From Fibrobacter sp. (GTDB lineage Bacteria; Fibrobacterota; Fibrobacteria; Fibrobacterales; Fibrobacteraceae), in contig JAKSIE010000001.1 in assembly GCA_024398995.1 (NCBI GenBank), forward strand, positions 62,001-126,000: DNA of 64,000 bases, in the 5' to 3' direction. Below the pieces are notes generated by a model. That model was not told the origin of the DNA. It saw only the letters and a program-made list of their open reading frames with translations, and searched no databases. Of this stretch, positions 1-64,000 are shown piece after piece; position 1 is the stretch's first letter; every line of letters starts with the position of its first letter. Both the position numbers and the translations under genes were made by a program.

Positions 1-782
1 GGTTCGATTACACCGATAAGGACGATGGTGGTGCTTCCGCTGTTGTTTGGCCGGCTGAAAAGGGTAATGGCTACGAAGGTGGCGACAATGCTCTTGACAA
101 CATCATCCAGACCTGCAATGGCGTTTGCGGTACCGCAGCCCTCGCTAAGGGTACCCTTTCCTATGACCCGTTCATCGGCGTTGGTTTCAACGTTGGTGGT
201 GAAGACGAAAGTGGTGTTCCGGCTGCTGTTGACGCTTCCGCTTGGGGTGGCATCTGCATTTCCTACTCTGTAGAAACTGGTGCTTCTATTGAAATGGGCC
301 TCGGTGACGCTTTTGATAAGTCCCTCGGTTTCGACGTTCCGGCTGCTTCTGCTGCAAAGAACGCTGCTGGTACCACCAAGACCTTCGCATGGAGCAAGTT
401 TGCACAGGCTGGTTGGGGCACGGGCGAAATTTCTGGCGAAGCCGCTGCTAAGCAGCTCGTCGCTCTGAAGTTCAAGATCCAGGCCGCTGCCGGTAACTAC
501 GCATTCAACATCATGTCCATCGGTCCTCTGAACGGTGACTGTGCTCTGACCGCTGGTATGAGTGCAATCGAAGCTTCTGCAGCTCAGTCTTCTCTGAAGG
601 CTCAGCTCTCTGGCCGTACCCTTTCCTTCGGCAAGACCGTTGCTTCCGCTGAAATCGTCAACCTCCAGGGTCAGGTTATCATGGCTGCTTCCTCTGTGAA
701 GTCCATGGATCTCTCCAAGGTTCAGTCTGGCGTTTACATGGTTCGCGCAGCTGGTCTTTCTCAGAAGATCATCCTGAAGTAA
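1..782 (+). CDS. Partial T9SS-exported carbohydrate-binding-like protein (5' end outside window)
   Basis: The reading frame is open from the window edge and ends at TAA 780-782, so only the C-terminal ~259 residues are seen. The first two thirds form a Gly/Ala-rich beta-type domain with blocks such as NGVCGT, GVGFNVGGED and SAWGGICISYS. These blocks recur in the lipoprotein at 53458, so the two are paralogues. The last ~70 residues (FGKTVASAEIVNLQGQVIM, then SGVYMVRA, ending KIILK) match the pattern of a type IX secretion type A sorting domain. This implies Sec export, T9SS transfer to the surface and tail removal. By genomic company (GH8, expansin) a polysaccharide-binding role is likely, but no named CBM family is recognised. 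A catalytic domain may lie upstream, outside the window. Confidence 0.75.
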   Translation, partial: FDYTDKDDGGASAVVWPAEKGNGYEGGDNALDNIIQTCNGVCGTAALAKGTLSYDPFIGVGFNVGGEDESGVPAAVDASAWGGICISYSVETGASIEMGLGDAFDKSLGFDVPAASAAKNAAGTTKTFAWSKFAQAGWGTGEISGEAAAKQLVALKFKIQAAAGNYAFNIMSIGPLNGDCALTAGMSAIEASAAQSSLKAQLSGRTLSFGKTVASAEIVNLQGQVIMAASSVKSMDLSKVQSGVYMVRAAGLSQKIILK

Positions 783-805
783 TTCAGCTTCAAACAAACT
801 TAGAG

Positions 806-842
806 ATGGGTTGTGGCTCTACCACGACCCATTTCTTTTTTT
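806..842 (+). terminator. Rho-independent terminator after the partial T9SS protein
   Basis: An 11-bp stem (ATGGGTTGTGG with CCACGACCCAT, one G-U pair) encloses a 5-nt loop and is followed by TTTCTTTTTT. It lies 24 nt after the stop codon. Confidence 0.85.
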
Positions 843-906
843 ATGATGTAGATTACATAAAAACCTTATTTTCCCCCTTTTGGTCGAAAAAAAATTTTTT
901 TGAATG

Positions 907-912
907 TATATT
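907..912 (+). promoter_or_regulatory. Probable -10 element for the GH8 gene
   Basis: TATATT lies 29 nt before the ATG at 942 in an AT-rich gap downstream of a strong terminator. A Shine-Dalgarno-like AGAGG is at about 932-936. No convincing TTGACA-type -35 box is visible. Confidence 0.45.
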
Positions 913-941
913 TAGACCAGATTTAAAAAAAAGAGGCTATT

Positions 942-2327
942 ATGCAGCTCAACAAACTTTTAGCTCCGATGATGCTTGGCGCCATGATTGGTATGGCGGC
1001 CTGTGACAGTGGATCATCGTCGAATCCCGGTGCTCCTGATCCTGGTCCGGGCCCGGTCGTCAATCCTCCTGTTGTAAACCCCGTGGTTACAACTCCTGCC
1101 TTGGGTGCTAATGCTAATTTGTATTTCCCCACCGCATTGTACGAAACTTGGAAGGCCGCGCACTTTGTGACCATAGAGGCAGAGTCCATGTACTATGCAG
1201 CAATTGTGCCCGAATTCTATGAGGCCGTTTTCCAGAATCCTGCCTTCTTGCCGACGGGTCGTGTGAAGTGGTCTACGCAGTCCTCTACCTCCTATTATGG
1301 CCCCAAGTGTGCCGTGCCTGAAACGACGGACAATACAATGAAGTACCGCGCCTGCACGGTTTCTGAAGGTGTAGGCTATGGCATGCTGATTTCTTACTTT
1401 GCCAATGACTTCGATACCTTCAATCGCTTGTGGAATTACTCCAAGGCATTCCGTGACTATAGCAACGTTAAGCTGACCCCTTGGATTACCAAGAGCTTCC
1501 ACTATGAAGTTGTGGATAAATCCAGTGCAACTGACGCTGACCTGGATATTGCAACTGCATTGATCCTGGCCTATTACAAGTTTGCTCCTGAGTATCCGGA
1601 GATTGCATCGGCTTATTTGAACGACGCAATTACAATTGCTTGGGCAATCTGGGATGAGGAAGTTAACAAGTCCAATTTCATGCTGTATTCCGGCAATACC
1701 GCTATGTGGACTAGTGTGGCAGATCCGGCTTATAACATGAGCTATTTCTCTCCGGTGGCCCTGCGTCTGTTTGCCCTTATTGATGGTACCCATGACTGGA
1801 ACGCTGTCTTGAACAGCATGTACACTTACATGATCAATGTTCAGAATGCTGGCACCGGCGTGTTCCCCGACTGGAGCAATGCTCTTGGTGTTCCGGTGGA
1901 TCCGAACAATGGCTCTGCAAAGAAGACCTACTGGACATTCAACAAGGAAGCAGTTCGCATTCCTTGGCGTATCGCATGGGACTACTACTGGTTTAACAGT
2001 GTGGACACCCGCGCAGCTTCCGTGCTGACCACCTTGAATAACTTCATTGTGGCAAAGTCTGGTGGCGATCCCAATTCTTCTGCGTTGGCTACCAACTATT
2101 CTGCAAATCTGGCTGCTGGTGCTGATGCCGCTGGTTCTACGGTTCAAACCCATTGGTATGGCGCTTGGTGCGTAACTGGCATTGCATCGAACCCCTTGTG
2201 GCTTAACACATGTACCGACCAGTTCAATCTGAAGCCTATGCAGTCCAATAATTCCAGCTACTTCCTGGACATCTTGCAGATGATGATGAGCCAGCTGTTG
2301 AATGGTGCTTACGTCCGTCCGTTCTAG
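942..2327 (+). CDS. Glycoside hydrolase family 8 lipoprotein (endoglucanase/xylanase type)
   Basis: This is a 461-residue secreted lipoprotein. A signal peptide ends in a lipobox (GMAAC, Cys21), followed by a Pro/Gly/Val-rich linker to about residue 60 and then a GH8 (alpha/alpha)6-barrel domain. The block SEGVGYGM holds the expected general-acid Glu (E142), and ATDADLDIA (196-204) is the GH8 signature. GH8 enzymes hydrolyse beta-1,4 glucans, xylan or related polymers with inversion; substrate cannot be set from sequence alone. The start is chosen by AGAGG 6-10 nt upstream. The gene stands between two terminators, so it is probably monocistronic. Lipid anchoring would keep the enzyme on the envelope; there is no T9SS tail. 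Confidence 0.92.
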   Translation: MQLNKLLAPMMLGAMIGMAACDSGSSSNPGAPDPGPGPVVNPPVVNPVVTTPALGANANLYFPTALYETWKAAHFVTIEAESMYYAAIVPEFYEAVFQNPAFLPTGRVKWSTQSSTSYYGPKCAVPETTDNTMKYRACTVSEGVGYGMLISYFANDFDTFNRLWNYSKAFRDYSNVKLTPWITKSFHYEVVDKSSATDADLDIATALILAYYKFAPEYPEIASAYLNDAITIAWAIWDEEVNKSNFMLYSGNTAMWTSVADPAYNMSYFSPVALRLFALIDGTHDWNAVLNSMYTYMINVQNAGTGVFPDWSNALGVPVDPNNGSAKKTYWTFNKEAVRIPWRIAWDYYWFNSVDTRAASVLTTLNNFIVAKSGGDPNSSALATNYSANLAAGADAAGSTVQTHWYGAWCVTGIASNPLWLNTCTDQFNLKPMQSNNSSYFLDILQMMMSQLLNGAYVRPF

Positions 2328-2353
2328 GACACAGCGCTAACTTTGCTGAAAGG

Positions 2354-2383
2354 GCCCCCTGGTTTATCCTGGGGGCTTTTTTT
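2354..2383 (+). terminator. Rho-independent terminator of the GH8 gene
   Basis: GCCCCC pairs with GGGGGC around an 11-nt loop and is followed directly by seven T residues. Confidence 0.9.
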
Positions 2384-2395
2384 GTCGGTCGCGGC

Positions 2396-2666
2396 GCTCG
2401 CCTTTTTGTATATGGCATGCATTGCCTGACGGCTTCGCATGCATATACTACGGCTCGGCAATGCCCAAGCAAGCTTGCGTGAACGCATTCTGCTTGGCTC
2501 GGCCATGTCCAAGCAAGCTTGGCCGCGGCTTTCGCCATTCGCAGAATTGGTCACTGCTCTCGCCTTTTTGTATATGGCATGCATTGCCTGACGGCTTCGC
2601 ATGCATATACTACGGCTCGGCAATGCCCAAGCAAGCTTGGTCACTGCTCTCGCCTTTTTGTATATT
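2396..2666. repeat. Tandemly arranged 81-bp repeat cluster
   Basis: Two identical 81-bp copies (2397-2477 and 2559-2639) begin CTCGCCTTTTTGTATATGG and end CCAAGCAAGCTTG. A variant of the repeat's second half (CTCGGCCATGTCCAAGCAAG) lies between them at about 2497-2521. A third start (CTCGCCTTTTTGTATATT) at 2649-2666 runs into the promoter and start of the next gene. Each copy holds inverted pieces (TATATGGCATGC with GCATGCATATA; GGCATTGCC-like arms), so it can fold. Apart from this repeat and the terminator, the 346-nt gap between genes holds nothing I recognise. An ORF reading through the repeats joins the next gene in frame, but that seems accidental. Confidence 0.9.
2661..2666 (+). promoter_or_regulatory. 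-10 element with leaderless-type spacing
   Basis: TATATT lies exactly 7 nt before ATG 2674, with no Shine-Dalgarno sequence between. The same arrangement recurs at many unit starts in the window. Here the box is the end of the third, broken repeat copy, which reads TATATT where the full copies read TATATGG. Confidence 0.55.
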
Positions 2667-2673
2667 CCCTTGC

Positions 2674-3564
2674 ATGGAAAATGATTCTTTGAATGTGGTG
2701 GATTCAACAGTTGTGGATAATGCTGTAGTTGATTCCCTGGGTGGTGCGGTTGACGAAATCCAGATGCCTACAGCGGAACAGCTGGGTATTTCTATTACGT
2801 CGGGTGTTGTTGGTGTCGATGGCACTGTGCAGCCTCTTTTTGTGACTGTTGGCGATACTTTTGAGTTTCCGGTAACGGTTAGCTGGAATGTGAATGGCAG
2901 CGCCCTTCTGGTGGTGCCTACCAGTTCTGCTACGGCAAAGGGCCTGGAGCAGGTGGCTGTGTCCCAGGAGTCCGCCCGTGCGGTGAAGGATGGCAAGGAA
3001 ATGGCCTCCATTACCTTTACCTACAAGATTGTGGCACAGGATACGGGCGACCTGAATGTGCCTGCCATGCGTTTCGAGATTCCTACACCTATGGGAAAGT
3101 CCATTGACCTGCGCAGTGAAAGCGTGGCTGTACGTGTGGACGCGCCTTTTAATCCGTTGCCCTTTGTGGTTGGTGGCTTTGTGCTGTTTTGTATGGGTGT
3201 TGCAGGCCTGCTGTGCCTGAAACGCAAGGCTAAGGCTCGTGCCGCTGCTGCGGTGAAGAATGCCGTGGCAGAGGAACTGAAGGAGCAGATGCTTGTATTG
3301 AAGCGCCGCGCCGCCTCCGCGGACAGTCGCGAATGGCTGCTGGAACTGGAAAAGGTCTGTAAGGTCTATGCTGCGGAACGATTCCATCTGGATGCGGCGA
3401 CCGTGAACTTGGAATCTCTTCTGAAGGATGGCCGCCTAGAAGGCTGGGATGCCCTGCTGGAGGAATTTGCACACGCCCGCTACGGCGGTGGCAAGCGTGA
3501 CGCCTTTGAGAATAGGGAAACCTGGAAGGGGGCCATGAAGCTGATGGGAATCGAGGAAGAATAG
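2674..3564 (+). CDS. BatD-like single-pass membrane protein
   Basis: The call is 296 residues from ATG 2674; longer starts would translate the repeat cluster. Residues 1-155 look like an exported beta-rich region, followed by one membrane segment (about 162-182, ending in KRKAKAR) and a cytoplasmic helical tail with RYGGGKRDAFENRETW near the end. This layout fits BatD/DUF4381-type partners of MoxR ATPases, and a MoxR gene follows 60 nt later. The Bat system is thought to link AAA chaperone action to envelope or stress functions; the exact role is unknown. No signal peptide is visible at the N terminus, which is odd for this topology and may mean the 5' end was lost when the repeat cluster arose. 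Function assignment is moderate. Confidence 0.6.
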   Translation: MENDSLNVVDSTVVDNAVVDSLGGAVDEIQMPTAEQLGISITSGVVGVDGTVQPLFVTVGDTFEFPVTVSWNVNGSALLVVPTSSATAKGLEQVAVSQESARAVKDGKEMASITFTYKIVAQDTGDLNVPAMRFEIPTPMGKSIDLRSESVAVRVDAPFNPLPFVVGGFVLFCMGVAGLLCLKRKAKARAAAAVKNAVAEELKEQMLVLKRRAASADSREWLLELEKVCKVYAAERFHLDAATVNLESLLKDGRLEGWDALLEEFAHARYGGGKRDAFENRETWKGAMKLMGIEEE

Positions 3565-3624
3565 TTGGTTTTTTAAGGCAATATTTATTAAATTCAGTTG
3601 GTAGAAAATTTAGAGGACTTAAAA

Positions 3625-4608
3625 ATGGATATTCAGGAACTTTCTGAGAAGATTCGTCAGCAGAGCGCTTTCTGCCAGAACTTGTTACGTGAAGTTGAAG
3701 ACACTGTCATTGGCCAGAAGGCTATGGTAGAGAGCATTCTGACCGGTATCTTGGCTGATGGTCACGTTTTGCTGGAAGGTCTTCCGGGCTTGGCAAAGAC
3801 CACCGCTGTGAAGGCTTTCGCAGACGCTGTTTCCCTGGACTTTAAGCGTATCCAGTTCACCCCGGACCTGCTGCCGGCAGACTTGCTGGGTACCACCATC
3901 TATAACGCCCGCGAGGCAAAGTTTGAAACCCGCAAGGGCCCGCTATTCACCAACCTGGTGCTGGCCGACGAAATCAACCGTGCCCCCAGTAAGGTGCAGA
4001 GCGCATTGCTCGAAGCCATGCAGGAACGTCACATCACCATTGGCGACGAAACCTTTAAGCTTGATGAACCCTTCCTGGTTTTGGCAACCCAGAACCCCAT
4101 TGAACAGGAAGGTACCTACCCGCTGCCCGAAGCACAGGTGGACCGTTTCCTTTTGAAGGTGAAGGTGTCTTACCCCAATAAGGCAGACGAAATGCGCATC
4201 CTGGATGCAGTTGCAGGCGCAGGTCTTCGTCAGCCCAATGCCGTTGCCACCAAGGAAGACATCCTGAAGGCACGTGAACTTGTAAAGCAGGTCTACGTGG
4301 ACGAACGTGTTCGCGAATACATCGTGAACCTGGTTCTTGCCACCCGCGATCCGGGCAGCATCAAGCGTAGCGATTTGGTTGGCTTTATCGAAGTGGGCGC
4401 CTCTCCCCGTGCCTCCATCGGCCTTGCCCAGGCTGCAAAGGCCCACGCCTTTATCCAGGGCCGCGCCTATGTGACTCCGGAAGATGTGAAGGCAGTTGCC
4501 ATGGAAGTTCTCCGCCATCGTATCATCTTGAGTTACGAAGCCGAAGCCGAAGAAATTTCTGCTGAAACTGTAGTCCAGAAGATTCTGGATTCTGTGGAAG
4601 TTCCCTAA
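3625..4608 (+). CDS. MoxR-family AAA+ ATPase
   Basis: This 327-residue AAA-3 protein has Walker A GLPGLAKT (52-59), Walker B LVLADEINRAP (111-121) and a sensor block VLATQNPIEQEGTYPLPEAQ, all typical of MoxR. MoxR proteins act as chaperone-like ATPases, usually with von Willebrand or DUF58 partners, to mature or insert metal or envelope proteins. ATG 3625 is chosen because AGAGGA lies 7 nt upstream; a TTG at 3598 would add nine residues but has no such site. It follows the BatD-like gene and overlaps the next gene by one base (TAATG). The usual DUF58 partner is not adjacent; one lies at 54394. Confidence 0.93.
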   Translation: MDIQELSEKIRQQSAFCQNLLREVEDTVIGQKAMVESILTGILADGHVLLEGLPGLAKTTAVKAFADAVSLDFKRIQFTPDLLPADLLGTTIYNAREAKFETRKGPLFTNLVLADEINRAPSKVQSALLEAMQERHITIGDETFKLDEPFLVLATQNPIEQEGTYPLPEAQVDRFLLKVKVSYPNKADEMRILDAVAGAGLRQPNAVATKEDILKARELVKQVYVDERVREYIVNLVLATRDPGSIKRSDLVGFIEVGASPRASIGLAQAAKAHAFIQGRAYVTPEDVKAVAMEVLRHRIILSYEAEAEEISAETVVQKILDSVEVP

Positions 4609-5666
4609 TGAATGAAAGGCCCCACGTAATTATTCATCCCAGTGACTTGGCTCAGTCCGACTGGGTTCGCTGCGTGTTGCCTTTTATGCAGTATCTGTGT
4701 CCCAACGAACAGATGATTTTTCCGTCGGTGACACAGATTGGCTGCAACAATAAGGAAATCCTGAAGCGCACCAGCATTGTGGTTATCCAAAGGCCTACAA
4801 GCCCCGCGAAAATGAACTTGGTGGCCATGTATGCCCAGCTTAAGCGAGAGTGCGGTTTTAAGCTTGTCACAGACATTGACGACTTGCAATGGGAACTGAG
4901 CCCCATTATTAAGGATGCTGCCAAGGCGGTCCCTAATATCGAACAAATTATCAAAGGCAATTTGAAAAACATTTTGCCCAAGTTCGACAGGGTGATTTGT
5001 TCTACGCCTTATTTGGCTAAGCGTCTGTTTATGGACCTGAGCGTAATTGCCAAGGTCATGCCGAACGGTGTACCCCGTTCATTGTTCGGTGTGCACAAGA
5101 GGACCGCTGCGTTTACCGGCGTTCCTAAGGTGATGTACGCCGGATCAGCAGGTCATGTTACGGAAAAGGACGTGGGTGATTTTGCGGGCCCTTGGATTCC
5201 CTGGCTTCGTAAGCGTATTGAAGAAGGCACCATCGATTTCAGTGTATTCGGTGAACCTGAGTTCCTGAAGGGCCTAGAAGGAAAGTACACTAGCATTCCC
5301 TATACCAGCATGATGCAGTTCCCTGCCACGGTGGCTAGCTTCAAGCCGGACTTCTACCTGGCTCCTTTGTGCGACATCAACTTTAACAGGGCCAAGAGCG
5401 ACTTGAAGCTTAAGGAAGCCGCAGTCCTTGGCGCGGTGTTCCTAGGAAGCGATTTTGCGGACGGGCCCTATGGATATGCTCCTAAGGATCAGCTAGTTCC
5501 TATTGATGCCTCTGTGGAGGAACTGGACGCAAAGTTCAACGCACTTTGCCAGCCGGAAAACTATATGGCAGCCATTGCCTGGCAGAACAATAGCCTGGAA
5601 GAGGGCCATTGGCTCCACGAGGACCCGGAGTTCCAGAAAATGTTCCGGTCCGTTTATTTTGGTTAA
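4608..5666 (+). CDS. GT-B-fold glycosyltransferase-like protein
   Basis: The 352-residue cytoplasmic protein has features of GT1/GT4-type glycosyltransferases. These are VTDIDDLQWEL (compare the DIDD block of similar proteins), an acceptor-side CSTPYLAKRL, the linker PNGVPRSLF and a donor-domain YAGSAGHVTEKD. The C-terminal half carries LKLKEAAVLGAVFLGSDFA, like the EAMA-GxPVV stretch that binds the nucleotide sugar. It would add a sugar to a surface polymer or protein; donor and acceptor are unknown. Start ATG overlaps the moxR stop (TAATG), so the two are translationally coupled. Whether it truly works with MoxR is not shown. A weak terminator follows. Confidence 0.65.
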   Translation: MNERPHVIIHPSDLAQSDWVRCVLPFMQYLCPNEQMIFPSVTQIGCNNKEILKRTSIVVIQRPTSPAKMNLVAMYAQLKRECGFKLVTDIDDLQWELSPIIKDAAKAVPNIEQIIKGNLKNILPKFDRVICSTPYLAKRLFMDLSVIAKVMPNGVPRSLFGVHKRTAAFTGVPKVMYAGSAGHVTEKDVGDFAGPWIPWLRKRIEEGTIDFSVFGEPEFLKGLEGKYTSIPYTSMMQFPATVASFKPDFYLAPLCDINFNRAKSDLKLKEAAVLGAVFLGSDFADGPYGYAPKDQLVPIDASVEELDAKFNALCQPENYMAAIAWQNNSLEEGHWLHEDPEFQKMFRSVYFG

Positions 5667-5703
5667 AAGAATCTATCCCTAAAAACGTACTTTTTGTAAC
5701 GTA

Positions 5704-5731
5704 AGCCCTCTCACATCCGTGGGGGCTTTGT
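5704..5731 (+). terminator. Probable terminator after the glycosyltransferase gene
   Basis: AGCCCTC can pair with GGGGGCT (one G-U pair) around a 10-nt loop, followed by a short T-rich stretch (TTTGTTAT). It is weaker than the others in the window. Confidence 0.5.
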
Positions 5732-5856
5732 TATCTTTTAGGCGAAAAAGGGCCCGGGGAAACGCTCTGGGTAGCTTATTTCCTGTTTAACAATCAATCG
5801 ATCTGCAGTCTGCTCCATGGAGTTTCGTCTGCTGGGTCACAAAAAACGAAGGATAT

Positions 5857-7140
5857 ATGGCAAATCGTGTTGTAATCGGCTCCCAGTGGGGTGACGAAGG
5901 TAAGGCCAAGGTTGTTGACTTTTTGACTCTGGACGCAAATATCGTTGTGCGTTTCCAGGGCGGTGCTAACGCTGGCCACACTGTGGAAGTAGGTGACAAG
6001 AAGTTCGTGTTCCACCTGATTCCGTCTGGCATTATGCATGACGACAAGATTTGTGTTATCGGTAACGGCGTTGTTCTGGATCCGATCCAGACTCTCGCTG
6101 AAATTGCTGATCTCCACACTAAGGGCATTAATCCGGAAGGTCACCTGTTCATTGCTGACAATGCTCAGGTGGTGCTGCCGTACCACTCCGCTCTGGACAA
6201 GGCTAAGGAAAAGAAGGCTGGCAAGGCTGCTATCGGTACTACCGGCCGCGGCATCGGTCCTTGCTATAGTGACAAGGTGAACCGTATCGGTGTTCGCGTT
6301 GGCGACCTCATGGACGAACGTGAACTGCGCCCCCGCGTCGAAGCTATGGCCAAGGTTCATAACGAAGAATTCAAGGTGATGTACGATGTTCCCGAAATCG
6401 ATCCGGAAGTGGTGATCAAGGATTATCTGGAACTGGGTCAGAAGATCAAGCCCTTCGTTTGCGATACTAGCGCTCTCTTGTTCAAGGCTGTTAAGGAAGG
6501 CAAGAAGCTTGTGTTCGAAGGTGCGCAGGGCACCATCCTTGACGTGGACCAGGGTACCTATCCGTACGTGACCTCCAGCAACACTGTTGCAGGTTATGCA
6601 AGCTGCGGCGCAGGCGTTGGCCCCACCGCTATCGACCAGGTTGTTGGCGTTGTTAAGGCTTATACCACTCGCGTTGGTAACGGTCCGTTCCCTACTGAAC
6701 TTTTGGACGAAATGGGCGACACCCTCCGTAAGATTGGTAACGAATATGGTGCAACCACCGGTCGTAACCGTCGCTGCGGTTGGTTCGACGCTCCGGTTGT
6801 CCGTAAGGCTGCTATCGTGAACGGCCTCACTCACTTGGCTATCACCAAGCTGGACGTTTTGGATACTTTCGACACTATCAAGATCTGCACTCACTACGAA
6901 TGCGATGGCGAAAAGATTGAAGTGTTCCCGAACCAGCTGTCCAAGGTCGGCCGTTGCGTGCCGGTTTACGAAGACATGCCGGGCTGGAAGTGCGATACCA
7001 CCAAGTGCCGTAAGATCGAGGATCTTCCGGAAAACGCTCGCAAGTATCTGGACCGCATGGCAGAACTTGTTGGTGTTAAGATTGGCATGATCTCTATCGG
7101 CGCAAAGCGCGATCAGAGCATCATTGTTGACATGGACTAA
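5857..7140 (+). CDS. purA: Adenylosuccinate synthetase
   Basis: PurA joins IMP and aspartate using GTP to give adenylosuccinate, the first committed step to AMP. The 427-residue length is normal. It has the N-terminal GSQWGDEGKAKVVD signature (the family usually has GDEGKGK; here Ala replaces Gly), the GGANAGHT block, GTTGRGIGPCYSDK, and the GVVKAYTTRVGNGPFPTE and GATTGRNRRCGWFD motifs. ATG is preceded by GAAGGA. The 190-nt upstream gap has no recognisable riboswitch. A Crp/Fnr regulator follows 22 nt later on the same strand. The enzyme is cytosolic. Confidence 0.97.
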   Translation: MANRVVIGSQWGDEGKAKVVDFLTLDANIVVRFQGGANAGHTVEVGDKKFVFHLIPSGIMHDDKICVIGNGVVLDPIQTLAEIADLHTKGINPEGHLFIADNAQVVLPYHSALDKAKEKKAGKAAIGTTGRGIGPCYSDKVNRIGVRVGDLMDERELRPRVEAMAKVHNEEFKVMYDVPEIDPEVVIKDYLELGQKIKPFVCDTSALLFKAVKEGKKLVFEGAQGTILDVDQGTYPYVTSSNTVAGYASCGAGVGPTAIDQVVGVVKAYTTRVGNGPFPTELLDEMGDTLRKIGNEYGATTGRNRRCGWFDAPVVRKAAIVNGLTHLAITKLDVLDTFDTIKICTHYECDGEKIEVFPNQLSKVGRCVPVYEDMPGWKCDTTKCRKIEDLPENARKYLDRMAELVGVKIGMISIGAKRDQSIIVDMD

Positions 7141-7162
7141 TTAACTTAGAGGGAAAGGACAC

Positions 7163-7873
7163 ATGGATAATAACGTCGTTGGCTTATTGAAGGGTGTAGA
7201 ACTCTTTTCTGAACTGAATGAAGAACAGCTGGCTATGCTGGCTAATTTGGTTGTTGTCCAGGACTTCAATCGCGATGAAACCGTAGTGCTCGAAGGTGAT
7301 GACTCGATGCAGGCTCTGTATCTCATTGCCTCCGGCTCCGTGCAGGTTTATATGACCGGTGTGGACGGTCGCGAAACAATCCTTTCCTTCTTGGAACGTG
7401 GTGACTTTTTCGGTGAAATGAGCTTGATCGACGGCGAACCCAGGTCCGCCTCCGTTCGTACTGTGACTGACGCTCAGATGATGATCATTCATCGTGAGTC
7501 TTTCTTGCAGTTGATCCGCCAGACTCCGGAAATCGCCATGGCCCTGCTTAGCGAAATGAGCAAGCGCCTCCGTAAGGCAAACAAGCAGATCGGTTCCTTG
7601 TCCACCATGTCCGTAAGCGGTCGTGTGGCTGGTACCCTTCTGAACTTGATGGAAGAACGTGGCGTTCGCATCCATACAGATAACGGAAAGATGGTGGTGG
7701 TCATCCACAACCGTCCGACCCAGCAGCAGCTGGCTGACATGTCCGGTACTACCCGCGAAACCGTCAGCCGTATCTGCTCCATGCTGGTGAAGGCTAACGC
7801 CATTGCCATGACCGGTAAGGACATCGTCATCTTCGATGAAAACGTCCTCCAGGAAAAAGCCTCCAAGGGCTAA
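7163..7873 (+). CDS. Crp/Fnr-family transcription regulator
   Basis: This 236-residue protein has an N-terminal cyclic-nucleotide-binding fold (about 10-125) and a C-terminal winged helix (about 145-230). The recognition region is TQQQLADMSGTTRETVSRIC (186-205). The phosphate-binding cassette GEMSLIDGEPRSAS is kept, with the Glu and Arg that bind cAMP in Crp, so a nucleotide or similar ligand is plausible. There are no N-terminal clustered cysteines as in Fnr. A strong GGGAAAGGA ribosome site precedes ATG. It sits between purA and a PASTA protein gene (8-nt gap), suggesting co-transcription. Target genes cannot be read from the window. Confidence 0.92.
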   Translation: MDNNVVGLLKGVELFSELNEEQLAMLANLVVVQDFNRDETVVLEGDDSMQALYLIASGSVQVYMTGVDGRETILSFLERGDFFGEMSLIDGEPRSASVRTVTDAQMMIIHRESFLQLIRQTPEIAMALLSEMSKRLRKANKQIGSLSTMSVSGRVAGTLLNLMEERGVRIHTDNGKMVVVIHNRPTQQQLADMSGTTRETVSRICSMLVKANAIAMTGKDIVIFDENVLQEKASKG

Positions 7874-7881
7874 TCGTAATT

Positions 7882-8652
7882 ATGAACAAAGTAAAGGTTC
7901 TTTTTAACAAGTTCCGTAAGAGCGCCTTCTTGAAGGCGTTTCTTTTGTGGATTGTTGTGCTTGTGGTTTTGGCCCTGGCTGTAGATAAACTTTTGATGCC
8001 TATTTTCGCTGGCGCATTTACCAGTACCGGTGAAGTGCCCAACTTGGAAGGCATGTCTCAGGAAGTTGCAGAATCCACTTTGAAGGAAGCGGGCTTCAAG
8101 TATGAATGGCTTGAAGAAGGCCGTTATAACGCTACCATCGATTCCGGCAAGGTTCTTGTTCAGATGCCGGCTGCAGGTCGCGAGGCAAAGCTTGGCCGTA
8201 CGGTAAAACTGACCCGTAGCCTTGGCCTTCGTCAGGTTGAAATTCCGGAACTTCGCGGTAAGAGCCAGAAGCAGGCAAATATTTCTTTGACTCGCGCAGG
8301 TCTTGTTCAGGGTGAAATCGTGAAGGGCGCTCACAAGAGCATTCCTCGCGGCGTGGTGATTCGCACCATTCCTATGGCAGGCGAAAAGGTTCGTGTAGGC
8401 GATACTGTCAAGGTGGTTATCTCTGCTGGTGTGACTACCGGCAGAACCTTGCTCCCGGACTTTACTGGCGAGCAGATTGACAATGTTTATCCGAAGCTGG
8501 AAGTTCTTGGCTTTACCGTGGGTAAGATTAAGCGCAGAAAGGCTCCGGAAGAAATGGAAAATCCTGTTCCGGGCGCCGTGATTGAAACGAGTCCCAAGCA
8601 CGGTGACTATCTCCCGCCGGATACTAAGATCAACTTTGTTATCGTAGAGTAA
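7882..8652 (+). CDS. Stand-alone PASTA-domain membrane protein
   Basis: The 256-residue protein has a short basic N terminus, one membrane segment (about 15-38) and three tandem PASTA domains outside the membrane, beginning at VPNLEGMSQEVAESTL, IPELRGKSQKQANISL and LPDFTGEQIDNVYPKL. PASTA domains bind peptidoglycan fragments or septal glycan, usually as sensors of PknB-type kinases or on penicillin-binding proteins. Here there is no kinase or transpeptidase domain. It probably binds the cell wall in the periplasm. It is tightly linked to the Crp/Fnr gene upstream and the TPR lipoprotein gene downstream. Confidence 0.88.
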   Translation: MNKVKVLFNKFRKSAFLKAFLLWIVVLVVLALAVDKLLMPIFAGAFTSTGEVPNLEGMSQEVAESTLKEAGFKYEWLEEGRYNATIDSGKVLVQMPAAGREAKLGRTVKLTRSLGLRQVEIPELRGKSQKQANISLTRAGLVQGEIVKGAHKSIPRGVVIRTIPMAGEKVRVGDTVKVVISAGVTTGRTLLPDFTGEQIDNVYPKLEVLGFTVGKIKRRKAPEEMENPVPGAVIETSPKHGDYLPPDTKINFVIVE

Positions 8653-8657
8653 TTCTA

Positions 8658-10598
8658 TTGAAAATATTTCGTCTTTTTTCGCTGGTTGTTGTAGTTGCAG
8701 CGTTGTTCCTCAGCGCCTGTAGTTCCAATCCTGCAAAGAAAAAGGATGCTATGCTGACTTCTGCGGATTCTGCAGTGATTGCGGATGCCGTCATGAAGAA
8801 AATGGAGCAGATGACTGCAAAGCAGGCCGAGGCGCCGCTGCCTCAGAATCTTGATGCTGCCCACGAATCCTTTATGCACGCCATGGCCTTGGAACTCCGT
8901 GGAGAATCCTCGTTGGCCAAGATGTTCTGGCAGCGTGCTGCAGAGTCTGATCCCTATAGCCGATTTTTGACTTTTAAGATGGCTGAAATCTTGGCCGGCC
9001 AGGGCGCTGATTCTCTTGCTTTGGTGCAGGCTGTCCGCGGTCAGAAACTGAAGGGAAAAATTACTTCGTCTCAGTTAGGTTTGTTGGCACACCTGTATGT
9101 GAAGGCTGGCATCGCAGATTCTTCCCGTAAGTATTTTAATGCGGCTCTGGATTCTGCTCGCTATCAGGACATGCCGTTGCTTTACGACTACAGTCTTTTT
9201 CTTGAAGCGGTGAAGGATACCAAGGAACTTGTCCGCATTTATGACTTGTTGCTTCCTCAGGTGAACTATATTCCGTCTCTGTTCCAGAGGCAGCTCGGCT
9301 TATTGCTGGAACAGGGCAAGGATTCTGCGGTCATTGAGCTTTTCGGCAGGGCCCACGAAGTTAATGGCGACAAGAAAATGTTGACCCAGATGGTGCAGGG
9401 TCTTCTTTTCCAGAGGCGCTTTGGAGAGGCGAAAGCTATCGTGGATACGTTGACTGAATCCACCAGCGAAGATGAATCCATGATTGTCATGCTCATGACA
9501 AAGCTCGCTGAAAAGGACCGCCCGGCGGCTTATGCCATGCTTCAGAAGAAGTACTACGAAGACGGTGTTCGCACTCCCATGTTGACCAACTTCCTGGGAC
9601 ATTACGAAAATATTAATGGAAACATCGACAGCGCTAAGGTTCACTTGCAGCAGGCTGCAGATCAAATCAAGGACCAGCCGATTTATGTGACCAACGCTTA
9701 TCATGCTTTGTCCAGTATCGCCTTGAAAGAAAACAAGATGAAGGATGCTGTCCGTTATGCGGAAAAGGCGGACTCCGCTGCAATGGGTGGTGACAAGGTT
9801 ATGCTCGCCATGATGTATGGCACTGCCAAGATGTACGACAAGGCATACAAGATGCTAGATTCCTTGATCGCAGTTTGGGATAAGTGGACTCCTATGGCGG
9901 GTATCGCGGATTCTGCGTCTCTTTATAAGATGACTATGGACGTAGAAGAAAACAGGCTTAAGTTCAGAACCGTCTATGCACGAATTCTTGCAGGCCAGGC
10001 TACGGAAATTTGCCAGAAGAATCCGGGTGATTCTGTGAAGCTGAATTCTGCCAGGGAATTGAGAACTAAGGCTCAGGCTCTCTACGACCATTTGCTGAAC
10101 GTAGACTCTACGGATGTGACCTTACGTATGCTGCGAGCCATTAACATGGAACGTCTTGGACGTCATGACGAATCCTTTGCGCAGTTCGAAATCTTGCTGG
10201 ATTCCAACCGTAGCAAGGGCGTGGACAGGCCCGAGGCGTTGAACTATTACGGCTATACCCTGATTGACTTGAATCGTTCTCCTGAGGAAGTGGAACGCGG
10301 ATACAATATGGTCCTGCAGGCAATCGCAGAAGAAACAGATCCGGAACCTTCTGACGCCTACTTGGATTCAAAGGCCTGGGGTCTTTATCGCAAGGGACAG
10401 TTTGCGGAAGCGCTTGCAACCATGCAACTGATCAAGGGTTCTCAGATTCAAGAAGATCATGTCTATTGGGAACATCTTGCCGCTATCCAGGAGGCCCTGG
10501 GTATGAAGGTGGAGGCAACAGCTTCTTACAAGAAATTGATCAAGATGTGGCCCAAGAATCCTGCAGCGCTCCGATTCTTGAAGGGTGCTAAGAAATAG
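8658..10598 (+). CDS. TPR-rich lipoprotein
   Basis: The 646-residue protein starts at TTG 8658; later ATGs would lose the signal. A signal peptide ends at LFLSACSS (lipobox). The rest is almost all helical repeats of tetratricopeptide type, for example YFNAALDSARY, AYHALSSIALKENKMKDAVRYAEKAD and LWGLYRKGQFAEAL-like units near the C terminus. TPR lipoproteins act as scaffolds for envelope complexes, including outer-membrane assembly or secretion. It overlaps no neighbour but is only 5 nt from the PASTA gene and 11 nt from the next lipoprotein gene, so these form an envelope operon. The precise partner is unknown. Confidence 0.8.
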   Translation: MKIFRLFSLVVVVAALFLSACSSNPAKKKDAMLTSADSAVIADAVMKKMEQMTAKQAEAPLPQNLDAAHESFMHAMALELRGESSLAKMFWQRAAESDPYSRFLTFKMAEILAGQGADSLALVQAVRGQKLKGKITSSQLGLLAHLYVKAGIADSSRKYFNAALDSARYQDMPLLYDYSLFLEAVKDTKELVRIYDLLLPQVNYIPSLFQRQLGLLLEQGKDSAVIELFGRAHEVNGDKKMLTQMVQGLLFQRRFGEAKAIVDTLTESTSEDESMIVMLMTKLAEKDRPAAYAMLQKKYYEDGVRTPMLTNFLGHYENINGNIDSAKVHLQQAADQIKDQPIYVTNAYHALSSIALKENKMKDAVRYAEKADSAAMGGDKVMLAMMYGTAKMYDKAYKMLDSLIAVWDKWTPMAGIADSASLYKMTMDVEENRLKFRTVYARILAGQATEICQKNPGDSVKLNSARELRTKAQALYDHLLNVDSTDVTLRMLRAINMERLGRHDESFAQFEILLDSNRSKGVDRPEALNYYGYTLIDLNRSPEEVERGYNMVLQAIAEETDPEPSDAYLDSKAWGLYRKGQFAEALATMQLIKGSQIQEDHVYWEHLAAIQEALGMKVEATASYKKLIKMWPKNPAALRFLKGAKK

Positions 10599-10609
10599 CG
10601 GGGTAGTGG

Positions 10610-11347
10610 ATGCGCAGAAGTGTTCTATTCTTGATGCTTGTTGCGCTGGCAATGCTTGCAGGTTGCGCTGGCGGTAAGAAAGCGGAGTTGGTGAATACCC
10701 CGTCCGCTTCGGCAGAGGTTGAAATTCCTCGCGATAGCCTTAGAGCGAAATTCGTTTTGGCTCTGACCGAAAAGGATGGCAAAACTCAATCTCTGGATGC
10801 AGTACTTTTCTCTGTTCCAGGTAAACGTTACCGTATGGAATTGACGGGCCCTATGGGCATTGGGGTAGCCTCAATGCTCTGGACTGAAGAAGGCTGGACC
10901 ATGGTTTTCCCTACGGAAAAGCTCTACATGAAGGGAAATGGCTACATGGTGGGCCTTTTGTCCAATATGTCTCTTCCCTTGGTCCATATCCATCAGGTGG
11001 CGAACCTCTTTGACGGCAAATTGCTGCCTGAAAAATTCGAAATTGAAGAGGAACGTGACCAGGTGTTCTACGCCAGGGAAAAAACGGGCAGGGCTTTCTC
11101 TTTTGCCAAGAAGGATTCCACCGTGGAATGGCTCTCTAGAATGGGCCGCGACGGAAAACCCGAGACTTTGCAATTTTTGGAGTACAGAACCTTTGAAGGG
11201 GTGATGACTCCGGCCAAGATTATTTTCCAGCGGGATGGTCAGAACTATCTGGAAATCAAAATTAAGAAGGTAACCCGCAATAAATCCTTCAGTTTGGGCA
11301 CTTGGCGCCTAAAAGTTCCCAGCAGCTATTCCCTGCTGGAAGATTGA
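10610..11347 (+). CDS. LolB/DUF4292-like lipoprotein
   Basis: This 245-residue protein has a signal peptide with lipobox (MLAGCAGG) and a beta-rich body. Segments such as SLRAKFVLALTEKDGKTQS, YRMELTGPMGIGVASMLW and GEEG-type turns before WTMVFPTEKLYMKGN resemble the half-barrel of LolA/LolB and DUF4292 proteins. Those carry or accept lipoproteins at the outer membrane. The assignment rests on pattern only. It directly follows the TPR lipoprotein gene, and a GGGG sequence precedes ATG. An outer-membrane lipoprotein acceptor role would fit the many lipoproteins in this genome. Confidence 0.6.
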   Translation: MRRSVLFLMLVALAMLAGCAGGKKAELVNTPSASAEVEIPRDSLRAKFVLALTEKDGKTQSLDAVLFSVPGKRYRMELTGPMGIGVASMLWTEEGWTMVFPTEKLYMKGNGYMVGLLSNMSLPLVHIHQVANLFDGKLLPEKFEIEEERDQVFYAREKTGRAFSFAKKDSTVEWLSRMGRDGKPETLQFLEYRTFEGVMTPAKIIFQRDGQNYLEIKIKKVTRNKSFSLGTWRLKVPSSYSLLED

Positions 11348-11366
11348 TTTTGTAGATTGAGGAAGT

Positions 11367-14300
11367 ATGAAGATATTTTCCAAGACCTTGTTTGCTTTTG
11401 TGATGCTGGCATTGGCCGGCGTATATTCCTATGGCGCAGATACCTTGGAAGTTTATGCTATTCGTGTTCAGTTTGCTAAGGAATCGACTAAGGACAATTC
11501 CTTGACGACGGGTGACGGCACCTTCGGCTCTGATAAGGAGCATTCCTATAGACTGGATCCCTCGGGTATGCGTGGCAGCACCCATTACTGGAAAAAGCAT
11601 TTTGAATTTGCTAACAACTATTTCAATGCGGCAAGTAACGGCCAGCTTGTAATCAAGTCCCGTATTTTTCCGCTGGAAGGCACGGCTTACACTCTAAAGA
11701 CGCCTATGATTGACTACAATCGTACCAGCAAGCAGAAGGGTGAAAAGACCGCAGAGTTTGATGAAGCTCGTAGCCGCGATTATCTGAAGTTTGTGTACGA
11801 TGCCGTGATGGCTGCGGACACCGCTCGAAACATGGGTGAGTCGCCCTTCCGCATTCCTCTGCCGGAAAGCTCCAATACCAAGCGCGCCTTCATGATTATC
11901 CATGCTGGTGCAAGCCGCCTTGTGGATGGCGGTAGCATGGGCACCAAGGGTGCAGATACCCCGGGTGACTTTATGGATGTCTACATCGATCAATCCGCCT
12001 GGGAGTATTTGCCGGACACCTTGGAAAATATTTCTACGGTTAATGATACCCTGAAGGATTCCAAGGGCAAGGATTCTATTTATACGAAGGGTAGCGGCAT
12101 TGTGCTGAAGGGTTCTGCAATTGACACCTTGCACTCTATTATGATTACCAGCGAAACCGCTTCTCAAGATGGTTTGAACTGGGGCATTAACGGTATTATC
12201 GTAAATCAGATTGCTCGCGAATTAGGATTGCCCAATACCTATGATGTGGTGAAGGGCATCTCTCGCCTGGGCTATTACGATATGATGGACTTTGCGGGCT
12301 ATAATGCCGGTAACGGTTTCTTGCCGTCGCTGCCTGCAGCCTGGGATAGAGCCTACATGGGTTGGAGCTCCGTTGTTGAGGCAAGACCTGTGGCTGGCAA
12401 GGAAATCACCATAGACATTGCTGCGGCTGGTTCTGGTAAGTGTGCTACCTATTCGGGCAAGAATATCTGTACCGAAATCCTGAAGGTTCCCCTGAATGCA
12501 ACGGAATACTTGCTGATTGAAAATAGGCAGCGTTCCTGGGATGATGACGGCATGGTTAGCGTAACCACAGACGAGGGTGTCGAAGAGATGGATACGACCA
12601 TCAGCACCTTTACCGTGGATAGCGTGGGTACGATTTTCGAAGATACACTCTGTGTTAAGAAGAAGTGCTCTGCAAATAAGATTGGTGGCGTGGTCCTTGA
12701 CGTAAGTTCCTATGACGCAGGCCTGCCTGCCAGCGGTATCGTTACTTGGAAGGTAAATGAATGGTTCCTTCGCGAAACCTTGGAATACGGCATTGCAAAC
12801 TTCTGGGGTGGCGACGACTTTAGGGACCATCAGTTCGGTATTGCCATGGTGGAATCTGATGGTGTGCTCAGTATTGGAAAGACCTTCAAGAATGCCTTGG
12901 GCGAAGACACCTACGATTACGGTTCCGGTACAGATCTGTTACCCCATTTGCGCGTGCCTGATTCTACATCAAAGCAGTCGTTTGATACGGTAAAGACCAT
13001 CGAGCCTACAGGTTATGCCAATACCATGACCACTCAGGGTGGTTATACGGGCATCAAGATTACGGTTTCTGTTCCTGAGGATGCCCGCATCGAAAAGACC
13101 TCCAACGCCTTTATGGGTGATAGCGTCATCAACTTTGCCGCACCCATTATTACGGTGAAGATCAGCATTGACGATGGCAGCCTCAAGAATTCCAAGTTCC
13201 CCCGCAACGTAGGCCTGGTTTCTGCTGTTCGCGGCGCCGTGTTTATCGCGGATCCTGAAAACGAAGGCGAAAAGGCTATTGTTATTGGCGCAGAAGATGG
13301 CTCCCTGCAGGCTTTCTCTGCTTTGGGTGAGCCCTTGCTTCCCGAAGATACGGTGGTGTCCCAGAAGGTTTTGACTCTTAAGGATTCCTCTGTGGATGTT
13401 CCTCTTTATCGCGTTGGCGAAAGTGATGGTCCGCTGGTTGGCATGGCTTCCGAAGGTAAGTCTGTCTATAGTTTGCACAAGAACGCCCTTGTTCGTACCT
13501 CGTTCCTTGGGGGTGTTGCTCAAAAGCAGGAATTGAAGTTGTCCAACGCCTTGGTGGGTCCAGTGTACTTTGATGAAAAGGTGTGGGTTGCAACCAAGAC
13601 CGCTTTGAAGTCCGCTCGGGTGAACAAGTCCGATGACTTTGTCTGGACCGCGGATTCTATCGTCTTTGCTAAAGAACTGGAAAAGGGTACCCTTGATAAG
13701 TTTAAGCCGACGGATATGGCAATTTGCGGTAAGGGCGATAATGCAAGAATTGTAACTGTGGGTGAATCTGGCCACTGGATGGTACGCCCTGTTGCCGATA
13801 TGGCCAAGAAGGTTCTGGTGCAGAGGTCTTCTGCCGCTGATCCGGTGTTCAAGATGGCTTGTGTCGATATGGATAGGGACGGCTCCGAAGAAGTTGTCTT
13901 TGTGGGTAGCCGCGGTTCTGTTTTCACCAAGACTCTTGCAGGTGAAGAAGATGACCTGAAGTCTCTTTGGAACTTGAAGAATTACAAGCGTGGTGCCACA
14001 GGTACCAGCGGCCTTAAGGATGAAACTTCTGGCGTTGCCGTTGGTGATATTAACGATGACGGATATCCTGAAGTGGTGTTCCTGGGTGACAACTTGATTT
14101 ACGCCTTGGATCGCTTCGGTCTGCCCCTGAAGAATTTCCCCATTGTGATTAGTCGCGGATCTCCGATCTACGCGTTCTACAGCGACCCCCTGGTTGTTGA
14201 CGTGACTGGCGACAATGTTCCTGAAATTCTTGTACCCAGCAATGATGGCCTTGTGTATGCTTTTGACAGCAAGGGTGCCCAGATTAAAAAGAACGGTTTC

Positions 14301-14861
14301 CCTATTGCAGCGGGCAGTCACGTGGATGTGGACTCTGTGCCGGAGCTTGTGCCTATGAGCATTTTCGTGACCAATGCGGTTGCTGATACCAAGTCCAATG
14401 GTCCAGAAATTTATGCAATTCACAGAAATTCCCTCTCTGCATTCCGTTTGCAGAAGGCGAAGTCTGACGCTTCTGAATCCGCTTTGGCTTGGACTCTTCC
14501 GGCTGGCGGCAATGAACGTACGGGCTGGTTTGATGCTAGCGAGCTGAAGGATGTTGAATCCGTTAAGTCTGAAAATACGATTACGGAATTCTTTATGTTC
14601 CCCAACCCGGTGCGTGGCGGCAAGGCCAAGGCTCAGTTTGAAATTGGGGCCGATGCTCAGTCCGCAACCTTCGAAGTTTATGACGTTACGGGACTTTGCG
14701 TTTACAAGACTACCATATCCGATGTGGTTCGTGGTCGCAATAGAATTGAACACCTGGATTTGTCCGCCTTGGGTTCTGACGTGTACACGGCTCGTTTGCA
14801 AGTGAAGTTTGCAGATGGCAAGAAAAAACAAAAACTTTATCGTTTCGGTTTGATTCGCTAA
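11367..14861 (+). CDS. M6-like pseudo-metalloprotease with T9SS sorting domain
   Basis: The 1164-residue protein has a signal peptide (ending SYGA). An M6 (immune-inhibitor-A-like) domain spans about 20-360. A beta-propeller-like region with FG-GAP/VCBS-type units follows (DINDDGYPEVVFLGD and DVTGDNVPEILVPSNDG). It ends with a T9SS type A C-terminal domain (FMFPNPVRGGKAKAQF to YRFGLIR). M6 landmarks are kept (SNGQLVIKS, GLPNTYD, AWDRAYMGW), but the zinc motif HExGH before LGLP is replaced by NQIAR. No other HExxH exists in the protein. It is therefore probably a surface binding protein rather than a protease. The DxNxDGxxE-like units suggest calcium binding. The next gene overlaps its stop codon. 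Confidence 0.8.
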   Translation: MKIFSKTLFAFVMLALAGVYSYGADTLEVYAIRVQFAKESTKDNSLTTGDGTFGSDKEHSYRLDPSGMRGSTHYWKKHFEFANNYFNAASNGQLVIKSRIFPLEGTAYTLKTPMIDYNRTSKQKGEKTAEFDEARSRDYLKFVYDAVMAADTARNMGESPFRIPLPESSNTKRAFMIIHAGASRLVDGGSMGTKGADTPGDFMDVYIDQSAWEYLPDTLENISTVNDTLKDSKGKDSIYTKGSGIVLKGSAIDTLHSIMITSETASQDGLNWGINGIIVNQIARELGLPNTYDVVKGISRLGYYDMMDFAGYNAGNGFLPSLPAAWDRAYMGWSSVVEARPVAGKEITIDIAAAGSGKCATYSGKNICTEILKVPLNATEYLLIENRQRSWDDDGMVSVTTDEGVEEMDTTISTFTVDSVGTIFEDTLCVKKKCSANKIGGVVLDVSSYDAGLPASGIVTWKVNEWFLRETLEYGIANFWGGDDFRDHQFGIAMVESDGVLSIGKTFKNALGEDTYDYGSGTDLLPHLRVPDSTSKQSFDTVKTIEPTGYANTMTTQGGYTGIKITVSVPEDARIEKTSNAFMGDSVINFAAPIITVKISIDDGSLKNSKFPRNVGLVSAVRGAVFIADPENEGEKAIVIGAEDGSLQAFSALGEPLLPEDTVVSQKVLTLKDSSVDVPLYRVGESDGPLVGMASEGKSVYSLHKNALVRTSFLGGVAQKQELKLSNALVGPVYFDEKVWVATKTALKSARVNKSDDFVWTADSIVFAKELEKGTLDKFKPTDMAICGKGDNARIVTVGESGHWMVRPVADMAKKVLVQRSSAADPVFKMACVDMDRDGSEEVVFVGSRGSVFTKTLAGEEDDLKSLWNLKNYKRGATGTSGLKDETSGVAVGDINDDGYPEVVFLGDNLIYALDRFGLPLKNFPIVISRGSPIYAFYSDPLVVDVTGDNVPEILVPSNDGLVYAFDSKGAQIKKNGFPIAAGSHVDVDSVPELVPMSIFVTNAVADTKSNGPEIYAIHRNSLSAFRLQKAKSDASESALAWTLPAGGNERTGWFDASELKDVESVKSENTITEFFMFPNPVRGGKAKAQFEIGADAQSATFEVYDVTGLCVYKTTISDVVRGRNRIEHLDLSALGSDVYTARLQVKFADGKKKQKLYRFGLIR

Positions 14862-15766
14862 TGAATATGTTGAAGCGTAATTTTATTGCGTTGATGATTG
14901 CCCTTGCCGGGGCTGGCCTTATGGCCGGTTGTACTTCTATTGCCGATGGCGATCCCGTTGAACTCCAACCGGGTACGGTTACTCCGAAGTCCTCCAGCAG
15001 CGTAAAAGATGTGTCTAGTTCCAGCGGGGCTAAAGAACCTTCAGAAATCGTTGACGATGAGGGCTTGGATTCCTTGATAGCCTTTGCGAAAATTCCAGCG
15101 GCAAAGTTGAACCGCGGTGTAACATTCTCCACCAATGCTTTTGAGATTTCAACGACCGAGGTAACTCAAGTTCTTTATAAGAAGGTGATGGGAGAGGTTC
15201 CCGCAATGGACAAGACCGGGGATAGCATCGCTGTTGCCAATGTGAGCTGGTATGACGCAGTGCTGTTCTGCAATGCCTTTGCCAAGATGGCTGGCCTGGA
15301 TACGGCTTACATTTATGACGGTGAGGGCGCTTCTCAGGTTCTGAAAAATCTTACCATTGATTACAGTGTCGAATCTGTTCGCTTGCCTACGGAAACGGAA
15401 TGGGAAGTCGCTGCTCGTGCGGGTACGTCAACCACTTACTACTGGGATGTCGCCGTGGCTTCTAAGTATGCTTATTATGGACAAACTAAGGGCCCTGTAA
15501 AGGTGGCCGGCTACCTTCCTAATGACTTTGGCCTCTATGATATGGGCGGAAATGTGGCAGAATGGACCAACGATTGGTACGGATCCTATCCGACGAAGAA
15601 TGTGGCCAATTATACCGGAATGATCGATGGTGATTATAAGATTGTTCGTGGCGGTGGTTGGTCCGATGTAGCGAAGGCCATGGCGTCTGCAGAACGTGAC
15701 AAGAAAGTACCTACCGCACGTACTCAGATGATCGGCTTTAGAATCGTTCATTCTGTCGGATTTTAA
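14861..15766 (+). CDS. SUMF1/FGE-fold lipoprotein (TIGR02171-like)
   Basis: The 301-residue lipoprotein has a lipobox (LMAGCTS), a Ser-rich linker (SSSSVKDVSSSSG) and a formylglycine-generating-enzyme-type fold. It shows FEISTTEVTQVLYKKVMG, VSWYDAVLFCNAFAKMAG, RLPTETEWEVAARAG, YDMGGNVAEWTNDWYG and a final RTQMIGFRIV. Fibrobacter has a family of such surface proteins; I believe this belongs there, but cannot check. True FGE needs a pair of active-site cysteines near the C terminus, and these are absent, so sulfatase activation is unlikely. A ligand-binding or structural role on the surface is more likely. Its start overlaps the stop of the M6-like gene (TAATG), so the two may be made together. 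Confidence 0.82.
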   Translation: MNMLKRNFIALMIALAGAGLMAGCTSIADGDPVELQPGTVTPKSSSSVKDVSSSSGAKEPSEIVDDEGLDSLIAFAKIPAAKLNRGVTFSTNAFEISTTEVTQVLYKKVMGEVPAMDKTGDSIAVANVSWYDAVLFCNAFAKMAGLDTAYIYDGEGASQVLKNLTIDYSVESVRLPTETEWEVAARAGTSTTYYWDVAVASKYAYYGQTKGPVKVAGYLPNDFGLYDMGGNVAEWTNDWYGSYPTKNVANYTGMIDGDYKIVRGGGWSDVAKAMASAERDKKVPTARTQMIGFRIVHSVGF

Positions 15767-15799
15767 TTGAGTTTCGTTTTTTCTTCATTTGCAAATTGT

Positions 15800-15805
15800 T
15801 AAATT
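15800..15805 (+). promoter_or_regulatory. -10-like element with leaderless-type spacing
   Basis: TAAATT lies 7 nt before ATG 15813, and no ribosome-binding sequence is seen in the gap. Confidence 0.35.
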
Positions 15806-15812
15806 ATGCATT

Positions 15813-16316
15813 ATGAAGAATTCTAAGATTTTATCTTTCCTTAAGGTTTTTGCTCCTCTTGCCTTAGTGGCAATGTTTGGCTCTGCCTGCTCCGAAGAGA
15901 AGAAGCAGGAAAAGCTCCAGGATCTTCCTCCCGTTGAATTTCCTAAGGAACTTCCTGGTCTTTACTCTGGCCGTATGCCTTGCGACGATTGCGACACAAG
16001 AATGATTCGCATGAACTTGAACGAAGATAGCACTGTGGTCGTTGCACAAACCAAAATTAGGGATTCTGTGGTGACGGATACCCTTCGTGGAACATACCTC
16101 TATGCTGATGGCATTGTAAAGGTTTCCCTGTCCGATAATACCATCCATTGGAATTATAAGCGTGATGGCGTAGGTAACCTGTCTTACTTGACAAGTTCTG
16201 GATCGATTTATGAGGATGCCAATGGCTTGCGCATGGATCTTATCCGAATTTTCAAGGCTCCGGTAACAAGCAAAAAGGACCAGAAAGCGAAACCTGAAAA
16301 CGTCCAGGAGAAGTAG
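15813..16316 (+). CDS. NlpE-like lipoprotein
   Basis: The 167-residue protein starts at ATG 15813; an upstream TTG at 15789 is less likely. The signal peptide ends in a lipobox (MFGSACSE). The body has LPGLYSGRMPCDDCDTRMIR, which matches the NlpE N-terminal signature of a G-Y-x-G block followed by CxxC, and then a small beta barrel. NlpE lipoproteins in other bacteria report copper or lipoprotein-export stress to envelope signalling. The CxxC pair could bind copper. The gene ends by overlapping the next, a LytTR response regulator, by one base, so surface sensing and regulation may be coupled. That link is inference. Confidence 0.75.
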   Translation: MKNSKILSFLKVFAPLALVAMFGSACSEEKKQEKLQDLPPVEFPKELPGLYSGRMPCDDCDTRMIRMNLNEDSTVVVAQTKIRDSVVTDTLRGTYLYADGIVKVSLSDNTIHWNYKRDGVGNLSYLTSSGSIYEDANGLRMDLIRIFKAPVTSKKDQKAKPENVQEK

Positions 16317-17086
16317 TGTCTTTTTCCGTACTGATTGTTGATGATGAACCTCTGGCCAGAAAGCGCATGCGCATTTTGCTGGAAGAGTTTTCGTCTGAAG
16401 TTGAGATTCTTGGTGAAGCTGGTTCTGGTGCTGCCGCCATCCAGCAAATTCGTGAATTGATGCCGGACGTGGTTTTTCTGGATATCCAGATGCCGGACAT
16501 GGATGGGTTTGATGTACTCCATGGCTTGAGCAAGGAAGAGGTTCCCCTGGTTGTGTTCACCACAGCCTATGATAATTTTGCCGTGAAGGCTTTCGAGGAA
16601 GATACGGTGGATTATCTTTTGAAGCCGGTGGAACAGGAACGTTTGGCCGCCGCCATTGAAAAGGTTCGTCGTCGCTTGCCAGGCCCTGAAGCCGAACCTA
16701 CTTTACCTCAAGATTTTGACTGGGATAAGCTGCGCGAACTGGTGAACAGGAGCGACTCCTACATTCAACGTTTGCAGATCAAGATTGGTGACCGTATTGT
16801 CTTTTTGAATCTTGACGAAGTGATTCGATTCCAGAGCGAGGAAAAGTATACAACGGTCTATGCAATTGATGGCCGCTACGTGATTGATACTCCGCTTATT
16901 GAATTGGAGAAAAAGTTGGATCCCCGCAACTTTGTGAAGGTCCATCGTTCTCATATTGTTGCCATTGACTACATTGCCGAATGCCGCAAGACAGAACAGG
17001 GCAAGATGGTGATGATCCTAAAAGACAAGAACGCAACTCAGCTCCAGGTGAGCCGTAGCGTAATTAAGAAATTCCGTAACCTTTAA
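16316..17086 (+). CDS. LytTR-type response regulator
   Basis: The 256-residue protein has a receiver domain (about 1-120) with the acidic pair in VDDEPLARKR, the phospho-acceptor Asp in VVFLDIQMPD, Thr in VFTTAYD and Lys in YLLKPVE. A LytTR DNA-binding domain follows (about 150-255: IVFLNLDEVIRFQSEEKYT, KVHRSHIVAIDYI). GTG start is preceded by AGGAG and overlaps the previous stop (TAGTG). No histidine kinase gene is in the window, so its kinase is encoded elsewhere. It would regulate genes through direct repeats, unknown here. The NlpE-like lipoprotein upstream and signal peptidase downstream suggest a link with envelope protein export. Confidence 0.93.
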   Translation: MSFSVLIVDDEPLARKRMRILLEEFSSEVEILGEAGSGAAAIQQIRELMPDVVFLDIQMPDMDGFDVLHGLSKEEVPLVVFTTAYDNFAVKAFEEDTVDYLLKPVEQERLAAAIEKVRRRLPGPEAEPTLPQDFDWDKLRELVNRSDSYIQRLQIKIGDRIVFLNLDEVIRFQSEEKYTTVYAIDGRYVIDTPLIELEKKLDPRNFVKVHRSHIVAIDYIAECRKTEQGKMVMILKDKNATQLQVSRSVIKKFRNL

Positions 17087-17101
17087 TCGAGTGGTGAATT
17101 G

Positions 17102-18421
17102 ATGGATTCCGAAAAGAAGAAATTTTCCGGGAAGAAGTTTTTTAAGGGCTTGCTCCGTGAAATTGTCGTGCCGGTGTTCTTGGCACTTATTGTTATCCAG
17201 TATGTGATTCAGGCTTTCCAGATTCCTAGTGGTTCTATGGAAGATTCCCTGAAGACTGGTGACTTTTTGCTGGGTCTTAAGTTTACCTATGGATCTCCCA
17301 TTCCCTTTAGCAATAAGAAGTTCCCGGGCTTTACGGATCCTGCCGTTGGAGACGTGGTGATTTTCCGTTATCCTGGTGAACCGGAATATCCCGATGGTGA
17401 TCCGGAACGCTACACCCATCTTTTTAATGCCTTGATGTTTGGCAACTTCTACTGGGATCACAATCCCGAAGAGGGCCAGCCTCATTTGGTTCATTATGCC
17501 GATGGTCCTAAGGATTACATCAAGCGCTGCGTCGGCGTGAGCGGAGATACCCTTGCTGTTCATCAGGGCCGCCTTTATGTGAATGGCGTTCGTCAGGAGG
17601 TTTTGCCGGGACATGGCAAGTGGACTGCTGCTGGCAGGACCCTTTCTCCTCGCGATGAACGAAAGACTTTCGTGGTACCCTCTGTGGGCGATACCATTTA
17701 TGTGGACTCCGTTTCTCTGGAACAGCTCTGGTGGCTCCGCTCTATCGTTGCCCAGGAAAATCCGGATGAAGCTGTGGAACTGGATTTGACCCTGTGGAAG
17801 GATGGCGTTGAAACCAACAACTACGACTTCGAAGATTTCAAGATGCCGGTGGAGAACGACCGTGGCCTTGCTATGAATGAACTGTTCCGTCGCAATCGTC
17901 AAGTTGTTCAGCATCGTCTTGTGCAAGGTGATACGATTTCTGGTGTAATGTCTTTTGCGTTCTTCAAGGAATTGTCCCGCATGGCCTACTTGCCTATGCT
18001 GGATCCTCATGCAAAGGGCGGTATGACTCGCCAGGTGAGCTACATCGGTTTTGAGGGATCCTTGTTGCAAGATCTTGAAGGAAACGTAGCCATGCTGAAC
18101 CGAACTCAGGATGATTCTGAAGAAGCTACTGCTCCGAAGTTTGAAATTCGCCGTAAGTTGTCTCTGGGTGGAAAGCCCATGGATTACTACGTGGTAAAGA
18201 CTCCCCAGTACTTTATGATGGGTGACAATCGCGACAATTCTGCCGACAGCCGCTACTGGGGTTTTGTTTCCCAGCGTAACATCAAGGCTAAGGCTTTAGT
18301 GATTTACTTCTCCTTTGAAAACGAGGACGGTGCCTTTAAGCTGGGTAATCCCTTTACCTGGTGGCGCTTGCCCTTTAGAATTCGTTGGACTCGCTTGGGT
18401 AAGGTGATTCCCCTGATTTAG
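17102..18421 (+). CDS. lepB: Signal peptidase I with large internal insertion
   Basis: LepB cuts signal peptides from exported proteins at the periplasmic face of the inner membrane. One N-terminal membrane segment (about 21-39) precedes the catalytic Ser in QIPSGSMEDSL (S45). The general-base Lys is in DYIKRCVGVSGDT (K141), and the conserved GDNRDNSADSRYWG lies near the C terminus. The protein is 439 residues, much longer than the usual 200-330, because about 160-180 residues lie between the catalytic core and the GDNRDNS box. ATG 17102 is used; TTG 17099 directly before it would add one residue. It ends 1 nt before the next lipoprotein gene. High lipoprotein and T9SS cargo load fits its importance here. 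Confidence 0.94.
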   Translation: MDSEKKKFSGKKFFKGLLREIVVPVFLALIVIQYVIQAFQIPSGSMEDSLKTGDFLLGLKFTYGSPIPFSNKKFPGFTDPAVGDVVIFRYPGEPEYPDGDPERYTHLFNALMFGNFYWDHNPEEGQPHLVHYADGPKDYIKRCVGVSGDTLAVHQGRLYVNGVRQEVLPGHGKWTAAGRTLSPRDERKTFVVPSVGDTIYVDSVSLEQLWWLRSIVAQENPDEAVELDLTLWKDGVETNNYDFEDFKMPVENDRGLAMNELFRRNRQVVQHRLVQGDTISGVMSFAFFKELSRMAYLPMLDPHAKGGMTRQVSYIGFEGSLLQDLEGNVAMLNRTQDDSEEATAPKFEIRRKLSLGGKPMDYYVVKTPQYFMMGDNRDNSADSRYWGFVSQRNIKAKALVIYFSFENEDGAFKLGNPFTWWRLPFRIRWTRLGKVIPLI

Positions 18422-18422
18422 T

Positions 18423-20195
18423 ATGGGTATTAGGTCGTTCATAAGTGCACTGGCTGGCGGTTTGCTGCTGGCGGCTTGCGCAACCCAGGTTGCGCCCAGC
18501 GGAGGGCCCGAGGACAAATTGCCTCCTCGCGTTGCTGCGGTGTACCCTGCGCCGAACACGACGAACCATCCCAATGAACTTTTGGTGAAACTGGAATTTG
18601 ACGAATGGATTAATGCGTCTATTCCTAGAAGCGCTGTATCGATTTCTCCGCCTATCGAGAAGAAGCTTCGCTTTGAAGTGAGCGGAAAGTCTTTGGTATT
18701 GACATCCCGTGCGGAACTGGATACGGGAACGACCTATACGGTTACTTTTGCAGGCGGCATCAAGGACCTTCGTGGCAACGCTTTGTCGAAGCCGTTCCAG
18801 GTTGTATTCTCTACGGGTGCGGTAATTGATTCCCTGACTTTGTCTGGCCGCGTTCTTGTGAACGAAACGATGGCTAGCAAAAAGCAGTATCCTAGTGTGG
18901 GTCTGTTCTTGATGGGTGCGGAACGCGAAGCCCGCAAGTATCTTGACAAGTATCGCGATACGGCAACCAAGGCGTTGGACTCCTTGCCCATGCTGTTGAA
19001 GGAGCCACCTCTGTATTTGACCCGTGCCGATAGCGCTGGCGAGTTTACCTTGACGGGCCTGAAACCTGGCCGCTACCGCGTGGTCGCCTTTGTGGATGGA
19101 AACGGAAACCAGAAGATTGAACTGGCAACGGAGCAGGTGGGTATCTGGACTCAGGATCTTGTTTTGACCGAAGAGAGTTCGGACACCTTGTGGTTGGCCA
19201 TTGCGGACATGGACACATCCCATCTGGAATTGGAAGCTGTGACCCAGCCTTTTGCGAATGTCCTGGAAGCGTCTTTCACCCGCAACGTGTACTTTGATTC
19301 CGCCTTTGCGGATACCAATAACTGCTACCTGGTTTCTCCGGATAAGGAAAAAATCTACCCGAATCTTGTTTACCGAGGCTCCAGCAGCAACAAGCCGCAG
19401 TTCTATTTTGAAGAAGCCCCGAAGAGTGAACAGCTCTACAAGTTCATTTGTAGCCAGGGTAGGGATTCCTTGTATCGCCAGCTGGACACTTCTCGTAACG
19501 AAGTGGAATGGGAATGGAAAAAAATGGAAGGGGATACTTTGCCTGCAGCCATTTCCTCTGCCAAGTCCATTTCAAAGGCCGGCGCTGTTTTTCCGGATGA
19601 TTCTGTCCTTGTTCTGTTCAACAAGCCTAAGATCGATTCTCTTGAAGATCGTTTCTTTACGGTCATTAGCAAGGACACCGCAGAAGTTTTCGTAAAGCAG
19701 TTGGATCCTGTCCGCTTTGTTGTGGAGAAACCAGCTCCATGGCCTACGGATGCAACTGTTGAATTGCTGCGAGGTTACAAGGACACCACGCTGGCCGCTG
19801 CCGATAGTAACGGCGTTCGCGATACGGTAATTGAACTGAAGTACAAGACTTTAAAAAAGTTTGAAATGGTGGGCAAGTTGAAACTTGCGACCTTTAGTGG
19901 TGTGATTCCCGGCTCCAATGCGGCAACAATTGTTCGTCTCCGCTCGGCCACTAGCAATAGTTACTATGTGGAGAAGTGTGGAAATTCTGGCGAGTTCCAA
20001 TTTAAGGACCTGATGGAAGGGAATTATTTTATGGACTACTATTTCCCGGAAGAAGGAAAGCTGATTCCGGATGGTGGTTCTGTAAATCCATTCCGTTATG
20101 GCTCTGCTTGGAGAGCGATTGGCGATACATTGAAATTGGGGAACGGAGACAATTATTTGGACAAGTTGGTTCCGGTAGTTCCAATTTTGCGTTAG
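18423..20195 (+). CDS. Ig-like-domain lipoprotein
   Basis: The 590-residue lipoprotein has a lipobox (LLLAACAT) and the early block SGGPEDKLPPRV. It then has a SbsA/Big-5-type Ig-like domain (LVKLEFDEWINASIPRSAV, then TTYTVTFAGGIKDLRGNALS). Next comes a carboxypeptidase-regulatory-like beta sandwich (GEFTLTGLKPGRYRVVAFVD) and further beta-rich regions up to the C terminus. Proteins with the same order are common in the Bacteroidota-Fibrobacterota group and stay on the envelope; their job is not known. The gene starts 1 nt after lepB, suggesting one transcript. No catalytic motif is seen. Confidence 0.75.
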   Translation: MGIRSFISALAGGLLLAACATQVAPSGGPEDKLPPRVAAVYPAPNTTNHPNELLVKLEFDEWINASIPRSAVSISPPIEKKLRFEVSGKSLVLTSRAELDTGTTYTVTFAGGIKDLRGNALSKPFQVVFSTGAVIDSLTLSGRVLVNETMASKKQYPSVGLFLMGAEREARKYLDKYRDTATKALDSLPMLLKEPPLYLTRADSAGEFTLTGLKPGRYRVVAFVDGNGNQKIELATEQVGIWTQDLVLTEESSDTLWLAIADMDTSHLELEAVTQPFANVLEASFTRNVYFDSAFADTNNCYLVSPDKEKIYPNLVYRGSSSNKPQFYFEEAPKSEQLYKFICSQGRDSLYRQLDTSRNEVEWEWKKMEGDTLPAAISSAKSISKAGAVFPDDSVLVLFNKPKIDSLEDRFFTVISKDTAEVFVKQLDPVRFVVEKPAPWPTDATVELLRGYKDTTLAAADSNGVRDTVIELKYKTLKKFEMVGKLKLATFSGVIPGSNAATIVRLRSATSNSYYVEKCGNSGEFQFKDLMEGNYFMDYYFPEEGKLIPDGGSVNPFRYGSAWRAIGDTLKLGNGDNYLDKLVPVVPILR

Positions 20196-20240
20196 CATTT
20201 TAATGGTCAAGCTTGTCGCGAGAAAATAAAGGATATGATA

Positions 20241-22970
20241 ATGAGTAAGATTCCCTCTTTTGTGGCTATTGACTTAGAAACCACAGGCCTTGATTTCGAA
20301 AAGGATGAAATTATCGAGGTTGCCCTGGTCCGTTTTGATGACGGCGTCCCGGGGGAATCGGTGGATTATTTGGTAAAGCCAACCTCTGCTCAGCTCCGTC
20401 CTTTTATTGAAAACCTTACAGGCATTTATAAGAACGATTTGGAAAATGCTGAATCCTTTGCCGCCGTGGCTGGAAAGATTTTCTCTTTTATTGGCGACTT
20501 GCCCATTGTTGCTCACAATGCAAATTTTGATTCCAAGTTTTTGAAGCAGTCCTTTGAAAAGGTTGGCGTTAGCTTTGACAACCATCCGGTATGGGACTCC
20601 CTGACGGTGTCTAGAATTGCCTACCAGAATATTCCCAACCATCGTTTGGATACCTTGGTGCAGGAACTGAATATTCCTCGCAGTCGCGCTCACCGCGCTT
20701 TGCCTGACGCGGATGCTTGTGGACGTCTTTTTGTGATGTGCCTTGAAAAGATCCAGAGTGCGGATCCGTGGTTGTTGAAGGCTCTTTCCCGCATTGCTGT
20801 TGGCTCTAGCTGGTCTATGGTTTGGCCCGCAGGAGATGATGCTTCCACCATGCCGGAGTACAAGCTGCCGGTGGTTCCTCTGGAAGATGTTCCGGAGAAG
20901 GGTAGGACGCCTCGTGTTTCCGAATACTTTAAGGAGGGAGGCCTGCTTGCAAGCAAGATTGAAAACTTCAAGTATCGCCACAACCAGCAGGACTTTGCGT
21001 CTGTCGTGGAACGCAATATGCACAAGGGTGGCCTTTGTGTTCTTGAAGCGCCTACAGGTTCTGGAAAGTCCTTGGCTTACTTGATTTCTGCGGCCAACAA
21101 GGCCGTGTCTGGTGAACGAGTTGTTATCAGTACCGCAACGAGAGCCCTACAGGAACAGCTTTGGAATCATGATATTCCCATGATTGCGGATTTGTACAAG
21201 GGTATGCTTAAGCCCGCTGTACTGAAGGGCCGTGAAAATTATCTTTGCCTGCGCAAGTTCGAGGAAATGCTGAACGCACCGGAAAAGCTTTTGCTGCCGG
21301 AAGAAAGGGATTCCTTTATGGCCATTATTCCCTGGGTGTACACGACTACCTCCGGTGATGTGAACGAAAGTTCTTCCTTTAGCCAGGGCCGCAATCGTGT
21401 GCTTTGGTCCAAGATGGCTAGTTCCGCAAAGTCCTGCCTCGGCGACAAGTGCCCCAATTACAATAAGTGCCCGGCCTTGGCTGCAAAGCGTAGAGCCATG
21501 AATTCCAACATGCTCTTGATCAACCATTCGCTGTTCTTTGCGGACATGGCCCTGGACTTTGCATTGCTCCCTCTTTACGAGCACATCGTCTTTGATGAAG
21601 CACATCGTCTGCCGGAAATTAGCAACCAGTCTCTGGGCAGAACCGTTTCTTTCTTTAGCCTCCGTAATTCCATCAAGACCATGATTCCTTCCCGCACAAG
21701 GCAGGATGGCTTGATTGCAGAAATTGCTGCATCGGTGCCTGTGGAAAATACCGAGGTTCTTGAAGCTTGCGCCAACCTGACCGATGCTTTGGCCGAACTG
21801 GAAAAGTCTTTGCATCGATTCTTTATGAAGATTGGCAAGAAGCTGACGAAGCAGAAGAATTCCAAGAACGGCTTTATCTATTCCTCTGGAATTATGGCGG
21901 AGTACGATTCTGATCCTAGCGGATTCCTGGATCAGTACGCAACGGCACAGAAGGTGGCTGATGCACTTGCGGTAAAGCTTTCCGCAGAAAAGCAGAACGA
22001 AACGGTTCAGGGTCTTCTCAGTAACTTGAACGGCCGCATGACTGAAATTTCAAGATTTGTTTCTGACTTTGAATTCGTGACTAAGGCCGGCCGCGAGGAC
22101 TGGGTGTTCTTTATGGAAGAACCTTTCAATCCTCACACGATCAAGCTGCACGCCTATCCGCTGAACTCCAGTGCGATTCTTAGGCAGAAGTTCTATCCCT
22201 GGATTAAGTCCGCCACCTTTACCTCTGCAACTTTGGCAATTCAGGGTGAACTGGATTACTACGTGCAGAAGATGGGTATGGATGGCTTGGACGAAAAGAA
22301 GAAACCTTTTGTTCGCGTGTACGTTGACTCCTCCAATAAGGATGAACGTCAGTCTGTGATGGTTGCCAAGCATTTGCCCAAGCCGTCAACCGCGGAATAC
22401 AACGACGCTGTAAACGCTACTTTGTGCGAAATATTGCCAGAGGTGGATGAAAACACCATGGTACTGTTCACCAGCATTTCCGCCATGATGAAGGCCCAGG
22501 CGGCACTGGCTCCTATCTTTGCTCAGAAGAATAAGCTTTTGCTGTGTCAGCATGTGGATGGGGCTTTGGATGGTCTCGTGGCCATGTTCCGCCGCGAACG
22601 CGGAGCCTGCCTGCTGGGTTGCCAGACCCTTTGGGAAGGCGTAGATTTTCCGGGTGATGCATTGAAACTCTTGGTGATTCCCAAGCTTCCGTTCCCTAAT
22701 CCTATGGACCCGCTTGTCGCAGGCATTACCGCCAAGATGAAGAACGAGGGCAAGAATTCTTTCAAGGACTACTTTGTGCCCGAAGCCTACATGGAATTGC
22801 GTCAGGGCTTGGGTCGATTGCTGCGTTCCGAAGAGGATTCCGGCAAGGTTCTTATTTTGGACAATCGTGTTGTGCTTGAACACTATGGCAAAACCTTTTC
22901 CAGAATTTGGAATATGAAACAGCGTGTTGCAAATTCCTCCACGGACATTGCGGAGTTTCTCAAGTCCTAG
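20241..22970 (+). CDS. dinG: DinG-type helicase fused to DEDD 3'-5' exonuclease
   Basis: The 909-residue protein joins an N-terminal DnaQ-like exonuclease to a superfamily-2 helicase. The exonuclease (about 1-180) has AIDLETTG with D11/E13, AHNANFD and HRALPDAD. In the helicase, Walker A APTGSGKS is near 270 and the DEAH box FDEAHRLPE near 450. Cysteines in SCLGDKCPNYNKCPA plus an earlier LCLRKF fit the XPD/DinG iron-sulfur site. The C-terminal helicase motif GCQTLWEGVDFPGD and the QGLGRLLR arginine motif complete it. The same fusion is known in Gram-positive DinG, where the nuclease is active. It would unwind or degrade DNA in repair. ATG 20241 has AAAGGA at proper spacing, better than ATG 20235. 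Confidence 0.9.
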   Translation: MSKIPSFVAIDLETTGLDFEKDEIIEVALVRFDDGVPGESVDYLVKPTSAQLRPFIENLTGIYKNDLENAESFAAVAGKIFSFIGDLPIVAHNANFDSKFLKQSFEKVGVSFDNHPVWDSLTVSRIAYQNIPNHRLDTLVQELNIPRSRAHRALPDADACGRLFVMCLEKIQSADPWLLKALSRIAVGSSWSMVWPAGDDASTMPEYKLPVVPLEDVPEKGRTPRVSEYFKEGGLLASKIENFKYRHNQQDFASVVERNMHKGGLCVLEAPTGSGKSLAYLISAANKAVSGERVVISTATRALQEQLWNHDIPMIADLYKGMLKPAVLKGRENYLCLRKFEEMLNAPEKLLLPEERDSFMAIIPWVYTTTSGDVNESSSFSQGRNRVLWSKMASSAKSCLGDKCPNYNKCPALAAKRRAMNSNMLLINHSLFFADMALDFALLPLYEHIVFDEAHRLPEISNQSLGRTVSFFSLRNSIKTMIPSRTRQDGLIAEIAASVPVENTEVLEACANLTDALAELEKSLHRFFMKIGKKLTKQKNSKNGFIYSSGIMAEYDSDPSGFLDQYATAQKVADALAVKLSAEKQNETVQGLLSNLNGRMTEISRFVSDFEFVTKAGREDWVFFMEEPFNPHTIKLHAYPLNSSAILRQKFYPWIKSATFTSATLAIQGELDYYVQKMGMDGLDEKKKPFVRVYVDSSNKDERQSVMVAKHLPKPSTAEYNDAVNATLCEILPEVDENTMVLFTSISAMMKAQAALAPIFAQKNKLLLCQHVDGALDGLVAMFRRERGACLLGCQTLWEGVDFPGDALKLLVIPKLPFPNPMDPLVAGITAKMKNEGKNSFKDYFVPEAYMELRQGLGRLLRSEEDSGKVLILDNRVVLEHYGKTFSRIWNMKQRVANSSTDIAEFLKS

Positions 22971-23022
22971 CCATACGTGACGCTGAATTTTACTACATTT
23001 GGCACCCTATTCAGGGAGCTAA

Positions 23023-24900
23023 ATGTTCAATTTAAATACGTTTTTTGATGGAATGTCCAAATCCCTCCTTCGCGCTGCTCATGCGAAGGCTTTTGGGCAT
23101 AAGGGCCTGCTTAATAACGCATTGATTCAATCTGAGGTGCTTTCCTTTTATACGAACAAGGAAAGGGTCAAGGATCTTTTCTCCAAGATGGAACCGTGGC
23201 AGCGTCGTTGCCTTAACTTGGTGTACCATAGTGGATCTCGTGGCCTGACTTACAATGAATTGCGTTTGACCATTCCCGTAAGTAAGAATCGCGAATTGCA
23301 GTCCTTTTTGCTGAATATGTGCCGCGAGTATGTGATGTGGCGCAGTTCCTCTGCCAATGCTGCGGTGTATTATGGCTTTGCTGATTTTATGGGCAGCTTT
23401 GTTGAATACAATGAAGTGGAACTGAATCATAAGACAGGTTTCGTTTCCTACCAGAACCTTATGGATTGGCACTTGTGCCTGGTCCTTTCCTATGCCATGC
23501 GCAAGGAACTGAAGATCAATTCCAACGGAACGATTCACCGTCGCAGCTACCAGATTTGCACCGATGCTATTGTAGCGGCAAAGCAAGTTTCTGAACGCGC
23601 TGCAGAACACGAAGTTTCTATCATCTTCAATTTCTTGATTGCGAACGCGTGGCTGGAATTGGAAGACTCCTATTTGGTTCCTTCTGAAAAGTCCTTGGAC
23701 TATATCCGCAAGAATGGATTCCGCTTGCACCAGGACATTCTTACCTGGTGGCTTAAGGAACGTTTCCGCAACGATCGTTCCCATTGCGCTCAGTTATTAA
23801 GCGAACTGGCTCATCCCAAGAGTGTTGTTGACGCAAGCTACCTGCTTTGGGTTTTGGATCCTACTGCAAGACTGCAGGAAAAGTCCAGCAGCATTGTGTG
23901 GGATTACCTGCCCCGTCCTCTTCGCGAACTTTGGTTGCTGGGTCTTGTGGACTTTCAGATGGATCATGGTAAGGTTGCTGCAGTTGCCCTTTCTCAGTCT
24001 GGCTCCGAGTGGGTGTCCAAGGCTATTGCCAGCATCCCTGACCAGAATATTTCTTGCCTTCCGAACTACGAACTGATTGCCTCCACGGGTACGTCGCCCA
24101 GAGTCCTTTTTGCATTGGCTTGCTTGGCCAAGGTTGAAAATGACGAAATGTATCTGCGCTTTACATTGGACAAGGACTCCTATGTTCGCGGTTTAAAGTG
24201 CGCCCTTCCTGAATCTGAGATTGAACATTTCAAGACTTGGATCAAGCCGCCCGAAAACGTGGCTTCTTCCATTGAAGAATGGAATGCTTCTTACTACGGT
24301 GCAAAGGTTCAGACTGTCCGTCTCCTGAAGATTGAAGATGGCAAGGTGCTTGCGGATCTTTCTCGCTTCCCACAGTTCATGGAACTTACCGAGGAGTTCA
24401 TTCCGGGCTATGGTTTTATCCTGAAGCCGGAACTTGAAAATCGCGCCTTCGAAATTCTGGAAAGCTTTGGCTATTGTCCCTATGTGGAACGTAAGGCCAA
24501 CAACCGCCAGGCTGCACCTTCCGAAGAATGGCGCAAGGACTTCGTGTCTGTATGGCCGGAATCCAAGAGTGCTGACTACGACCTTAAGGATGAAGCTGAC
24601 GAAAATACTTTGCAGACTGCCCTGAACTCAACGAAGTATAGCAGCAACTATCAGAGACTGGCTACCTTTGACTTGGTTAAGGTTCTTCGCTATGCAAAGA
24701 CTGTAAATGCTTTGGTGGGTGCTAAGGTCAAGGACCCCAATAAGCGTGGTGCCAAGGAAACGGAAATGGCTTTTGTGGTGCATGCACTTAAGTTGGCAAA
24801 GTCTCCACAGACTCTTGAAATCCAGGTGCAGGGCAAGGACGAAAAGGAAAGCCTTGACCTGAGTTTTATCCAGGAAATCAAGGTCATCGGGAATAAATGA
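23023..24900 (+). CDS. Helicase_C_3/XPB-associated-like protein
   Basis: The 625-residue protein has no nuclease or helicase ATPase motif. Residues about 350-430 (LIASTGTSPRVLFALACLA, then LRFTLDKDSYVRGLKC, then a PENVASSIEEWNASY block) match the pattern of the Helicase_C_3 domain that accompanies bacterial XPB-type helicases. The N-terminal part looks helical with winged-helix-like pieces. The last ~80 residues (FDLVKVLRYAKTVNALVG to LDLSFIQEIKVI) resemble a WYL-type beta sheet. No XPB helicase gene is near; the neighbour is the DinG helicase 52 nt upstream. A role in DNA repair or nucleic-acid binding is likely but not proven. Confidence 0.6.
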   Translation: MFNLNTFFDGMSKSLLRAAHAKAFGHKGLLNNALIQSEVLSFYTNKERVKDLFSKMEPWQRRCLNLVYHSGSRGLTYNELRLTIPVSKNRELQSFLLNMCREYVMWRSSSANAAVYYGFADFMGSFVEYNEVELNHKTGFVSYQNLMDWHLCLVLSYAMRKELKINSNGTIHRRSYQICTDAIVAAKQVSERAAEHEVSIIFNFLIANAWLELEDSYLVPSEKSLDYIRKNGFRLHQDILTWWLKERFRNDRSHCAQLLSELAHPKSVVDASYLLWVLDPTARLQEKSSSIVWDYLPRPLRELWLLGLVDFQMDHGKVAAVALSQSGSEWVSKAIASIPDQNISCLPNYELIASTGTSPRVLFALACLAKVENDEMYLRFTLDKDSYVRGLKCALPESEIEHFKTWIKPPENVASSIEEWNASYYGAKVQTVRLLKIEDGKVLADLSRFPQFMELTEEFIPGYGFILKPELENRAFEILESFGYCPYVERKANNRQAAPSEEWRKDFVSVWPESKSADYDLKDEADENTLQTALNSTKYSSNYQRLATFDLVKVLRYAKTVNALVGAKVKDPNKRGAKETEMAFVVHALKLAKSPQTLEIQVQGKDEKESLDLSFIQEIKVIGNK

Positions 24901-24903
24901 TTC

Positions 24904-24923
24904 AAAGGGGCGGGAGCCCCTTT
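24904..24923. terminator. Convergent hairpin between the helicase-associated and cytochrome genes
   Basis: AAAGGGGC pairs perfectly with GCCCCTTT around GGGA. It lies 4-37 nt from both convergent gene ends and could end transcription on both strands, though the T tract is short. Confidence 0.6.
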
Positions 24924-24934
24924 GCGTTATATAA

Positions 24935-25447
24935 TCATTCAAAAGTTTGTGCGTAGGCGGCGATGTCCACCATCTCATCTACGGTGAATTCATCGTAGTA
25001 GGCTTCCATGTTGCGGCCGTCGTCCCCGAAGTTCATCTGGTACCAGAAGGTAGGCAGATCCTCCCGGGCGCGCTCCCCCAGGTACACGGGTTTTGCATAT
25101 GAGCCCAGATTCATTCTGCGGCCGTCTTCGCCGTGGCAAGGTCTGCAGTTCTGGTAGAACAAGGTTTCGCCCCGTTTTAGGTTCGGGTTGCGAAACTTGC
25201 CTTCTTTGTCTAGGAGTTTGTATATAAGCAGCGCCATGCGGGCGTCCTCTTTTGTGAGGGTGTCCCCCTCGGAACCTGGTGCGGGCGCATTTACGGTTGG
25301 CGCATCTATCATGGAGGCGTTTGCAATTGGTGCTTTCTCGCTGCGGGTATCCTTGGACGGATCGTCGGCAAAAGACGAAACCCCTAGCAGCAATCCGTAT
25401 GCAGCTATCGGAATTAGTCCAAATGAACGAAGCGTCTTGAAAACCAT
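24935..25447 (-). CDS. Exported mono-haem c-type cytochrome
   Basis: The 170-residue protein has a signal peptide (MVFKTLRSF to SSFADD), a 45-residue linker and one cytochrome-c domain. The haem motif CRPCHGEDG is clear; GETLFYQNC precedes it, and Met-containing segments (FWYQMNFGDDGRNMEAYYD) may give the axial ligand. It ends DEMVDIAAYAQTFE, like the terminal helix of class I cytochromes. It would carry electrons in the periplasm. The start is set by the signal peptide; a longer in-frame extension adds 14 unlikely residues. Such a protein is unexpected in a strictly anaerobic fermenter. It is divergent from the esterase gene, with dyads in the shared promoter region. Confidence 0.88.
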   Translation of the reverse strand: MVFKTLRSFGLIPIAAYGLLLGVSSFADDPSKDTRSEKAPIANASMIDAPTVNAPAPGSEGDTLTKEDARMALLIYKLLDKEGKFRNPNLKRGETLFYQNCRPCHGEDGRRMNLGSYAKPVYLGERAREDLPTFWYQMNFGDDGRNMEAYYDEFTVDEMVDIAAYAQTFE

Positions 25448-25512
25448 GTTATTAATGTACAAAGTCCTTTGTAAAATGCAAATTAACAAAATCCTTTGCT
25501 ATTATTCCCGGC
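25448..25512. promoter_or_regulatory. Divergent promoter with two CAAAG-N2-CTTTG dyads
   Basis: The 65-nt gap holds CAAAGTCCTTTG (25460-25471) and CAAAATCCTTTG (25487-25498), 27 bp apart, each a short dyad (the second with one mismatch). A rightward -10-like TATTAT (25500-25505) is 7 nt before ATG 25513. A leftward TACATT (25454-25459 on the minus strand) is 6 nt before the cytochrome ATG. A regulator bound to both dyads could control both genes. Confidence 0.5.
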
Positions 25513-26613
25513 ATGATAGGAACAAGGGTGTTTCAATTGGCGGTGATGGCTGTTGCCATTATGTCTTCTGTTTCTTTTGGAGGGGCAGGTTCGATGGGTG
25601 TGAGTTCAGAGCGATTTTACTTTAATGGACGCTGGGAGCATACGGAGTCCTATAGCAGGACCAGTGCTCCGGCGGCAATGGTGCAGTTCAACGCTGTAGC
25701 TAGCGAACTTGAACTGGATTTGGAAGGCCAGGCCCGCTGGCGCGTGGATCAGGATGGCAAACAGATTGCCGTGTTTGTTACAGACTCCCGTTCTGTGCAG
25801 AAGATCAAGGTTGCCGGTGATGGTAACGCTCACAGTTACCGCTTGATTAAAGTCAGCGAAAGCAATCCCGGTGGTGCAAAGGTCTACAACATCTCCCTGG
25901 ATTCCAAGGGTGAGTTCAAGGCTCCGCCAAAACCATCTAGCCGTCGTATCGAATTTATCGGAGACTCCTTTACCGTTGGTTACGGCGTCGAAGGCCAGGT
26001 TGGTGACCCCGACGAAAATGTCTTTATCGCGACCAATGCCTCCAAGAGCTTTGCATTCCTGTTGGCTGATAGCTACAAGGCGGATTTTCAGGTGAACGCC
26101 TTTAGTGGCCGCGGCGTGGTTCGCAATTACGACAACATCGTTCCCGAATGGCCGGTTCCCCGCCTGTACCAGTATACTGTTCCGGGAGAGGCTCCTGCAG
26201 ATCTTGGTCAGGGAATCGCCTCTGCCAAGCTGGAGTACGACTTTAACCAGTTCCATCCCCAGGTCATTGTGGTTTTTCTGGGTATTAACGATTTCCAGGG
26301 AAATCCTCCCTATGGGGACAAGACCGCTTTCAAGAAGGCCTATCACGAACTGCTGGCTAAGCTTCGCGGTGCCCATCCGGGAGTCAAGTTCCTTCTGGTT
26401 TCTACGAGAATCTGGCCCAACAACGACTTGACCCCTACCGTAAAGGCCGTTTTTGACGCAGAAAAGGCAAATGGGTTCACGGATTTGGACTTTGTGGAGG
26501 TCTCCACGGAGAATACCGCCCTTCATGGACATCCTTGCGAACATTCCCAAATCGATATGGCTAACACCATGAGGCCGATTATTGGTAGATTGGGAAGGTG
26601 GATGTCCCGGTAA
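25513..26613 (+). CDS. Secreted CE2-type acetyl esterase (SGNH hydrolase)
   Basis: The 366-residue protein has a signal peptide, an N-terminal beta-sandwich (about 30-145) and an SGNH hydrolase domain. Motifs are FIGDSFTVGYG with the nucleophile Ser, a later FSGRG, LGINDFQG (block III Asn) and HGHPCEHSQ near the end with the likely catalytic His. This order is typical of carbohydrate esterase family 2, which removes acetyl groups from xylan or other glycans, the jelly-roll domain helping substrate binding. It is secreted or periplasmic. It would help the GH8 enzyme on acetylated hemicellulose. Its promoter is shared with the cytochrome gene on the other strand. Confidence 0.88.
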   Translation: MIGTRVFQLAVMAVAIMSSVSFGGAGSMGVSSERFYFNGRWEHTESYSRTSAPAAMVQFNAVASELELDLEGQARWRVDQDGKQIAVFVTDSRSVQKIKVAGDGNAHSYRLIKVSESNPGGAKVYNISLDSKGEFKAPPKPSSRRIEFIGDSFTVGYGVEGQVGDPDENVFIATNASKSFAFLLADSYKADFQVNAFSGRGVVRNYDNIVPEWPVPRLYQYTVPGEAPADLGQGIASAKLEYDFNQFHPQVIVVFLGINDFQGNPPYGDKTAFKKAYHELLAKLRGAHPGVKFLLVSTRIWPNNDLTPTVKAVFDAEKANGFTDLDFVEVSTENTALHGHPCEHSQIDMANTMRPIIGRLGRWMSR

Positions 26614-26689
26614 ATATCCTAGCAAATGTGCTAATGGAATTAGATTTTTATATATTGAAAAAAACACAGAAATTTACAAGCTGCCTAAT

Positions 26690-28018
<1,329 letters not shown>

Positions 28019-28022
28019 TTCT

Positions 28023-28439
28023 ATGAATTCCGGGGTTCGACATAAGCTGAACCTTTGGACTACGATGTCGGCATCCATGTTGGTTGCCGGCGTTTGTTGC
28101 TTATCGGGGTGTGCCAAAAAAGAGCTGGAGGTGGACTTCAAACCCATACAGCTCCATTGGACTGTGGCTCCCGGTCAGGACGAGAACTCCATGGCTGGCA
28201 AGGACTTATGTGTGATTAAAATCACGAGTCGGCTTATGATGGAAGACCCAATCCAGGCATCAACCGCTGGAGAATTGTCCTACGACGTGGTCTTTGGCCA
28301 AAGTGCCGAAAATGCCGAAATTTTGGAATTTAAGGGGATTTGCGAGGATTCTGCCCTTGCCTCTCAGCCGGAATGCAGCTGGTTTGCCACCTGCGATGGA
28401 CAGGGAAATGTTGTTGTAAAGTTCAACAACGGAGATTAG
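28023..28439 (+). CDS. Small lipoprotein of unknown function
   Basis: The 138-residue protein begins 4 nt after the cyclase stop. Its signal peptide ends in a lipobox (CCLSGCAKK). The mature part is beta-rich, with FKPIQLHWTVAPGQDEN, TAGELSYDVVFGQSAEN and a Cys-containing end (ICEDSALASQPECSWFATCD) that may form disulfides. No family is recognised. Close linkage with the membrane cyclase suggests that it could sense or modulate signal input at the periplasmic domain, but this is inference. The longer in-frame ORF starting inside the cyclase gene is rejected in favour of this signal-bearing start. Confidence 0.7.
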   Translation: MNSGVRHKLNLWTTMSASMLVAGVCCLSGCAKKELEVDFKPIQLHWTVAPGQDENSMAGKDLCVIKITSRLMMEDPIQASTAGELSYDVVFGQSAENAEILEFKGICEDSALASQPECSWFATCDGQGNVVVKFNNGD

Positions 28440-28485
28440 GCAAAAGCGCTGTGTTTGAAAAAGGTTACAACTTATTTTTTAAGGT

Positions 28486-29322
28486 ATGAAGCAGATTTTT
28501 GAATATACCGATTACCGTGAATGGCTTAGAGATGCATTTGATGACTTTAAACAGCGAAAGTCTATCATCTCTTGGCGCTACATGGCTATGAAAATCGGTG
28601 CTGACCCGGGCAACCTGTTGAGAATGTCCCAGGGCAAGATCCATCTGTCTACCAATTTTATCAAGCCCACTGCCGAATTCTTTGAACTTGGCGAAAAGGA
28701 AACTGCCTACTGGACTGAAATGGTCCTTTTTGGTCGTTCCAAGACTGATGCCGACGCCTTGCAGCACTACGAAAAGATGCAGGCTCTCAAGGGTGTATCC
28801 CTTAAGTACCTGGCCAAGAAGGAACTGGAATTCTACCGTCACTGGTACTACAACGCAATCCGTTCCATTATCGGCATTTGCAAGTTTAAGGATGACTACG
28901 AAGGCCTTGCAGAAAGCTGCACACCCCAGATCTCTGTAGATGAGGCGAAGGCTGCCGTGGAGCTCCTTTCCGAACTTAACATGATTTCTACCGACCGCGA
29001 GGGCTACTGGAAGGTGAACGATACCTTCGTGAGCACCGGCGGTAACTGGCGTTCTGCTGCAGTCCGTCAGTTCCAGAAGGATACCATTGCCTTGGCAGGG
29101 GAGTCCCTGGAGCGTCATGCCCCCTATCTTCGTGACATCAGCACCGTCACAATGACGTTTAATATGGATGATATCCAGTTGATTCGCGAAAAGATCAAAG
29201 AATTTCGTTCGGATTTACTACGTTTATCCCAGGAAGGTTCCGGTGACGACACCGTGTTCCAGTTGAATATTCAGCTTTTCCCGCTGGCTTTTACTAAACC
29301 GCTTCAGGAGAAAAAGAAATGA
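28486..29322 (+). CDS. TIGR02147/DUF4423 family regulator-like protein
   Basis: The 278-residue cytosolic protein begins KQIFEYTDYREWLRDAFDDFK and continues with an HTH-like helical part (SWRYMAMKIGADPGNLLRMS, about 25-50), then KYLAKKELEFYRHWYY and a long helical C-terminal region. These are hallmarks of TIGR02147 (DUF4423), first noted as a large paralogous family of Fibrobacter. The HTH suggests DNA binding. The next gene overlaps by 4 nt (ATGA) and encodes a lipoprotein, so the two are co-translated. AAGG precedes ATG. Function is unproven; control of the linked surface protein is a reasonable guess. Confidence 0.88.
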   Translation: MKQIFEYTDYREWLRDAFDDFKQRKSIISWRYMAMKIGADPGNLLRMSQGKIHLSTNFIKPTAEFFELGEKETAYWTEMVLFGRSKTDADALQHYEKMQALKGVSLKYLAKKELEFYRHWYYNAIRSIIGICKFKDDYEGLAESCTPQISVDEAKAAVELLSELNMISTDREGYWKVNDTFVSTGGNWRSAAVRQFQKDTIALAGESLERHAPYLRDISTVTMTFNMDDIQLIREKIKEFRSDLLRLSQEGSGDDTVFQLNIQLFPLAFTKPLQEKKK

Positions 29323-31025
29323 TGAAAAAACATTTTCTTTTGCCGATGCTTCTAGGCACGGCTGGAGCGTTCTGGGCTTGCTCGCCCACACAATCTGCCG
29401 GCGGTCCTGGTAGCGAAACAACCAACGGTCTTGCCATGATCGATGGCCAGGGCGCTGCTTTTGCAAGAGTTGCTGTTCGTGCCGTAGACCATATGGCCGA
29501 AAACGCCTCTGCTGAAAATTCCATTGTAGTTGCAGATGCCTATGCTGACAGCGTGGGTAAGTTCTCCATCAAGGTTAAGGAAGATGGCGAATACCGCTTG
29601 ACCATCTACCGCGCAGGCTATGCCTACACGAAGATCGTTGAGCTGGAAAAGACTCCTTCCGATGAGACCAAGGATCTGGGTAAGATTCAGTTGTCCGCTA
29701 CTGCCGTGATGAAGGGCGAAGTAGATGTTCCGGAAGGTTCTGGCAGCGTTTGGGTTGGTATCCTCGGTACCGACATTCTGGTGCCCTCGGATGCAAACGG
29801 CGTGTTCGTGCTGCCCTCCATTCCTGCTAACGATTCTCTGCAGCTGTACTTTGTTACCGAAGACTACGATAGCGTCATGGTCAAGAAGGATGTCTATCTG
29901 GAGCCCTCGGAATCCGCATACAAGAACTACAGAAGCCCTGTGGAAGTCCGCGAGGATACTACTGAAACCACTGGTGCAAAGCAGATCGTGTTCATTCAGG
30001 AAGATGGCAAGGTTGCTTCTCACGCAGCCGTGGCTCTCCGCGAGGCGGACTACATGCCCAAGAAGTTCGCTCTGCGAAACAACTTGATTGTGCAGACTAC
30101 CTACACCAACGAAGACGGTGTGGTCAATATCGAACTTCCGGATTCCGGATCCTACCGCCTGACTGCAATCATTGGCGAGAACACCTTCTCCAAGGTTTAC
30201 TCCGTAGAAGATCTCGCAAAGATTGACACGCTGACTATGACTCCCTCCGCCACGGTTTCCAGCAAGGTGACCCTGGATGCAGACGATGCCTATGCGTGGG
30301 TTGGCGTCTATGGACTTGATATTATGGTCAAGACCAACGAGAATGGAGTCTATGTGTTGCCGTCTCTTCCGGTTGGCGACACCTTGAATCTTTACTTTGT
30401 TCGTGCTGGTGGCAGCGAGCCCTTTGTAGAATGGTCCTTGAGCGCAACTAAGGAAGGCACGAATTACTTGATGCCGTCTACCTTGTTGTACGACTTCGAG
30501 GAAAACAGCGAAAGTTGGTACATGGATGTGGATACTTTGTACAAGGGTTCTACATTCAAGTTTGGTACAGGCGCCCTGCAGAACGATAAGACTCATAAGC
30601 TCGAAGATCACTTGGCTCTTGATGAAGACCGTGGCAACGTATTCCATACCTTCTACGAGCTGGCTGAAAATCCCTACGCTTGGGTTCTTCTCGGAATGAA
30701 GTTTGCTGAAATCAAGAACTTTGCCTCCATTGATTCTATAGAAGTCTATGCCAAGGGCAATGGCGAAGTTCGCTTGGCTTTGGAGAATTGGACCGATTAC
30801 AACTCCAAGTCTTCCAAGGCTGCTTCCAGTTGGAAGAAGGTAAGCAGCAACTGGTCCAGGTTTGTTTTCAAGCCCTCGGATCTGTGTGTTAACAGCAGCG
30901 AAAAGTGGTCTTGCAACGATGCCTGGAACAGTGTAAAAAATCAGGTCAAGCAAGTGCATTTCTTCTTTGCCGGCGGCAACGAAATCTACCTGGACGACGT
31001 AAAAATCTATGGAGCCTTGTTCTAG
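29319..31025 (+). CDS. Large lipoprotein with carboxypeptidase-regulatory-like domains
   Basis: The 568-residue protein has a signal peptide with lipobox (AFWACSPT) and repeated beta-sandwich units. Each unit has a core such as GEYRLTIYRAGYAYTKIVEL, then DANGVFVLPSIPANDSLQL, then GSYRLTAIIGENTFSKVYSV, and NENGVYVLPSLPVGDTLNL is a near copy of the second. The C-terminal ~170 residues (YDFEENSESWYMDVDTLY to YLDDVKIYGALF) look like a jelly-roll carbohydrate-binding module (CBM11/CIA30-like ends LDDVKIY). It would sit on the envelope and bind polysaccharide. ATGATG gives two possible starts after CAGGAG. It overlaps the TIGR02147 gene, likely its regulator. Confidence 0.78.
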   Translation: MMKKHFLLPMLLGTAGAFWACSPTQSAGGPGSETTNGLAMIDGQGAAFARVAVRAVDHMAENASAENSIVVADAYADSVGKFSIKVKEDGEYRLTIYRAGYAYTKIVELEKTPSDETKDLGKIQLSATAVMKGEVDVPEGSGSVWVGILGTDILVPSDANGVFVLPSIPANDSLQLYFVTEDYDSVMVKKDVYLEPSESAYKNYRSPVEVREDTTETTGAKQIVFIQEDGKVASHAAVALREADYMPKKFALRNNLIVQTTYTNEDGVVNIELPDSGSYRLTAIIGENTFSKVYSVEDLAKIDTLTMTPSATVSSKVTLDADDAYAWVGVYGLDIMVKTNENGVYVLPSLPVGDTLNLYFVRAGGSEPFVEWSLSATKEGTNYLMPSTLLYDFEENSESWYMDVDTLYKGSTFKFGTGALQNDKTHKLEDHLALDEDRGNVFHTFYELAENPYAWVLLGMKFAEIKNFASIDSIEVYAKGNGEVRLALENWTDYNSKSSKAASSWKKVSSNWSRFVFKPSDLCVNSSEKWSCNDAWNSVKNQVKQVHFFFAGGNEIYLDDVKIYGALF

Positions 31026-31070
31026 TAGAAAATGCTTGATTTAAGGCCTTTATAAGGACTATTTAAGAAG

Positions 31071-31098
31071 CGAGCCCCTTTCTTAGGAGCTCGTTTTT
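31071..31098 (+). terminator. Rho-independent terminator before ispA
   Basis: A 9-bp stem with one mismatch (CGAGCCCCT with AGGAGCTCG) and a TTCTT loop is followed by TTTTT. Confidence 0.75.
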
Positions 31099-31101
31099 AA
31101 G

Positions 31102-31107
31102 TATCTT
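31102..31107 (+). promoter_or_regulatory. -10-like element for ispA with short spacing
   Basis: TATCTT lies 8 nt before ATG 31116, just downstream of the terminator; no Shine-Dalgarno sequence fits between. Confidence 0.4.
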
Positions 31108-31115
31108 TGGTTTAT

Positions 31116-32003
31116 ATGGAATCTCTCGAAAAAGAAGCGGCAGTAGCCCTTGATTACCTTTCCCGCATTTCTGTAGAAGCGGAAAAAAAGTTTGATGAAT
31201 TGCTCCCCCCTGTGACGGATCAGCCTTGTCGCCTCCACGAGGCCATGCGCTATTCCATGTTCGCTGGCGGTAAGCGCTTGCGCCCGGCTTTGGTCCGTGC
31301 TGCATTTGATATGTTCGGCGGAAAGGGCAATTCCGTGGATTATGCCATGAGCGCCTTGGAAATGCTCCATACGTTCTCCCTGATTCACGATGACTTGCCC
31401 TGTGTGGATAACGACGACTTCCGCCGTGGCAAGCCCACGAGCCATAAGCAGTTTGGCGAAGCTACCGCTGTGATGGCTGGCGATGCCCTTTGCATCCACG
31501 CTTTCGAAATGATGGGCAAGACCGGCAATGCCAAGGCTATTGAAATTCTGGCTCACCTGCTGGGTACTTACGGTATGATTGGTGGCGAAATGATCGACAT
31601 CGAATCCGAAGGTAAGGCTGTGGACCTGGCTACTGTGGACTACATCCACTACCATAAGACTGCGGCCCTCATTGAGGCTTCCCTGGAAGTGGGAGCTCGT
31701 TTGGCTAACGCCACCGAAGAGGAAATTCAGGCAATTCGCGACTATGGCCGTTCCATTGGTCTTGCTTTCCAGATTGTGGATGATATCCTTGATATTGTTT
31801 CCACTACCGAAGAACTTGGTAAGGATGCTGGTTCCGACATCGAAAAGGGTAAGGCCACTTATCCTGCTCTGATTGGTCTGGAACAGTCTCGCGTCCGCGC
31901 CCGTGAACTGTACGAAGAATCCATTAAGGCACTGAATAGCCTTAAGCAGGATACTACAATTCTTCGTTCCATTGCGGCTTTCATCATTACTAGGGTTAAG
32001 TAA
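31116..32003 (+). CDS. ispA: Farnesyl/geranylgeranyl diphosphate synthase
   Basis: The 295-residue protein is a trans-polyprenyl synthase. It condenses isopentenyl diphosphate onto allylic primers to make C15 or C20 diphosphates for quinone and undecaprenyl lipids. The first Asp-rich motif is in LIHDDLPCVDNDD (with the 2-residue insertion typical of bacterial FPP synthases) and the second in FQIVDDILDIVS. GGKRLRPALV binds substrate. ATG 31116 is chosen over TTG 31107. Its stop overlaps the dxs start (TAATG), so the isoprenoid genes form an operon: ispA, dxs and a SpoU methyltransferase. Confidence 0.94.
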   Translation: MESLEKEAAVALDYLSRISVEAEKKFDELLPPVTDQPCRLHEAMRYSMFAGGKRLRPALVRAAFDMFGGKGNSVDYAMSALEMLHTFSLIHDDLPCVDNDDFRRGKPTSHKQFGEATAVMAGDALCIHAFEMMGKTGNAKAIEILAHLLGTYGMIGGEMIDIESEGKAVDLATVDYIHYHKTAALIEASLEVGARLANATEEEIQAIRDYGRSIGLAFQIVDDILDIVSTTEELGKDAGSDIEKGKATYPALIGLEQSRVRARELYEESIKALNSLKQDTTILRSIAAFIITRVK

Positions 32004-33874
32004 TGGACCTTAAGAATATCAAGTCCCCACAGGACATTAAGCATTGCGATGTTGCAGAACTGAACCAACTGGCTCGCCAGATTCGCGAGACCATCATTGG
32101 TCAGGTTTCCAAGCATGGCGGCCACCTGGCTTCTAGCCTTGGTGTGGTCGAACTGACCTTGGCTCTGCACTACGTATTCAACGCTCCTGCCGACAAGATT
32201 GTCTGGGACGTGGGCCATCAGGCTTACGTTCACAAGCTCTTGACCGGACGTTACGACCGCTTTGAAACTCTCCGTCAGCAAGATGGCATTTCTGGTTTCT
32301 TGAAGCGCCACGAAAGCGAGTATGACTGTTTTGGTGCAGGTCATGCCACGACTTCTCTTTCTGCGGCCCTTGGCTTTGCCGTGGCCCGTAACCATTTCAA
32401 CCGCAAGAACAATGTGGTTGCAGTTATCGGTGATGGTTCCATGACTGGCGGTATGGCTTTCGAAGCCTTGAACAATGCTGGCATCTCCAAGCAGAACATG
32501 ACCATCATCTTGAACGACAACAAGATGAGTATCGCTCCCAACGTGGGTGGCTTTAGCAAGTATCTGAACCGCGTCATCTCCGATCCGGTGTATAACAAGA
32601 TGCGAACCGACTTGGACCGCCTGATGAAGCGTCTTCCGGGGGTTCTGGGTTCCCGTTTCCGCGATTTGTTCTTGCAGGTGGAAAGCGCCGCCAAGACTGC
32701 TGTTAAGCCGGGCCAGTTCTTTGAGGACATGGGTATCCGTTACTTCGGCCCCATCGATGGTCACGACATTAACGAACTGGTGATGATTCTTGAACGTGTT
32801 AAGTCCCAGCCGGGCCCTTGCCTGGTTCACGTGCTTACTGAAAAGGGCCGTGGTCTGGATGCCGCTGTTAAGAACCCCACCAAGTACCATGGTACCGGTC
32901 CTTTCGATCCTGAAAGTGGTCTGCCTCTTGTTCCTGGCGGCAAGTGCCCGTCCTTGACCAGCGTCTTTGGAAAGACCTTGCTGGAACTGGCCAAGAAGGA
33001 CGACCGTATTCTTGGTATTACGGCTGCAATGCCTACGGGCTGCGGCTTGGATATTGTTGCAAAGGAAATGCCTGAACGCGTAATCGACGTGGGCATTGCC
33101 GAAGAACACGCCGTGACTTTTGCTGCGGGCCTTGCCTGCGATGGCGTTGTTCCTGTGGTGGCAATCTACTCCTCCTTTATGCAGCGTGCCTACGACCAGA
33201 TTATGCACGATATCGCATTGCAGAACCTGCATGTGGTACTGGTCCTGGACCGCGCAGGTCTGGTGGGTGCCGATGGTCCTACCCATCATGGCGCCTTTGA
33301 CTTGTCTTTCCTGCGTACCATTCCGGGCATTACCATCCTGGCTCCGTCCGATGAGAACGAGCTGCGCGATATGCTGACCGCTTCCATCGATATGCCTGGT
33401 GTTGTCGCAATCCGCTATCCTCGCGGTACTGCGCTTGCCGAAGAGATGGGCCCCGTTGCAGAAGACTTTGATACTTGCAAACCCAAGGTTCTTGAACAGG
33501 GTAAGGATATCCTGCTGTTGGGCGCAGGTTTCATGACAAATGAACTGAAGAAGACCGCAAGCGTATTGCGTGAGAAGGGTTACAACCCGACCCTCGTTGA
33601 CGCTCGCGTCATTAAACCTCTGGACCAGGAATGCTATCGCAGTCTCCTGGACAGCCATAAGGTGATTGTCACTTTGGAAGACAACACTCTGGTGGGCGGC
33701 TACGGTTCTGCCGTTGGTGAAATGCTTCTGGATCTCGGATATACGGACAAACGTTTGCTCCGCTTCGGACTTCCGGACAACTTTGTGGAACAGGGTGAAA
33801 TTCCTGCTCTCTTTAAACTCTTGAAAATTGACGGTGAATCCGTCGCCAATCAGATTCTGGATAAGATCCAGTAA
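32003..33874 (+). CDS. dxs: 1-deoxy-D-xylulose-5-phosphate synthase
   Basis: Dxs makes DXP from pyruvate and glyceraldehyde-3-phosphate with thiamine diphosphate, the first step of the MEP isoprenoid pathway. The 623-residue length is normal. Motifs are GHQAYVHKLLTGR, the ThDP/Mg site GDGSMTGGMAFEALNNAG with distal NDN(K), IDVGIAEEHAVTFAAGLA with the catalytic Glu, and DRAGLVGADGPTHHG. The first base overlaps ispA and the last overlaps the SpoU gene (TAATG both times), so the three are translationally coupled. The enzyme is cytosolic. Confidence 0.97.
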   Translation: MDLKNIKSPQDIKHCDVAELNQLARQIRETIIGQVSKHGGHLASSLGVVELTLALHYVFNAPADKIVWDVGHQAYVHKLLTGRYDRFETLRQQDGISGFLKRHESEYDCFGAGHATTSLSAALGFAVARNHFNRKNNVVAVIGDGSMTGGMAFEALNNAGISKQNMTIILNDNKMSIAPNVGGFSKYLNRVISDPVYNKMRTDLDRLMKRLPGVLGSRFRDLFLQVESAAKTAVKPGQFFEDMGIRYFGPIDGHDINELVMILERVKSQPGPCLVHVLTEKGRGLDAAVKNPTKYHGTGPFDPESGLPLVPGGKCPSLTSVFGKTLLELAKKDDRILGITAAMPTGCGLDIVAKEMPERVIDVGIAEEHAVTFAAGLACDGVVPVVAIYSSFMQRAYDQIMHDIALQNLHVVLVLDRAGLVGADGPTHHGAFDLSFLRTIPGITILAPSDENELRDMLTASIDMPGVVAIRYPRGTALAEEMGPVAEDFDTCKPKVLEQGKDILLLGAGFMTNELKKTASVLREKGYNPTLVDARVIKPLDQECYRSLLDSHKVIVTLEDNTLVGGYGSAVGEMLLDLGYTDKRLLRFGLPDNFVEQGEIPALFKLLKIDGESVANQILDKIQ

Positions 33875-35115
33875 TGGAACAAAATATGAGCGAAGAAAAC
33901 AACGATAAGCGTACAGTGAGATCCACTCTCAACCGTAAGTTCGGCGTCAGCGAAGCTACTGACCGCCGCAATCCCCGTCGCGACGACGACAATCGTGGCG
34001 ACCGTTCCGAACGTAAGTCCTTTGGCGACCGTCCTTTCTTCCGTGGTGACCGCGACGACCGTCGTGACCGCCGTGATGATGGTGAACATGGTGACCGTCC
34101 CTTTGACCGTGAACGTCGCCCCCGTCGTTTTGGTGACCGCCCCTTCGGTAACCGCAGCGAACGCCGTGGCCATTTCGGCGACGACCGTCGTCCCCGTCGC
34201 GAATTCGCACAGGCTGGTGCTCCTATCTACCGTCAGCGTCCTGAAGAACAGCAGACTGAAGCTGTGGAAGAAGTATTGGACGAAGCCGCTCTGGAAGCAC
34301 GCGTAGCTCAGGTTGAAGCAAACGAAGATGTAGTTTCCAATCCGCCTTGGTTCAAGAAGCTCCTGGCTCTCACTACCGAAAAGGGCCGTGAACGCGAAGG
34401 CCGTTTCCTTGGTGAAGGCGTCCATGTGGTTGAAGAATTGGTGAAGCATCACCGCGAACTTGTCAGCTCCGTCTACATGGTGGAAGGTTTCAACGACGAA
34501 GCCCTCATCGATGCAATTAACGAAGCCGAAATCAAGATCAACATTTTGACCGAAGCACAGATGAAGCAGCTGACTTCTACTGTGACTACCCAGGGCATCA
34601 TTGCCGTGGCTCGCATAGCAAGCTCCAAGCCGGTTTATGATTCCAGCCGTAGCGTCCTCACTCTCGTTGATGCTGTGCAGGATCCGGGTAACTTGGGCAC
34701 TCTCTTCCGTACCAGCTTGGGTTTTGGCTCCGGCGGTATGATTCTCGGTCGCGGTACCGTTAGCCCCTTCAACCCCAAGGTTGTCCGTGGTTCCTCGGGT
34801 ACCTTCCTCCGCGTGCCTTTTGAATTTGACGTTGACCTGATTGACCAGATTAACTTCCTCCGCAGCAAGGGTTACACCATTATCGCTACTGACTTGCACG
34901 GCAAGCAGAGCCTTCGTGAAATCCCGCAGCACAAGCTTCGCAAGATGGCATTCCTCGTTGGTAACGAAGGTGCAGGTACCAATCCGTACTTCATCGAACT
35001 GGCTGACGAAACTGTCAAGATCCCCATGAGCAGCGACCTTGAATCTCTCAACGTCGCCGTTGCCCACGGTATCCTTTCTTACGAAGCCGCTCAGATTCAG
35101 GACGAACTGAAGTAA
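33874..35115 (+). CDS. SpoU/TrmH-family RNA methyltransferase with Arg/Asp-rich N terminus
   Basis: The 413-residue protein has a SPOUT methyltransferase domain (about 240-410). Motif 1 is in DAVQDPGNLGTLFRTSLGFG, motif 2 in FLVGNEGAGTNPYFIEL and motif 3 in PMSSDLESLNVAVAHGILSYE, and an SpoU substrate-binding domain precedes them (about 150-235). It would methylate a ribose 2'-OH of rRNA or tRNA. Residues 30-115 are unusual: low-complexity Arg/Asp/Gly with repeated FGDRPF and RRD blocks, likely disordered and RNA-binding. Start ATG 33874 overlaps dxs; ATG 33886 is an alternative. Target RNA cannot be named. Confidence 0.92.
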   Translation: MEQNMSEENNDKRTVRSTLNRKFGVSEATDRRNPRRDDDNRGDRSERKSFGDRPFFRGDRDDRRDRRDDGEHGDRPFDRERRPRRFGDRPFGNRSERRGHFGDDRRPRREFAQAGAPIYRQRPEEQQTEAVEEVLDEAALEARVAQVEANEDVVSNPPWFKKLLALTTEKGREREGRFLGEGVHVVEELVKHHRELVSSVYMVEGFNDEALIDAINEAEIKINILTEAQMKQLTSTVTTQGIIAVARIASSKPVYDSSRSVLTLVDAVQDPGNLGTLFRTSLGFGSGGMILGRGTVSPFNPKVVRGSSGTFLRVPFEFDVDLIDQINFLRSKGYTIIATDLHGKQSLREIPQHKLRKMAFLVGNEGAGTNPYFIELADETVKIPMSSDLESLNVAVAHGILSYEAAQIQDELK

Positions 35116-35153
35116 GTTCGACTGTATTGCGAAAAAGGAATTCGAGGTTAAAA

Positions 35154-36047
35154 ATGAATTTTCATGAACGTCTAGAACAGCGCGTCGCCAAGTGCGGCAA
35201 CCCGGTTTGCATGGGCATGGACCCGGTAATGAAGCTGATTGATCCTTGTATTTCTGCTGGTTCTGCCGAAGACAAGATCAAGCGCTTTTATTCCGAAATT
35301 TTGGAATGCTGCCTGAAGCGTAATGTGCAGCCCGCAGTGGTTAAGCCCAATAGTGCCTACTATGAATGTGTCAGTGTGCAGGCTATGCTCACTTTGCAGC
35401 AGCTCATTGCCGACTACCGCAGTGCTGGTATTCCCGTGATTCTCGACGCCAAGCGCGGTGACATCGGTAAGTCTAGCGCAGCTTATGCTACTGCAGCATT
35501 TGACGTGTACAAGGCAGACGTTGTGACGGTTTCCCCTTGGATGGGTTCTGACTCCGTGAATCCCTTTGTTCGTGAAAACTCCGAGAACGGCGCTTACGTG
35601 CTGCTCCGTACAAGCAACAAGGGCGCCCACGATTTCCAGGACATGCCTGTGATCGGTAGCGACGATCCTCGCGATGTGAACGAGGCTTTCTATTCTGTTG
35701 CAGACAAGATCTTTGAATGGGACGGCGACAAGGGCTTCTTTGGTGCAGTGGTTGGTGCAACCCATCCCGAGGAACTCGAAAAGATTACCGCCTACTGCGT
35801 TGCCCATAAGCACGAAATTCCCTTCTTGATTCCTGGCGTGTCTATTCCTGGTGTGCCCGGCGGTCAAGGTGGCGATGCTAAGACTGTTCTTACTGCGATC
35901 AAGAACGGTGGCGGCAAGCGTCAGTTCCATGTGCTGAACAGCTCCAGTGGCTTGAACTTCGCATACCAGCGTAACGGCAATCCCGAGAACTTTGCCAGCG
36001 AATGCGTTGACGCATTGGAACGTTTGGCAGAAGCTTGCCAGATTTAA
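35154..36047 (+). CDS. pyrF: Orotidine 5'-phosphate decarboxylase (type 2)
   Basis: PyrF converts OMP to UMP in pyrimidine synthesis. The 297-residue size and sequence fit the longer subtype 2 (PyrF_sub2), with MGMDPVMKLID, the catalytic core VILDAKRGDIGKSSAAYA, VTVSPWMGSDSVNPF and FLIPGVSIPGVPGGQGGDA. ATG 35154 is chosen because GAGG lies 7-10 nt upstream; a longer TTG-started frame is less likely. It follows the SpoU gene by 38 nt and precedes a small membrane protein gene. The enzyme is cytosolic. Confidence 0.95.
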   Translation: MNFHERLEQRVAKCGNPVCMGMDPVMKLIDPCISAGSAEDKIKRFYSEILECCLKRNVQPAVVKPNSAYYECVSVQAMLTLQQLIADYRSAGIPVILDAKRGDIGKSSAAYATAAFDVYKADVVTVSPWMGSDSVNPFVRENSENGAYVLLRTSNKGAHDFQDMPVIGSDDPRDVNEAFYSVADKIFEWDGDKGFFGAVVGATHPEELEKITAYCVAHKHEIPFLIPGVSIPGVPGGQGGDAKTVLTAIKNGGGKRQFHVLNSSSGLNFAYQRNGNPENFASECVDALERLAEACQI

Positions 36048-36087
36048 GGATTCGTTCGGTTGCCCCGGAACCTGAAATAGACCCGCT

Positions 36088-36903
36088 ATGCGTTACCTGG
36101 CCATTCTCATTTTAGCAGTTGCTGTGATTGCGTCGGCTTTTCATTTTGCGAAGCCGCTTCCCGGCACGAACTTTGATGAATCCTTCTTGCCGAAGCCTTC
36201 CTCTGTTCGTTATGTTGCTGCTGGCCATGATGCTGCTGTTGCGGGTCTTTTTTGGATCAAGGGCCTTACGGAACTTGGCGAAAGCTATTTGACAGGCAAG
36301 GAATACGGCTATCTGAGCCATATTGCAAATCTTTGCACGGAACTGGATAGCCTGTTCTATACGCCTTATTACTTTGTCGGTAGCGTAACTCCGTCTGGTG
36401 CGAAGGATACCTCCGACTTTGTAGTGATGCGCCGCGCTATGCGACTTTTTCCGGAAGAATGGCGCCTGGCTGTTGGATTCGCCCTTCGTCTGGGTAACGG
36501 TCCCTATCCCGACAAAAAGGCTGCGGCAGATGTGATGCGCCGTTACTTCGACAGTCCGGATACAACCATTCCGCCCCACATTCGTATGATGTACCGCTCC
36601 TTCGAACTGGATGGCGAACAGACTGAGATTGCGGTGGAAATGATTCTGAACGACGTGATGCAGCCTCGATTCAAGACCTTCCGCGAAAGCTTCTACAACA
36701 AGACGTTGCGCGCCTTGGGCTACAAGGGTCTTGCTAAGGAACCCGAGGTGGAAGAAACCCTCAACAAGATCAAGACGATTATTGACGACGTTGCAGAAAG
36801 CAAGATCCATCCGGCTGTAGCATACAGGACGCTTCTTTCGATGAAGAAGGTTGAAGAGCCTAAGACTGAAAAGACAGAAGAACCTGTGGCGGAAAAATTA
36901 TAA
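36088..36903 (+). CDS. Hypothetical exported helical protein
   Basis: The 271-residue protein has an N-terminal hydrophobic segment (MRYLAILILAVAVIASAFHF) that is a signal anchor or signal peptide, then a helical body. Segments such as FFVG-like YYFVGSVTPSGAKDTSDF, RAMRLFPEEWRLAVGFALRLG and PPHIRMMYRSFELDG look like weak TPR-type helices. The C terminus is Lys/Glu-rich (EEPKTEKTEEPVAEKL). I do not recognise a family. It follows pyrF by 40 nt and is convergent with the next gene. A periplasmic scaffold role is possible but unsupported. Confidence 0.6.
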   Translation: MRYLAILILAVAVIASAFHFAKPLPGTNFDESFLPKPSSVRYVAAGHDAAVAGLFWIKGLTELGESYLTGKEYGYLSHIANLCTELDSLFYTPYYFVGSVTPSGAKDTSDFVVMRRAMRLFPEEWRLAVGFALRLGNGPYPDKKAAADVMRRYFDSPDTTIPPHIRMMYRSFELDGEQTEIAVEMILNDVMQPRFKTFRESFYNKTLRALGYKGLAKEPEVEETLNKIKTIIDDVAESKIHPAVAYRTLLSMKKVEEPKTEKTEEPVAEKL

Positions 36904-36910
36904 TGATGCA

Positions 36911-36925
36911 AGGGGCTCTGCCCCT
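36911..36925. terminator. Short hairpin between convergent genes
   Basis: AGGGGC pairs with GCCCCT around TCT. The T tract is poor, so its strength as a terminator is doubtful. Confidence 0.4.
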
Positions 36926-36940
36926 CGATCTTCTCTACCC

Positions 36941-37735
36941 TTATTCACAACGCTTTGCGTTGTTAGGTAAACCCATCAAATCAAAAGCATTTTTGCAGCG
37001 AAGGAGAAGGTCTTCCTTTTCCTTCGCGGGAGTGCTCTTGAGTTGGGCACGGTAGTAAAGGATAGTTGCGGTCATGTAGGGCTTGTTGCCCTGAATAGAC
37101 TTCTGCTCTGCCACGCGGTAGAGGGAGTCTGCTTCATCTTTATGCTGGAAATCGGCGATACGTGCTGCGGTAAAGGCGTAGAAACCACCTTTCTTGCTAG
37201 AGCGCTTGCCTGCCAGATTCAAAAATTCTTGGGCCTTGTCAGACTGGCTGCTTGCGGCGAAAGCCACTGCGCATTCACCGTAGAATGCTGCCTGTGCATT
37301 TTCGTCGGCCTTCTTGATAACGTCTTCGTTGAGGCTCTTGCAAATCTTTACGGCACCCTTGTAGTCTTCTTGAGCGGATGCCAGGGCGACTTGCGCCTTG
37401 GCCAACTGTACCTGGGTGCTCTTGTCCAGCGCCTCGGTGCGGACTACAGAAAGCAGGGAATCTGCGAATGCGAAATCCAGACTCATTGTGCGAATCTGCG
37501 CCATGCCGATCAGGACGCGGCCTTCGGAAAGAAGGTCTGCCTCTTTGCGGCTAGCGAGCAGAGCGCGTTCCAACTGGCCGTAACCTTTAGCGAACTTGCC
37601 ACTGTCAAAGGAGCGCTGTGCTCGTGATGAAAGTGTGCCGGACTCAGAAGCGGATGCGATACCTGTAGCGCCCATTGCCAGGGCCATTGCAAACGCTGCA
37701 GAACGAACAATGTGCTTAGGCGTACGGGTTACCAT
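36941..37735 (-). CDS. Periplasmic TPR-like protein downstream of mlaD
   Basis: The 264-residue protein starts MVTRTPKHIVRSAAFAMA, a signal peptide ending near GIASASES. A longer frame adds 20 residues within mlaD. The body is helical with repeated Ala-rich pairs (FDSGKFAKGYGQLERALLAS, then LAKAQVALASAQEDYKGAVKIC, then YGECAVAFAASSQSDKAQEF), typical of tetratricopeptide-like folds. Its start overlaps the mlaD stop by 7 nt, so the two are co-translated. It may be a periplasmic partner for the MCE protein. No family can be named. Confidence 0.65.
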   Translation of the reverse strand: MVTRTPKHIVRSAAFAMALAMGATGIASASESGTLSSRAQRSFDSGKFAKGYGQLERALLASRKEADLLSEGRVLIGMAQIRTMSLDFAFADSLLSVVRTEALDKSTQVQLAKAQVALASAQEDYKGAVKICKSLNEDVIKKADENAQAAFYGECAVAFAASSQSDKAQEFLNLAGKRSSKKGGFYAFTAARIADFQHKDEADSLYRVAEQKSIQGNKPYMTATILYYRAQLKSTPAKEKEDLLLRCKNAFDLMGLPNNAKRCE

Positions 37736-38733
37736 AGGGTCTCCACCATAAAGGGTACAGAGTCCTTGCTGGGCATAGACCTGCGGATAATCCACATGTT
37801 GGAAATGCCTGTCATCAGGTCGTCTGCATTCTGCAGGGTAGCTTCGGTGGCATCCATGAAGTCGCCGAGGCCGTTAGCAAGATTGCCCACTTCGCCAAGG
37901 AGATTGTCTGCCTTGCCCATGGTCTGTTCAATGTTGCCGACCATTACGCCAACACTGCCCATCAAGGTATCCACCTTCTGGGGGAGCGGCTTAAGATCGG
38001 CCATAAGTCCGTTTACGTCACCGGCAATCACATCAACCTTGCCCATGAGGTCGGGCACGCGGTAATTCAATGTGTCGATCAAGTACGATGTCTTGTGTAG
38101 CAGGTTCTTGCCGGAGTAGGTAATTTCATCAAGTCGAGTCAACTGTTTGTTCAGGTTGTCGTACAGCAGGCGGCTTCCGAAGAGGGCGCCCACGGTGGTT
38201 CCCGTATCCATAGCCATGACCAGGAGGGTGTCCACACCGTCGATCAGGTGGTTTACACGGCCCAAAAGTTCGTTGGCGGTTTCAAGAACGGTTTCGATAT
38301 CCTGTGCCTGTCCGGGGGGCAGGAATTCACCATCTTGCAAAACGCGGCCCTTCTTGTTCACATCGATATTGATGACACGGGCAGAAATCATGTTTTGGTC
38401 GCGGATGGCAAACACGGTGGAACTGTCGGTAATCCAGTTCTGGTACTGCTTTCTGATAACGAAATCCATACGGACGCCATTGTTTTCGATTTCAACTCCA
38501 GAGATCTGACCCACGTCCACACCGCTAATCTGAACGCGGGTGCCCGGACGGAGACCGAATGCTTTTTCAAATGTACTGTGGAGTCTGTATTCTTCCACAC
38601 CGATCATGCCGGTGCTGAAAAGCTTGGCGTAAAGAACGAGGACGAACACCATTACGGCGACAGTGAAGAAAATACCGACCAGAAGGCCGGAGATTTCCAT
38701 CCAGTTGATTCGCTTTAATGGTTGAAATGCCAT
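37729..38733 (-). CDS. mlaD: MlaD/MCE-family lipid-transport protein
   Basis: The 334-residue protein has a membrane segment (about 13-37) and one MCE domain. The domain shows STFEKAFGLRPGTRVQISGVDVGQI and then SARVINIDVNKKG. A long helical C-terminal tail follows (ANELLGRVNHLIDGVDTLL, GKVDVIAGDVNGLMADLKP and similar heptad-like blocks). MCE proteins form rings at the inner membrane that carry phospholipids to or from the outer membrane, with an MlaE/MlaF ABC transporter. No transporter genes are adjacent here. On the minus strand TATATT lies 7 nt before ATG. The gene is divergent from an aminopeptidase gene. Confidence 0.85.
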   Translation of the reverse strand: MAFQPLKRINWMEISGLLVGIFFTVAVMVFVLVLYAKLFSTGMIGVEEYRLHSTFEKAFGLRPGTRVQISGVDVGQISGVEIENNGVRMDFVIRKQYQNWITDSSTVFAIRDQNMISARVINIDVNKKGRVLQDGEFLPPGQAQDIETVLETANELLGRVNHLIDGVDTLLVMAMDTGTTVGALFGSRLLYDNLNKQLTRLDEITYSGKNLLHKTSYLIDTLNYRVPDLMGKVDVIAGDVNGLMADLKPLPQKVDTLMGSVGVMVGNIEQTMGKADNLLGEVGNLANGLGDFMDATEATLQNADDLMTGISNMWIIRRSMPSKDSVPFMVETLW

Positions 38734-38740
38734 GACAAGA

Positions 38741-38746
38741 AATATA
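38741..38746 (-). promoter_or_regulatory. -10 element of mlaD with leaderless-type spacing
   Basis: On the minus strand TATATT ends 7 nt before the start codon at 38733. The 122-nt divergent gap has no clear Shine-Dalgarno site for mlaD. Confidence 0.5.
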
Positions 38747-38855
38747 TAAATAATTTTTTACGCATAACGAATCTAACATGTTTATGTTGAAAAAAGGGCT
38801 AAAAAACGTTGTGTAAGTTGCTATTTTGTCCAAAAAGGTCAAATCAGGGTAAAAT

Positions 38856-40079
38856 ATGGATTTCTTTGAATTTTTGAATTATGCTGTAACGCCGTATCAT
38901 ACGGTGGATTTTTTGAAGAAAGCTCTTTTTGCAGATGGAATCGCCTTGATGGAAAGAGGCGGTGCGCTGATTACGGTGCGTGAGCCTAAAAAATGCAGCC
39001 CCCAGTCCAAGTTCCGTATTGCCTTGGCTCATACGGACTTCCCGGCCTTGAAGATCGCCCCTAATCCGGATAAAAGTGGAGCTGGTGTTTGCACCCTTCA
39101 TTCCGAAATTTACGGAAGTCCCCTGTTCACCAGTTGGTTGGATCGCGACCTTGGCTATGCAGGTCTCCTAGCTTTTGAAAAGAACGGACGTGTGGAGTCT
39201 AAGCTTATTCGTGGCCAGAAACTTTTCCGTATTTCCCAGTTGGCTATTCACTTGAACCGTGGTGTGAATCAGGATGGCTTGAAGGTAAATCCTCAGACAG
39301 ATCTTGATGCCCTGTGGTGCGCTGCTAACGGTTGTAGTTGTACAAAGGACGCTAGCGCCAAGTTTGTGAATGCCTTGCAGGCGGAACTTGCCGACGACGA
39401 ACGCCTTCTGGATTTTGATGTACAGCTGTTCGATGCCCAGGGTGCAAACGCTGGTGGTTTCAATGACGAATGGATTTATTCCGGCCGTCTGGACAATCTG
39501 AGCAGTTGCCATGCCATTGCAGAAGGCATACTTGCTGCAGATGCGAACGAAAACGATTTCCTTGTGGCGGCCTTTATGAACAACGAGGAGGTGGGCAGCA
39601 ATACCCGTGAAGGTGCTGCCGGCAATTTCCTGCGTTCCGCTCTCGAAGATGTTTGGACCTCTTCTGGACGGCCTCTCTCTACTTTAAACTCTGCGCTTTC
39701 CGTTTCTATGGCATTGTCCATCGACATGGCTCATGCGGTTCATCCCAATTTCCCGCAGAAGCACGAGGCAAATCATTCACCGGTTCTTGGTGGTGGTGTT
39801 GTACTGAAGGCTAATTCACAAAAACGTTATGCCAGTGACGTAATGTCTTCTGCCCAGTTTAAGTTGCTTTGCGAACAAGCTAACGTAAGTTACCAGACCT
39901 TTATTACCCGTAACGACATGCCCTGCGGTAGCACTGTGGGCCCCACTATTTCTGCGGACTTGGGTATACCTACGGTCGATATTGGTGAACCTATGCTCAG
40001 CATGCATAGCATACGCGAAATGATCGCCATAAAGGACCATGCAGATATGATAAAGCTGGTTTCCTCCTTGTACGTATAA
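38856..40079 (+). CDS. M18-family aminopeptidase
   Basis: The 407-residue protein has an M18 zinc aminopeptidase pattern. The metal ligand His is in ALAHTDFPALKI, the bridging Asp region in YSGRLDNLSSCHA, the catalytic Glu pair in AAFMNNEEVGSNTREGA, and MPCGSTVGPTISADLGIPTVD and SMHSIREM occur late. M18 enzymes release N-terminal acidic or neutral residues from peptides in the cytosol, usually as dodecamers. At 407 residues it is slightly shorter than the usual ~430. It stands alone between a divergent gene and a strong terminator. Confidence 0.9.
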   Translation: MDFFEFLNYAVTPYHTVDFLKKALFADGIALMERGGALITVREPKKCSPQSKFRIALAHTDFPALKIAPNPDKSGAGVCTLHSEIYGSPLFTSWLDRDLGYAGLLAFEKNGRVESKLIRGQKLFRISQLAIHLNRGVNQDGLKVNPQTDLDALWCAANGCSCTKDASAKFVNALQAELADDERLLDFDVQLFDAQGANAGGFNDEWIYSGRLDNLSSCHAIAEGILAADANENDFLVAAFMNNEEVGSNTREGAAGNFLRSALEDVWTSSGRPLSTLNSALSVSMALSIDMAHAVHPNFPQKHEANHSPVLGGGVVLKANSQKRYASDVMSSAQFKLLCEQANVSYQTFITRNDMPCGSTVGPTISADLGIPTVDIGEPMLSMHSIREMIAIKDHADMIKLVSSLYV

Positions 40080-40109
40080 AAATGCGATTACTCTAGTGCA
40101 GTTTTCATA

Positions 40110-40135
40110 AGCTTCCCTGCGGGGGAGCTTTTTTT
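40110..40135 (+). terminator. Rho-independent terminator of the aminopeptidase gene
   Basis: AGCTTCCC pairs with GGGGAGCT (one G-U pair), a 4-nt loop, then TTTTTTT. Confidence 0.88.
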
Positions 40136-40138
40136 ATT

Positions 40139-40144
40139 TACATT
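40139..40144 (+). promoter_or_regulatory. -10-like element for the GtrA operon
   Basis: TACATT lies 7 nt before ATG 40152. The spacer TGAAGGG also holds a Shine-Dalgarno-like GAAGG, so both leaderless and ordinary starts are possible. Confidence 0.35.
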
Positions 40145-40151
40145 TGAAGGG

Positions 40152-40598
40152 ATGAGTGTGTTGAGTAACATTCGTGCGAGGCTTCCGAGAAAGTCCCTTG
40201 CGGGGCAGTTTATGCGCTACCTGTTTACAGGGGGCCTTGCCTTCGTGGTGGACTTTGGTTTATTCGCTCTTTGCCTTTATGTTTTCGAATGGCACTACCT
40301 GCTAGCAAACCTTGCAGGCTTGCTTGCCGGATTGGTACTGAATTACGCCTTGAGCGTGGGTTGGGTCTTTACAGCCTGCGAACGCAAACTGGAAAAGAAA
40401 AAGACGGCGGAGTTTGCCGTGTTTGCCCTGGTTGGTTTCGCTGGCGTTGGTTTGAACGAGCTTTTGATGCTTGTGATGGTAGATTCTTTTGAATGGCAGG
40501 AAATGCTTTCAAAGATGATTGCCGCTGCGATTGTTTTAATGTGGAACTTTGGTGGCCGAAAGCTCATCCTGTTCCGTGGGAAGAAGGGGGAGGAATAG
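40152..40598 (+). CDS. GtrA-family membrane protein
   Basis: The 148-residue protein has four predicted membrane helices: [60 protein letters not shown] and [17 protein letters not shown]. The motif [11 protein letters not shown] near the end is typical. GtrA proteins move polyprenyl-phosphate-linked sugars across the inner membrane for use by GT-C glycosyltransferases. An oxidoreductase gene follows after 2 nt and then a GT-C-like gene, making a plausible surface-glycosylation operon. Confidence 0.88.
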
Positions 40599-40600
40599 TT

Positions 40601-42205
40601 ATGGAAAATAAGAAGATTGCTGTGATTGCGGGCGCTGGCCCTGCAGGTTTGACTGCTGCCTTGGAACTGCTTCGTACTACAGATGTTAAACCCGTAATTT
40701 TCGAAACAGAAGATGTGATTGGCGGTATCTCCCGCACGGCTCGTTATAACGGCAACCGTATGGATATTGGCGGCCACCGCTTCTTTAGCAAGAGCGATGC
40801 CGTGATGGACTGGTGGCAGGGAATTCTCCCGATGCAGGGCGCTCCCAGCCGCGATGACATTGCCATTGGCCGAAAGCTTCCCTTGGCGGAAGGTGGCCCC
40901 GATCCTGAGAAGAATGACTTTGTCATGCTTTGCCGCAGTCGCCTGAGCCGCATTCTTTTTTTGCGAAAGCTCTTTGACTATCCCGTAAGCTTGAATGGTT
41001 CCACAATCCGTGGCCTTGGTCTTTATCGCATGATGAAGATCGGCTTCAGCTACCTTAAGGTACAGTTGCTTCCCGCCCGCGAAGAAAAGAGTCTCGAAGA
41101 CTTTATGATCAATCGCTTCGGCGTTGAACTTTACAAGACCTTCTTCAAGGATTACACCGAAAAGCTTTGGGGTGTACCTTGCAATAAGATCAGCCCGGAA
41201 TGGGGTGGCCAGCGTATTAAGGGCCTTTCCATTACAAAGACTGTGATCCACGCGGTCAAGCAGATTTTCGCAAGCAAGAAACCTGTTTCTGAGTCCGGCG
41301 ATATCCGTCAGAAGGGCACGGAAACCAGCTTGATCGGGCAATTTCTTTACCCGAAATTTGGACCGGGTCAGCTGTGGGAAACCGTGGCCCAGAAGGTCCA
41401 GGAAATGGGTGGCGAGATTGTGATGAATACAAAGGTTGTGGGCGTGAATCGTGTCGGCAACCGCGTGGTCAGTGTGGTTGTGGACCGCGGTCAGTCAACA
41501 GAAATTGTTCCCTGCGATTATTTCCTCAGCACCATGCCTGTAAAGGAACTTGTGGCCTCCTTGGATAACGAAGCATCTCCGGTTCCTGCAGAAGTGAAAC
41601 GCATTTCCGAAGGTCTTGTGTACCGCGACTTTATGACTGTAGGTCTTTTGCTGGACAAACTGGAAATCAAGAATCCTGCTAAGCCGGGCACTCCCGAAAG
41701 CAAGTTGAAGTTCGTGGCCGACAACTGGATCTACGTGCAGGAAAGCGACGTAAAGCTGGGCCGCATTCAGGTGTTCAACAACTGGAGCCCCTATCTGGTC
41801 AGTGATCCTTCCAAGGTTTGGATTGGCCTCGAATACTTTGTGAACGAAGGCGATGAAATGTGGACCATGCCCGATGCTGACTTCATCAAGTTTGCCATCA
41901 ACGAACTGGACAAGATTCACGTGGCAAAGCCGGAATCTGTTCGTGACTCCGTGGTGTTTCATATTAAAAAGGCTTATCCGGCATACTTTGGAACTTATGG
42001 CGAATTCCACAAGATTCGCGAATTCCTGGATCCTATCGAGAATATGTTCCTGATGGGTCGTAACGGTATGCACAAGTACAACAACATGGACCACAGTATG
42101 CTTACTGCCATGGAAACTGTAAAGTGCATTCGCGAAAACTCCACTGATAAGCGGGACCTTTGGAACGTCAATACCGAAGAAGAATACCACGAAGGCAAGA
42201 AGTAA
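40601..42205 (+). CDS. FAD-dependent NAD(P)-binding oxidoreductase (UGM/amine-oxidase-like)
   Basis: The 534-residue protein has an N-terminal dinucleotide-binding fold ([17 protein letters not shown], about 6-22) and then [27 protein letters not shown]-type FAD contacts. Its middle part ([20 protein letters not shown]) and C-terminal [15 protein letters not shown] are like UDP-galactopyranose mutase and related protoporphyrinogen-oxidase-like sugar enzymes. It probably oxidises or rearranges an activated or lipid-linked sugar. ATG 40601 is preceded by GGGGGAGG and lies 2 nt after gtrA. Its substrate cannot be named from sequence. Confidence 0.8.
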
Positions 42206-42207
42206 AA

Positions 42208-43974
42208 ATGCGTTCTGTGTTGAAAGGGTTTCTAAAGGCTCCAGAACTTTATCTGTGCATTTTGATTGTCGCTATTGCGGCGGTCTTTTGTGTCGATAGA
42301 ATTGGTGTGACCGATGTGAACCTTGCTGTAGGCGAGGGTGCGTACGAGCAAAGTTCTCTTCCCATCGTGAAAAAATTTCAAGAACCTATCAGGGTCTCTT
42401 TCAAAGTATCCAACCGTTTTAAGCATGACTTTGACTTAAGGATTATTCCTGACGACTGCGCCACAGAACTTTTGGTCGATGGTAAGTATGTTGAATTGGC
42501 TGGTCGTAGCGGCTTGTGCGATTTCGGTCATGGCTTTGTTCTTGCAAATGGCGAGCTTGTAGATCTTGGCGTAAAGGACGGCTCCCAGTTTGAGGTTTCT
42601 GTAAGGAACCATGGCGGCGATGGTGGCTTGAATGTGGTTGTTGAAAAATCGGCTTCATCTGTGTTCACCATTCTCAACGGAGTTCTTTTAGGCGCAGTTA
42701 CTGTATTGGTTTTCCTTGTGGCACGAAGAATGCGTGCCGGCCTGATTCTGTCCTTGATTCTTGCGTTGGGTGCTGCTCTCCGCATTGGATTGGATTTGTC
42801 CCTTCCCAAGTACGATAAATTTGGGCATGACGTCGATGGTCATGTGGCTTACGTCCACTACATTGCAGAAAACCACAGCATTCCTGGCGTGGACGATTGC
42901 TGGACTTGCTATCACCCGCCTGTCTACTATGGCGCTTCTATTCCTGCATGGGAACTTGCCAGCGCTACGGGTATCCCGGGCACAAGCGCTCTGCAGGTGC
43001 AAAGCCTGCTGCTCTCCTTTGCGTTCCTCTTTATTGGGTTTGCGTTCTTGAGGCAGTTCCTTTCCGGGAAGGCTTTGACGGCCTCTACGGCTTTGCTTTC
43101 TCTATGGCCAGTGATTATTCTTGTGGCACCGCGAATCGGTAACGATCAGTTGTTCTATGTGCTGCATGCCCTGTGCCTTTGGGGTGGTGTAAACTACTTG
43201 AATAGCGGAAGAGGAAAGTTTCTGGTTGTCGCTGCGATTGCGACTGCGCTGTCCTACTGGACAAAGACAACGGGCGCTGTTACCATGGGCGTGTTCTTCC
43301 TGTTTGCCGTAGCGGGATATTTCGGAAATTGCCGTAGCCTTTCTGCCACAAAGTCTGAAGTTGCCTCCTGGATTATTTTTGCCCTGCTGGTTGTGGGAAT
43401 TGGGTGCTCCAAGTTGTTTGGCGATTCCAGCCTTGTGGGGAATGCCTCGGGCTTGCATTCTGGATTGCGAATTGGAAGTGAACCCGGAAACTATATCTAT
43501 TTCGATTTGAAGAGCTTCTTGACCCAGCCTTACACAAGCCCCTGGCTCGATGAAATGGGCCGTCAGTATTTCTGGAATTATGCGCTGAAGACGTCCCTTT
43601 TTGGTGAATTCAGATTGCTGGAAACCGCTCTCGGAAAGTTCCTGGCATCGTTGATCAGTTTGTCTTTTTTGGGCCTGGTTGTTGTGGCTGCCCGTGGTTT
43701 TTGGAAAACCCGCCTAAAGGCGATCCATTGGATTTTGCTTCTCCAGGGCGTCGCTTTCTTTGCGGCCCTTGCCTTCTTGCGCAATAAGATTCCTTATTCT
43801 TGCAGTAACGATTTCCGCTATATTCTGCCGGTACTTTTGAGCTTTGTTCCGTTTGTAGGCATTGGCATGAATGTGGAAGGGGCTTCCGCCAAGTGGAAGG
43901 CGTTTAGCTACGTTGTTATATTCGTTTTTGCGACCTTCTCGGCGGCCTTTATGCTGGCGGTGTCCTTGCAATAG
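42208..43974 (+). CDS. GT-C-fold membrane glycosyltransferase
   Basis: The 588-residue protein has a first membrane segment (about 10-28), then a soluble beta-rich insertion (about 30-150), then 9-10 further helices. The first extramembrane loop after helix two carries DKFGHDVDGHVAYVHYIAEN and WTCYHPPVYYG, a pattern seen in dolichyl/undecaprenyl-phosphate-mannose-type GT-C enzymes (ArnT/PMT families). These use a polyprenyl-linked sugar on the outer face of the inner membrane. It follows the oxidoreductase by 2 nt; GtrA would supply the flipped donor. The acceptor is unknown. The large soluble insertion near the N terminus is unusual. Confidence 0.78.
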   Translation: MRSVLKGFLKAPELYLCILIVAIAAVFCVDRIGVTDVNLAVGEGAYEQSSLPIVKKFQEPIRVSFKVSNRFKHDFDLRIIPDDCATELLVDGKYVELAGRSGLCDFGHGFVLANGELVDLGVKDGSQFEVSVRNHGGDGGLNVVVEKSASSVFTILNGVLLGAVTVLVFLVARRMRAGLILSLILALGAALRIGLDLSLPKYDKFGHDVDGHVAYVHYIAENHSIPGVDDCWTCYHPPVYYGASIPAWELASATGIPGTSALQVQSLLLSFAFLFIGFAFLRQFLSGKALTASTALLSLWPVIILVAPRIGNDQLFYVLHALCLWGGVNYLNSGRGKFLVVAAIATALSYWTKTTGAVTMGVFFLFAVAGYFGNCRSLSATKSEVASWIIFALLVVGIGCSKLFGDSSLVGNASGLHSGLRIGSEPGNYIYFDLKSFLTQPYTSPWLDEMGRQYFWNYALKTSLFGEFRLLETALGKFLASLISLSFLGLVVVAARGFWKTRLKAIHWILLLQGVAFFAALAFLRNKIPYSCSNDFRYILPVLLSFVPFVGIGMNVEGASAKWKAFSYVVIFVFATFSAAFMLAVSLQ

Positions 43975-43983
43975 GAAATTTTG

Positions 43984-43989
43984 TATATT
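43984..43989 (+). promoter_or_regulatory. -10 element of the BatC-like pair
   Basis: TATATT is 14 nt before ATG 44004. The surrounding TTTTGTATATTCC matches the promoter at 2661 that precedes the BatD-like gene, which may reflect shared control. Confidence 0.45.
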
Positions 43990-44003
43990 CCTTGCGGATG
44001 TAA

Positions 44004-44774
44004 ATGAAGATTGATTTTATGAAAACTTTGTCGTTTTTTTTGAAATTCGCTTTGCTGATGGGAATGTCCGCTGTTCTTGCGACGGCACGCCCCATCAACG
44101 ATGGCAATAAGCTTTTTGCTGCAGGTGATTACGCCGGTGCCTTGGAAAAGTACATGAAGGCCCGTGAAGCAGAACCTGCTGATCCTCTTTTGTTCTATAA
44201 CATCGGTACATGCCAGTATAAGCTGGGCAATTACGACGAGGCCAAGAAGGAATTGGAAAGTGCCGTGCGCATGCCCGATACCAAGCTTGCCGCAAAGTCT
44301 GCCTACAACCTGGCCAACACCCATTTCCGCATTGGTGAAAAGGCTAGTGAACCTAGCGCCCGCATTGCTGCCTGGCGTGAATCTGTGGCATACCTGAAAA
44401 AGGCCATTGACCTGGATAACGGTTTTGAAAACGCCAAGAAGAATGTGGAAATTGTCCAGCGCAAGCTTAAGGAAGAACTGGACAAGCAAAAGGAAAACCA
44501 GGACCAGAACCAGGATCAGGATAACGACCAGAAGCAACCGCCTTTAAGTGAGAAGGCCAAGGAAGCTTTGGCTCGCGCCCTCCAGCTCAGCAAGGACGGC
44601 AAGTATCCTGAGGCAAAGCAACTTCTTGAAAATGTTATTGCCGAAGACGAAACGGCAGGCCAGCTGAATGCCTACGTGCAGCGCATCGATGACGTCATTG
44701 AAATCAAGGCCGGTCGCAAGCCAAAGGCAAAGATCGACGCAAGCAACACCGATAACGACCTGGAGGTAATCTAA
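44004..44774 (+). CDS. BatC-like TPR protein 1
   Basis: The 256-residue protein has a signal peptide (to about AVLATA) and TPR units (GNKLFAAGDYAGALEKYMKA, LFYNIGTCQYKLGNYDEAKK, YNLANTHFRIG). A Gln/Asp-rich stretch follows (NQDQNQDQDNDQKQ), and then a short helical domain. BatC proteins of the Bat/MoxR clusters share signal peptide, TPRs and an acidic low-complexity tail. It is likely periplasmic. The start may be ATG 44004 or ATG 44019. Its last base overlaps the next gene (TAATG), so the pair is co-translated. Relation to the MoxR gene at 3625 and DUF58 gene at 54394 is inferred. Confidence 0.7.
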   Translation: MKIDFMKTLSFFLKFALLMGMSAVLATARPINDGNKLFAAGDYAGALEKYMKAREAEPADPLLFYNIGTCQYKLGNYDEAKKELESAVRMPDTKLAAKSAYNLANTHFRIGEKASEPSARIAAWRESVAYLKKAIDLDNGFENAKKNVEIVQRKLKEELDKQKENQDQNQDQDNDQKQPPLSEKAKEALARALQLSKDGKYPEAKQLLENVIAEDETAGQLNAYVQRIDDVIEIKAGRKPKAKIDASNTDNDLEVI

Positions 44775-45394
44775 TGAAGAAGATGCTCCGTGCCATGTTC
44801 GTTGTGTGCATTGCCGCCGTGGCTGCAATTGCTGCTCCCAAGTCTGCCAGCGCCTACTACAGCGACGCTGCTTTCCAGTATATTGAAAATCGTCTGCCCA
44901 CTGCAGAAATCACCTGTAATGAAGGCCTGCAGTATTATCCTAACGATCAAAAGCTTCAGATGCTCCTGGACCGTATTAAGGAAGCCAAGGACGAGCAGAA
45001 GAACGAAAATCAGAAGAAGGATCCTAAGAACGATCAGAATAATGATCAGAACCAGAATGATCAGGACCAACAGAATCAGGATCAAAACCAGAATGGTGAA
45101 TCCAGCTCTAGCCAAAGTGATGATCAGCAGAACCAAGATCAGAACGGTGGCCAGTCCAGCAGCAGTGCCGAAAGTTCCAGCAGCGAAGGCGGTGCAGATC
45201 AACAGCCGCAGCAACCTGAAGAACAGTCCAGCGACAGCCAGGGTGAACAACCTGAAATGCCGCCTGAAGTTCCTGAAGGCCAGATGGACCCTGCTGATGC
45301 AGCCCAGCTCCTGAAGGACTTTGACGAACAGAACGGCGAACGTAAGCCTTGGAAACCAGTTCGTGGCCAGGCCCGCCCTGCTCGCGACTGGTAA
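44774..45394 (+). CDS. BatC/BatE-like low-complexity protein 2
   Basis: The 206-residue protein has a signal peptide (to about SASA), a short TPR-like part (YYSDAAFQYIENRLPTAEIT) and a long Asn/Gln/Asp/Ser-rich low-complexity region (about 80-170). It ends PADAAQLLKDFDEQNGERKP, which resembles the C-terminal helix of BatC proteins. It is co-translated with the preceding TPR gene. The low-complexity part is likely disordered. The function is unknown beyond a possible role in the Bat system. Confidence 0.65.
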   Translation: MKKMLRAMFVVCIAAVAAIAAPKSASAYYSDAAFQYIENRLPTAEITCNEGLQYYPNDQKLQMLLDRIKEAKDEQKNENQKKDPKNDQNNDQNQNDQDQQNQDQNQNGESSSSQSDDQQNQDQNGGQSSSSAESSSSEGGADQQPQQPEEQSSDSQGEQPEMPPEVPEGQMDPADAAQLLKDFDEQNGERKPWKPVRGQARPARDW

Positions 45395-45430
45395 GGCGAG
45401 CGCCGCGACTGCTAAAGCAAAAATATGAAG

Positions 45431-45459
45431 CGGGAACCTGAAAAGGTTCTCGTTTTTTT
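45431..45459 (+). terminator. Rho-independent terminator after the BatC-like pair
   Basis: CGGGAACCT pairs with AGGTTCTCG (one G-U pair) around a GAAA tetraloop, then TTTTTTT. Confidence 0.88.
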
Positions 45460-45473
45460 AGATTAAGGGTGTT

Positions 45474-46475
45474 ATGAGGAAAAAGTTTTTTAGTGCATTT
45501 TGCGTGCTGGCGGCGGCGAGCCTCTCTTTTGTAGGGTGCGGTTCTGATAGCCCCGCGGCGGCCCCAGAAAGTTCTGCTGGATCTCAGGTGAGTTCCTCTG
45601 CGTCTCAAGTGAGTTCTTCGGCGACCGCAAGTTCCAACAGTGCGAAAAGTTCCTCCAGCAGTGTGGTCGCGGCCTCATCCAGTAGCGTCGAAAATGAAAT
45701 TGTTTCTTCCGGCAGCGTCGGGTCTGCGAGTGCCACCGACGCTTGGTATTTTGACGATGCGGATGGTGCCTGCGAAAAGTGCGACAGCTATACCGCACAG
45801 GACCCGGTGTTAAATGAACGTGGCGGCACAGGCTCCATTACAACCTACGGAAGCATTACCGAAAAAGAAACAAGCCTTGGCGGCGCCTGCAATTACGGCC
45901 AGACCAATATACAGTACTACGCTGCAATCCACGTAAACGTTTCCAGCGGGGACGATAAAGGGCCCTGGAACGGGGGCCTTGCCTGCGGCGGCTGCGTTCG
46001 CGTAAAGGCGAAGACGCCTGATGGCTGGAAGCGTGTAACGGTGCGCATTACGGACCGTTGTCCCGACGAAAGCTGCGGTGTGGACTTGGGCGGCGCACCG
46101 GCCAGCGATATCATGGGCATTACGGTGGGCCGCTACTATGGCGAATGGGAATTTGTCTCTTGCGAAGGCGTCGAAGGCGTTTGGGGCGACTCCACCAGCA
46201 TCTGGGTTAAAGAAGGGGCCAGCGCCTACTGGAGCGTGGTGCAGGTGCGTAACCCTAAGGATGCGGTGAAAAGCATTTCCATCAACGGCCAGGAACTAAA
46301 AATCTTCAGCGGTGCAGAAAACTTCTGGGAAGTTCCCCAGGAAATTCTGCAGTCTGATTCCGACGTGAAAATTACGGTGGAATATCGCAGCGGTACACCT
46401 GACGTGTGGATGATTCCAAGCGAATCCCTTACTGTGGGCGAAGGCAACTATTATCTTCACGAATATCGGGAATAA
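45474..46475 (+). CDS. Bacterial expansin-like lipoprotein
   Basis: The 333-residue lipoprotein has a lipobox (SFVGCGSD), a long Ser-rich linker (about 25-80) and a two-domain expansin body. The first domain (double-psi barrel) shows GGACNYGQTNIQYYAAI, then NGGLACGGCVRVKAK, then VRITDRCPDESCGVDLGGAP, where TDRCP carries the Asp needed for wall loosening in EXLX1-type expansins. The second domain (SAYWSVVQVRNPKDAVKSIS to the end) is the CBM63-like beta sandwich. Expansins loosen cellulose-hemicellulose contacts without hydrolysis. It would act on the cell surface and aid the GH8 and CE2 enzymes. It has its own short promoter region after a terminator. Confidence 0.88.
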   Translation: MRKKFFSAFCVLAAASLSFVGCGSDSPAAAPESSAGSQVSSSASQVSSSATASSNSAKSSSSSVVAASSSSVENEIVSSGSVGSASATDAWYFDDADGACEKCDSYTAQDPVLNERGGTGSITTYGSITEKETSLGGACNYGQTNIQYYAAIHVNVSSGDDKGPWNGGLACGGCVRVKAKTPDGWKRVTVRITDRCPDESCGVDLGGAPASDIMGITVGRYYGEWEFVSCEGVEGVWGDSTSIWVKEGASAYWSVVQVRNPKDAVKSISINGQELKIFSGAENFWEVPQEILQSDSDVKITVEYRSGTPDVWMIPSESLTVGEGNYYLHEYRE

Positions 46476-46483
46476 AAAAATAC

Positions 46484-46512
46484 TTGCGTTTTTATTTGTC
46501 AGTGTTTATATT
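46484..46512 (+). promoter_or_regulatory. Sigma70-like promoter for the Rpn-type nuclease gene
   Basis: TTGCGT (46484-46489) and TATATT (46507-46512) are separated by 17 nt. The start codon lies about 155 nt downstream, an unusually long leader for this window. Confidence 0.6.
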
Positions 46513-46636
46513 ATTGTCATTCTAATCCGCATACGTGCAGGCAAGTTAAACTCTCTGCTTATTGTTCGCGACGTGGATATAAATCCAAATCGCAGGTGTC
46601 CCCTGGGTAAGCGCTACCTGAGCAATTAACGTAGAG

Positions 46637-46660
46637 CTCTCTTTGATAAAGAAAAGAGAG
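46637..46660 (+). promoter_or_regulatory. Start-site hairpin that hides the ribosome-binding site
   Basis: CTCTCTTT (46637-46644) pairs perfectly with AAAGAGAG (46653-46660). The second arm holds the AGAGAG Shine-Dalgarno sequence of ATG 46667, so the hairpin should reduce translation unless opened. Confidence 0.55.
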
Positions 46661-46666
46661 ATTATC

Positions 46667-47674
46667 ATGAACAAGGATCAACATCAGGCTCTGTTAAGTG
46701 CCTATGACCAGGATAAAAATAACCTGGCCAAATATCAGGAAATATATAAGTACGCCTATATCTTAAGTGATGGCATTTTCAAGATTGTATTTACTCAGGA
46801 TAAGGAGCATACGCTTCTGATTTCTTTAGTAAACGCTATGCTTGACTTGCAGGGAGATCAGGCGATTAAGTCCATCACCTTGGAAATGCAGGAGTTCCCT
46901 GGAGCTTTCGATAAGAAGAACTGTATTTTGGATATCATCGGTACAACAAATGCCGATGAAAAGGTGCTGGTGGAAATTCAGCAGAAGTCGGCGGCATTCT
47001 TTCGTGACCGGGTGGAGTACTATGTGTCCCGTGTGATCGAAAATCAGGTCCATAAGAGCGAATCCTACGAACTTCCTCGGATTTATTTCCTTGGGCTTCT
47101 TGATTTTGTTCTGTTTCCCGAGGAGCCGGCTAGGTATCTTCATTATGTAGAGGAGATGTGTAATGGCCGTCCTTTCTTTCCTAAGATTCAGAAGGTTTTT
47201 GTAGAGCTTCAGAAGTTTTTTGAACTTGATGACGCAGGCTTGGTCAGCACGGACGAAAGTGACGCTGCAAAGTGGCTTCGTGCAATCAAGAGTACTATTC
47301 AGGAAAAGCCTATGCCGGAGGCGTTGGTAAAGAATCCGATTTTCGTGAAGTTGCAAAATGATATGAAGTTATGTAACTTTGGAGATGAACTTTTTAACCT
47401 TGAGGTACATCGGATGAACGACCTAAAATTCGAACGGGAGTGCGGATACGCTGATGGACGAGAGACCGGCCTTCTTGAAGGTAAGGAAATTGGCCGCGCC
47501 GAGGGTGAAAAACTTGGCCGCGCCGAGGGCGAAAGAATAGGCCGTGAAGCTGCTCGAAGGGATTCTGTAATCAAGGCTCTGAAACGCGGGAAACTTACTC
47601 CTGAGGAAATTGCTGAAGATAACGAAATGTCTCTTGAAGACGTTTTGAACATCCAGAAATCCATTGCGAATTAA
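46667..47674 (+). CDS. Rpn-family PD-(D/E)XK nuclease / recombination-promoting protein
   Basis: The 335-residue protein has an N-terminal YAYILSDGIFKIVFTQDKEH block and the nuclease core CILDIIGTTNADEKVLVEIQ, where D and the ExQ (VEIQ) fit PD-(D/E)XK chemistry, as in RpnA-type proteins and DUF transposase-like families. A coiled-coil tail with repeats GKEIGRAEGEKLGRAEG follows, then a small helical end. Rpn proteins nick DNA and promote RecA-independent recombination and are sometimes called transposases. Fibrobacter-like genomes hold many copies. ATG 46667 is used; the leader before it is long and structured. No inverted terminal repeats are seen around it. Confidence 0.8.
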   Translation: MNKDQHQALLSAYDQDKNNLAKYQEIYKYAYILSDGIFKIVFTQDKEHTLLISLVNAMLDLQGDQAIKSITLEMQEFPGAFDKKNCILDIIGTTNADEKVLVEIQQKSAAFFRDRVEYYVSRVIENQVHKSESYELPRIYFLGLLDFVLFPEEPARYLHYVEEMCNGRPFFPKIQKVFVELQKFFELDDAGLVSTDESDAAKWLRAIKSTIQEKPMPEALVKNPIFVKLQNDMKLCNFGDELFNLEVHRMNDLKFERECGYADGRETGLLEGKEIGRAEGEKLGRAEGERIGREAARRDSVIKALKRGKLTPEEIAEDNEMSLEDVLNIQKSIAN

Positions 47675-47690
47675 TGACACCTAAGTGACA

Positions 47691-47715
47691 ACAGGAATAT
47701 CTATATTGTTCCTGT
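47691..47715 (+). promoter_or_regulatory. ACAGGAA-N11-TTCCTGT operator over a leaderless promoter
   Basis: Perfect 7-bp arms (47691-47697 and 47709-47715) flank TATATT (47702-47707). GTG 47714 begins inside the right arm, 6 nt after TATATT. A repressor bound here would block the promoter. It does not look like the TGC-type LexA box reported for Fibrobacter. Confidence 0.6.
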
Positions 47716-49108
47716 GGGTCGCGAAAATCGTACATTCATCGCCATTGACTTGAAGTCATTTTTTGCCTCCGTGGAATGTGTTCTGCGGGGGCTTGACCCG
47801 TTGACTACGAACCTGGTGGTGGCCGATGCTAGCCGTACTGAAAAGACCATTTGCCTTGCGGTGACGCCGTCCTTAAAGGCTTACGGAATTCCGGGGCGAG
47901 CTCGCCTTTTTGAAGTGAATCAGAAGGTGGCTGAAGTCAAGCGACAAACCGGCAAGGAAATCAAGTTCATTATTGCCCCGCCTCAGATGGCGAAGTACGT
48001 GGAGTTTTCCACCAAGGTCTATAACGTTTACCTGAAGTACGTGAGCCACGATGATATTCATCCCTACTCTATCGATGAATGCTTTATTGACGTGACCCAG
48101 TATTTGTCTTTGTACAAAAAGTCTGCCAAGGAGCTTGCCAAGACCATGATCCAGGATGTTTTTGAAACGACAGGGATTACGGCTACGGCGGGTATCGGCA
48201 CCAATCTGTACCTTTGCAAGATCGCCATGGACGTGATGGCAAAGCATGTGGAACCTGATGAAGACGGAGTTCGCATCGCTTATCTTGACGAAATGACTTA
48301 TCGCAGGGAATTGTGGAGCCATCGTCCATTGACTAGTTTTTGGCAGGTGGGCCGAGGCATTGCAAATCGTCTTGAAACATGCCGTCTCAATGATGGCCGC
48401 GGGATTTTGACCATGGGTGACTTGGCTCGGGTCAGCATCAAACGACCGGATGATCTTTACAAGATGTTTGGGGTCAATGCAGAAATCCTCATCGATCATG
48501 CCTGGGGTTACGAACCATGCACCATTGCCGAAATTAAGAAGTACAAGCCAAAGTCCAACAGCATTGGAGGAGGCCAGGTGCTAAGCTGCGCTTACACAGC
48601 CGAGAAGGCCCGCATTGTGGTTCGCGAAATGGTGGATACTTTGGTCATCGACTTGATTGATAAAAATCTAGTGACCAACGGCTTGACTTTGCACATGGGC
48701 TACGATCGTGAAAATATTGACAAGGGAATTTATCACGGCGAAACCGTTATCGATATGTACGGCCGTGAAATTCCAAAGCCCGCCCACGGTACTGCGAGCC
48801 TTGGCCGCTATACTTCCTCCCTTACGGCCATTGCCGAAGCGGTGATGAAACTTTACGATCGTATTGTGAATCCGCAGTTGACACTGAAACGATTGAATCT
48901 TGTGGCAAACGATGTGCTGGATGTGAGCTACGAACAGTCCGACCTTTTCACCGACGTGAAAAAAGAAGAGCGAGAAAAGAAACGTCTGAAAGCGGAAATC
49001 CTCATAAAAAAACGTTTTGGCAAGAATGCCATTATCAAGGGCATGGACCTGCAAGAAGGCGCCACGACCGTGGAACGCAACGGACAGATTGGAGGTCATC
49101 GTGCCTAG
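47714..49108 (+). CDS. Y-family (lesion-bypass) DNA polymerase
   Basis: The 464-residue protein is a UmuC/DinB-type polymerase, most like the UV-damage repair (YqjW/UvrX) branch paired with YolD. Motifs: IAIDLKSFFASVECVL with the first metal Asp, YSIDECFIDVTQYL with the catalytic Asp-Glu, and GIGTNLYLCKIAMDVMAK. The C-terminal little-finger part includes SIGGGQVLSCAY. It copies past damaged bases with low fidelity. GTG start lies 6 nt after TATATT, inside a dyad operator, and no ribosome site precedes it. The next gene overlaps by 8 nt and encodes the YolD-like partner. The LexA-type control of such genes is replaced here by an unfamiliar dyad. Confidence 0.93.
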   Translation: MGRENRTFIAIDLKSFFASVECVLRGLDPLTTNLVVADASRTEKTICLAVTPSLKAYGIPGRARLFEVNQKVAEVKRQTGKEIKFIIAPPQMAKYVEFSTKVYNVYLKYVSHDDIHPYSIDECFIDVTQYLSLYKKSAKELAKTMIQDVFETTGITATAGIGTNLYLCKIAMDVMAKHVEPDEDGVRIAYLDEMTYRRELWSHRPLTSFWQVGRGIANRLETCRLNDGRGILTMGDLARVSIKRPDDLYKMFGVNAEILIDHAWGYEPCTIAEIKKYKPKSNSIGGGQVLSCAYTAEKARIVVREMVDTLVIDLIDKNLVTNGLTLHMGYDRENIDKGIYHGETVIDMYGREIPKPAHGTASLGRYTSSLTAIAEAVMKLYDRIVNPQLTLKRLNLVANDVLDVSYEQSDLFTDVKKEEREKKRLKAEILIKKRFGKNAIIKGMDLQEGATTVERNGQIGGHRA

Positions 49109-49535
49109 CTTCAATTACGACGACATTATCAATTTGTCTTACCCGCGAAACGACTGGAATACTTTGATCAAGCATCCCAGAATGTCTATCGAGAATCGTG
49201 CAAAGATTTTCGCCCCATTTGCGGCCCTTCGTGGTCACAGTGACGCCATTGAGGAAACTGCTGAAAGGAGACTGACCATTCGGCAGGATGAACTGATGGA
49301 AGATTCCCGCCTGGAGTTGGATGAGGCCTTGGGTGCCTTGGCTGAACATTTGCAGCAGGGAGAACATCCTGTTGTAAAGGTAAGCTACTTTGTGCAGGAC
49401 CGTGTTCTTGCCGAAGGTGTAGGCACTTACGAGGAATTGGAAGGGACTGTTGCAAAGCTGGATGCCATCACCCAGACAATTCAAATTGTGGATAAAGTAA
49501 TCCCTCTCGCCAACGTTAAAACCTTGACATTTTAA
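49101..49535 (+). CDS. YolD-like partner of the Y-family polymerase
   Basis: The 144-residue protein starts at GTG 49101 with GGAGG at 49091-49095, inside the end of the polymerase gene; a longer start would add residues read from that gene. The block HPRMSIENRAKIFAPFAALRG is typical of YolD-like proteins. YolD-like proteins accompany polymerase V-like enzymes and are thought to act as UmuD-type partners or regulators. The rest (LDEALGALAEHLQQG and beta strands) is ordinary. Overlap with polymerase indicates co-translation. Confidence 0.85.
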   Translation: MPSFNYDDIINLSYPRNDWNTLIKHPRMSIENRAKIFAPFAALRGHSDAIEETAERRLTIRQDELMEDSRLELDEALGALAEHLQQGEHPVVKVSYFVQDRVLAEGVGTYEELEGTVAKLDAITQTIQIVDKVIPLANVKTLTF

Positions 49536-49568
49536 CCCTGACTGCAGCTCTCTTGCGCGGTGGGAATA

Positions 49569-51287
49569 TCAGCCCATGGAATTCGTCACGTTCTTGGTGG
49601 CCAATACCAGCTTGTTGGGGTTAGAAGCCAGCTTGTAGAAATAGAACATGCTGTAGCTAATGCTCTTGGTGTCGTGGAATTCTGGCGTGGTGCGGAACAG
49701 CACTGTAGTCACGTCGCGGTTTTCAAGTTTGCTCATCACGGATTCGAGTCGAATGGCGTTGGCGGTGCGATCTCGGTCTTCTTCTATAACAAACTTGCTT
49801 GTGAACCAGGTGACTACGGCGTCGTAGGACAAGTTCTTGATTGCGGCAGGAATGCTATCCTTAAGTGAAATATTCTTGTAGACCAGAATGTTCTTTGTAG
49901 GAACGTCGATTTGACAAATCAAGGTAAAGCCTTTGCTGAGGCCTTCGATAATCTGGTGTTCCAGCATCAGGTCCTTGGTCTTTTCCAATTCGAGGATGCG
50001 ATCATGATCCAGGTGTTCTGTAATCAAAAGAATCTTGGTTGGCTCCCCATTCGAAGTCTCGATGGCCTTGAACATGGTGCGTACCCAACGGCCATTTGAC
50101 ATCTTGAATTCCATTGTTATGGAACTCTTTTTGCGCAAATCGTTGCGAAGATTGTCAATGGAATTGATGGTTGAAACCATTTCCTTGTACTCCACATCAA
50201 CGGCGGCCAAGAATTTCTCGGACATCTTGGTGTAGGAATCGACGTCCTTGCCGTAGGTTGCTGTGGGACCTTGCTTTAGAATCCAGAAGGTGTCGCGAAT
50301 CAAGTCGACGGTAATGATTGCGTCGTAGGAGTTTGCCAATGTTTTGAGAATGGCGTCCATTTCGCGCTTGTAGTTTAACTCCGCAATGCCACGCTTGTAT
50401 TCCGGATGCTTTTTGTAAAAAGCTTCCTTGCTTTGATACATGTGGATTTCGGCCTCGCGGCTTACGTCTTCAATATGCACAGGATGGGCCATCCAGCAGT
50501 AGCCCAAGGCTGCCTGGGGAACGGGCTCTTGATTTAGGAAGTTTTCGAATTTCTTTGCGGAGAACGTGAATTCATTTTCCTTGCAGTTGGGAATGACAAT
50601 CAGGAATTCGTCACCGCTGATTCGGTAAATGAATTCGCTGGAAAAATGTTCCAGCAGTTTACGTGCAAAACTCTGTAGAAATTCGTTGCCGGCACCGTGA
50701 CCACGGGTGTCGTTAATCAGTTTCAAACCGTTGAGGTCTGCGAAAATTAAACCGATGGAACCTTTGTCTGTCTTTGAGATAAAATTCTTGCAAAGCAGCT
50801 GGTAAGAGTAGTAATTGTTGACACCGGTCAAGGTATCGTATTTGCAGTAGTATTCCAGGTCTCGCTGGATTTCGATGTCGCGGGACATACTGTCGTGGAT
50901 GTCGTTGACGAACATCCAGACAATCTGGGAATTTTCTGAATACAAGGAGGACTTGAAAAGAACGATGGTCACCCAACGGAACTGATCCTTGATTTTTCGG
51001 CGGATCTGCAATTGGAGTCGTTCGTTTGCGCAAAAGTGCTTTTTAAGGGAATTGACTTCTAGATAGTTTTCAATGGTCTTAAGATCTTTTTCGTGTACAA
51101 CGCCGGAACTACATAAGAAATCAACAAGTTCTGTACATGCGCCTATTTTCTTTTCGGCAGCAATGACGATTTCGGGTTTCTCGAAAACGATATCGTATTC
51201 ATTTTTAGTTAAATCTAGGCGAACAATCTTATAAAAGGTATTGCCTAGTTCGGCGTAAGCTTGTGCGATGTTCTTCTCTAATTCCAT
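49569..51287 (-). CDS. Cytosolic GGDEF protein with flanking sensor-like domains
   Basis: The 572-residue protein has a GGDEF domain in the middle (about 160-310: DTLTGVNNYYSYQLLCKNF, FADLNGLKLINDTRGHGAG, YRISGDEFLIVI). The active motif reads SGDEF rather than GGDEF; such variants can still be active. There is no RxxD I-site before it, so product feedback is unlikely. The N-terminal ~150 residues and the C-terminal ~260 look like PAS-type sensor regions, giving an unusual order in which the sensor follows the catalytic domain. No membrane segment is visible. ATG 51287 is chosen; TATATT on the minus strand lies 6 nt upstream. It is divergent from the EF-G-like gene. Confidence 0.85.
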   Translation of the reverse strand: MELEKNIAQAYAELGNTFYKIVRLDLTKNEYDIVFEKPEIVIAAEKKIGACTELVDFLCSSGVVHEKDLKTIENYLEVNSLKKHFCANERLQLQIRRKIKDQFRWVTIVLFKSSLYSENSQIVWMFVNDIHDSMSRDIEIQRDLEYYCKYDTLTGVNNYYSYQLLCKNFISKTDKGSIGLIFADLNGLKLINDTRGHGAGNEFLQSFARKLLEHFSSEFIYRISGDEFLIVIPNCKENEFTFSAKKFENFLNQEPVPQAALGYCWMAHPVHIEDVSREAEIHMYQSKEAFYKKHPEYKRGIAELNYKREMDAILKTLANSYDAIITVDLIRDTFWILKQGPTATYGKDVDSYTKMSEKFLAAVDVEYKEMVSTINSIDNLRNDLRKKSSITMEFKMSNGRWVRTMFKAIETSNGEPTKILLITEHLDHDRILELEKTKDLMLEHQIIEGLSKGFTLICQIDVPTKNILVYKNISLKDSIPAAIKNLSYDAVVTWFTSKFVIEEDRDRTANAIRLESVMSKLENRDVTTVLFRTTPEFHDTKSISYSMFYFYKLASNPNKLVLATKNVTNSMG

Positions 51288-51369
51288 GCAATAAATATAA
51301 ATCAAATGTGAATAAGCAGTTTATTTGTTCAAGTAATTTTTCATAAATAAAAAAGCTATTTTTCATCAT
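51288..51369. promoter_or_regulatory. Divergent promoter region of GGDEF and GTPase genes
   Basis: The 82-nt gap has TATATT on the minus strand (51294-51299), 6 nt from ATG 51287, and TATTTT on the plus strand (51357-51362), 7 nt from ATG 51370. Neither side has a Shine-Dalgarno sequence. Confidence 0.45.
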
Positions 51370-53376
51370 ATGCAATCTATTCGAAATATTGCCATCTTGG
51401 CCCACGTTGATGCGGGTAAGACAACCTTGTCCGAGCGGATTCTGTTCGCTGCGGGTGAAATCCGTAGACCGGGCAAGGTCGAAGATGGCCTTGCTACCAT
51501 GGACTACATGCCCGAGGAAAAGGAGCGAGGCATCACTATTGAAAGCGGTGTGGCTCATTTCGAATGGAAGAACACCTGGTTTAATTTTATTGATACCCCG
51601 GGCCATGTAGATTTTGGCGCCGAAGTGGATATGGCCCTTACGGCGGTAGAAGGCGCCGTTCTGGTGGTCAGTGCTGCCAGCGGTGTGGAAACCCAGACGG
51701 TGGCCGCCTTCAAAAAATTGCGTGAAGCCGGAGTCCGAACGATTTTGTTCGTAAATAAGCTGGACAATCCGGATTATTCCCTGGATGAAACCTTGATCAA
51801 TATTGAGGAGGTTCTGGGAGTGCGTCCTGTGCTCATGACCATTCCGGAATATAAGAATGGGCAGATGTGCTCGGTACAGGATGTGTTGAGCAAGAGCCGT
51901 CTAGTTCATGATGAGAACGGCGAGGAAATTGTTGCAGATGGAAGTTCCGCGTTGAGTCATTCTGAGCGGAGTGCATCGCACGAAGTCGAAGAATCTAGCG
52001 ACGCTCTTCTCCAAAAGCATTACAAGGAAGCCTGTGAATTTGCCAGCAACTTTGACGATCAGGTGCTTGAAATGGCTTTGGAAGGTAAGCCAGTTCCGCC
52101 CAAGGATTTGCTTCGCGGTTTAAAGGGATTGGCTGCCAGTGACGATTATGCCTTGTGTTATGCCGGTTCTGCCATGGCGGGCTTTGGTGTTCGCAGCTTG
52201 CTTACGGCACTGACATTCTTCTTGCCCGAAGTTCCTGAGTTTGCGGAAGGTGAACTTGGTCAGGTGATTCGCTTGCGTCATTTCAAGGGCGTGGGGGAGA
52301 TTTCCTTGTTCCGCGCTCATTGCGATATGGAACGTAAGGAATGGCCTCAAGGTTTTGAGTTTTCCCGCCTCAAGGCAAACCTCCTTGTTCCTGTAGATGA
52401 AATTCGTGCAGGTGACATTTACGCAATGCGCTCTCCCTATGAAACTGAATTGGGACAGATTGTCTTGCGAGACGGATTCCTCGCGTGTCATCCTGAGCAA
52501 AGCGAAGGATCTAGTATCCGCGACCATTACCAGCCGCTTTTGCAGACCCGCGTGGAATGTATCAGCACCGATGATTACCATCATGTAGAAAAGAGCTTGA
52601 ATACCTTGAGCCGTATGGATCCCAGCTTCCGTGTGGTTCATGATGATGGCGGCTTCTGGTACTTGCATACCGTAGGTGAAGTTCAGCTGGATGTTTTGCT
52701 GGCTCGCCTCCGCAGAGAATTCGGCTGTGAAGTGCAGGCCGGCGATCCGGAAGTTCGTTGGCAGGAACGCTTGACCCACGCCGTTGAACCTGTGGAAAAT
52801 TCCTTCCAGCTCGGTCCTCACAAGATTTCAATTAAGTTGTCTGCAAGTCCTATCGTTAATGACGTGGTGGAAAACGCCGCGGAACTTCCCCAGAATCATG
52901 ACATCCGCTTGTCTGCAGAATTCCTTGAAACGGCTCCTCGAGAAATACTTGCAGGTGTCCGCTCCGCTTTGCTGGAAACTGCAGAAATCGGTGTGCTGGG
53001 CAAGGGCCCGCTGGTAGGTATCCGCTTCGAGGTTCTGGAATTCAGCTGGAGCGAAGGCGCGCTGCCTCCTATGATCAAGAAGTGCTGTGCCGATGCCGTA
53101 ACAAAGCTTTTCAAGCCTTCCGATGTGACTGCCTACGAACCTATTATGGAACTTTCCTTGGAATGCCCAGTGAATTTCGCCGGCGTCATTACTGGCGATA
53201 TCCAGGCCCGCGATGGCAAGGTGAAGGAAATCGGTGGCGATGGCCGCACACATTTCTTGAAGGCTGACATTCCTCTCCGCAAGATTTTCGGATATGCTAC
53301 AGGCGTCCGTAGCATTAGCAAGGGAACAGCTCTTTATAGCTTAAAATTGCTAGGCTATAGAGAAGCTTCTCTATAA
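51370..53376 (+). CDS. EF-G/TetM-like translational GTPase with two repeat-derived insertions
   Basis: The 668-residue protein has an EF-G-type G domain: AHVDAGKTTL (P loop), EKERGITIESG, DTPGHVDFGAEV and NKLD. Domains II-V of the EF-G/tetracycline-protection class follow, ending FGYATGVRSISKGTALYSL. It may be a variant EF-G or a ribosomal-protection protein; sequence alone does not decide. Two segments break the family pattern: residues about 196-210 (LSHSERSASHEVEESS) and 373-382 (CHPEQSEGSS). They are translations of small interspersed repeats (51956-51998, 52487-52514) inserted in frame. They probably lie in surface loops, since the reading frame and key motifs are intact. ATG lies 7 nt after TATTTT. 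Confidence 0.85.
   Translation: MQSIRNIAILAHVDAGKTTLSERILFAAGEIRRPGKVEDGLATMDYMPEEKERGITIESGVAHFEWKNTWFNFIDTPGHVDFGAEVDMALTAVEGAVLVVSAASGVETQTVAAFKKLREAGVRTILFVNKLDNPDYSLDETLINIEEVLGVRPVLMTIPEYKNGQMCSVQDVLSKSRLVHDENGEEIVADGSSALSHSERSASHEVEESSDALLQKHYKEACEFASNFDDQVLEMALEGKPVPPKDLLRGLKGLAASDDYALCYAGSAMAGFGVRSLLTALTFFLPEVPEFAEGELGQVIRLRHFKGVGEISLFRAHCDMERKEWPQGFEFSRLKANLLVPVDEIRAGDIYAMRSPYETELGQIVLRDGFLACHPEQSEGSSIRDHYQPLLQTRVECISTDDYHHVEKSLNTLSRMDPSFRVVHDDGGFWYLHTVGEVQLDVLLARLRREFGCEVQAGDPEVRWQERLTHAVEPVENSFQLGPHKISIKLSASPIVNDVVENAAELPQNHDIRLSAEFLETAPREILAGVRSALLETAEIGVLGKGPLVGIRFEVLEFSWSEGALPPMIKKCCADAVTKLFKPSDVTAYEPIMELSLECPVNFAGVITGDIQARDGKVKEIGGDGRTHFLKADIPLRKIFGYATGVRSISKGTALYSLKLLGYREASL
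51956..51998 (+). repeat. Intragenic repeat element copy A in the GTPase gene
   Basis: The copy begins GTCATTCTGAGCGGAGTG and ends TCGAAGAATCTAG, with a small hairpin (GTGC-ATC-GCAC) inside. It belongs to the same family as copy B and is read in frame within the gene. Confidence 0.7.
52487..52514 (+). repeat. Intragenic repeat element copy B in the GTPase gene
   Basis: The 28-nt copy begins GTCATCCTGAGCAAAGCG and ends AAGGATCTAG. It matches copy A at both ends (GTCATYCTGAGC and GAAKGATCTAG-like) and is in frame, giving CHPEQSEGSS. Confidence 0.7.
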
Positions 53377-53457
53377 AGATATTGCGCCGATAACGAAAAT
53401 AATATATATTCCTCCTTGGTTTTGAGCCTGGTTTGTCGGCTCGTTAGGGGGTCTATC

Positions 53458-54321
53458 GTGAAATTATATTCTCGCTTTGGAACGCTGCTTTCTGTGGCAG
53501 CTCTTGCTACTTTCTTGGGTGCCTGTTCCGAGGAAACGTCTCCCAGTTCAGCCAATGGCGAACAGCTCTCCAGTTCTTCTGTAGGTGAAGCTCCCGCCAG
53601 TTCTGCAGATTCACCGGTTGCTGGCGATCTTTCATCATCTTCAACGCTTGAAGTTTCTTCAAGTAGTTCTGGGGATACCGTGCTGCGTGTTCCTGAAGGT
53701 GGGGTGTTCCGTTGGGTTGGAGCGGATGATGGCTCTCGTATTATAACCGGCTTGGACAATGGAAATGGAACTTCGGGCTACTGGTATAACTATGGAGACG
53801 ATGCTGATGGTGGCGCTTCGCGTATTTCCTGGCCTGTAGAACCGGATTGGATGAGTGATGAAGGTGACCCCTATGAACCTATTGTAGAAGCTTGCCATGG
53901 AGTTTGCGGAACCTTCTCCTTGAACCAGGGTACTTATGAATACGAACCGTTTGTAGGTGTAGGTTTCAACGTTGCTGGTGAAGATGAAGATAGTAGAAAT
54001 CTTGAACCTGCCGATGTTTCTGCTTGGGGAGGTCTTTGCGTTGCCTACTCTTCAACGAATGATATTCTGCTTTCGTTGGGCTTCGGTGATGCTGTGAATT
54101 CCGAAATAGGTCATGCCAATCCCTTTGTCACCTTGGCCAAATCTCCCGAAGGAACTGTGAAATGTGTTCGCTGGAGCCAGTTTGGTTTAGGTTGGGGCGA
54201 ACGAATTGATATGGAAAAAGTTGTCCAGAATGTTGTGTCCGTCAGGTTTGAAATTCATGGAAAAAATAGAACTGAAGGCGAGTTCAACGTAATGTCCATC
54301 GGTTCCTATGTGGAACAGTAG
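53458..54321 (+). CDS. Lipoprotein paralogue of the first protein in the window (CBM-like)
   Basis: The 287-residue protein starts at GTG 53458 (AGGGGG upstream); the longer ATG-started frame lacks a proper signal. The signal peptide ends in a lipobox (FLGACSEE), and a Ser-rich linker follows (SSSTLEVSSSSSGDT, to about residue 80). Then comes a beta domain shared with the partial protein at the window start: WYNYGDDADGGASRISWPVE, CHGVCGT, FVGVGFNVAGEDED and VSAWGGLCVAYSS. It has no T9SS tail. A polysaccharide-binding role is likely by company but unproven. The gene is bounded by a promoter (TATATT near 53405) and a terminator, so it is probably monocistronic. Confidence 0.75.
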   Translation: MKLYSRFGTLLSVAALATFLGACSEETSPSSANGEQLSSSSVGEAPASSADSPVAGDLSSSSTLEVSSSSSGDTVLRVPEGGVFRWVGADDGSRIITGLDNGNGTSGYWYNYGDDADGGASRISWPVEPDWMSDEGDPYEPIVEACHGVCGTFSLNQGTYEYEPFVGVGFNVAGEDEDSRNLEPADVSAWGGLCVAYSSTNDILLSLGFGDAVNSEIGHANPFVTLAKSPEGTVKCVRWSQFGLGWGERIDMEKVVQNVVSVRFEIHGKNRTEGEFNVMSIGSYVEQ

Positions 54322-54336
54322 GAGTTTTTCTCTCTC

Positions 54337-54370
54337 AAAAAAAGACCTGCTTTCGGGCAGGTCTTTTTTA
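54337..54370. terminator. Bidirectional terminator between lipoprotein and DUF58 genes
   Basis: GACCTGC pairs with GCAGGTC around TTTCGG, with an A tract before and a T tract after. It can serve both convergent genes. Confidence 0.9.
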
Positions 54371-54393
54371 TGTTGCAGCGTTAATCTGCGAAT

Positions 54394-55284
<891 letters not shown>

Positions 55285-55335
55285 TATAAAATCTCAATTA
55301 CGTTCAAGAATATACAAAAAATATTCCATAAAAAG

Positions 55336-55341
55336 TATATT
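55336..55341 (+). promoter_or_regulatory. -10 element with leaderless-type spacing
   Basis: TATATT lies 6 nt before ATG 55348; the gap AGGCGT has only a weak AGG. Confidence 0.5.
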
Positions 55342-55347
55342 AGGCGT

Positions 55348-55737
55348 ATGCCCAATAAAGTTCTTGCTGTAATCATAGCCTTGCTTGCCTTGGTGTATGG
55401 AATTTATCCTGCGGATGTAATTCCTGAAAATCAAGACGCAATTCCTTTGCTTGGATGGCTTGATGATTTGAACGTATTGATTATTGCCGGTATGAATGTC
55501 TACCAGCAATTTGCCTGCGATCAGAATTTCGTAGTGGTGAAGATCGCGAAATACGCCAAGTGGGTTATGGCTACACTATTTATTATCGCAAGCGAACTCC
55601 TGTGGGGCGCAAATCCGTCTTTTGGCGGGATTGTGGTCGGCCTCGTCATTATTGCCGGCAGTGTTGCCGTTGGATTGCTTACTGTGATTGTATCCCTCGT
55701 GATGTTTGTTTTGCGAGATGAAAATTGTAAATTATAA
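55348..55737 (+). CDS. DUF1232 (YkvA-like) small membrane protein 1
   Basis: The 129-residue protein has the DUF1232 core (YPADVIPENQDAIPLLGWLDDLN, i.e. the P-x-D-x-IP...LGWLDD pattern) near the N terminus between membrane segments, and two more membrane segments (ATLFIIASELLWGA; GGIVVGLVIIAGSVAVG). The function of DUF1232 is unknown. The next gene, 5 nt downstream, is a homologue, so the pair looks like a tandem duplication in one operon. Confidence 0.82.
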   Translation: MPNKVLAVIIALLALVYGIYPADVIPENQDAIPLLGWLDDLNVLIIAGMNVYQQFACDQNFVVVKIAKYAKWVMATLFIIASELLWGANPSFGGIVVGLVIIAGSVAVGLLTVIVSLVMFVLRDENCKL

Positions 55738-55742
55738 CCACT

Positions 55743-56171
55743 ATGGCGGATAAAATTATCGAAGATGTGGAAGTCCTTGATGTGAAGGACATGGAACGCA
55801 ACCAGCGTGAACGTCGTAATGAGGAATCGTCTACCGATTCTGAAGAATCTTCTGGTGGCGAACGGCAAAAGGGAGCGCCCGTGATTTGGAAGGCGCTTTC
55901 TATAATTGTTGCCCTCGTTGCCGCCGCTTATACAGCTTCTCCCATCGATGCTGTGCCCGATGCCATTCCTGTCCTGGGCTGGCTTGACGATGTTGGCTTT
56001 GTGCTCATGGCCGCTTTGAACGTCTATCAGCAATTTGCAAAAAATCAAAATTCCACTATGGTAAAGCTTGTTCGCTATACCAAGTGGATGCTTGTGGCCT
56101 TAATCGCCCTGGCTGCCGTTGTTGTGGGCGGGTTAATTACGTTGATCATTCATCTGATTGTCCAGACTTAG
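55743..56171 (+). CDS. DUF1232 (YkvA-like) small membrane protein 2
   Basis: The 142-residue protein has an extra charged N-terminal region (about 1-48, Glu/Arg/Ser-rich) and then a DUF1232 core (SPIDAVPDAIPVLGWLDDVG) and membrane segments like those of the preceding gene; LNVYQQFAKNQN matches MNVYQQFACDQN there. It likely arose by duplication of its neighbour, after which the cytosolic extension was gained or lost. Role unknown; the pair would lie in the inner membrane. Confidence 0.82.
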   Translation: MADKIIEDVEVLDVKDMERNQRERRNEESSTDSEESSGGERQKGAPVIWKALSIIVALVAAAYTASPIDAVPDAIPVLGWLDDVGFVLMAALNVYQQFAKNQNSTMVKLVRYTKWMLVALIALAAVVVGGLITLIIHLIVQT

Positions 56172-56183
56172 ATGATTTTTTAG

Positions 56184-56224
56184 CAAAAAATGTCCCACAG
56201 GATTCTTCCCGCGGGACTTTTGCG
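56184..56224. terminator. Possible terminator between DUF1232 and AAA genes
   Basis: GTCCC pairs with GGGAC, with an A tract (56185-56190) and a short TTTT after it. Mismatches make it weak; it lies between convergent genes. Confidence 0.45.
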
Positions 56225-56250
56225 TTTAGGTTATATGAAACCGTTTGGGT

Positions 56251-58617
56251 TTAGAACCCCATGGTGCGGCCGGCCTTGTCGTCCTTGCAACGCAATTCCT
56301 TGCGGAGTTCCGCTTCGATGCGGTCCGGGGTCTTGCTACTTGCAGGGAAATAGCGCAGGCGGCCGTTGACGGCGTTGAAGTCGCCCGGAGTAAGCATGGG
56401 GAGGCTTGCAACGCTGTCGGGGCATTCCGTATCCGGGAAGAATACATCCCAAAGGTGACGGATGCCTTCCGGCTTGAGGTAGTCAAAACCGACCTTCAGG
56501 GCAAAACGGCGAGAGCTTGCAGGGTCCAGATGGCTTTCGAAATTGGTTGCCGCAATGAAGATTCCCTTGAAGTTTTCCATCTGAGTAAGCAATTCGTTGA
56601 CCTTGGACACTTCGTGGTTCTGCATGGCGCTTGCACGGTTGCTGAGGATGCTATCTGCTTCATCAAAGAACAAGATGGACTTGGTGCGATTTGCTTCTTC
56701 GAAGGCAGCTGCAATCTGAGCTTCGGTCTGGCCCACAAACATTCCTAACAAGTCGCTGGCGCGCTTGATAATCAAGTTACGGCCCAGGCGTCGTGCGATG
56801 TAACGCACGAATTCAGTCTTGCCAGTTCCCGGAGGACCATAGAGCAGAATGTTCAGGGAGTTGGGGGCGTCATCTTCTTCGAGGCTTGTCCAAACCTTGT
56901 CGTAGCTGTTGACGACTTCCATGATTTCACTAGTAGAACCTTCGATATTCAAACCCTCCAGAGAGTAACTAGGTGCGTGGCTTTCTACATCCTTGAGGCT
57001 TCCGTTACGGATACCCATAAGCTGAGTGTGTGCCTTGAGGAGTCGGGCCATAGTCTTGTAGTTGTCAGTTTCGTTGGTTGCGCCGCAACCGAAGAGGCTC
57101 TTGGTGTGCTGTACAGCCAGGGAAAGGCCGCCGGCCATGGCGGGGTATTCCACCACAAGGCGCATCTTTTCTTCGTCGGTGAGCAGGTCCTCGGCGTCCT
57201 GGGCCTTGAGCACAGAATTCAGAACACTGAGACGTTCGTCCTTTGCCAAAGGCTTGAATGCCATGGAAAAGTCGAAACGACGGCGGGTGCTGTCTTCTAC
57301 AAAGCGCATGTTGTTGCTAATCCAGATGACAGGAGTCCTGAGGGTTTCAAAGAAATGGTTCAGGGATCCCTTTTCACCAAAGTTCAGAACCATGTCGGCT
57401 TCGTCGACCAGAATAAAACCGGGGTTGTGTTCGCAATGCCAGTCAGCAAGAGTGATGGCGCGGAGGCGGTACTGCAAGAGATTGGTATTGCGGGAGTCGG
57501 CACGACGGTTGCCGCCGATTTCTTCATCGTCCACGTCAATGCTGATTTCCCACAGAGGCACGCCAAGTTCCTTTGCCAATGCCTTGGACAACTCGGTCTT
57601 GCCGGTGCCGGGAACACCGTGGAGAAGGATGTTCAAGGGCTTTTCTCGCTTATGATTTTTCAGGAGGGTGAGCAGCAGTTTTGCGTCGGGATTGGAACCC
57701 TGCAGCTGCTGAAAATTGACGGACGCCTCGGGCGCTTCCTTAAATGCCTTCATGTCGGCACCATCGGAATAACCGCTAAGGAAACGGGTCACTTCGCGAG
57801 GAATGTCCAAACGTTCATCAAGCAAGTTCAGCCTATTGAGGGCGCTGTCCTTGCCAAGGAGAACTGCAAGCTGATCCTTGGAAAAACCGGTGGCGCGGGA
57901 GATATTTTCGAGGCTATAGCAATTGTTATCGCTGTCGCGGAAACGACGGTGGCGCAGGAAGGTTCTTTCGGATTCAACCATTTCCAGGTCGTTGCTTTCG
58001 CGAAGCCAGAGGTAAAGGAGAAGTTCCAGTTCGTCGTCATTCAAACGGTAGATTTTCTTAATCTTCTGAACGCGCTTGAACGAAGGGTTCTTATCGCTGA
58101 TTCCCTTGCGGAGAGTTTCCATTGCGTAGTCGACGAACTGAGTACATGCCATGTTCTGCAATTCCTGATAGAGCTGGGGAGCCATATCGTCGGAATCCAT
58201 ATTCTGAAGAACTTTCAAAAAGTTTGCAGCAGCTTTCTTAGCGCACTTGGGATTTATTTCGTCGATATAACGGTTGACTGCTCTTAGTAAACGGGGGCAG
58301 CAAACATCGGTACGGAAATTTTCTTCGTCAAGTTCTTCTAAACTCAATTCGGCATCGATTTGTTTTTCTTTCTTGGGTTTGTCTTTTTTCAGGTAATGTT
58401 TGAAATATCCAATAACTTCATTAACGAAAGTCATGGTATGCTTTTCGTCCATTAAGCGGATGGCGACATCGCGATTGACGCATTCGGGATTCGCCTGAAG
58501 AATGCGTACCCAGTATTCAAGAATTTTGAGGGAGGAAAAGTCAATAGTGGACTTTACGGGGGTAATTTCTGTGTTTTTATCGAGATTTGCGACGACTTTT
58601 GCGAAATATTTGTTCAT
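56251..58617 (-). CDS. Double AAA+ ATPase
   Basis: The 788-residue protein has a helical N-terminal region (about 1-300) and two AAA modules. The first has Walker A GVPGTGKT (334-341), Walker B FILVDEAD (401-408), sensor Asn in WISNN and Arg finger in TRRRFDF. The second has Walker A GPPGTGKT (594-601) and Walker B ILFFDEADS, with SRRFALKV as Arg finger. Both look active. It resembles SpoVK/ClpX-like remodelling ATPases but no substrate is known. ATG 58617 is used: AAAGG lies ~8 nt upstream, within a hairpin. The Fic gene lies 105 nt upstream on the same strand and could be co-transcribed. Confidence 0.82.
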   Translation of the reverse strand: MNKYFAKVVANLDKNTEITPVKSTIDFSSLKILEYWVRILQANPECVNRDVAIRLMDEKHTMTFVNEVIGYFKHYLKKDKPKKEKQIDAELSLEELDEENFRTDVCCPRLLRAVNRYIDEINPKCAKKAAANFLKVLQNMDSDDMAPQLYQELQNMACTQFVDYAMETLRKGISDKNPSFKRVQKIKKIYRLNDDELELLLYLWLRESNDLEMVESERTFLRHRRFRDSDNNCYSLENISRATGFSKDQLAVLLGKDSALNRLNLLDERLDIPREVTRFLSGYSDGADMKAFKEAPEASVNFQQLQGSNPDAKLLLTLLKNHKREKPLNILLHGVPGTGKTELSKALAKELGVPLWEISIDVDDEEIGGNRRADSRNTNLLQYRLRAITLADWHCEHNPGFILVDEADMVLNFGEKGSLNHFFETLRTPVIWISNNMRFVEDSTRRRFDFSMAFKPLAKDERLSVLNSVLKAQDAEDLLTDEEKMRLVVEYPAMAGGLSLAVQHTKSLFGCGATNETDNYKTMARLLKAHTQLMGIRNGSLKDVESHAPSYSLEGLNIEGSTSEIMEVVNSYDKVWTSLEEDDAPNSLNILLYGPPGTGKTEFVRYIARRLGRNLIIKRASDLLGMFVGQTEAQIAAAFEEANRTKSILFFDEADSILSNRASAMQNHEVSKVNELLTQMENFKGIFIAATNFESHLDPASSRRFALKVGFDYLKPEGIRHLWDVFFPDTECPDSVASLPMLTPGDFNAVNGRLRYFPASSKTPDRIEAELRKELRCKDDKAGRTMGF

Positions 58618-58623
58618 TGACAT

Positions 58624-58649
58624 AACCTTTTTTGATTTCTTCAAAGGTT
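58624..58649 (-). promoter_or_regulatory. Inverted repeat that covers the AAA ribosome-binding site
   Basis: AACCTTT (58624-58630) and AAAGGTT (58643-58649) are perfect arms around 12 nt. On the mRNA the second-transcribed arm carries the AAAGG Shine-Dalgarno site of ATG 58617, so it could be a translation switch or a protein operator. Confidence 0.45.
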
Positions 58650-58722
58650 ATATCGTCTTTTTTTGGGAATCTGTAAAAAATTTTTGCGGTTTTTGCGCAG
58701 ATAGTTTGCCAGGAGCCAAAAT

Positions 58723-59748
58723 TTAGACTCGAATAGAATATTTTTGGCTTCGGCCACCTTTCTTTTCGGCCTGAACAATTCCCTTTTCCATAAGGGACTG
58801 GATATCACGCAGGGTGGAATCGTGACTGACTCCGCAAAGCGTTGCAGCCTGCTTTACCGTGAAAATGGAATCCAGCTCTCCGTTAAAAACGGCGTCCATG
58901 ATCCTTCGTTCTCTAGGCGTAAAATCGGTGCCTTTGAATTTCTGTCGGAACTGCAACTGCTGAACTGCCTGCACAATTTTTTGCTGGCTTTCTTCCACAG
59001 CGGAGCGCAACATTTCCAGGAACCATAAGATCCATTGGGTCAGATCGCCGTTGCCCTGTTGGGCCTTGGCTAAAATCTTCAAGTAGTTTTCACGGTTGGC
59101 AAAAATCTGCTGGTTCAATGCGTACTGGCATCGTGCGGTATTTTCGCTGCGGGCCAGCAACATCATGCTTAAAGTGCGGGCGATGATTCCGTTGCCGTCA
59201 TCAAAGGGGCGAATGGTCAAGAACCAGAACTGTGCAAGGGCTGCTTTAAGAACGCCATCTTCGGTGCTGTTTTCGAACCACTTTAGAAAGCGATCCATTT
59301 CGTGTTCGATGCGGTCCGGAGAAACGCCCCAGGCACTTTCCTTAGTGCGGAATTGCTTGACCTTGTTCTGGCCTACGGCGGCATGCCATGCGAAGAGACG
59401 GTCGGCGGTCAAGGGCTGGTTTGCGTTGCGCAAGGCACCAAGAATGTTGCGGATCTTTGGGGTGGCGTCATTTTTCTTTTGAATTTCTGCCTGGATGTCG
59501 GCTAGTGCCTTGTCGGAGACCGTTGTGCTTGGGGTCGCCGCACCGGTAGAAGCGCCACGTGCATCGATAGCGAGACTAGCCTGGATATCTCGAGCAAGAA
59601 TTTCGTTTTCGTTGCCGTCAGAATTCATCACATCAAATACACCCAGCAATTTTCCTTCCTGCAGACGAGTTTGCCCCAGGGCGTCCATGACACTCTGGAA
59701 ATTGTATCGGAAACTGGTCCAGTCAGGATATTGATGGATGTAAAGCAT
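58723..59748 (-). CDS. Fic-fold protein with degenerate active-site motif
   Basis: The 341-residue protein has a DUF4172-like N terminus (YIHQYPDWTSFRYN), a Fic domain (about 100-260) and a C-terminal winged helix (about 270-341: FTVKQAATLCGVSHDSTLRD). Active Fic proteins have HPFx(D/E)GNGR; here residues 180-188 read RPFDDGNGI, so catalytic His is Arg and the phosphate-binding Arg is Ile. The inhibitory (S/T)xxxE(G/N) motif is matched at S43-E47-N48. It probably cannot AMPylate in the usual way and may bind nucleotide or DNA. ATG lies 8 nt after minus-strand TATAAT. The AAA gene lies downstream. Confidence 0.85.
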   Translation of the reverse strand: MLYIHQYPDWTSFRYNFQSVMDALGQTRLQEGKLLGVFDVMNSDGNENEILARDIQASLAIDARGASTGAATPSTTVSDKALADIQAEIQKKNDATPKIRNILGALRNANQPLTADRLFAWHAAVGQNKVKQFRTKESAWGVSPDRIEHEMDRFLKWFENSTEDGVLKAALAQFWFLTIRPFDDGNGIIARTLSMMLLARSENTARCQYALNQQIFANRENYLKILAKAQQGNGDLTQWILWFLEMLRSAVEESQQKIVQAVQQLQFRQKFKGTDFTPRERRIMDAVFNGELDSIFTVKQAATLCGVSHDSTLRDIQSLMEKGIVQAEKKGGRSQKYSIRV

Positions 59749-59772
59749 GGTTTAAAATTATAAATTTTATTC
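59749..59772. promoter_or_regulatory. Overlapping divergent promoters of Fic and prmA
   Basis: The minus-strand TATAAT (59757-59762) and plus-strand TATAAA (59759-59764) share four bases. Each lies 8 nt from its own start codon, with no ribosome sites. Only one polymerase could open this DNA at a time. Confidence 0.5.
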
Positions 59773-60618
59773 ATGCAGAAAATTGATACATGGTATAAAG
59801 CCGAGGGCTATTGCCCTGAAGAAGAATTTGAAATTGCAAGCTACCTGCTTTTTGAAGCAGGTGTTGCTACTCTTGAAGAATTGGACCCGAAGGAAGACGG
59901 CCGTACGGACTTTTGCTTCTATACCGGCGACAAGGAAGAACGCGATCGTATCGTGGCTGAATTCCCCCAGTATCATTTTGAAGTGACTGAAGAACCAGCC
60001 AAGGATTGGGACAAATGGTGGCGTGACCGTGCCCAGCCTGTTTCCGTGAGCCCTCATTTGGTTGTGCGTCCGCCTTGGGTTGAATTTACTCCGGAAGATT
60101 CTGAAACTGTGGTTTTGGAATTGGAAGCAAAGACTGCCTTTGGTACAGGCGAACACGATACTACTAGCAGCTGCGCCCACTTGATGGAAGAAATTGATTT
60201 CAACGGCAAGACTGTTCTGGACATTGGTACGGGTACTGGCATTTTGGCTATGTTTGCTCGCCGTAAGGGCGCTAAGCTTGCTGTGGGTACTGAAATCGAT
60301 CCGTTGACGGTTCCCTGTATCGCTGAGAACTTTGAACGCAATGGCTTCGATGCCAGCGACTGCGTGCTGGGTTTCTTGGATGCATTTAAGGATGGAACCA
60401 AGTTCGACGTAATTCTCTGCAATATGATTCGCAGCGAACTGTGGCCTCTCCGTGATGATATTGAAGACCTGCTTGCTGAAGGCGGTGAACTGGTTATTTC
60501 TGGTCAGCTGGCTACAGAACGTGATTACATCATCAAGTGGTTTGAAGAAGCCGGCTTCTCTGTTACTCTTGAGAGAACCTCTGGAGAGTGGTGGAGTGTT
60601 CTTGCAAAGAACGCGTAA
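59773..60618 (+). CDS. prmA: Ribosomal protein L11 methyltransferase
   Basis: PrmA methylates L11 on Lys and the N terminus with S-adenosylmethionine. The 281-residue size is normal. The N-terminal substrate domain (about 1-85, DKWWRDRAQPVSVSPHLVV at the linker) is followed by a methyltransferase domain with AFGTGEHDTTSSCAHLM, the SAM loop VLDIGTGTGILAMFA, then TEIDPLTVPCIAEN and CNMIRSELWPL (the family more often has N-I-L). The gene is divergent from the Fic gene and convergent with the YgiQ gene (26-nt gap). Confidence 0.92.
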   Translation: MQKIDTWYKAEGYCPEEEFEIASYLLFEAGVATLEELDPKEDGRTDFCFYTGDKEERDRIVAEFPQYHFEVTEEPAKDWDKWWRDRAQPVSVSPHLVVRPPWVEFTPEDSETVVLELEAKTAFGTGEHDTTSSCAHLMEEIDFNGKTVLDIGTGTGILAMFARRKGAKLAVGTEIDPLTVPCIAENFERNGFDASDCVLGFLDAFKDGTKFDVILCNMIRSELWPLRDDIEDLLAEGGELVISGQLATERDYIIKWFEEAGFSVTLERTSGEWWSVLAKNA

Positions 60619-60644
60619 TCGCGAACTTTGGGACAAGCGCGTAA

Positions 60645-62945
60645 TTACCGGCCGCGACGGCGTGAGGTGAACTGCACCGGAGAGAAATCTCCGCCAGAGC
60701 CGTTTCCGCGCCCGCCATTGGAACCTCCGCGACGGTCTTGGGATCGATTGTTGCCTCGGCGGTCATCGCGATGGAAGGATGTTCTTCCATCTGTCATCCC
60801 GGACCTTCTATTGTCTGTCATCCCGGACCTTCTATTGTCTGTCATCCCGGACTTGTTCCGGGATCTCCCATCACGGTCATCGCGCTGGGTGTCGCGCAAT
60901 TCGTGCTTCGGGGTCCATGTCTTGTCGCCGAATTCAGCCTGACGGCGTTCGCGGCGAGAGGAATTTTCCCAGCGGCCTTTTTCGCCAGTCTTCTTCGGGA
61001 CGATAGAAAGTATGCTACGTTCGGCGCGCTTCTGAAGGTCCTTTTCGCGGAATTCCGGATTTTCCTCACGTTCCTTGCTGGGGCTGTAATTCTTGCCCTC
61101 GGCAATGGCGCTTCTGCTCAAAAGCAGGCGGCCGATCTTGCCTAACTTAAGGCGCTCCAAGGTGGCGCGGATCTGGGGGCGGTTCTCGGGAATGTACCAG
61201 AAGAAGAACTGCTTTTGGCTCTTCTTTTGTTCCGGGGTCTTTGCCACGTAAAGAGGTGTTCCGTCCGGTTTCATTTCGGCATAGAACATTTCCGTGGCAA
61301 TCGTCATGGGGGTGGGCGTAAAGTCCTGAACCTGTTCCAGCTGGAATCCCAGTTGCTTAGTTTCAAGAGCAAGTTCAGCCATGTCGGCCTCGGTACATCC
61401 CGGGTGGCTACTGATAAAGTAGGGGATGATCTGCTGCTTTTTGCCAATGCGAGCGCATTCGGCATCAAAGAATTCCTTGAACTTGTGGAACAGAGTAAAG
61501 CTGGGCTTGCGAATTAAATTCAGGACAGATTCCACCGTATGTTCGGGGGCTACCTTCAGGCGGCCGCTGACGTGGAACTCAATGAGGTCCCGGGCGTACT
61601 CTTCGTGTTCCTTGCGAATGTTTTCGTCGCAGTTTTCCTGCAGCAGCAAGTCGTAACGGACACCACTGCCGATGAACAAGTGCTTGACCTTGGGGTGGTT
61701 ACGGACTTCGCGGTACAAGTCGATCAATTCGCGGTGACTCGTATTCATGTTATCGCAAATCTTGGGGAAGCAGCAGCTGGGGCGGGCGCACTTGGCGCAG
61801 CGTGAACGGTCCTTGCCCCGCATCTTGTACATGTTGGCGCTGGGGCCTCCCAGGTCCGTAATGGTGCCTGCGAAGCCTTCCATGTTCACCACCTTCTCTA
61901 CTTCACGCAAAATGCTTTCGCGACTGCGGCTGGCGATGAACTTTCCCTGCTGGGCGTTAATGGCGCAGAAACTGCACCCGCCGAAACATCCGCGGTGGGT
62001 GTTGATGCTGAACTTGATCATCTCGAAGGCGGGAACGTCGCCGCGCTTCTTATAACGCGGGTGAGGTGCTCGTGCGTATGGATATTCAAAGCTTTCGTCC
62101 AGTTCGCCGTATTCCATAGGCGGATAGGCGGGGTTGATTACAACAGTCTTGTCGCCTACATCCTGCAGAATGCGGCGTTGGAACATCTTGTTGCATTCGA
62201 TGTCCACCTTGTTGTAGCTCTGGATCTGAGTCTTCTTGTTTACCACACATTCTTCGTGGCTAGGCAGGCGCAGGTCTTCCCAGGAGGTACCCAGTTCCTT
62301 GTGCTTGCCGGGAGCGGGAACCTTGTCCTTATCCACAAGAACTGCGGTCTGGGGAATATTTTTCAGACTGCTGAAGGGTACGCCTTTCTTCAGGAGACGT
62401 ACAATTTCCTTCAGGGGTTTTTCTCCCATGCCGTATACCAGAATATCCGCTTCCGTTTCTGCCAAGATGCTTGGCTTCAGACGGTCGCTCCAGTAATCGT
62501 AATGGGTGACGCGACGAAGGCTGCTTTCCAGTCCGCCAATCAAGAGCGGCACATCGGGATAAAGCATCTTAACGATTTTTGCATAAGTGTAGGTGGCGTA
62601 ATCCGGACGGAAACCGGCCTTGTTACCTGCGGTAAAGGCGTCGTCGTGACGAAGGCGTTTGCCCGCGGTGTAGTGGTTCACCATGCTGTCCATGCCGCTA
62701 CTGATGGCAAAGAACAGACGGGGCTTGCCTAATTTCTTAAAGTCTCGAAGGTCGTCGCGCCAGTTGGGCTGGGGCAAAATGGCCACACGCAAGCCTTCGT
62801 GTTCGAAAAGTCTCGCTACCACGGCGTGACCAAAACTAGGATGGTCCACATAACAGTCCGCGCTGATTACCACTACGTCGACGTAGTCCCAGCCAAGTTC
62901 GTCTAGGTCTTCTTTGCAAATCGGTAAAAAGCGTGGATCGTACAT
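60645..62945 (-). CDS. YgiQ-type radical SAM protein
   Basis: The 766-residue protein has an N-terminal cobalamin-fold-like part (ISADCYVDHPSFGHAVVARL; LIGGLESSLRRVTHYDYW) and a radical SAM core with CFGGCSFCAIN (CxxxCxxC iron-sulfur ligands), then a long C-terminal part with Arg/Asp/Gly-rich tail (about 660-766). YgiQ proteins are widespread and conserved but have no settled function. The tail contains three copies of an 8-residue unit (SGMTDNRR-type) read from the repeats at 60791-60869, so the gene tolerates repeat insertion there. Start ATG is at 62945 with a weak upstream site. It is convergent with prmA. Confidence 0.9.
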   Translation of the reverse strand: MYDPRFLPICKEDLDELGWDYVDVVVISADCYVDHPSFGHAVVARLFEHEGLRVAILPQPNWRDDLRDFKKLGKPRLFFAISSGMDSMVNHYTAGKRLRHDDAFTAGNKAGFRPDYATYTYAKIVKMLYPDVPLLIGGLESSLRRVTHYDYWSDRLKPSILAETEADILVYGMGEKPLKEIVRLLKKGVPFSSLKNIPQTAVLVDKDKVPAPGKHKELGTSWEDLRLPSHEECVVNKKTQIQSYNKVDIECNKMFQRRILQDVGDKTVVINPAYPPMEYGELDESFEYPYARAPHPRYKKRGDVPAFEMIKFSINTHRGCFGGCSFCAINAQQGKFIASRSRESILREVEKVVNMEGFAGTITDLGGPSANMYKMRGKDRSRCAKCARPSCCFPKICDNMNTSHRELIDLYREVRNHPKVKHLFIGSGVRYDLLLQENCDENIRKEHEEYARDLIEFHVSGRLKVAPEHTVESVLNLIRKPSFTLFHKFKEFFDAECARIGKKQQIIPYFISSHPGCTEADMAELALETKQLGFQLEQVQDFTPTPMTIATEMFYAEMKPDGTPLYVAKTPEQKKSQKQFFFWYIPENRPQIRATLERLKLGKIGRLLLSRSAIAEGKNYSPSKEREENPEFREKDLQKRAERSILSIVPKKTGEKGRWENSSRRERRQAEFGDKTWTPKHELRDTQRDDRDGRSRNKSGMTDNRRSGMTDNRRSGMTDGRTSFHRDDRRGNNRSQDRRGGSNGGRGNGSGGDFSPVQFTSRRRGR
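60791..60869 (+). repeat. Intragenic repeats in the YgiQ tail
   Basis: A 24-bp unit beginning CTGTCATCCCGGACCTTC occurs twice in tandem (60791-60814, 60815-60838). A third, divergent copy follows (60839-60869) with TCCCGGA-CTTGT-TCCGGGA as a hairpin. The unit is a multiple of three, keeping the minus-strand frame. Confidence 0.85.
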
Positions 62946-62983
62946 AACAGAGGTCGGCCCGCGGCCTTTGAGGTTTATTCACA

Positions 62984-63098
62984 AGATAGAAAAAGTTGAG
63001 TGCCGTAAAAATAAGCTTGCTTATTTTTATGGTTGAGACGTACTATCTGCACGCGTAGCGTGCCAGGTAGAAAAAGTCGAGTGCCGTAAAAATAAGCT
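62984..63098. repeat. 34-bp direct repeat pair next to the MATE gene
   Basis: Copies at 62984-63017 and 63065-63098 share AGTGCCGTAAAAATAAGCT and differ at two positions. A near-perfect palindrome AAAAATAAGC-TT-GCTTATTTTT (63007-63028) covers the end of the first copy. The two copies make most of the 151-nt gap between the YgiQ and MATE genes; I see nothing else in that gap. The MATE stop codon (63097-63099) lies at the edge of the second copy. Confidence 0.8.
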
Positions 63099-64000
63099 AG
63101 TGCGTCGGAATCCATCCCTTGCGGCAGAGATGGATGATGTAGATGGTTCCTCTGAAGCAAAGCTCGATGCACATGGCCATCCAGGCGCCTTGCAAGCCGT
63201 GGCCTGACACGAGGAATGCTGCCAGGGGTATGCGCACAATCCACATGCTGAGAAGGTTCATCATGCTGGGAGCAAATGTGCTGCCTGCTCCGCGGAAGAC
63301 GCCGTTTGCTACGATGGATGCAGCGTAGAGAGGTTCTGCGATGGCTTCAATTCTGAGAATTGCGGTTCCTAATGCGCGAATGTCTTCGTCAACCGTAAAG
63401 AATCCAATGAGTTCCGGTGCGAAGATGTACATTAGCACGCCGGTGCATGTCATTACGATCATGCCTACGCCTGTGGTGAGGAATGCCAGCTTGCGGGTGA
63501 GATCCCTGCGTTTGGCGCCGATACTTTGGCCAATCAATGTGGTGGCGGCAGCTCCGATTCCGTAGCCTGGCATGTAACATAAGCTTTCGATGGTAATGGC
63601 GAAAGAATGGGCTGCGATAGAGATGGTCCCTAATGGCGCCACAAAGGTCATGAGCATAATCTGTGCGCTGTACATTACCAATTGTTCCAACCCGATGGGC
63701 CAGGAAATCTTGTAGGCTTTTTTCAGCTGCTTTATGGAAAGTCTGATTTTTTCGCCGGCTCGAAGTCGTAGACTTTTGCTCTTGAAAAGTAAGAAAAATA
63801 GCATGAGAGACGCAATAAAGTAGGTGGTAAGAATTGTGCCTAGGCCGGCACCAACTACGCCCAGGCCTGCGCCTGGAACTGTGATGTTGAAGCCTGCGAG
63901 GCTTACGTCTCGTGTTTCAAAAATCAGCAGGAAATTTGCCAGGACATTTATGAAGCAGGAAGTAATTTGCAGTGCGCTAGGTAACTTCATGTTGCCACTG
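63097..64000 (-). CDS. MATE-family efflux transporter (5' part outside window)
   Basis: The frame stays open to the window edge (upstream of ATG 63988-63990 it continues without stop), so the N-terminal part is missing and at least ~300 residues are seen. The visible part has 7-8 hydrophobic helices with MATE-typical pieces: ISWPIGLEQLVMYSAQIMLM, FVAPLGTISIAAHSFAITIE, GYGIGAAATTLIGQSIGA and VANGVFRGAGSTFAPSMMNL. MATE proteins export drugs or metabolites using Na+ or H+. The stop codon sits in a repeat copy, so the C terminus (CRKGWIPTH) may have been reshaped by the repeat. Confidence 0.9.
   Translation of the reverse strand, partial: SGNMKLPSALQITSCFINVLANFLLIFETRDVSLAGFNITVPGAGLGVVGAGLGTILTTYFIASLMLFFLLFKSKSLRLRAGEKIRLSIKQLKKAYKISWPIGLEQLVMYSAQIMLMTFVAPLGTISIAAHSFAITIESLCYMPGYGIGAAATTLIGQSIGAKRRDLTRKLAFLTTGVGMIVMTCTGVLMYIFAPELIGFFTVDEDIRALGTAILRIEAIAEPLYAASIVANGVFRGAGSTFAPSMMNLLSMWIVRIPLAAFLVSGHGLQGAWMAMCIELCFRGTIYIIHLCRKGWIPTH

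Follow-up and report, generated by a model that had tools for sequence, protein, structure and literature searches.

An inactivated M6-type metalloprotease kept across Fibrobacterota, its lost zinc site probably reused for binding within the protein-export machinery

The question raised by this locus is what a protein with the build of an M6 peptidase may do at the cell surface once its zinc motif is gone. In the 64,000-nucleotide stretch of Fibrobacter sp. DNA that we analyzed (the window), an intact open reading frame with an ATG start on the forward strand (positions 11,367 to 14,861) encodes such a protein of 1164 residues, here called M6i, in which profiles and a predicted structure show an M6-fold pseudoprotease, a propeller and a T9SS-type C-terminal domain (CTD). 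The rumen bacterium Fibrobacter succinogenes is a powerful degrader of cellulose, and the ways in which its T9SS departs from that of Bacteroidota have, to our knowledge, been little studied. Delivery of the F. succinogenes cellulases to the cell surface by the T9SS has been proposed (PMC6851124), and M6i offers a concrete gene and three residues for the study of this system in the phylum.

The first-pass annotation had described M6i as an exported, M6-like surface pseudo-enzyme, and its similarity to M6 peptidases is borne out at several levels. The protein contains the segments LGLPNTYD and AWDRAYMGW and shares GxPxxY-type and GW landmarks with the HExxH-bearing M6 proteins of the phylum, and a profile search found TIGR03296 (M6dom) with its best stretch on residues 286 to 390 (profile positions 178 to 271), though at 39.8 bits and thus below the curated cut-off of 110.8. 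Searching the PDB by sequence with the single protein gave chance-level matches only, and a search with the M6i alignment returned mainly propellers, along with a single weak match to a tail of T9SS type (E 0.15). The M6/InhA fold itself comes from a predicted, not a solved, structure: the first Foldseek match of the full model in the PDB is the zymogen of the M6 peptidase InhA2 (4yu6, E 2.3e-12), which is also the sole match at E<=1e-3 for residues 23 to 600 alone (E 1.9e-14). Since VIA-align of the whole model was dominated by propellers, the M6 part was folded separately. The AlphaFold2 model of the M6 domain reached a pLDDT of 85.1 and a pTM of 0.90, and residues 23 to 600 (positions 11,433 to 13,166) aligned with 4yu5_B at Z 21.5 (rmsd 3.5, 392 aligned), with the same catalytic and subsequent beta-domain fold as in family M6/InhA. 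Alignment with the InhA zymogen begins at chain residue 160 and the earlier zymogen part has no counterpart in M6i, suggesting from the model that M6i lacks a pro-segment, while a propeller and a T9SS tail have been added relative to InhA.

A putative signal peptide was assigned by eye to residues 1 to 23 (positions 11,367 to 11,435), where the model has a helix at 6 to 19. The calcium-type beta-propeller noted earlier is found at about residues 602 to 1030 (positions 13,170 to 14,456) by Pfam and the predicted structure; structure comparison matches it to eight-bladed propellers, and residues 834 to 904 within it match Pfam FG-GAP_3, with DxDxDG-like loops seen by eye. As to the proposed T9SS tail, a CTD at residues 1072 to 1164 (positions 14,580 to 14,858) has seven strands in the model (within 1072 to 1163), resembles type-A tails and can be aligned throughout Fibrobacterota, but it stays below the cut-offs of both NCBIfam TIGR04183 (14.5 bits, cut-off 23) and Pfam Por_Secre_tail (PF18962; 16.9 bits, cut-off 27), so that this part of the earlier description stands on structure and alignment and not on curated profiles. 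Together with the fold, the loss of the zinc ligands and the PorU-family matches reported below, signal peptide and tail fit a surface pseudo-enzyme of M6 type.

The zinc ligands of M6i are lost and the dead site is under strong selection. The HExxH columns of 17 M6 proteins of the phylum coincide with N280-Q281-x-x-R284 of M6i (NQIAR, residues 280 to 284, positions 12,204 to 12,218), so that N, Q and R stand where active M6 peptidases have H, E and H; these 17, all from the same phylum, were picked for carrying HExxH (30 loci, 18 read, L104 dropped). In a tree they and M6i form the two sides of one branch with a support of 100/100, the tree being unrooted and long branches meeting at the fork between the sets. 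A real zinc site elsewhere in M6i was rejected, as HExxH is missing from all 1164 residues, just as first noted, and from all 42 copies of the protein (the window's own and 41 homologues; the truncated L011, with no frame of 250 amino acids, was left out). What is new is that the dead site is near-fixed as N-Q-x-x-R (N in 41, Q in 42 and R in 40 of the 42 copies) and lies in the best-conserved stretch of the protein, with all 25 top-conserved 15-residue windows falling in residues 259 to 334 (positions 12,141 to 12,368). For residues 255 to 345, dN/dS is 0.008 and 0.009, compared with 0.083 and 0.053 over the full gene, values to be read against a dS that is already 1.7 versus L013 and saturated for most parts versus L003, for which no dN/dS is therefore given. 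E263, Q267, D268, N271, N280, Q281, R284, D308, R328, E385, N386 and R387 are each conserved in 40 or more of the 42 aligned copies, and the former active-site cleft includes a conserved ETxxQDGxNWG loop. Recent decay into a pseudogene was rejected in view of the intact reading frame, a dN/dS of 0.05 to 0.08 and the phylum-wide N-Q-x-x-R. Because the family is retained across the phylum and the zinc position is its most strictly conserved part, the lost site has probably been turned into a binding site, in our reading one within the protein-export machinery; if true, M6i would clearly exemplify, among bacteria, a metallo-pseudoprotease that is old and under selection.

The concept as such is already known under the NCBIfam name "T9SS-dependent M6-like inactivated metalloprotease" (NF052323, T9SSA_dep_M6i), and M6i shares with this family an M6-like domain with an inactivated site, a putative T9SS dependence and a similar length (model length 1043). 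M6i matches the model at 258.6 bits (E 1.1e-76), short of the curated cut-off of 600, and the best score in 150 Fibrobacterota genomes is 331.7 with none at the cut-off, so that the window's protein is a diverged relative and the proteins of the phylum a diverged branch; the model was presumably built on another group. No published description of M6i was recognized in the open-licence literature, judged by titles and abstract starts. Retention of the family in essentially the whole sampled phylum is likewise new: of the 150 Fibrobacterota genomes sampled, 149 have a match (in 142 with E<=6e-32), including each of the 89 of good quality, as against none of 14 control genomes. Weak matches are confined to seven genomes that are all less than 90% complete (G017, G041, G100, G120, G127, G131 and G149), and G061 is the single genome with no match at all. 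Plasmids and viral contigs, when searched for M6i, gave no relative.

Outside class Fibrobacteria, M6i has a usual place between two genes, a linkage that we describe here for the first time. Of 12 fetched regions, 11 have a gene for a PorV-family barrel with an inserted propeller directly upstream of M6i, and 10 have a gene for a peptidase-MA/TolB-propeller protein with an HExxH motif (HEYAH or HEFSH) directly downstream of it. By hand count over the 38 genomes outside the class with a listed place of M6i, the barrel gene lies on the M6i contig in 34 (missing in G003, G043, G069 and G071; in G043, M6i is flanked by other genes on both sides) and the peptidase/TolB gene in 30. The linked barrel scores 160 to 195 bits against NF033709 (PorV family; cut-off 90) in four scanned proteins, and in L049 the linked protein reaches 185.5 bits, mostly over the barrel part, in comparison with the PorV/PorQ family (NF033709; NF052325, "PorV2"), from which it differs by a faintly PorZ-like Reg_prop propeller region, about 400 residues long, that follows the first segment of the barrel as an insertion. 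Phylum-wide, 149 of 150 genomes match the barrel, 138 of them at E<=1e-120 and 12 of the 150 falling short of this (G000 and G143 at about 1e-4, G122 without a match), and all 150 match the peptidase/TolB protein, 145 at E<=1e-80 and five more weakly; weak matches to either may stem from other members of the PorV family or from other proteins with propellers. A plasmid search with the barrel-plus-propeller protein gave no record covering 80%, the ten matches listed lying mostly over the propeller part, and one with the PorV-family locus of the window's genome gave unrelated phosphomannomutase matches.

That M6i occurs in 149 of 150 genomes and is linked to the gene for a PorV-family barrel suggests a housekeeping function, as part of the machinery of the cell surface or of secretion. 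PorU, a C25-type cysteine peptidase, is a working sortase, and besides M6i the Fibrobacterota possess a PorU-family gene of their own, with matches in 149 of 150 genomes (33 over the cut-off; in G000, E 9.9e-115 and 382.9 bits, below the cut-off of 420) and, below the cut-off, in two of 14 controls; replacement of PorU by M6i was rejected on these grounds. In G000, PorV_fam scores 90.7 bits, barely above its cut-off of 90, so that both the PorU and the PorV family of the T9SS are represented in this genome. As to a possible replacement of PorZ by M6i, each of 24 genomes matched the PorZ model, in every case below the cut-off, and a Bacteroides control matched too. In Porphyromonas gingivalis, PorU and PorZ are reported to be kept at the cell surface by two barrels, PorV and PorQ, PorZ having two propellers and an uncleaved T9SS-type C-terminal domain (PMC8545088), and the loops of PorV are reported to bind type-A CTDs (PMC10994853). 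We tentatively favor, at close to an even chance, that M6i is a constitutive surface subunit of the sorting or attachment machinery of the Fibrobacterota T9SS. It would be exported via Sec and then the T9SS, and its CTD would dock on a barrel of the PorV family, most probably the phylum's own version, which has a propeller inserted near the start, much like PorU and PorZ on PorV and PorQ. The fold of M6i differs from both of these, and its docking and the retention of its tail are putative, by analogy with the P. gingivalis attachment complex. The former cleft, with N-Q-x-x-R and the ETxxQDGxNWG loop, would bind a ligand or partner, and the HExxH peptidase/TolB-propeller neighbor may belong to the same surface complex. 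Somewhat doubtful is the bolder idea of an unrecognized T9SS core module in which the propeller-bearing barrel and a dead M6 protein, docked on it and binding the sorting substrate or surface anchor through its relict active site, would be joined by that peptidase.

Several observations weigh against a constitutive subunit and lend room to other readings. The M6i tail is under the curated T9SS cut-offs, an ordinary T9SS cargo could likewise be linked to a barrel gene, and in class Fibrobacteria, the window included, M6i does not adjoin a PorV-type barrel gene. M6i might be covalently anchored cargo with a structural or adhesive role, as its T9SS-type tail, its propeller and the PorU-family matches would allow, yet we hold this to be unlikely, as phylum-wide retention, a near-frozen pocket and linkage to a barrel gene would be unusual for niche cargo. 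The variant put forward in the first-pass annotation, a binder of protein or plant polymers, did not find support: Pfam and NCBIfam profiles detect no carbohydrate-binding module, and the sole pointer to polysaccharides is a Pfam match to a lambda-carrageenase beta-propeller model at 25.3 bits, under its cut-off of 26.8. With a similarly low probability, M6i may regulate an active surface peptidase by presenting or blocking its substrate. Pseudopeptidases are reported to often regulate active relatives (PMC11266112), and the likeliest candidate is the neighboring peptidase-MA/TolB protein, which often shares a contig with M6i and has H181, E182, H185 and the downstream E233 unchanged in all 10 aligned proteins as well as in its counterpart from the window's genome (L109); the activity of this neighbor is, however, putative from its sequence, its peptidase fold and that of M6i come from different families, linkage of M6i to the barrel gene is at least as tight, and in class Fibrobacteria the two genes are separate. 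Metal-independent catalysis, in which the Asn, Gln and Arg of the cleft together with conserved Glu or Asp would form a re-purposed enzyme, appears very improbable to us: the near-invariant polar residues are many, perhaps exceeding the needs of binding alone, but searches gave no enzyme with such a residue set, and conservation by itself does not separate binding from catalysis.

Within class Fibrobacteria, the surroundings of M6i are of a different kind. In the one-contig genome G032, the M6i, barrel and peptidase genes lie far from each other, and the window's assembly (84.7% complete) has the barrel with inserted propeller at just E 3.2e-4. The gene order purA-crp-PASTA-TPR-LolB-M6i is conserved in part of the class, while the neighbor genes seen in the window are all missing from four of its regions (L057, L059, L060 and L062). 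In the window, M6i is preceded on the same strand by a TPR protein that appears by eye to be a lipoprotein (positions 8,658 to 10,598) and a LolB/DUF4292-like lipoprotein with weak profile matches below the cut-offs (10,610 to 11,347). It is followed by an FGE-fold lipoprotein related to GldK/PorK (14,861 to 15,766, forward strand; 86.3 bits, cut-off 350), whose gene shares one base with the M6i stop codon and comes after M6i in all 12 Fibrobacter loci (L002 to L013).

M6i, the M6-fold protein lacking a zinc motif, is encoded on the plus strand (11367-14861) by an intact open reading frame with an ATG start, in a window whose closest named relatives are Fibrobacter sp. MAGs (89% identity for the one from horse faeces and 85% for MAG70). 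Its 1164 amino acids comprise an N-terminal signal peptide recognized by eye, an M6/InhA-type domain with the beta domains following it (residues 23-600), an eight-bladed-type propeller carrying FG-GAP loops (residues ~602-1030), and a seven-stranded C-terminal domain (residues 1072-1163) resembling a T9SS type-A tail.

The first-pass annotation had described an M6-like protein without the zinc motif, and we indeed confirmed this from an InhA2-like predicted fold and from the residues found where the motif should be. Structure models were obtained for the full-length protein (pLDDT 83.6, pTM 0.81) and for its M6 domain (pLDDT 85.1, pTM 0.90), and the nearest solved structure is the zymogen of the M6 peptidase InhA2, which was the sole Foldseek match of the domain model at E<=1e-3 (E 1.9e-14) and was aligned by VIA-align over 392 residues with Z 21.5 and rmsd 3.5 (next different protein, Z 8.8). 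The M6 profile TIGR03296 also matches M6i, at 39.8 bits and thus below its cut-off of 110.8, with the best stretch (residues 286-390) starting just past the site. When 42 M6i copies, from Fibrobacter and other families of the phylum, were aligned jointly with 17 Fibrobacterota M6 proteins picked for having HExxH, the NQIAR sequence noted in the window (residues 280-284) proved highly conserved at three positions: the H, E and H columns hold N in 41/42, Q in 42/42 and R in 40/42 M6i copies. The remaining copies have S at the first position (one copy) and Q or H at the third (one copy each). These two protein sets fall on opposite sides of a single branch of the unrooted tree with support 100/100, a fork that carries a long-branch warning.

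The reading of M6i as a pseudo-enzyme is thereby supported, and the dead site is under strong selective constraint. All 25 of the 25 best-conserved 15-residue windows across the 42 copies lie within residues 259-334, around this site, and mean conservation is 0.85 at residues 263-290 vs 0.46 overall. Compared with its two nearest homologues, the window's gene has dN/dS values of 0.083 and 0.053 over its whole length and of 0.008 and 0.009 over residues 255-345. Most simply, the pocket would have been rewired once, before the split of the sampled families, and retained since, and this conservation is the strongest argument that the pocket may bind something. The pseudo-enzyme idea itself is not new, since NCBIfam release 20.0 already has an entry "T9SS-dependent M6-like inactivated metalloprotease" (NF052323). 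Our searches of open-licence papers brought up no account of the Fibrobacterota branch, its near-universality, the frozen pseudo-site or the connection with a barrel bearing an inserted propeller, and the main text of a review of metallo-pseudopeptidases (PMC11266112) does not contain "M6 family", "family M6" or "immune inhibitor".

NF052323 matches 149/150 Fibrobacterota genomes (142 of them at E<=6e-32), including all 89 of 89 good-quality genomes and 40/40 genera, and none of 14 control genomes; no match in the 150 genomes reaches the cut-off of 600. Searches of plasmids and of viral contigs found no relatives of M6i.

The setting of the gene differs outside class Fibrobacteria, to which the window belongs. 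There, the protein encoded upstream (~750-950 aa) has ends that form a PorV-family barrel (185.5 bits at locus L049, cut-off 90) with a propeller region of ~400 residues inserted, a Reg_prop propeller that is faintly PorZ-like. In examples such as L049:2979-5384, L061:12845-15280 and their orthologues, the insert follows the first barrel segment. The protein encoded downstream (~1085-1215 aa) combines a peptidase-MA HExxH domain, with H181, E182, H185 and E233 invariant in 10/10, with a TolB-type propeller; its examples (L049:9159-12638 and orthologues, and L109 in the window's genome) have a long C-terminal part. Among 12 regions outside the class, the barrel gene is immediately upstream of M6i in 11 and the peptidase gene immediately downstream in 10, with one region (L046) having neither gene at these positions and another (L050) stopping at a contig end. 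By hand count over the 38 of 41 genomes outside the class for which the place of M6i is listed (barrel placement in G029 taken from the 12 regions), the barrel shares the M6i contig in 34/38 and the peptidase in 30/38. Across the phylum, the barrel matches 149/150 genomes (138 at E<=1e-120) and the peptidase 150/150 (145 at E<=1e-80); the orthologues examined from class Fibrobacteria (barrel L110-L112, peptidase L109) share this architecture but are encoded away from M6i. The barrel with inserted propeller is the best PorV-family match in 21/24 genomes searched, the exceptions being G029, G041 and the window's own assembly (G000, 84.7% complete), where it matches at E 3.2e-4 only and its orthologue was therefore not found. 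M6i can be described as a phylum-core dead protease with genetic linkage to a T9SS-type barrel in most of the lineages that lie outside the class of the window. In eight loci, among them L049 (2348-2992), the gene immediately upstream of the PorV-type gene encodes a ~210-aa protein whose N-terminus is hydrophobic and in which the motif IH-x-SGIYS-x-x-R-x-SPR is invariant; the L049 protein, the sole one scanned, matches nothing in Pfam, and its NCBIfam match is at chance level (E 0.068).

What such a protein might do at the cell surface is suggested by known T9SS components. Two reports describe PorV loops of Flavobacterium johnsoniae as binding sites for the type-A C-terminal domain of substrates (PMC10994853) and an attachment complex of P. 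gingivalis in which the barrels PorV and PorQ hold the surface proteins PorU and PorZ, the latter retaining its C-terminal domain (PMC8545088). M6i is a dead peptidase with a propeller and a tail of T9SS type, and outside class Fibrobacteria its gene usually adjoins that of a PorV-family barrel. By analogy, its C-terminal domain would dock on the barrel and the protein would stay resident at the surface in the manner of PorU and PorZ, with the pocket possibly holding a ligand for which a peptide, as in the peptidase ancestor, or a surface anchor would be natural candidates. Secretion as niche cargo is the alternative, and the suggestion that M6i binds plant polymers did not gain support; because of the propeller and T9SS-type tail, the neighbouring PorV-family barrel and the phylum-wide retention, M6i probably fits a resident of the PorU/PorZ kind better.

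Within class Fibrobacteria, genes for an FGE-fold lipoprotein, an NlpE-like lipoprotein and a LytTR regulator lie downstream of M6i in 12/12 Fibrobacter loci, and a LolB-like gene lies upstream in 9/12. Three loci (L056, L058, L063) preserve the order purA-crp-PASTA-TPR-LolB-M6i in the same direction; at L055 these genes are near M6i but reversed, and none of these neighbours is kept at L057, L059, L060 and L062 of the same class. The FGE-fold lipoprotein of the window (14861-15766), whose gene has one base in common with the M6i stop codon, is distantly GldK-like (86.3 bits, cut-off 350) and scores 119.6 bits against TIGR02171 (cut-off 544). The PASTA gene (7882-8652) encodes three PASTA domains without a kinase domain match and adjoins crp and purA, an order retained in some related genera. 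Further downstream, a signal peptidase I of 440 aa (17099-18421) has its S26 parts (residues 22-167 and 357-416) separated by an insert of ~190 residues.
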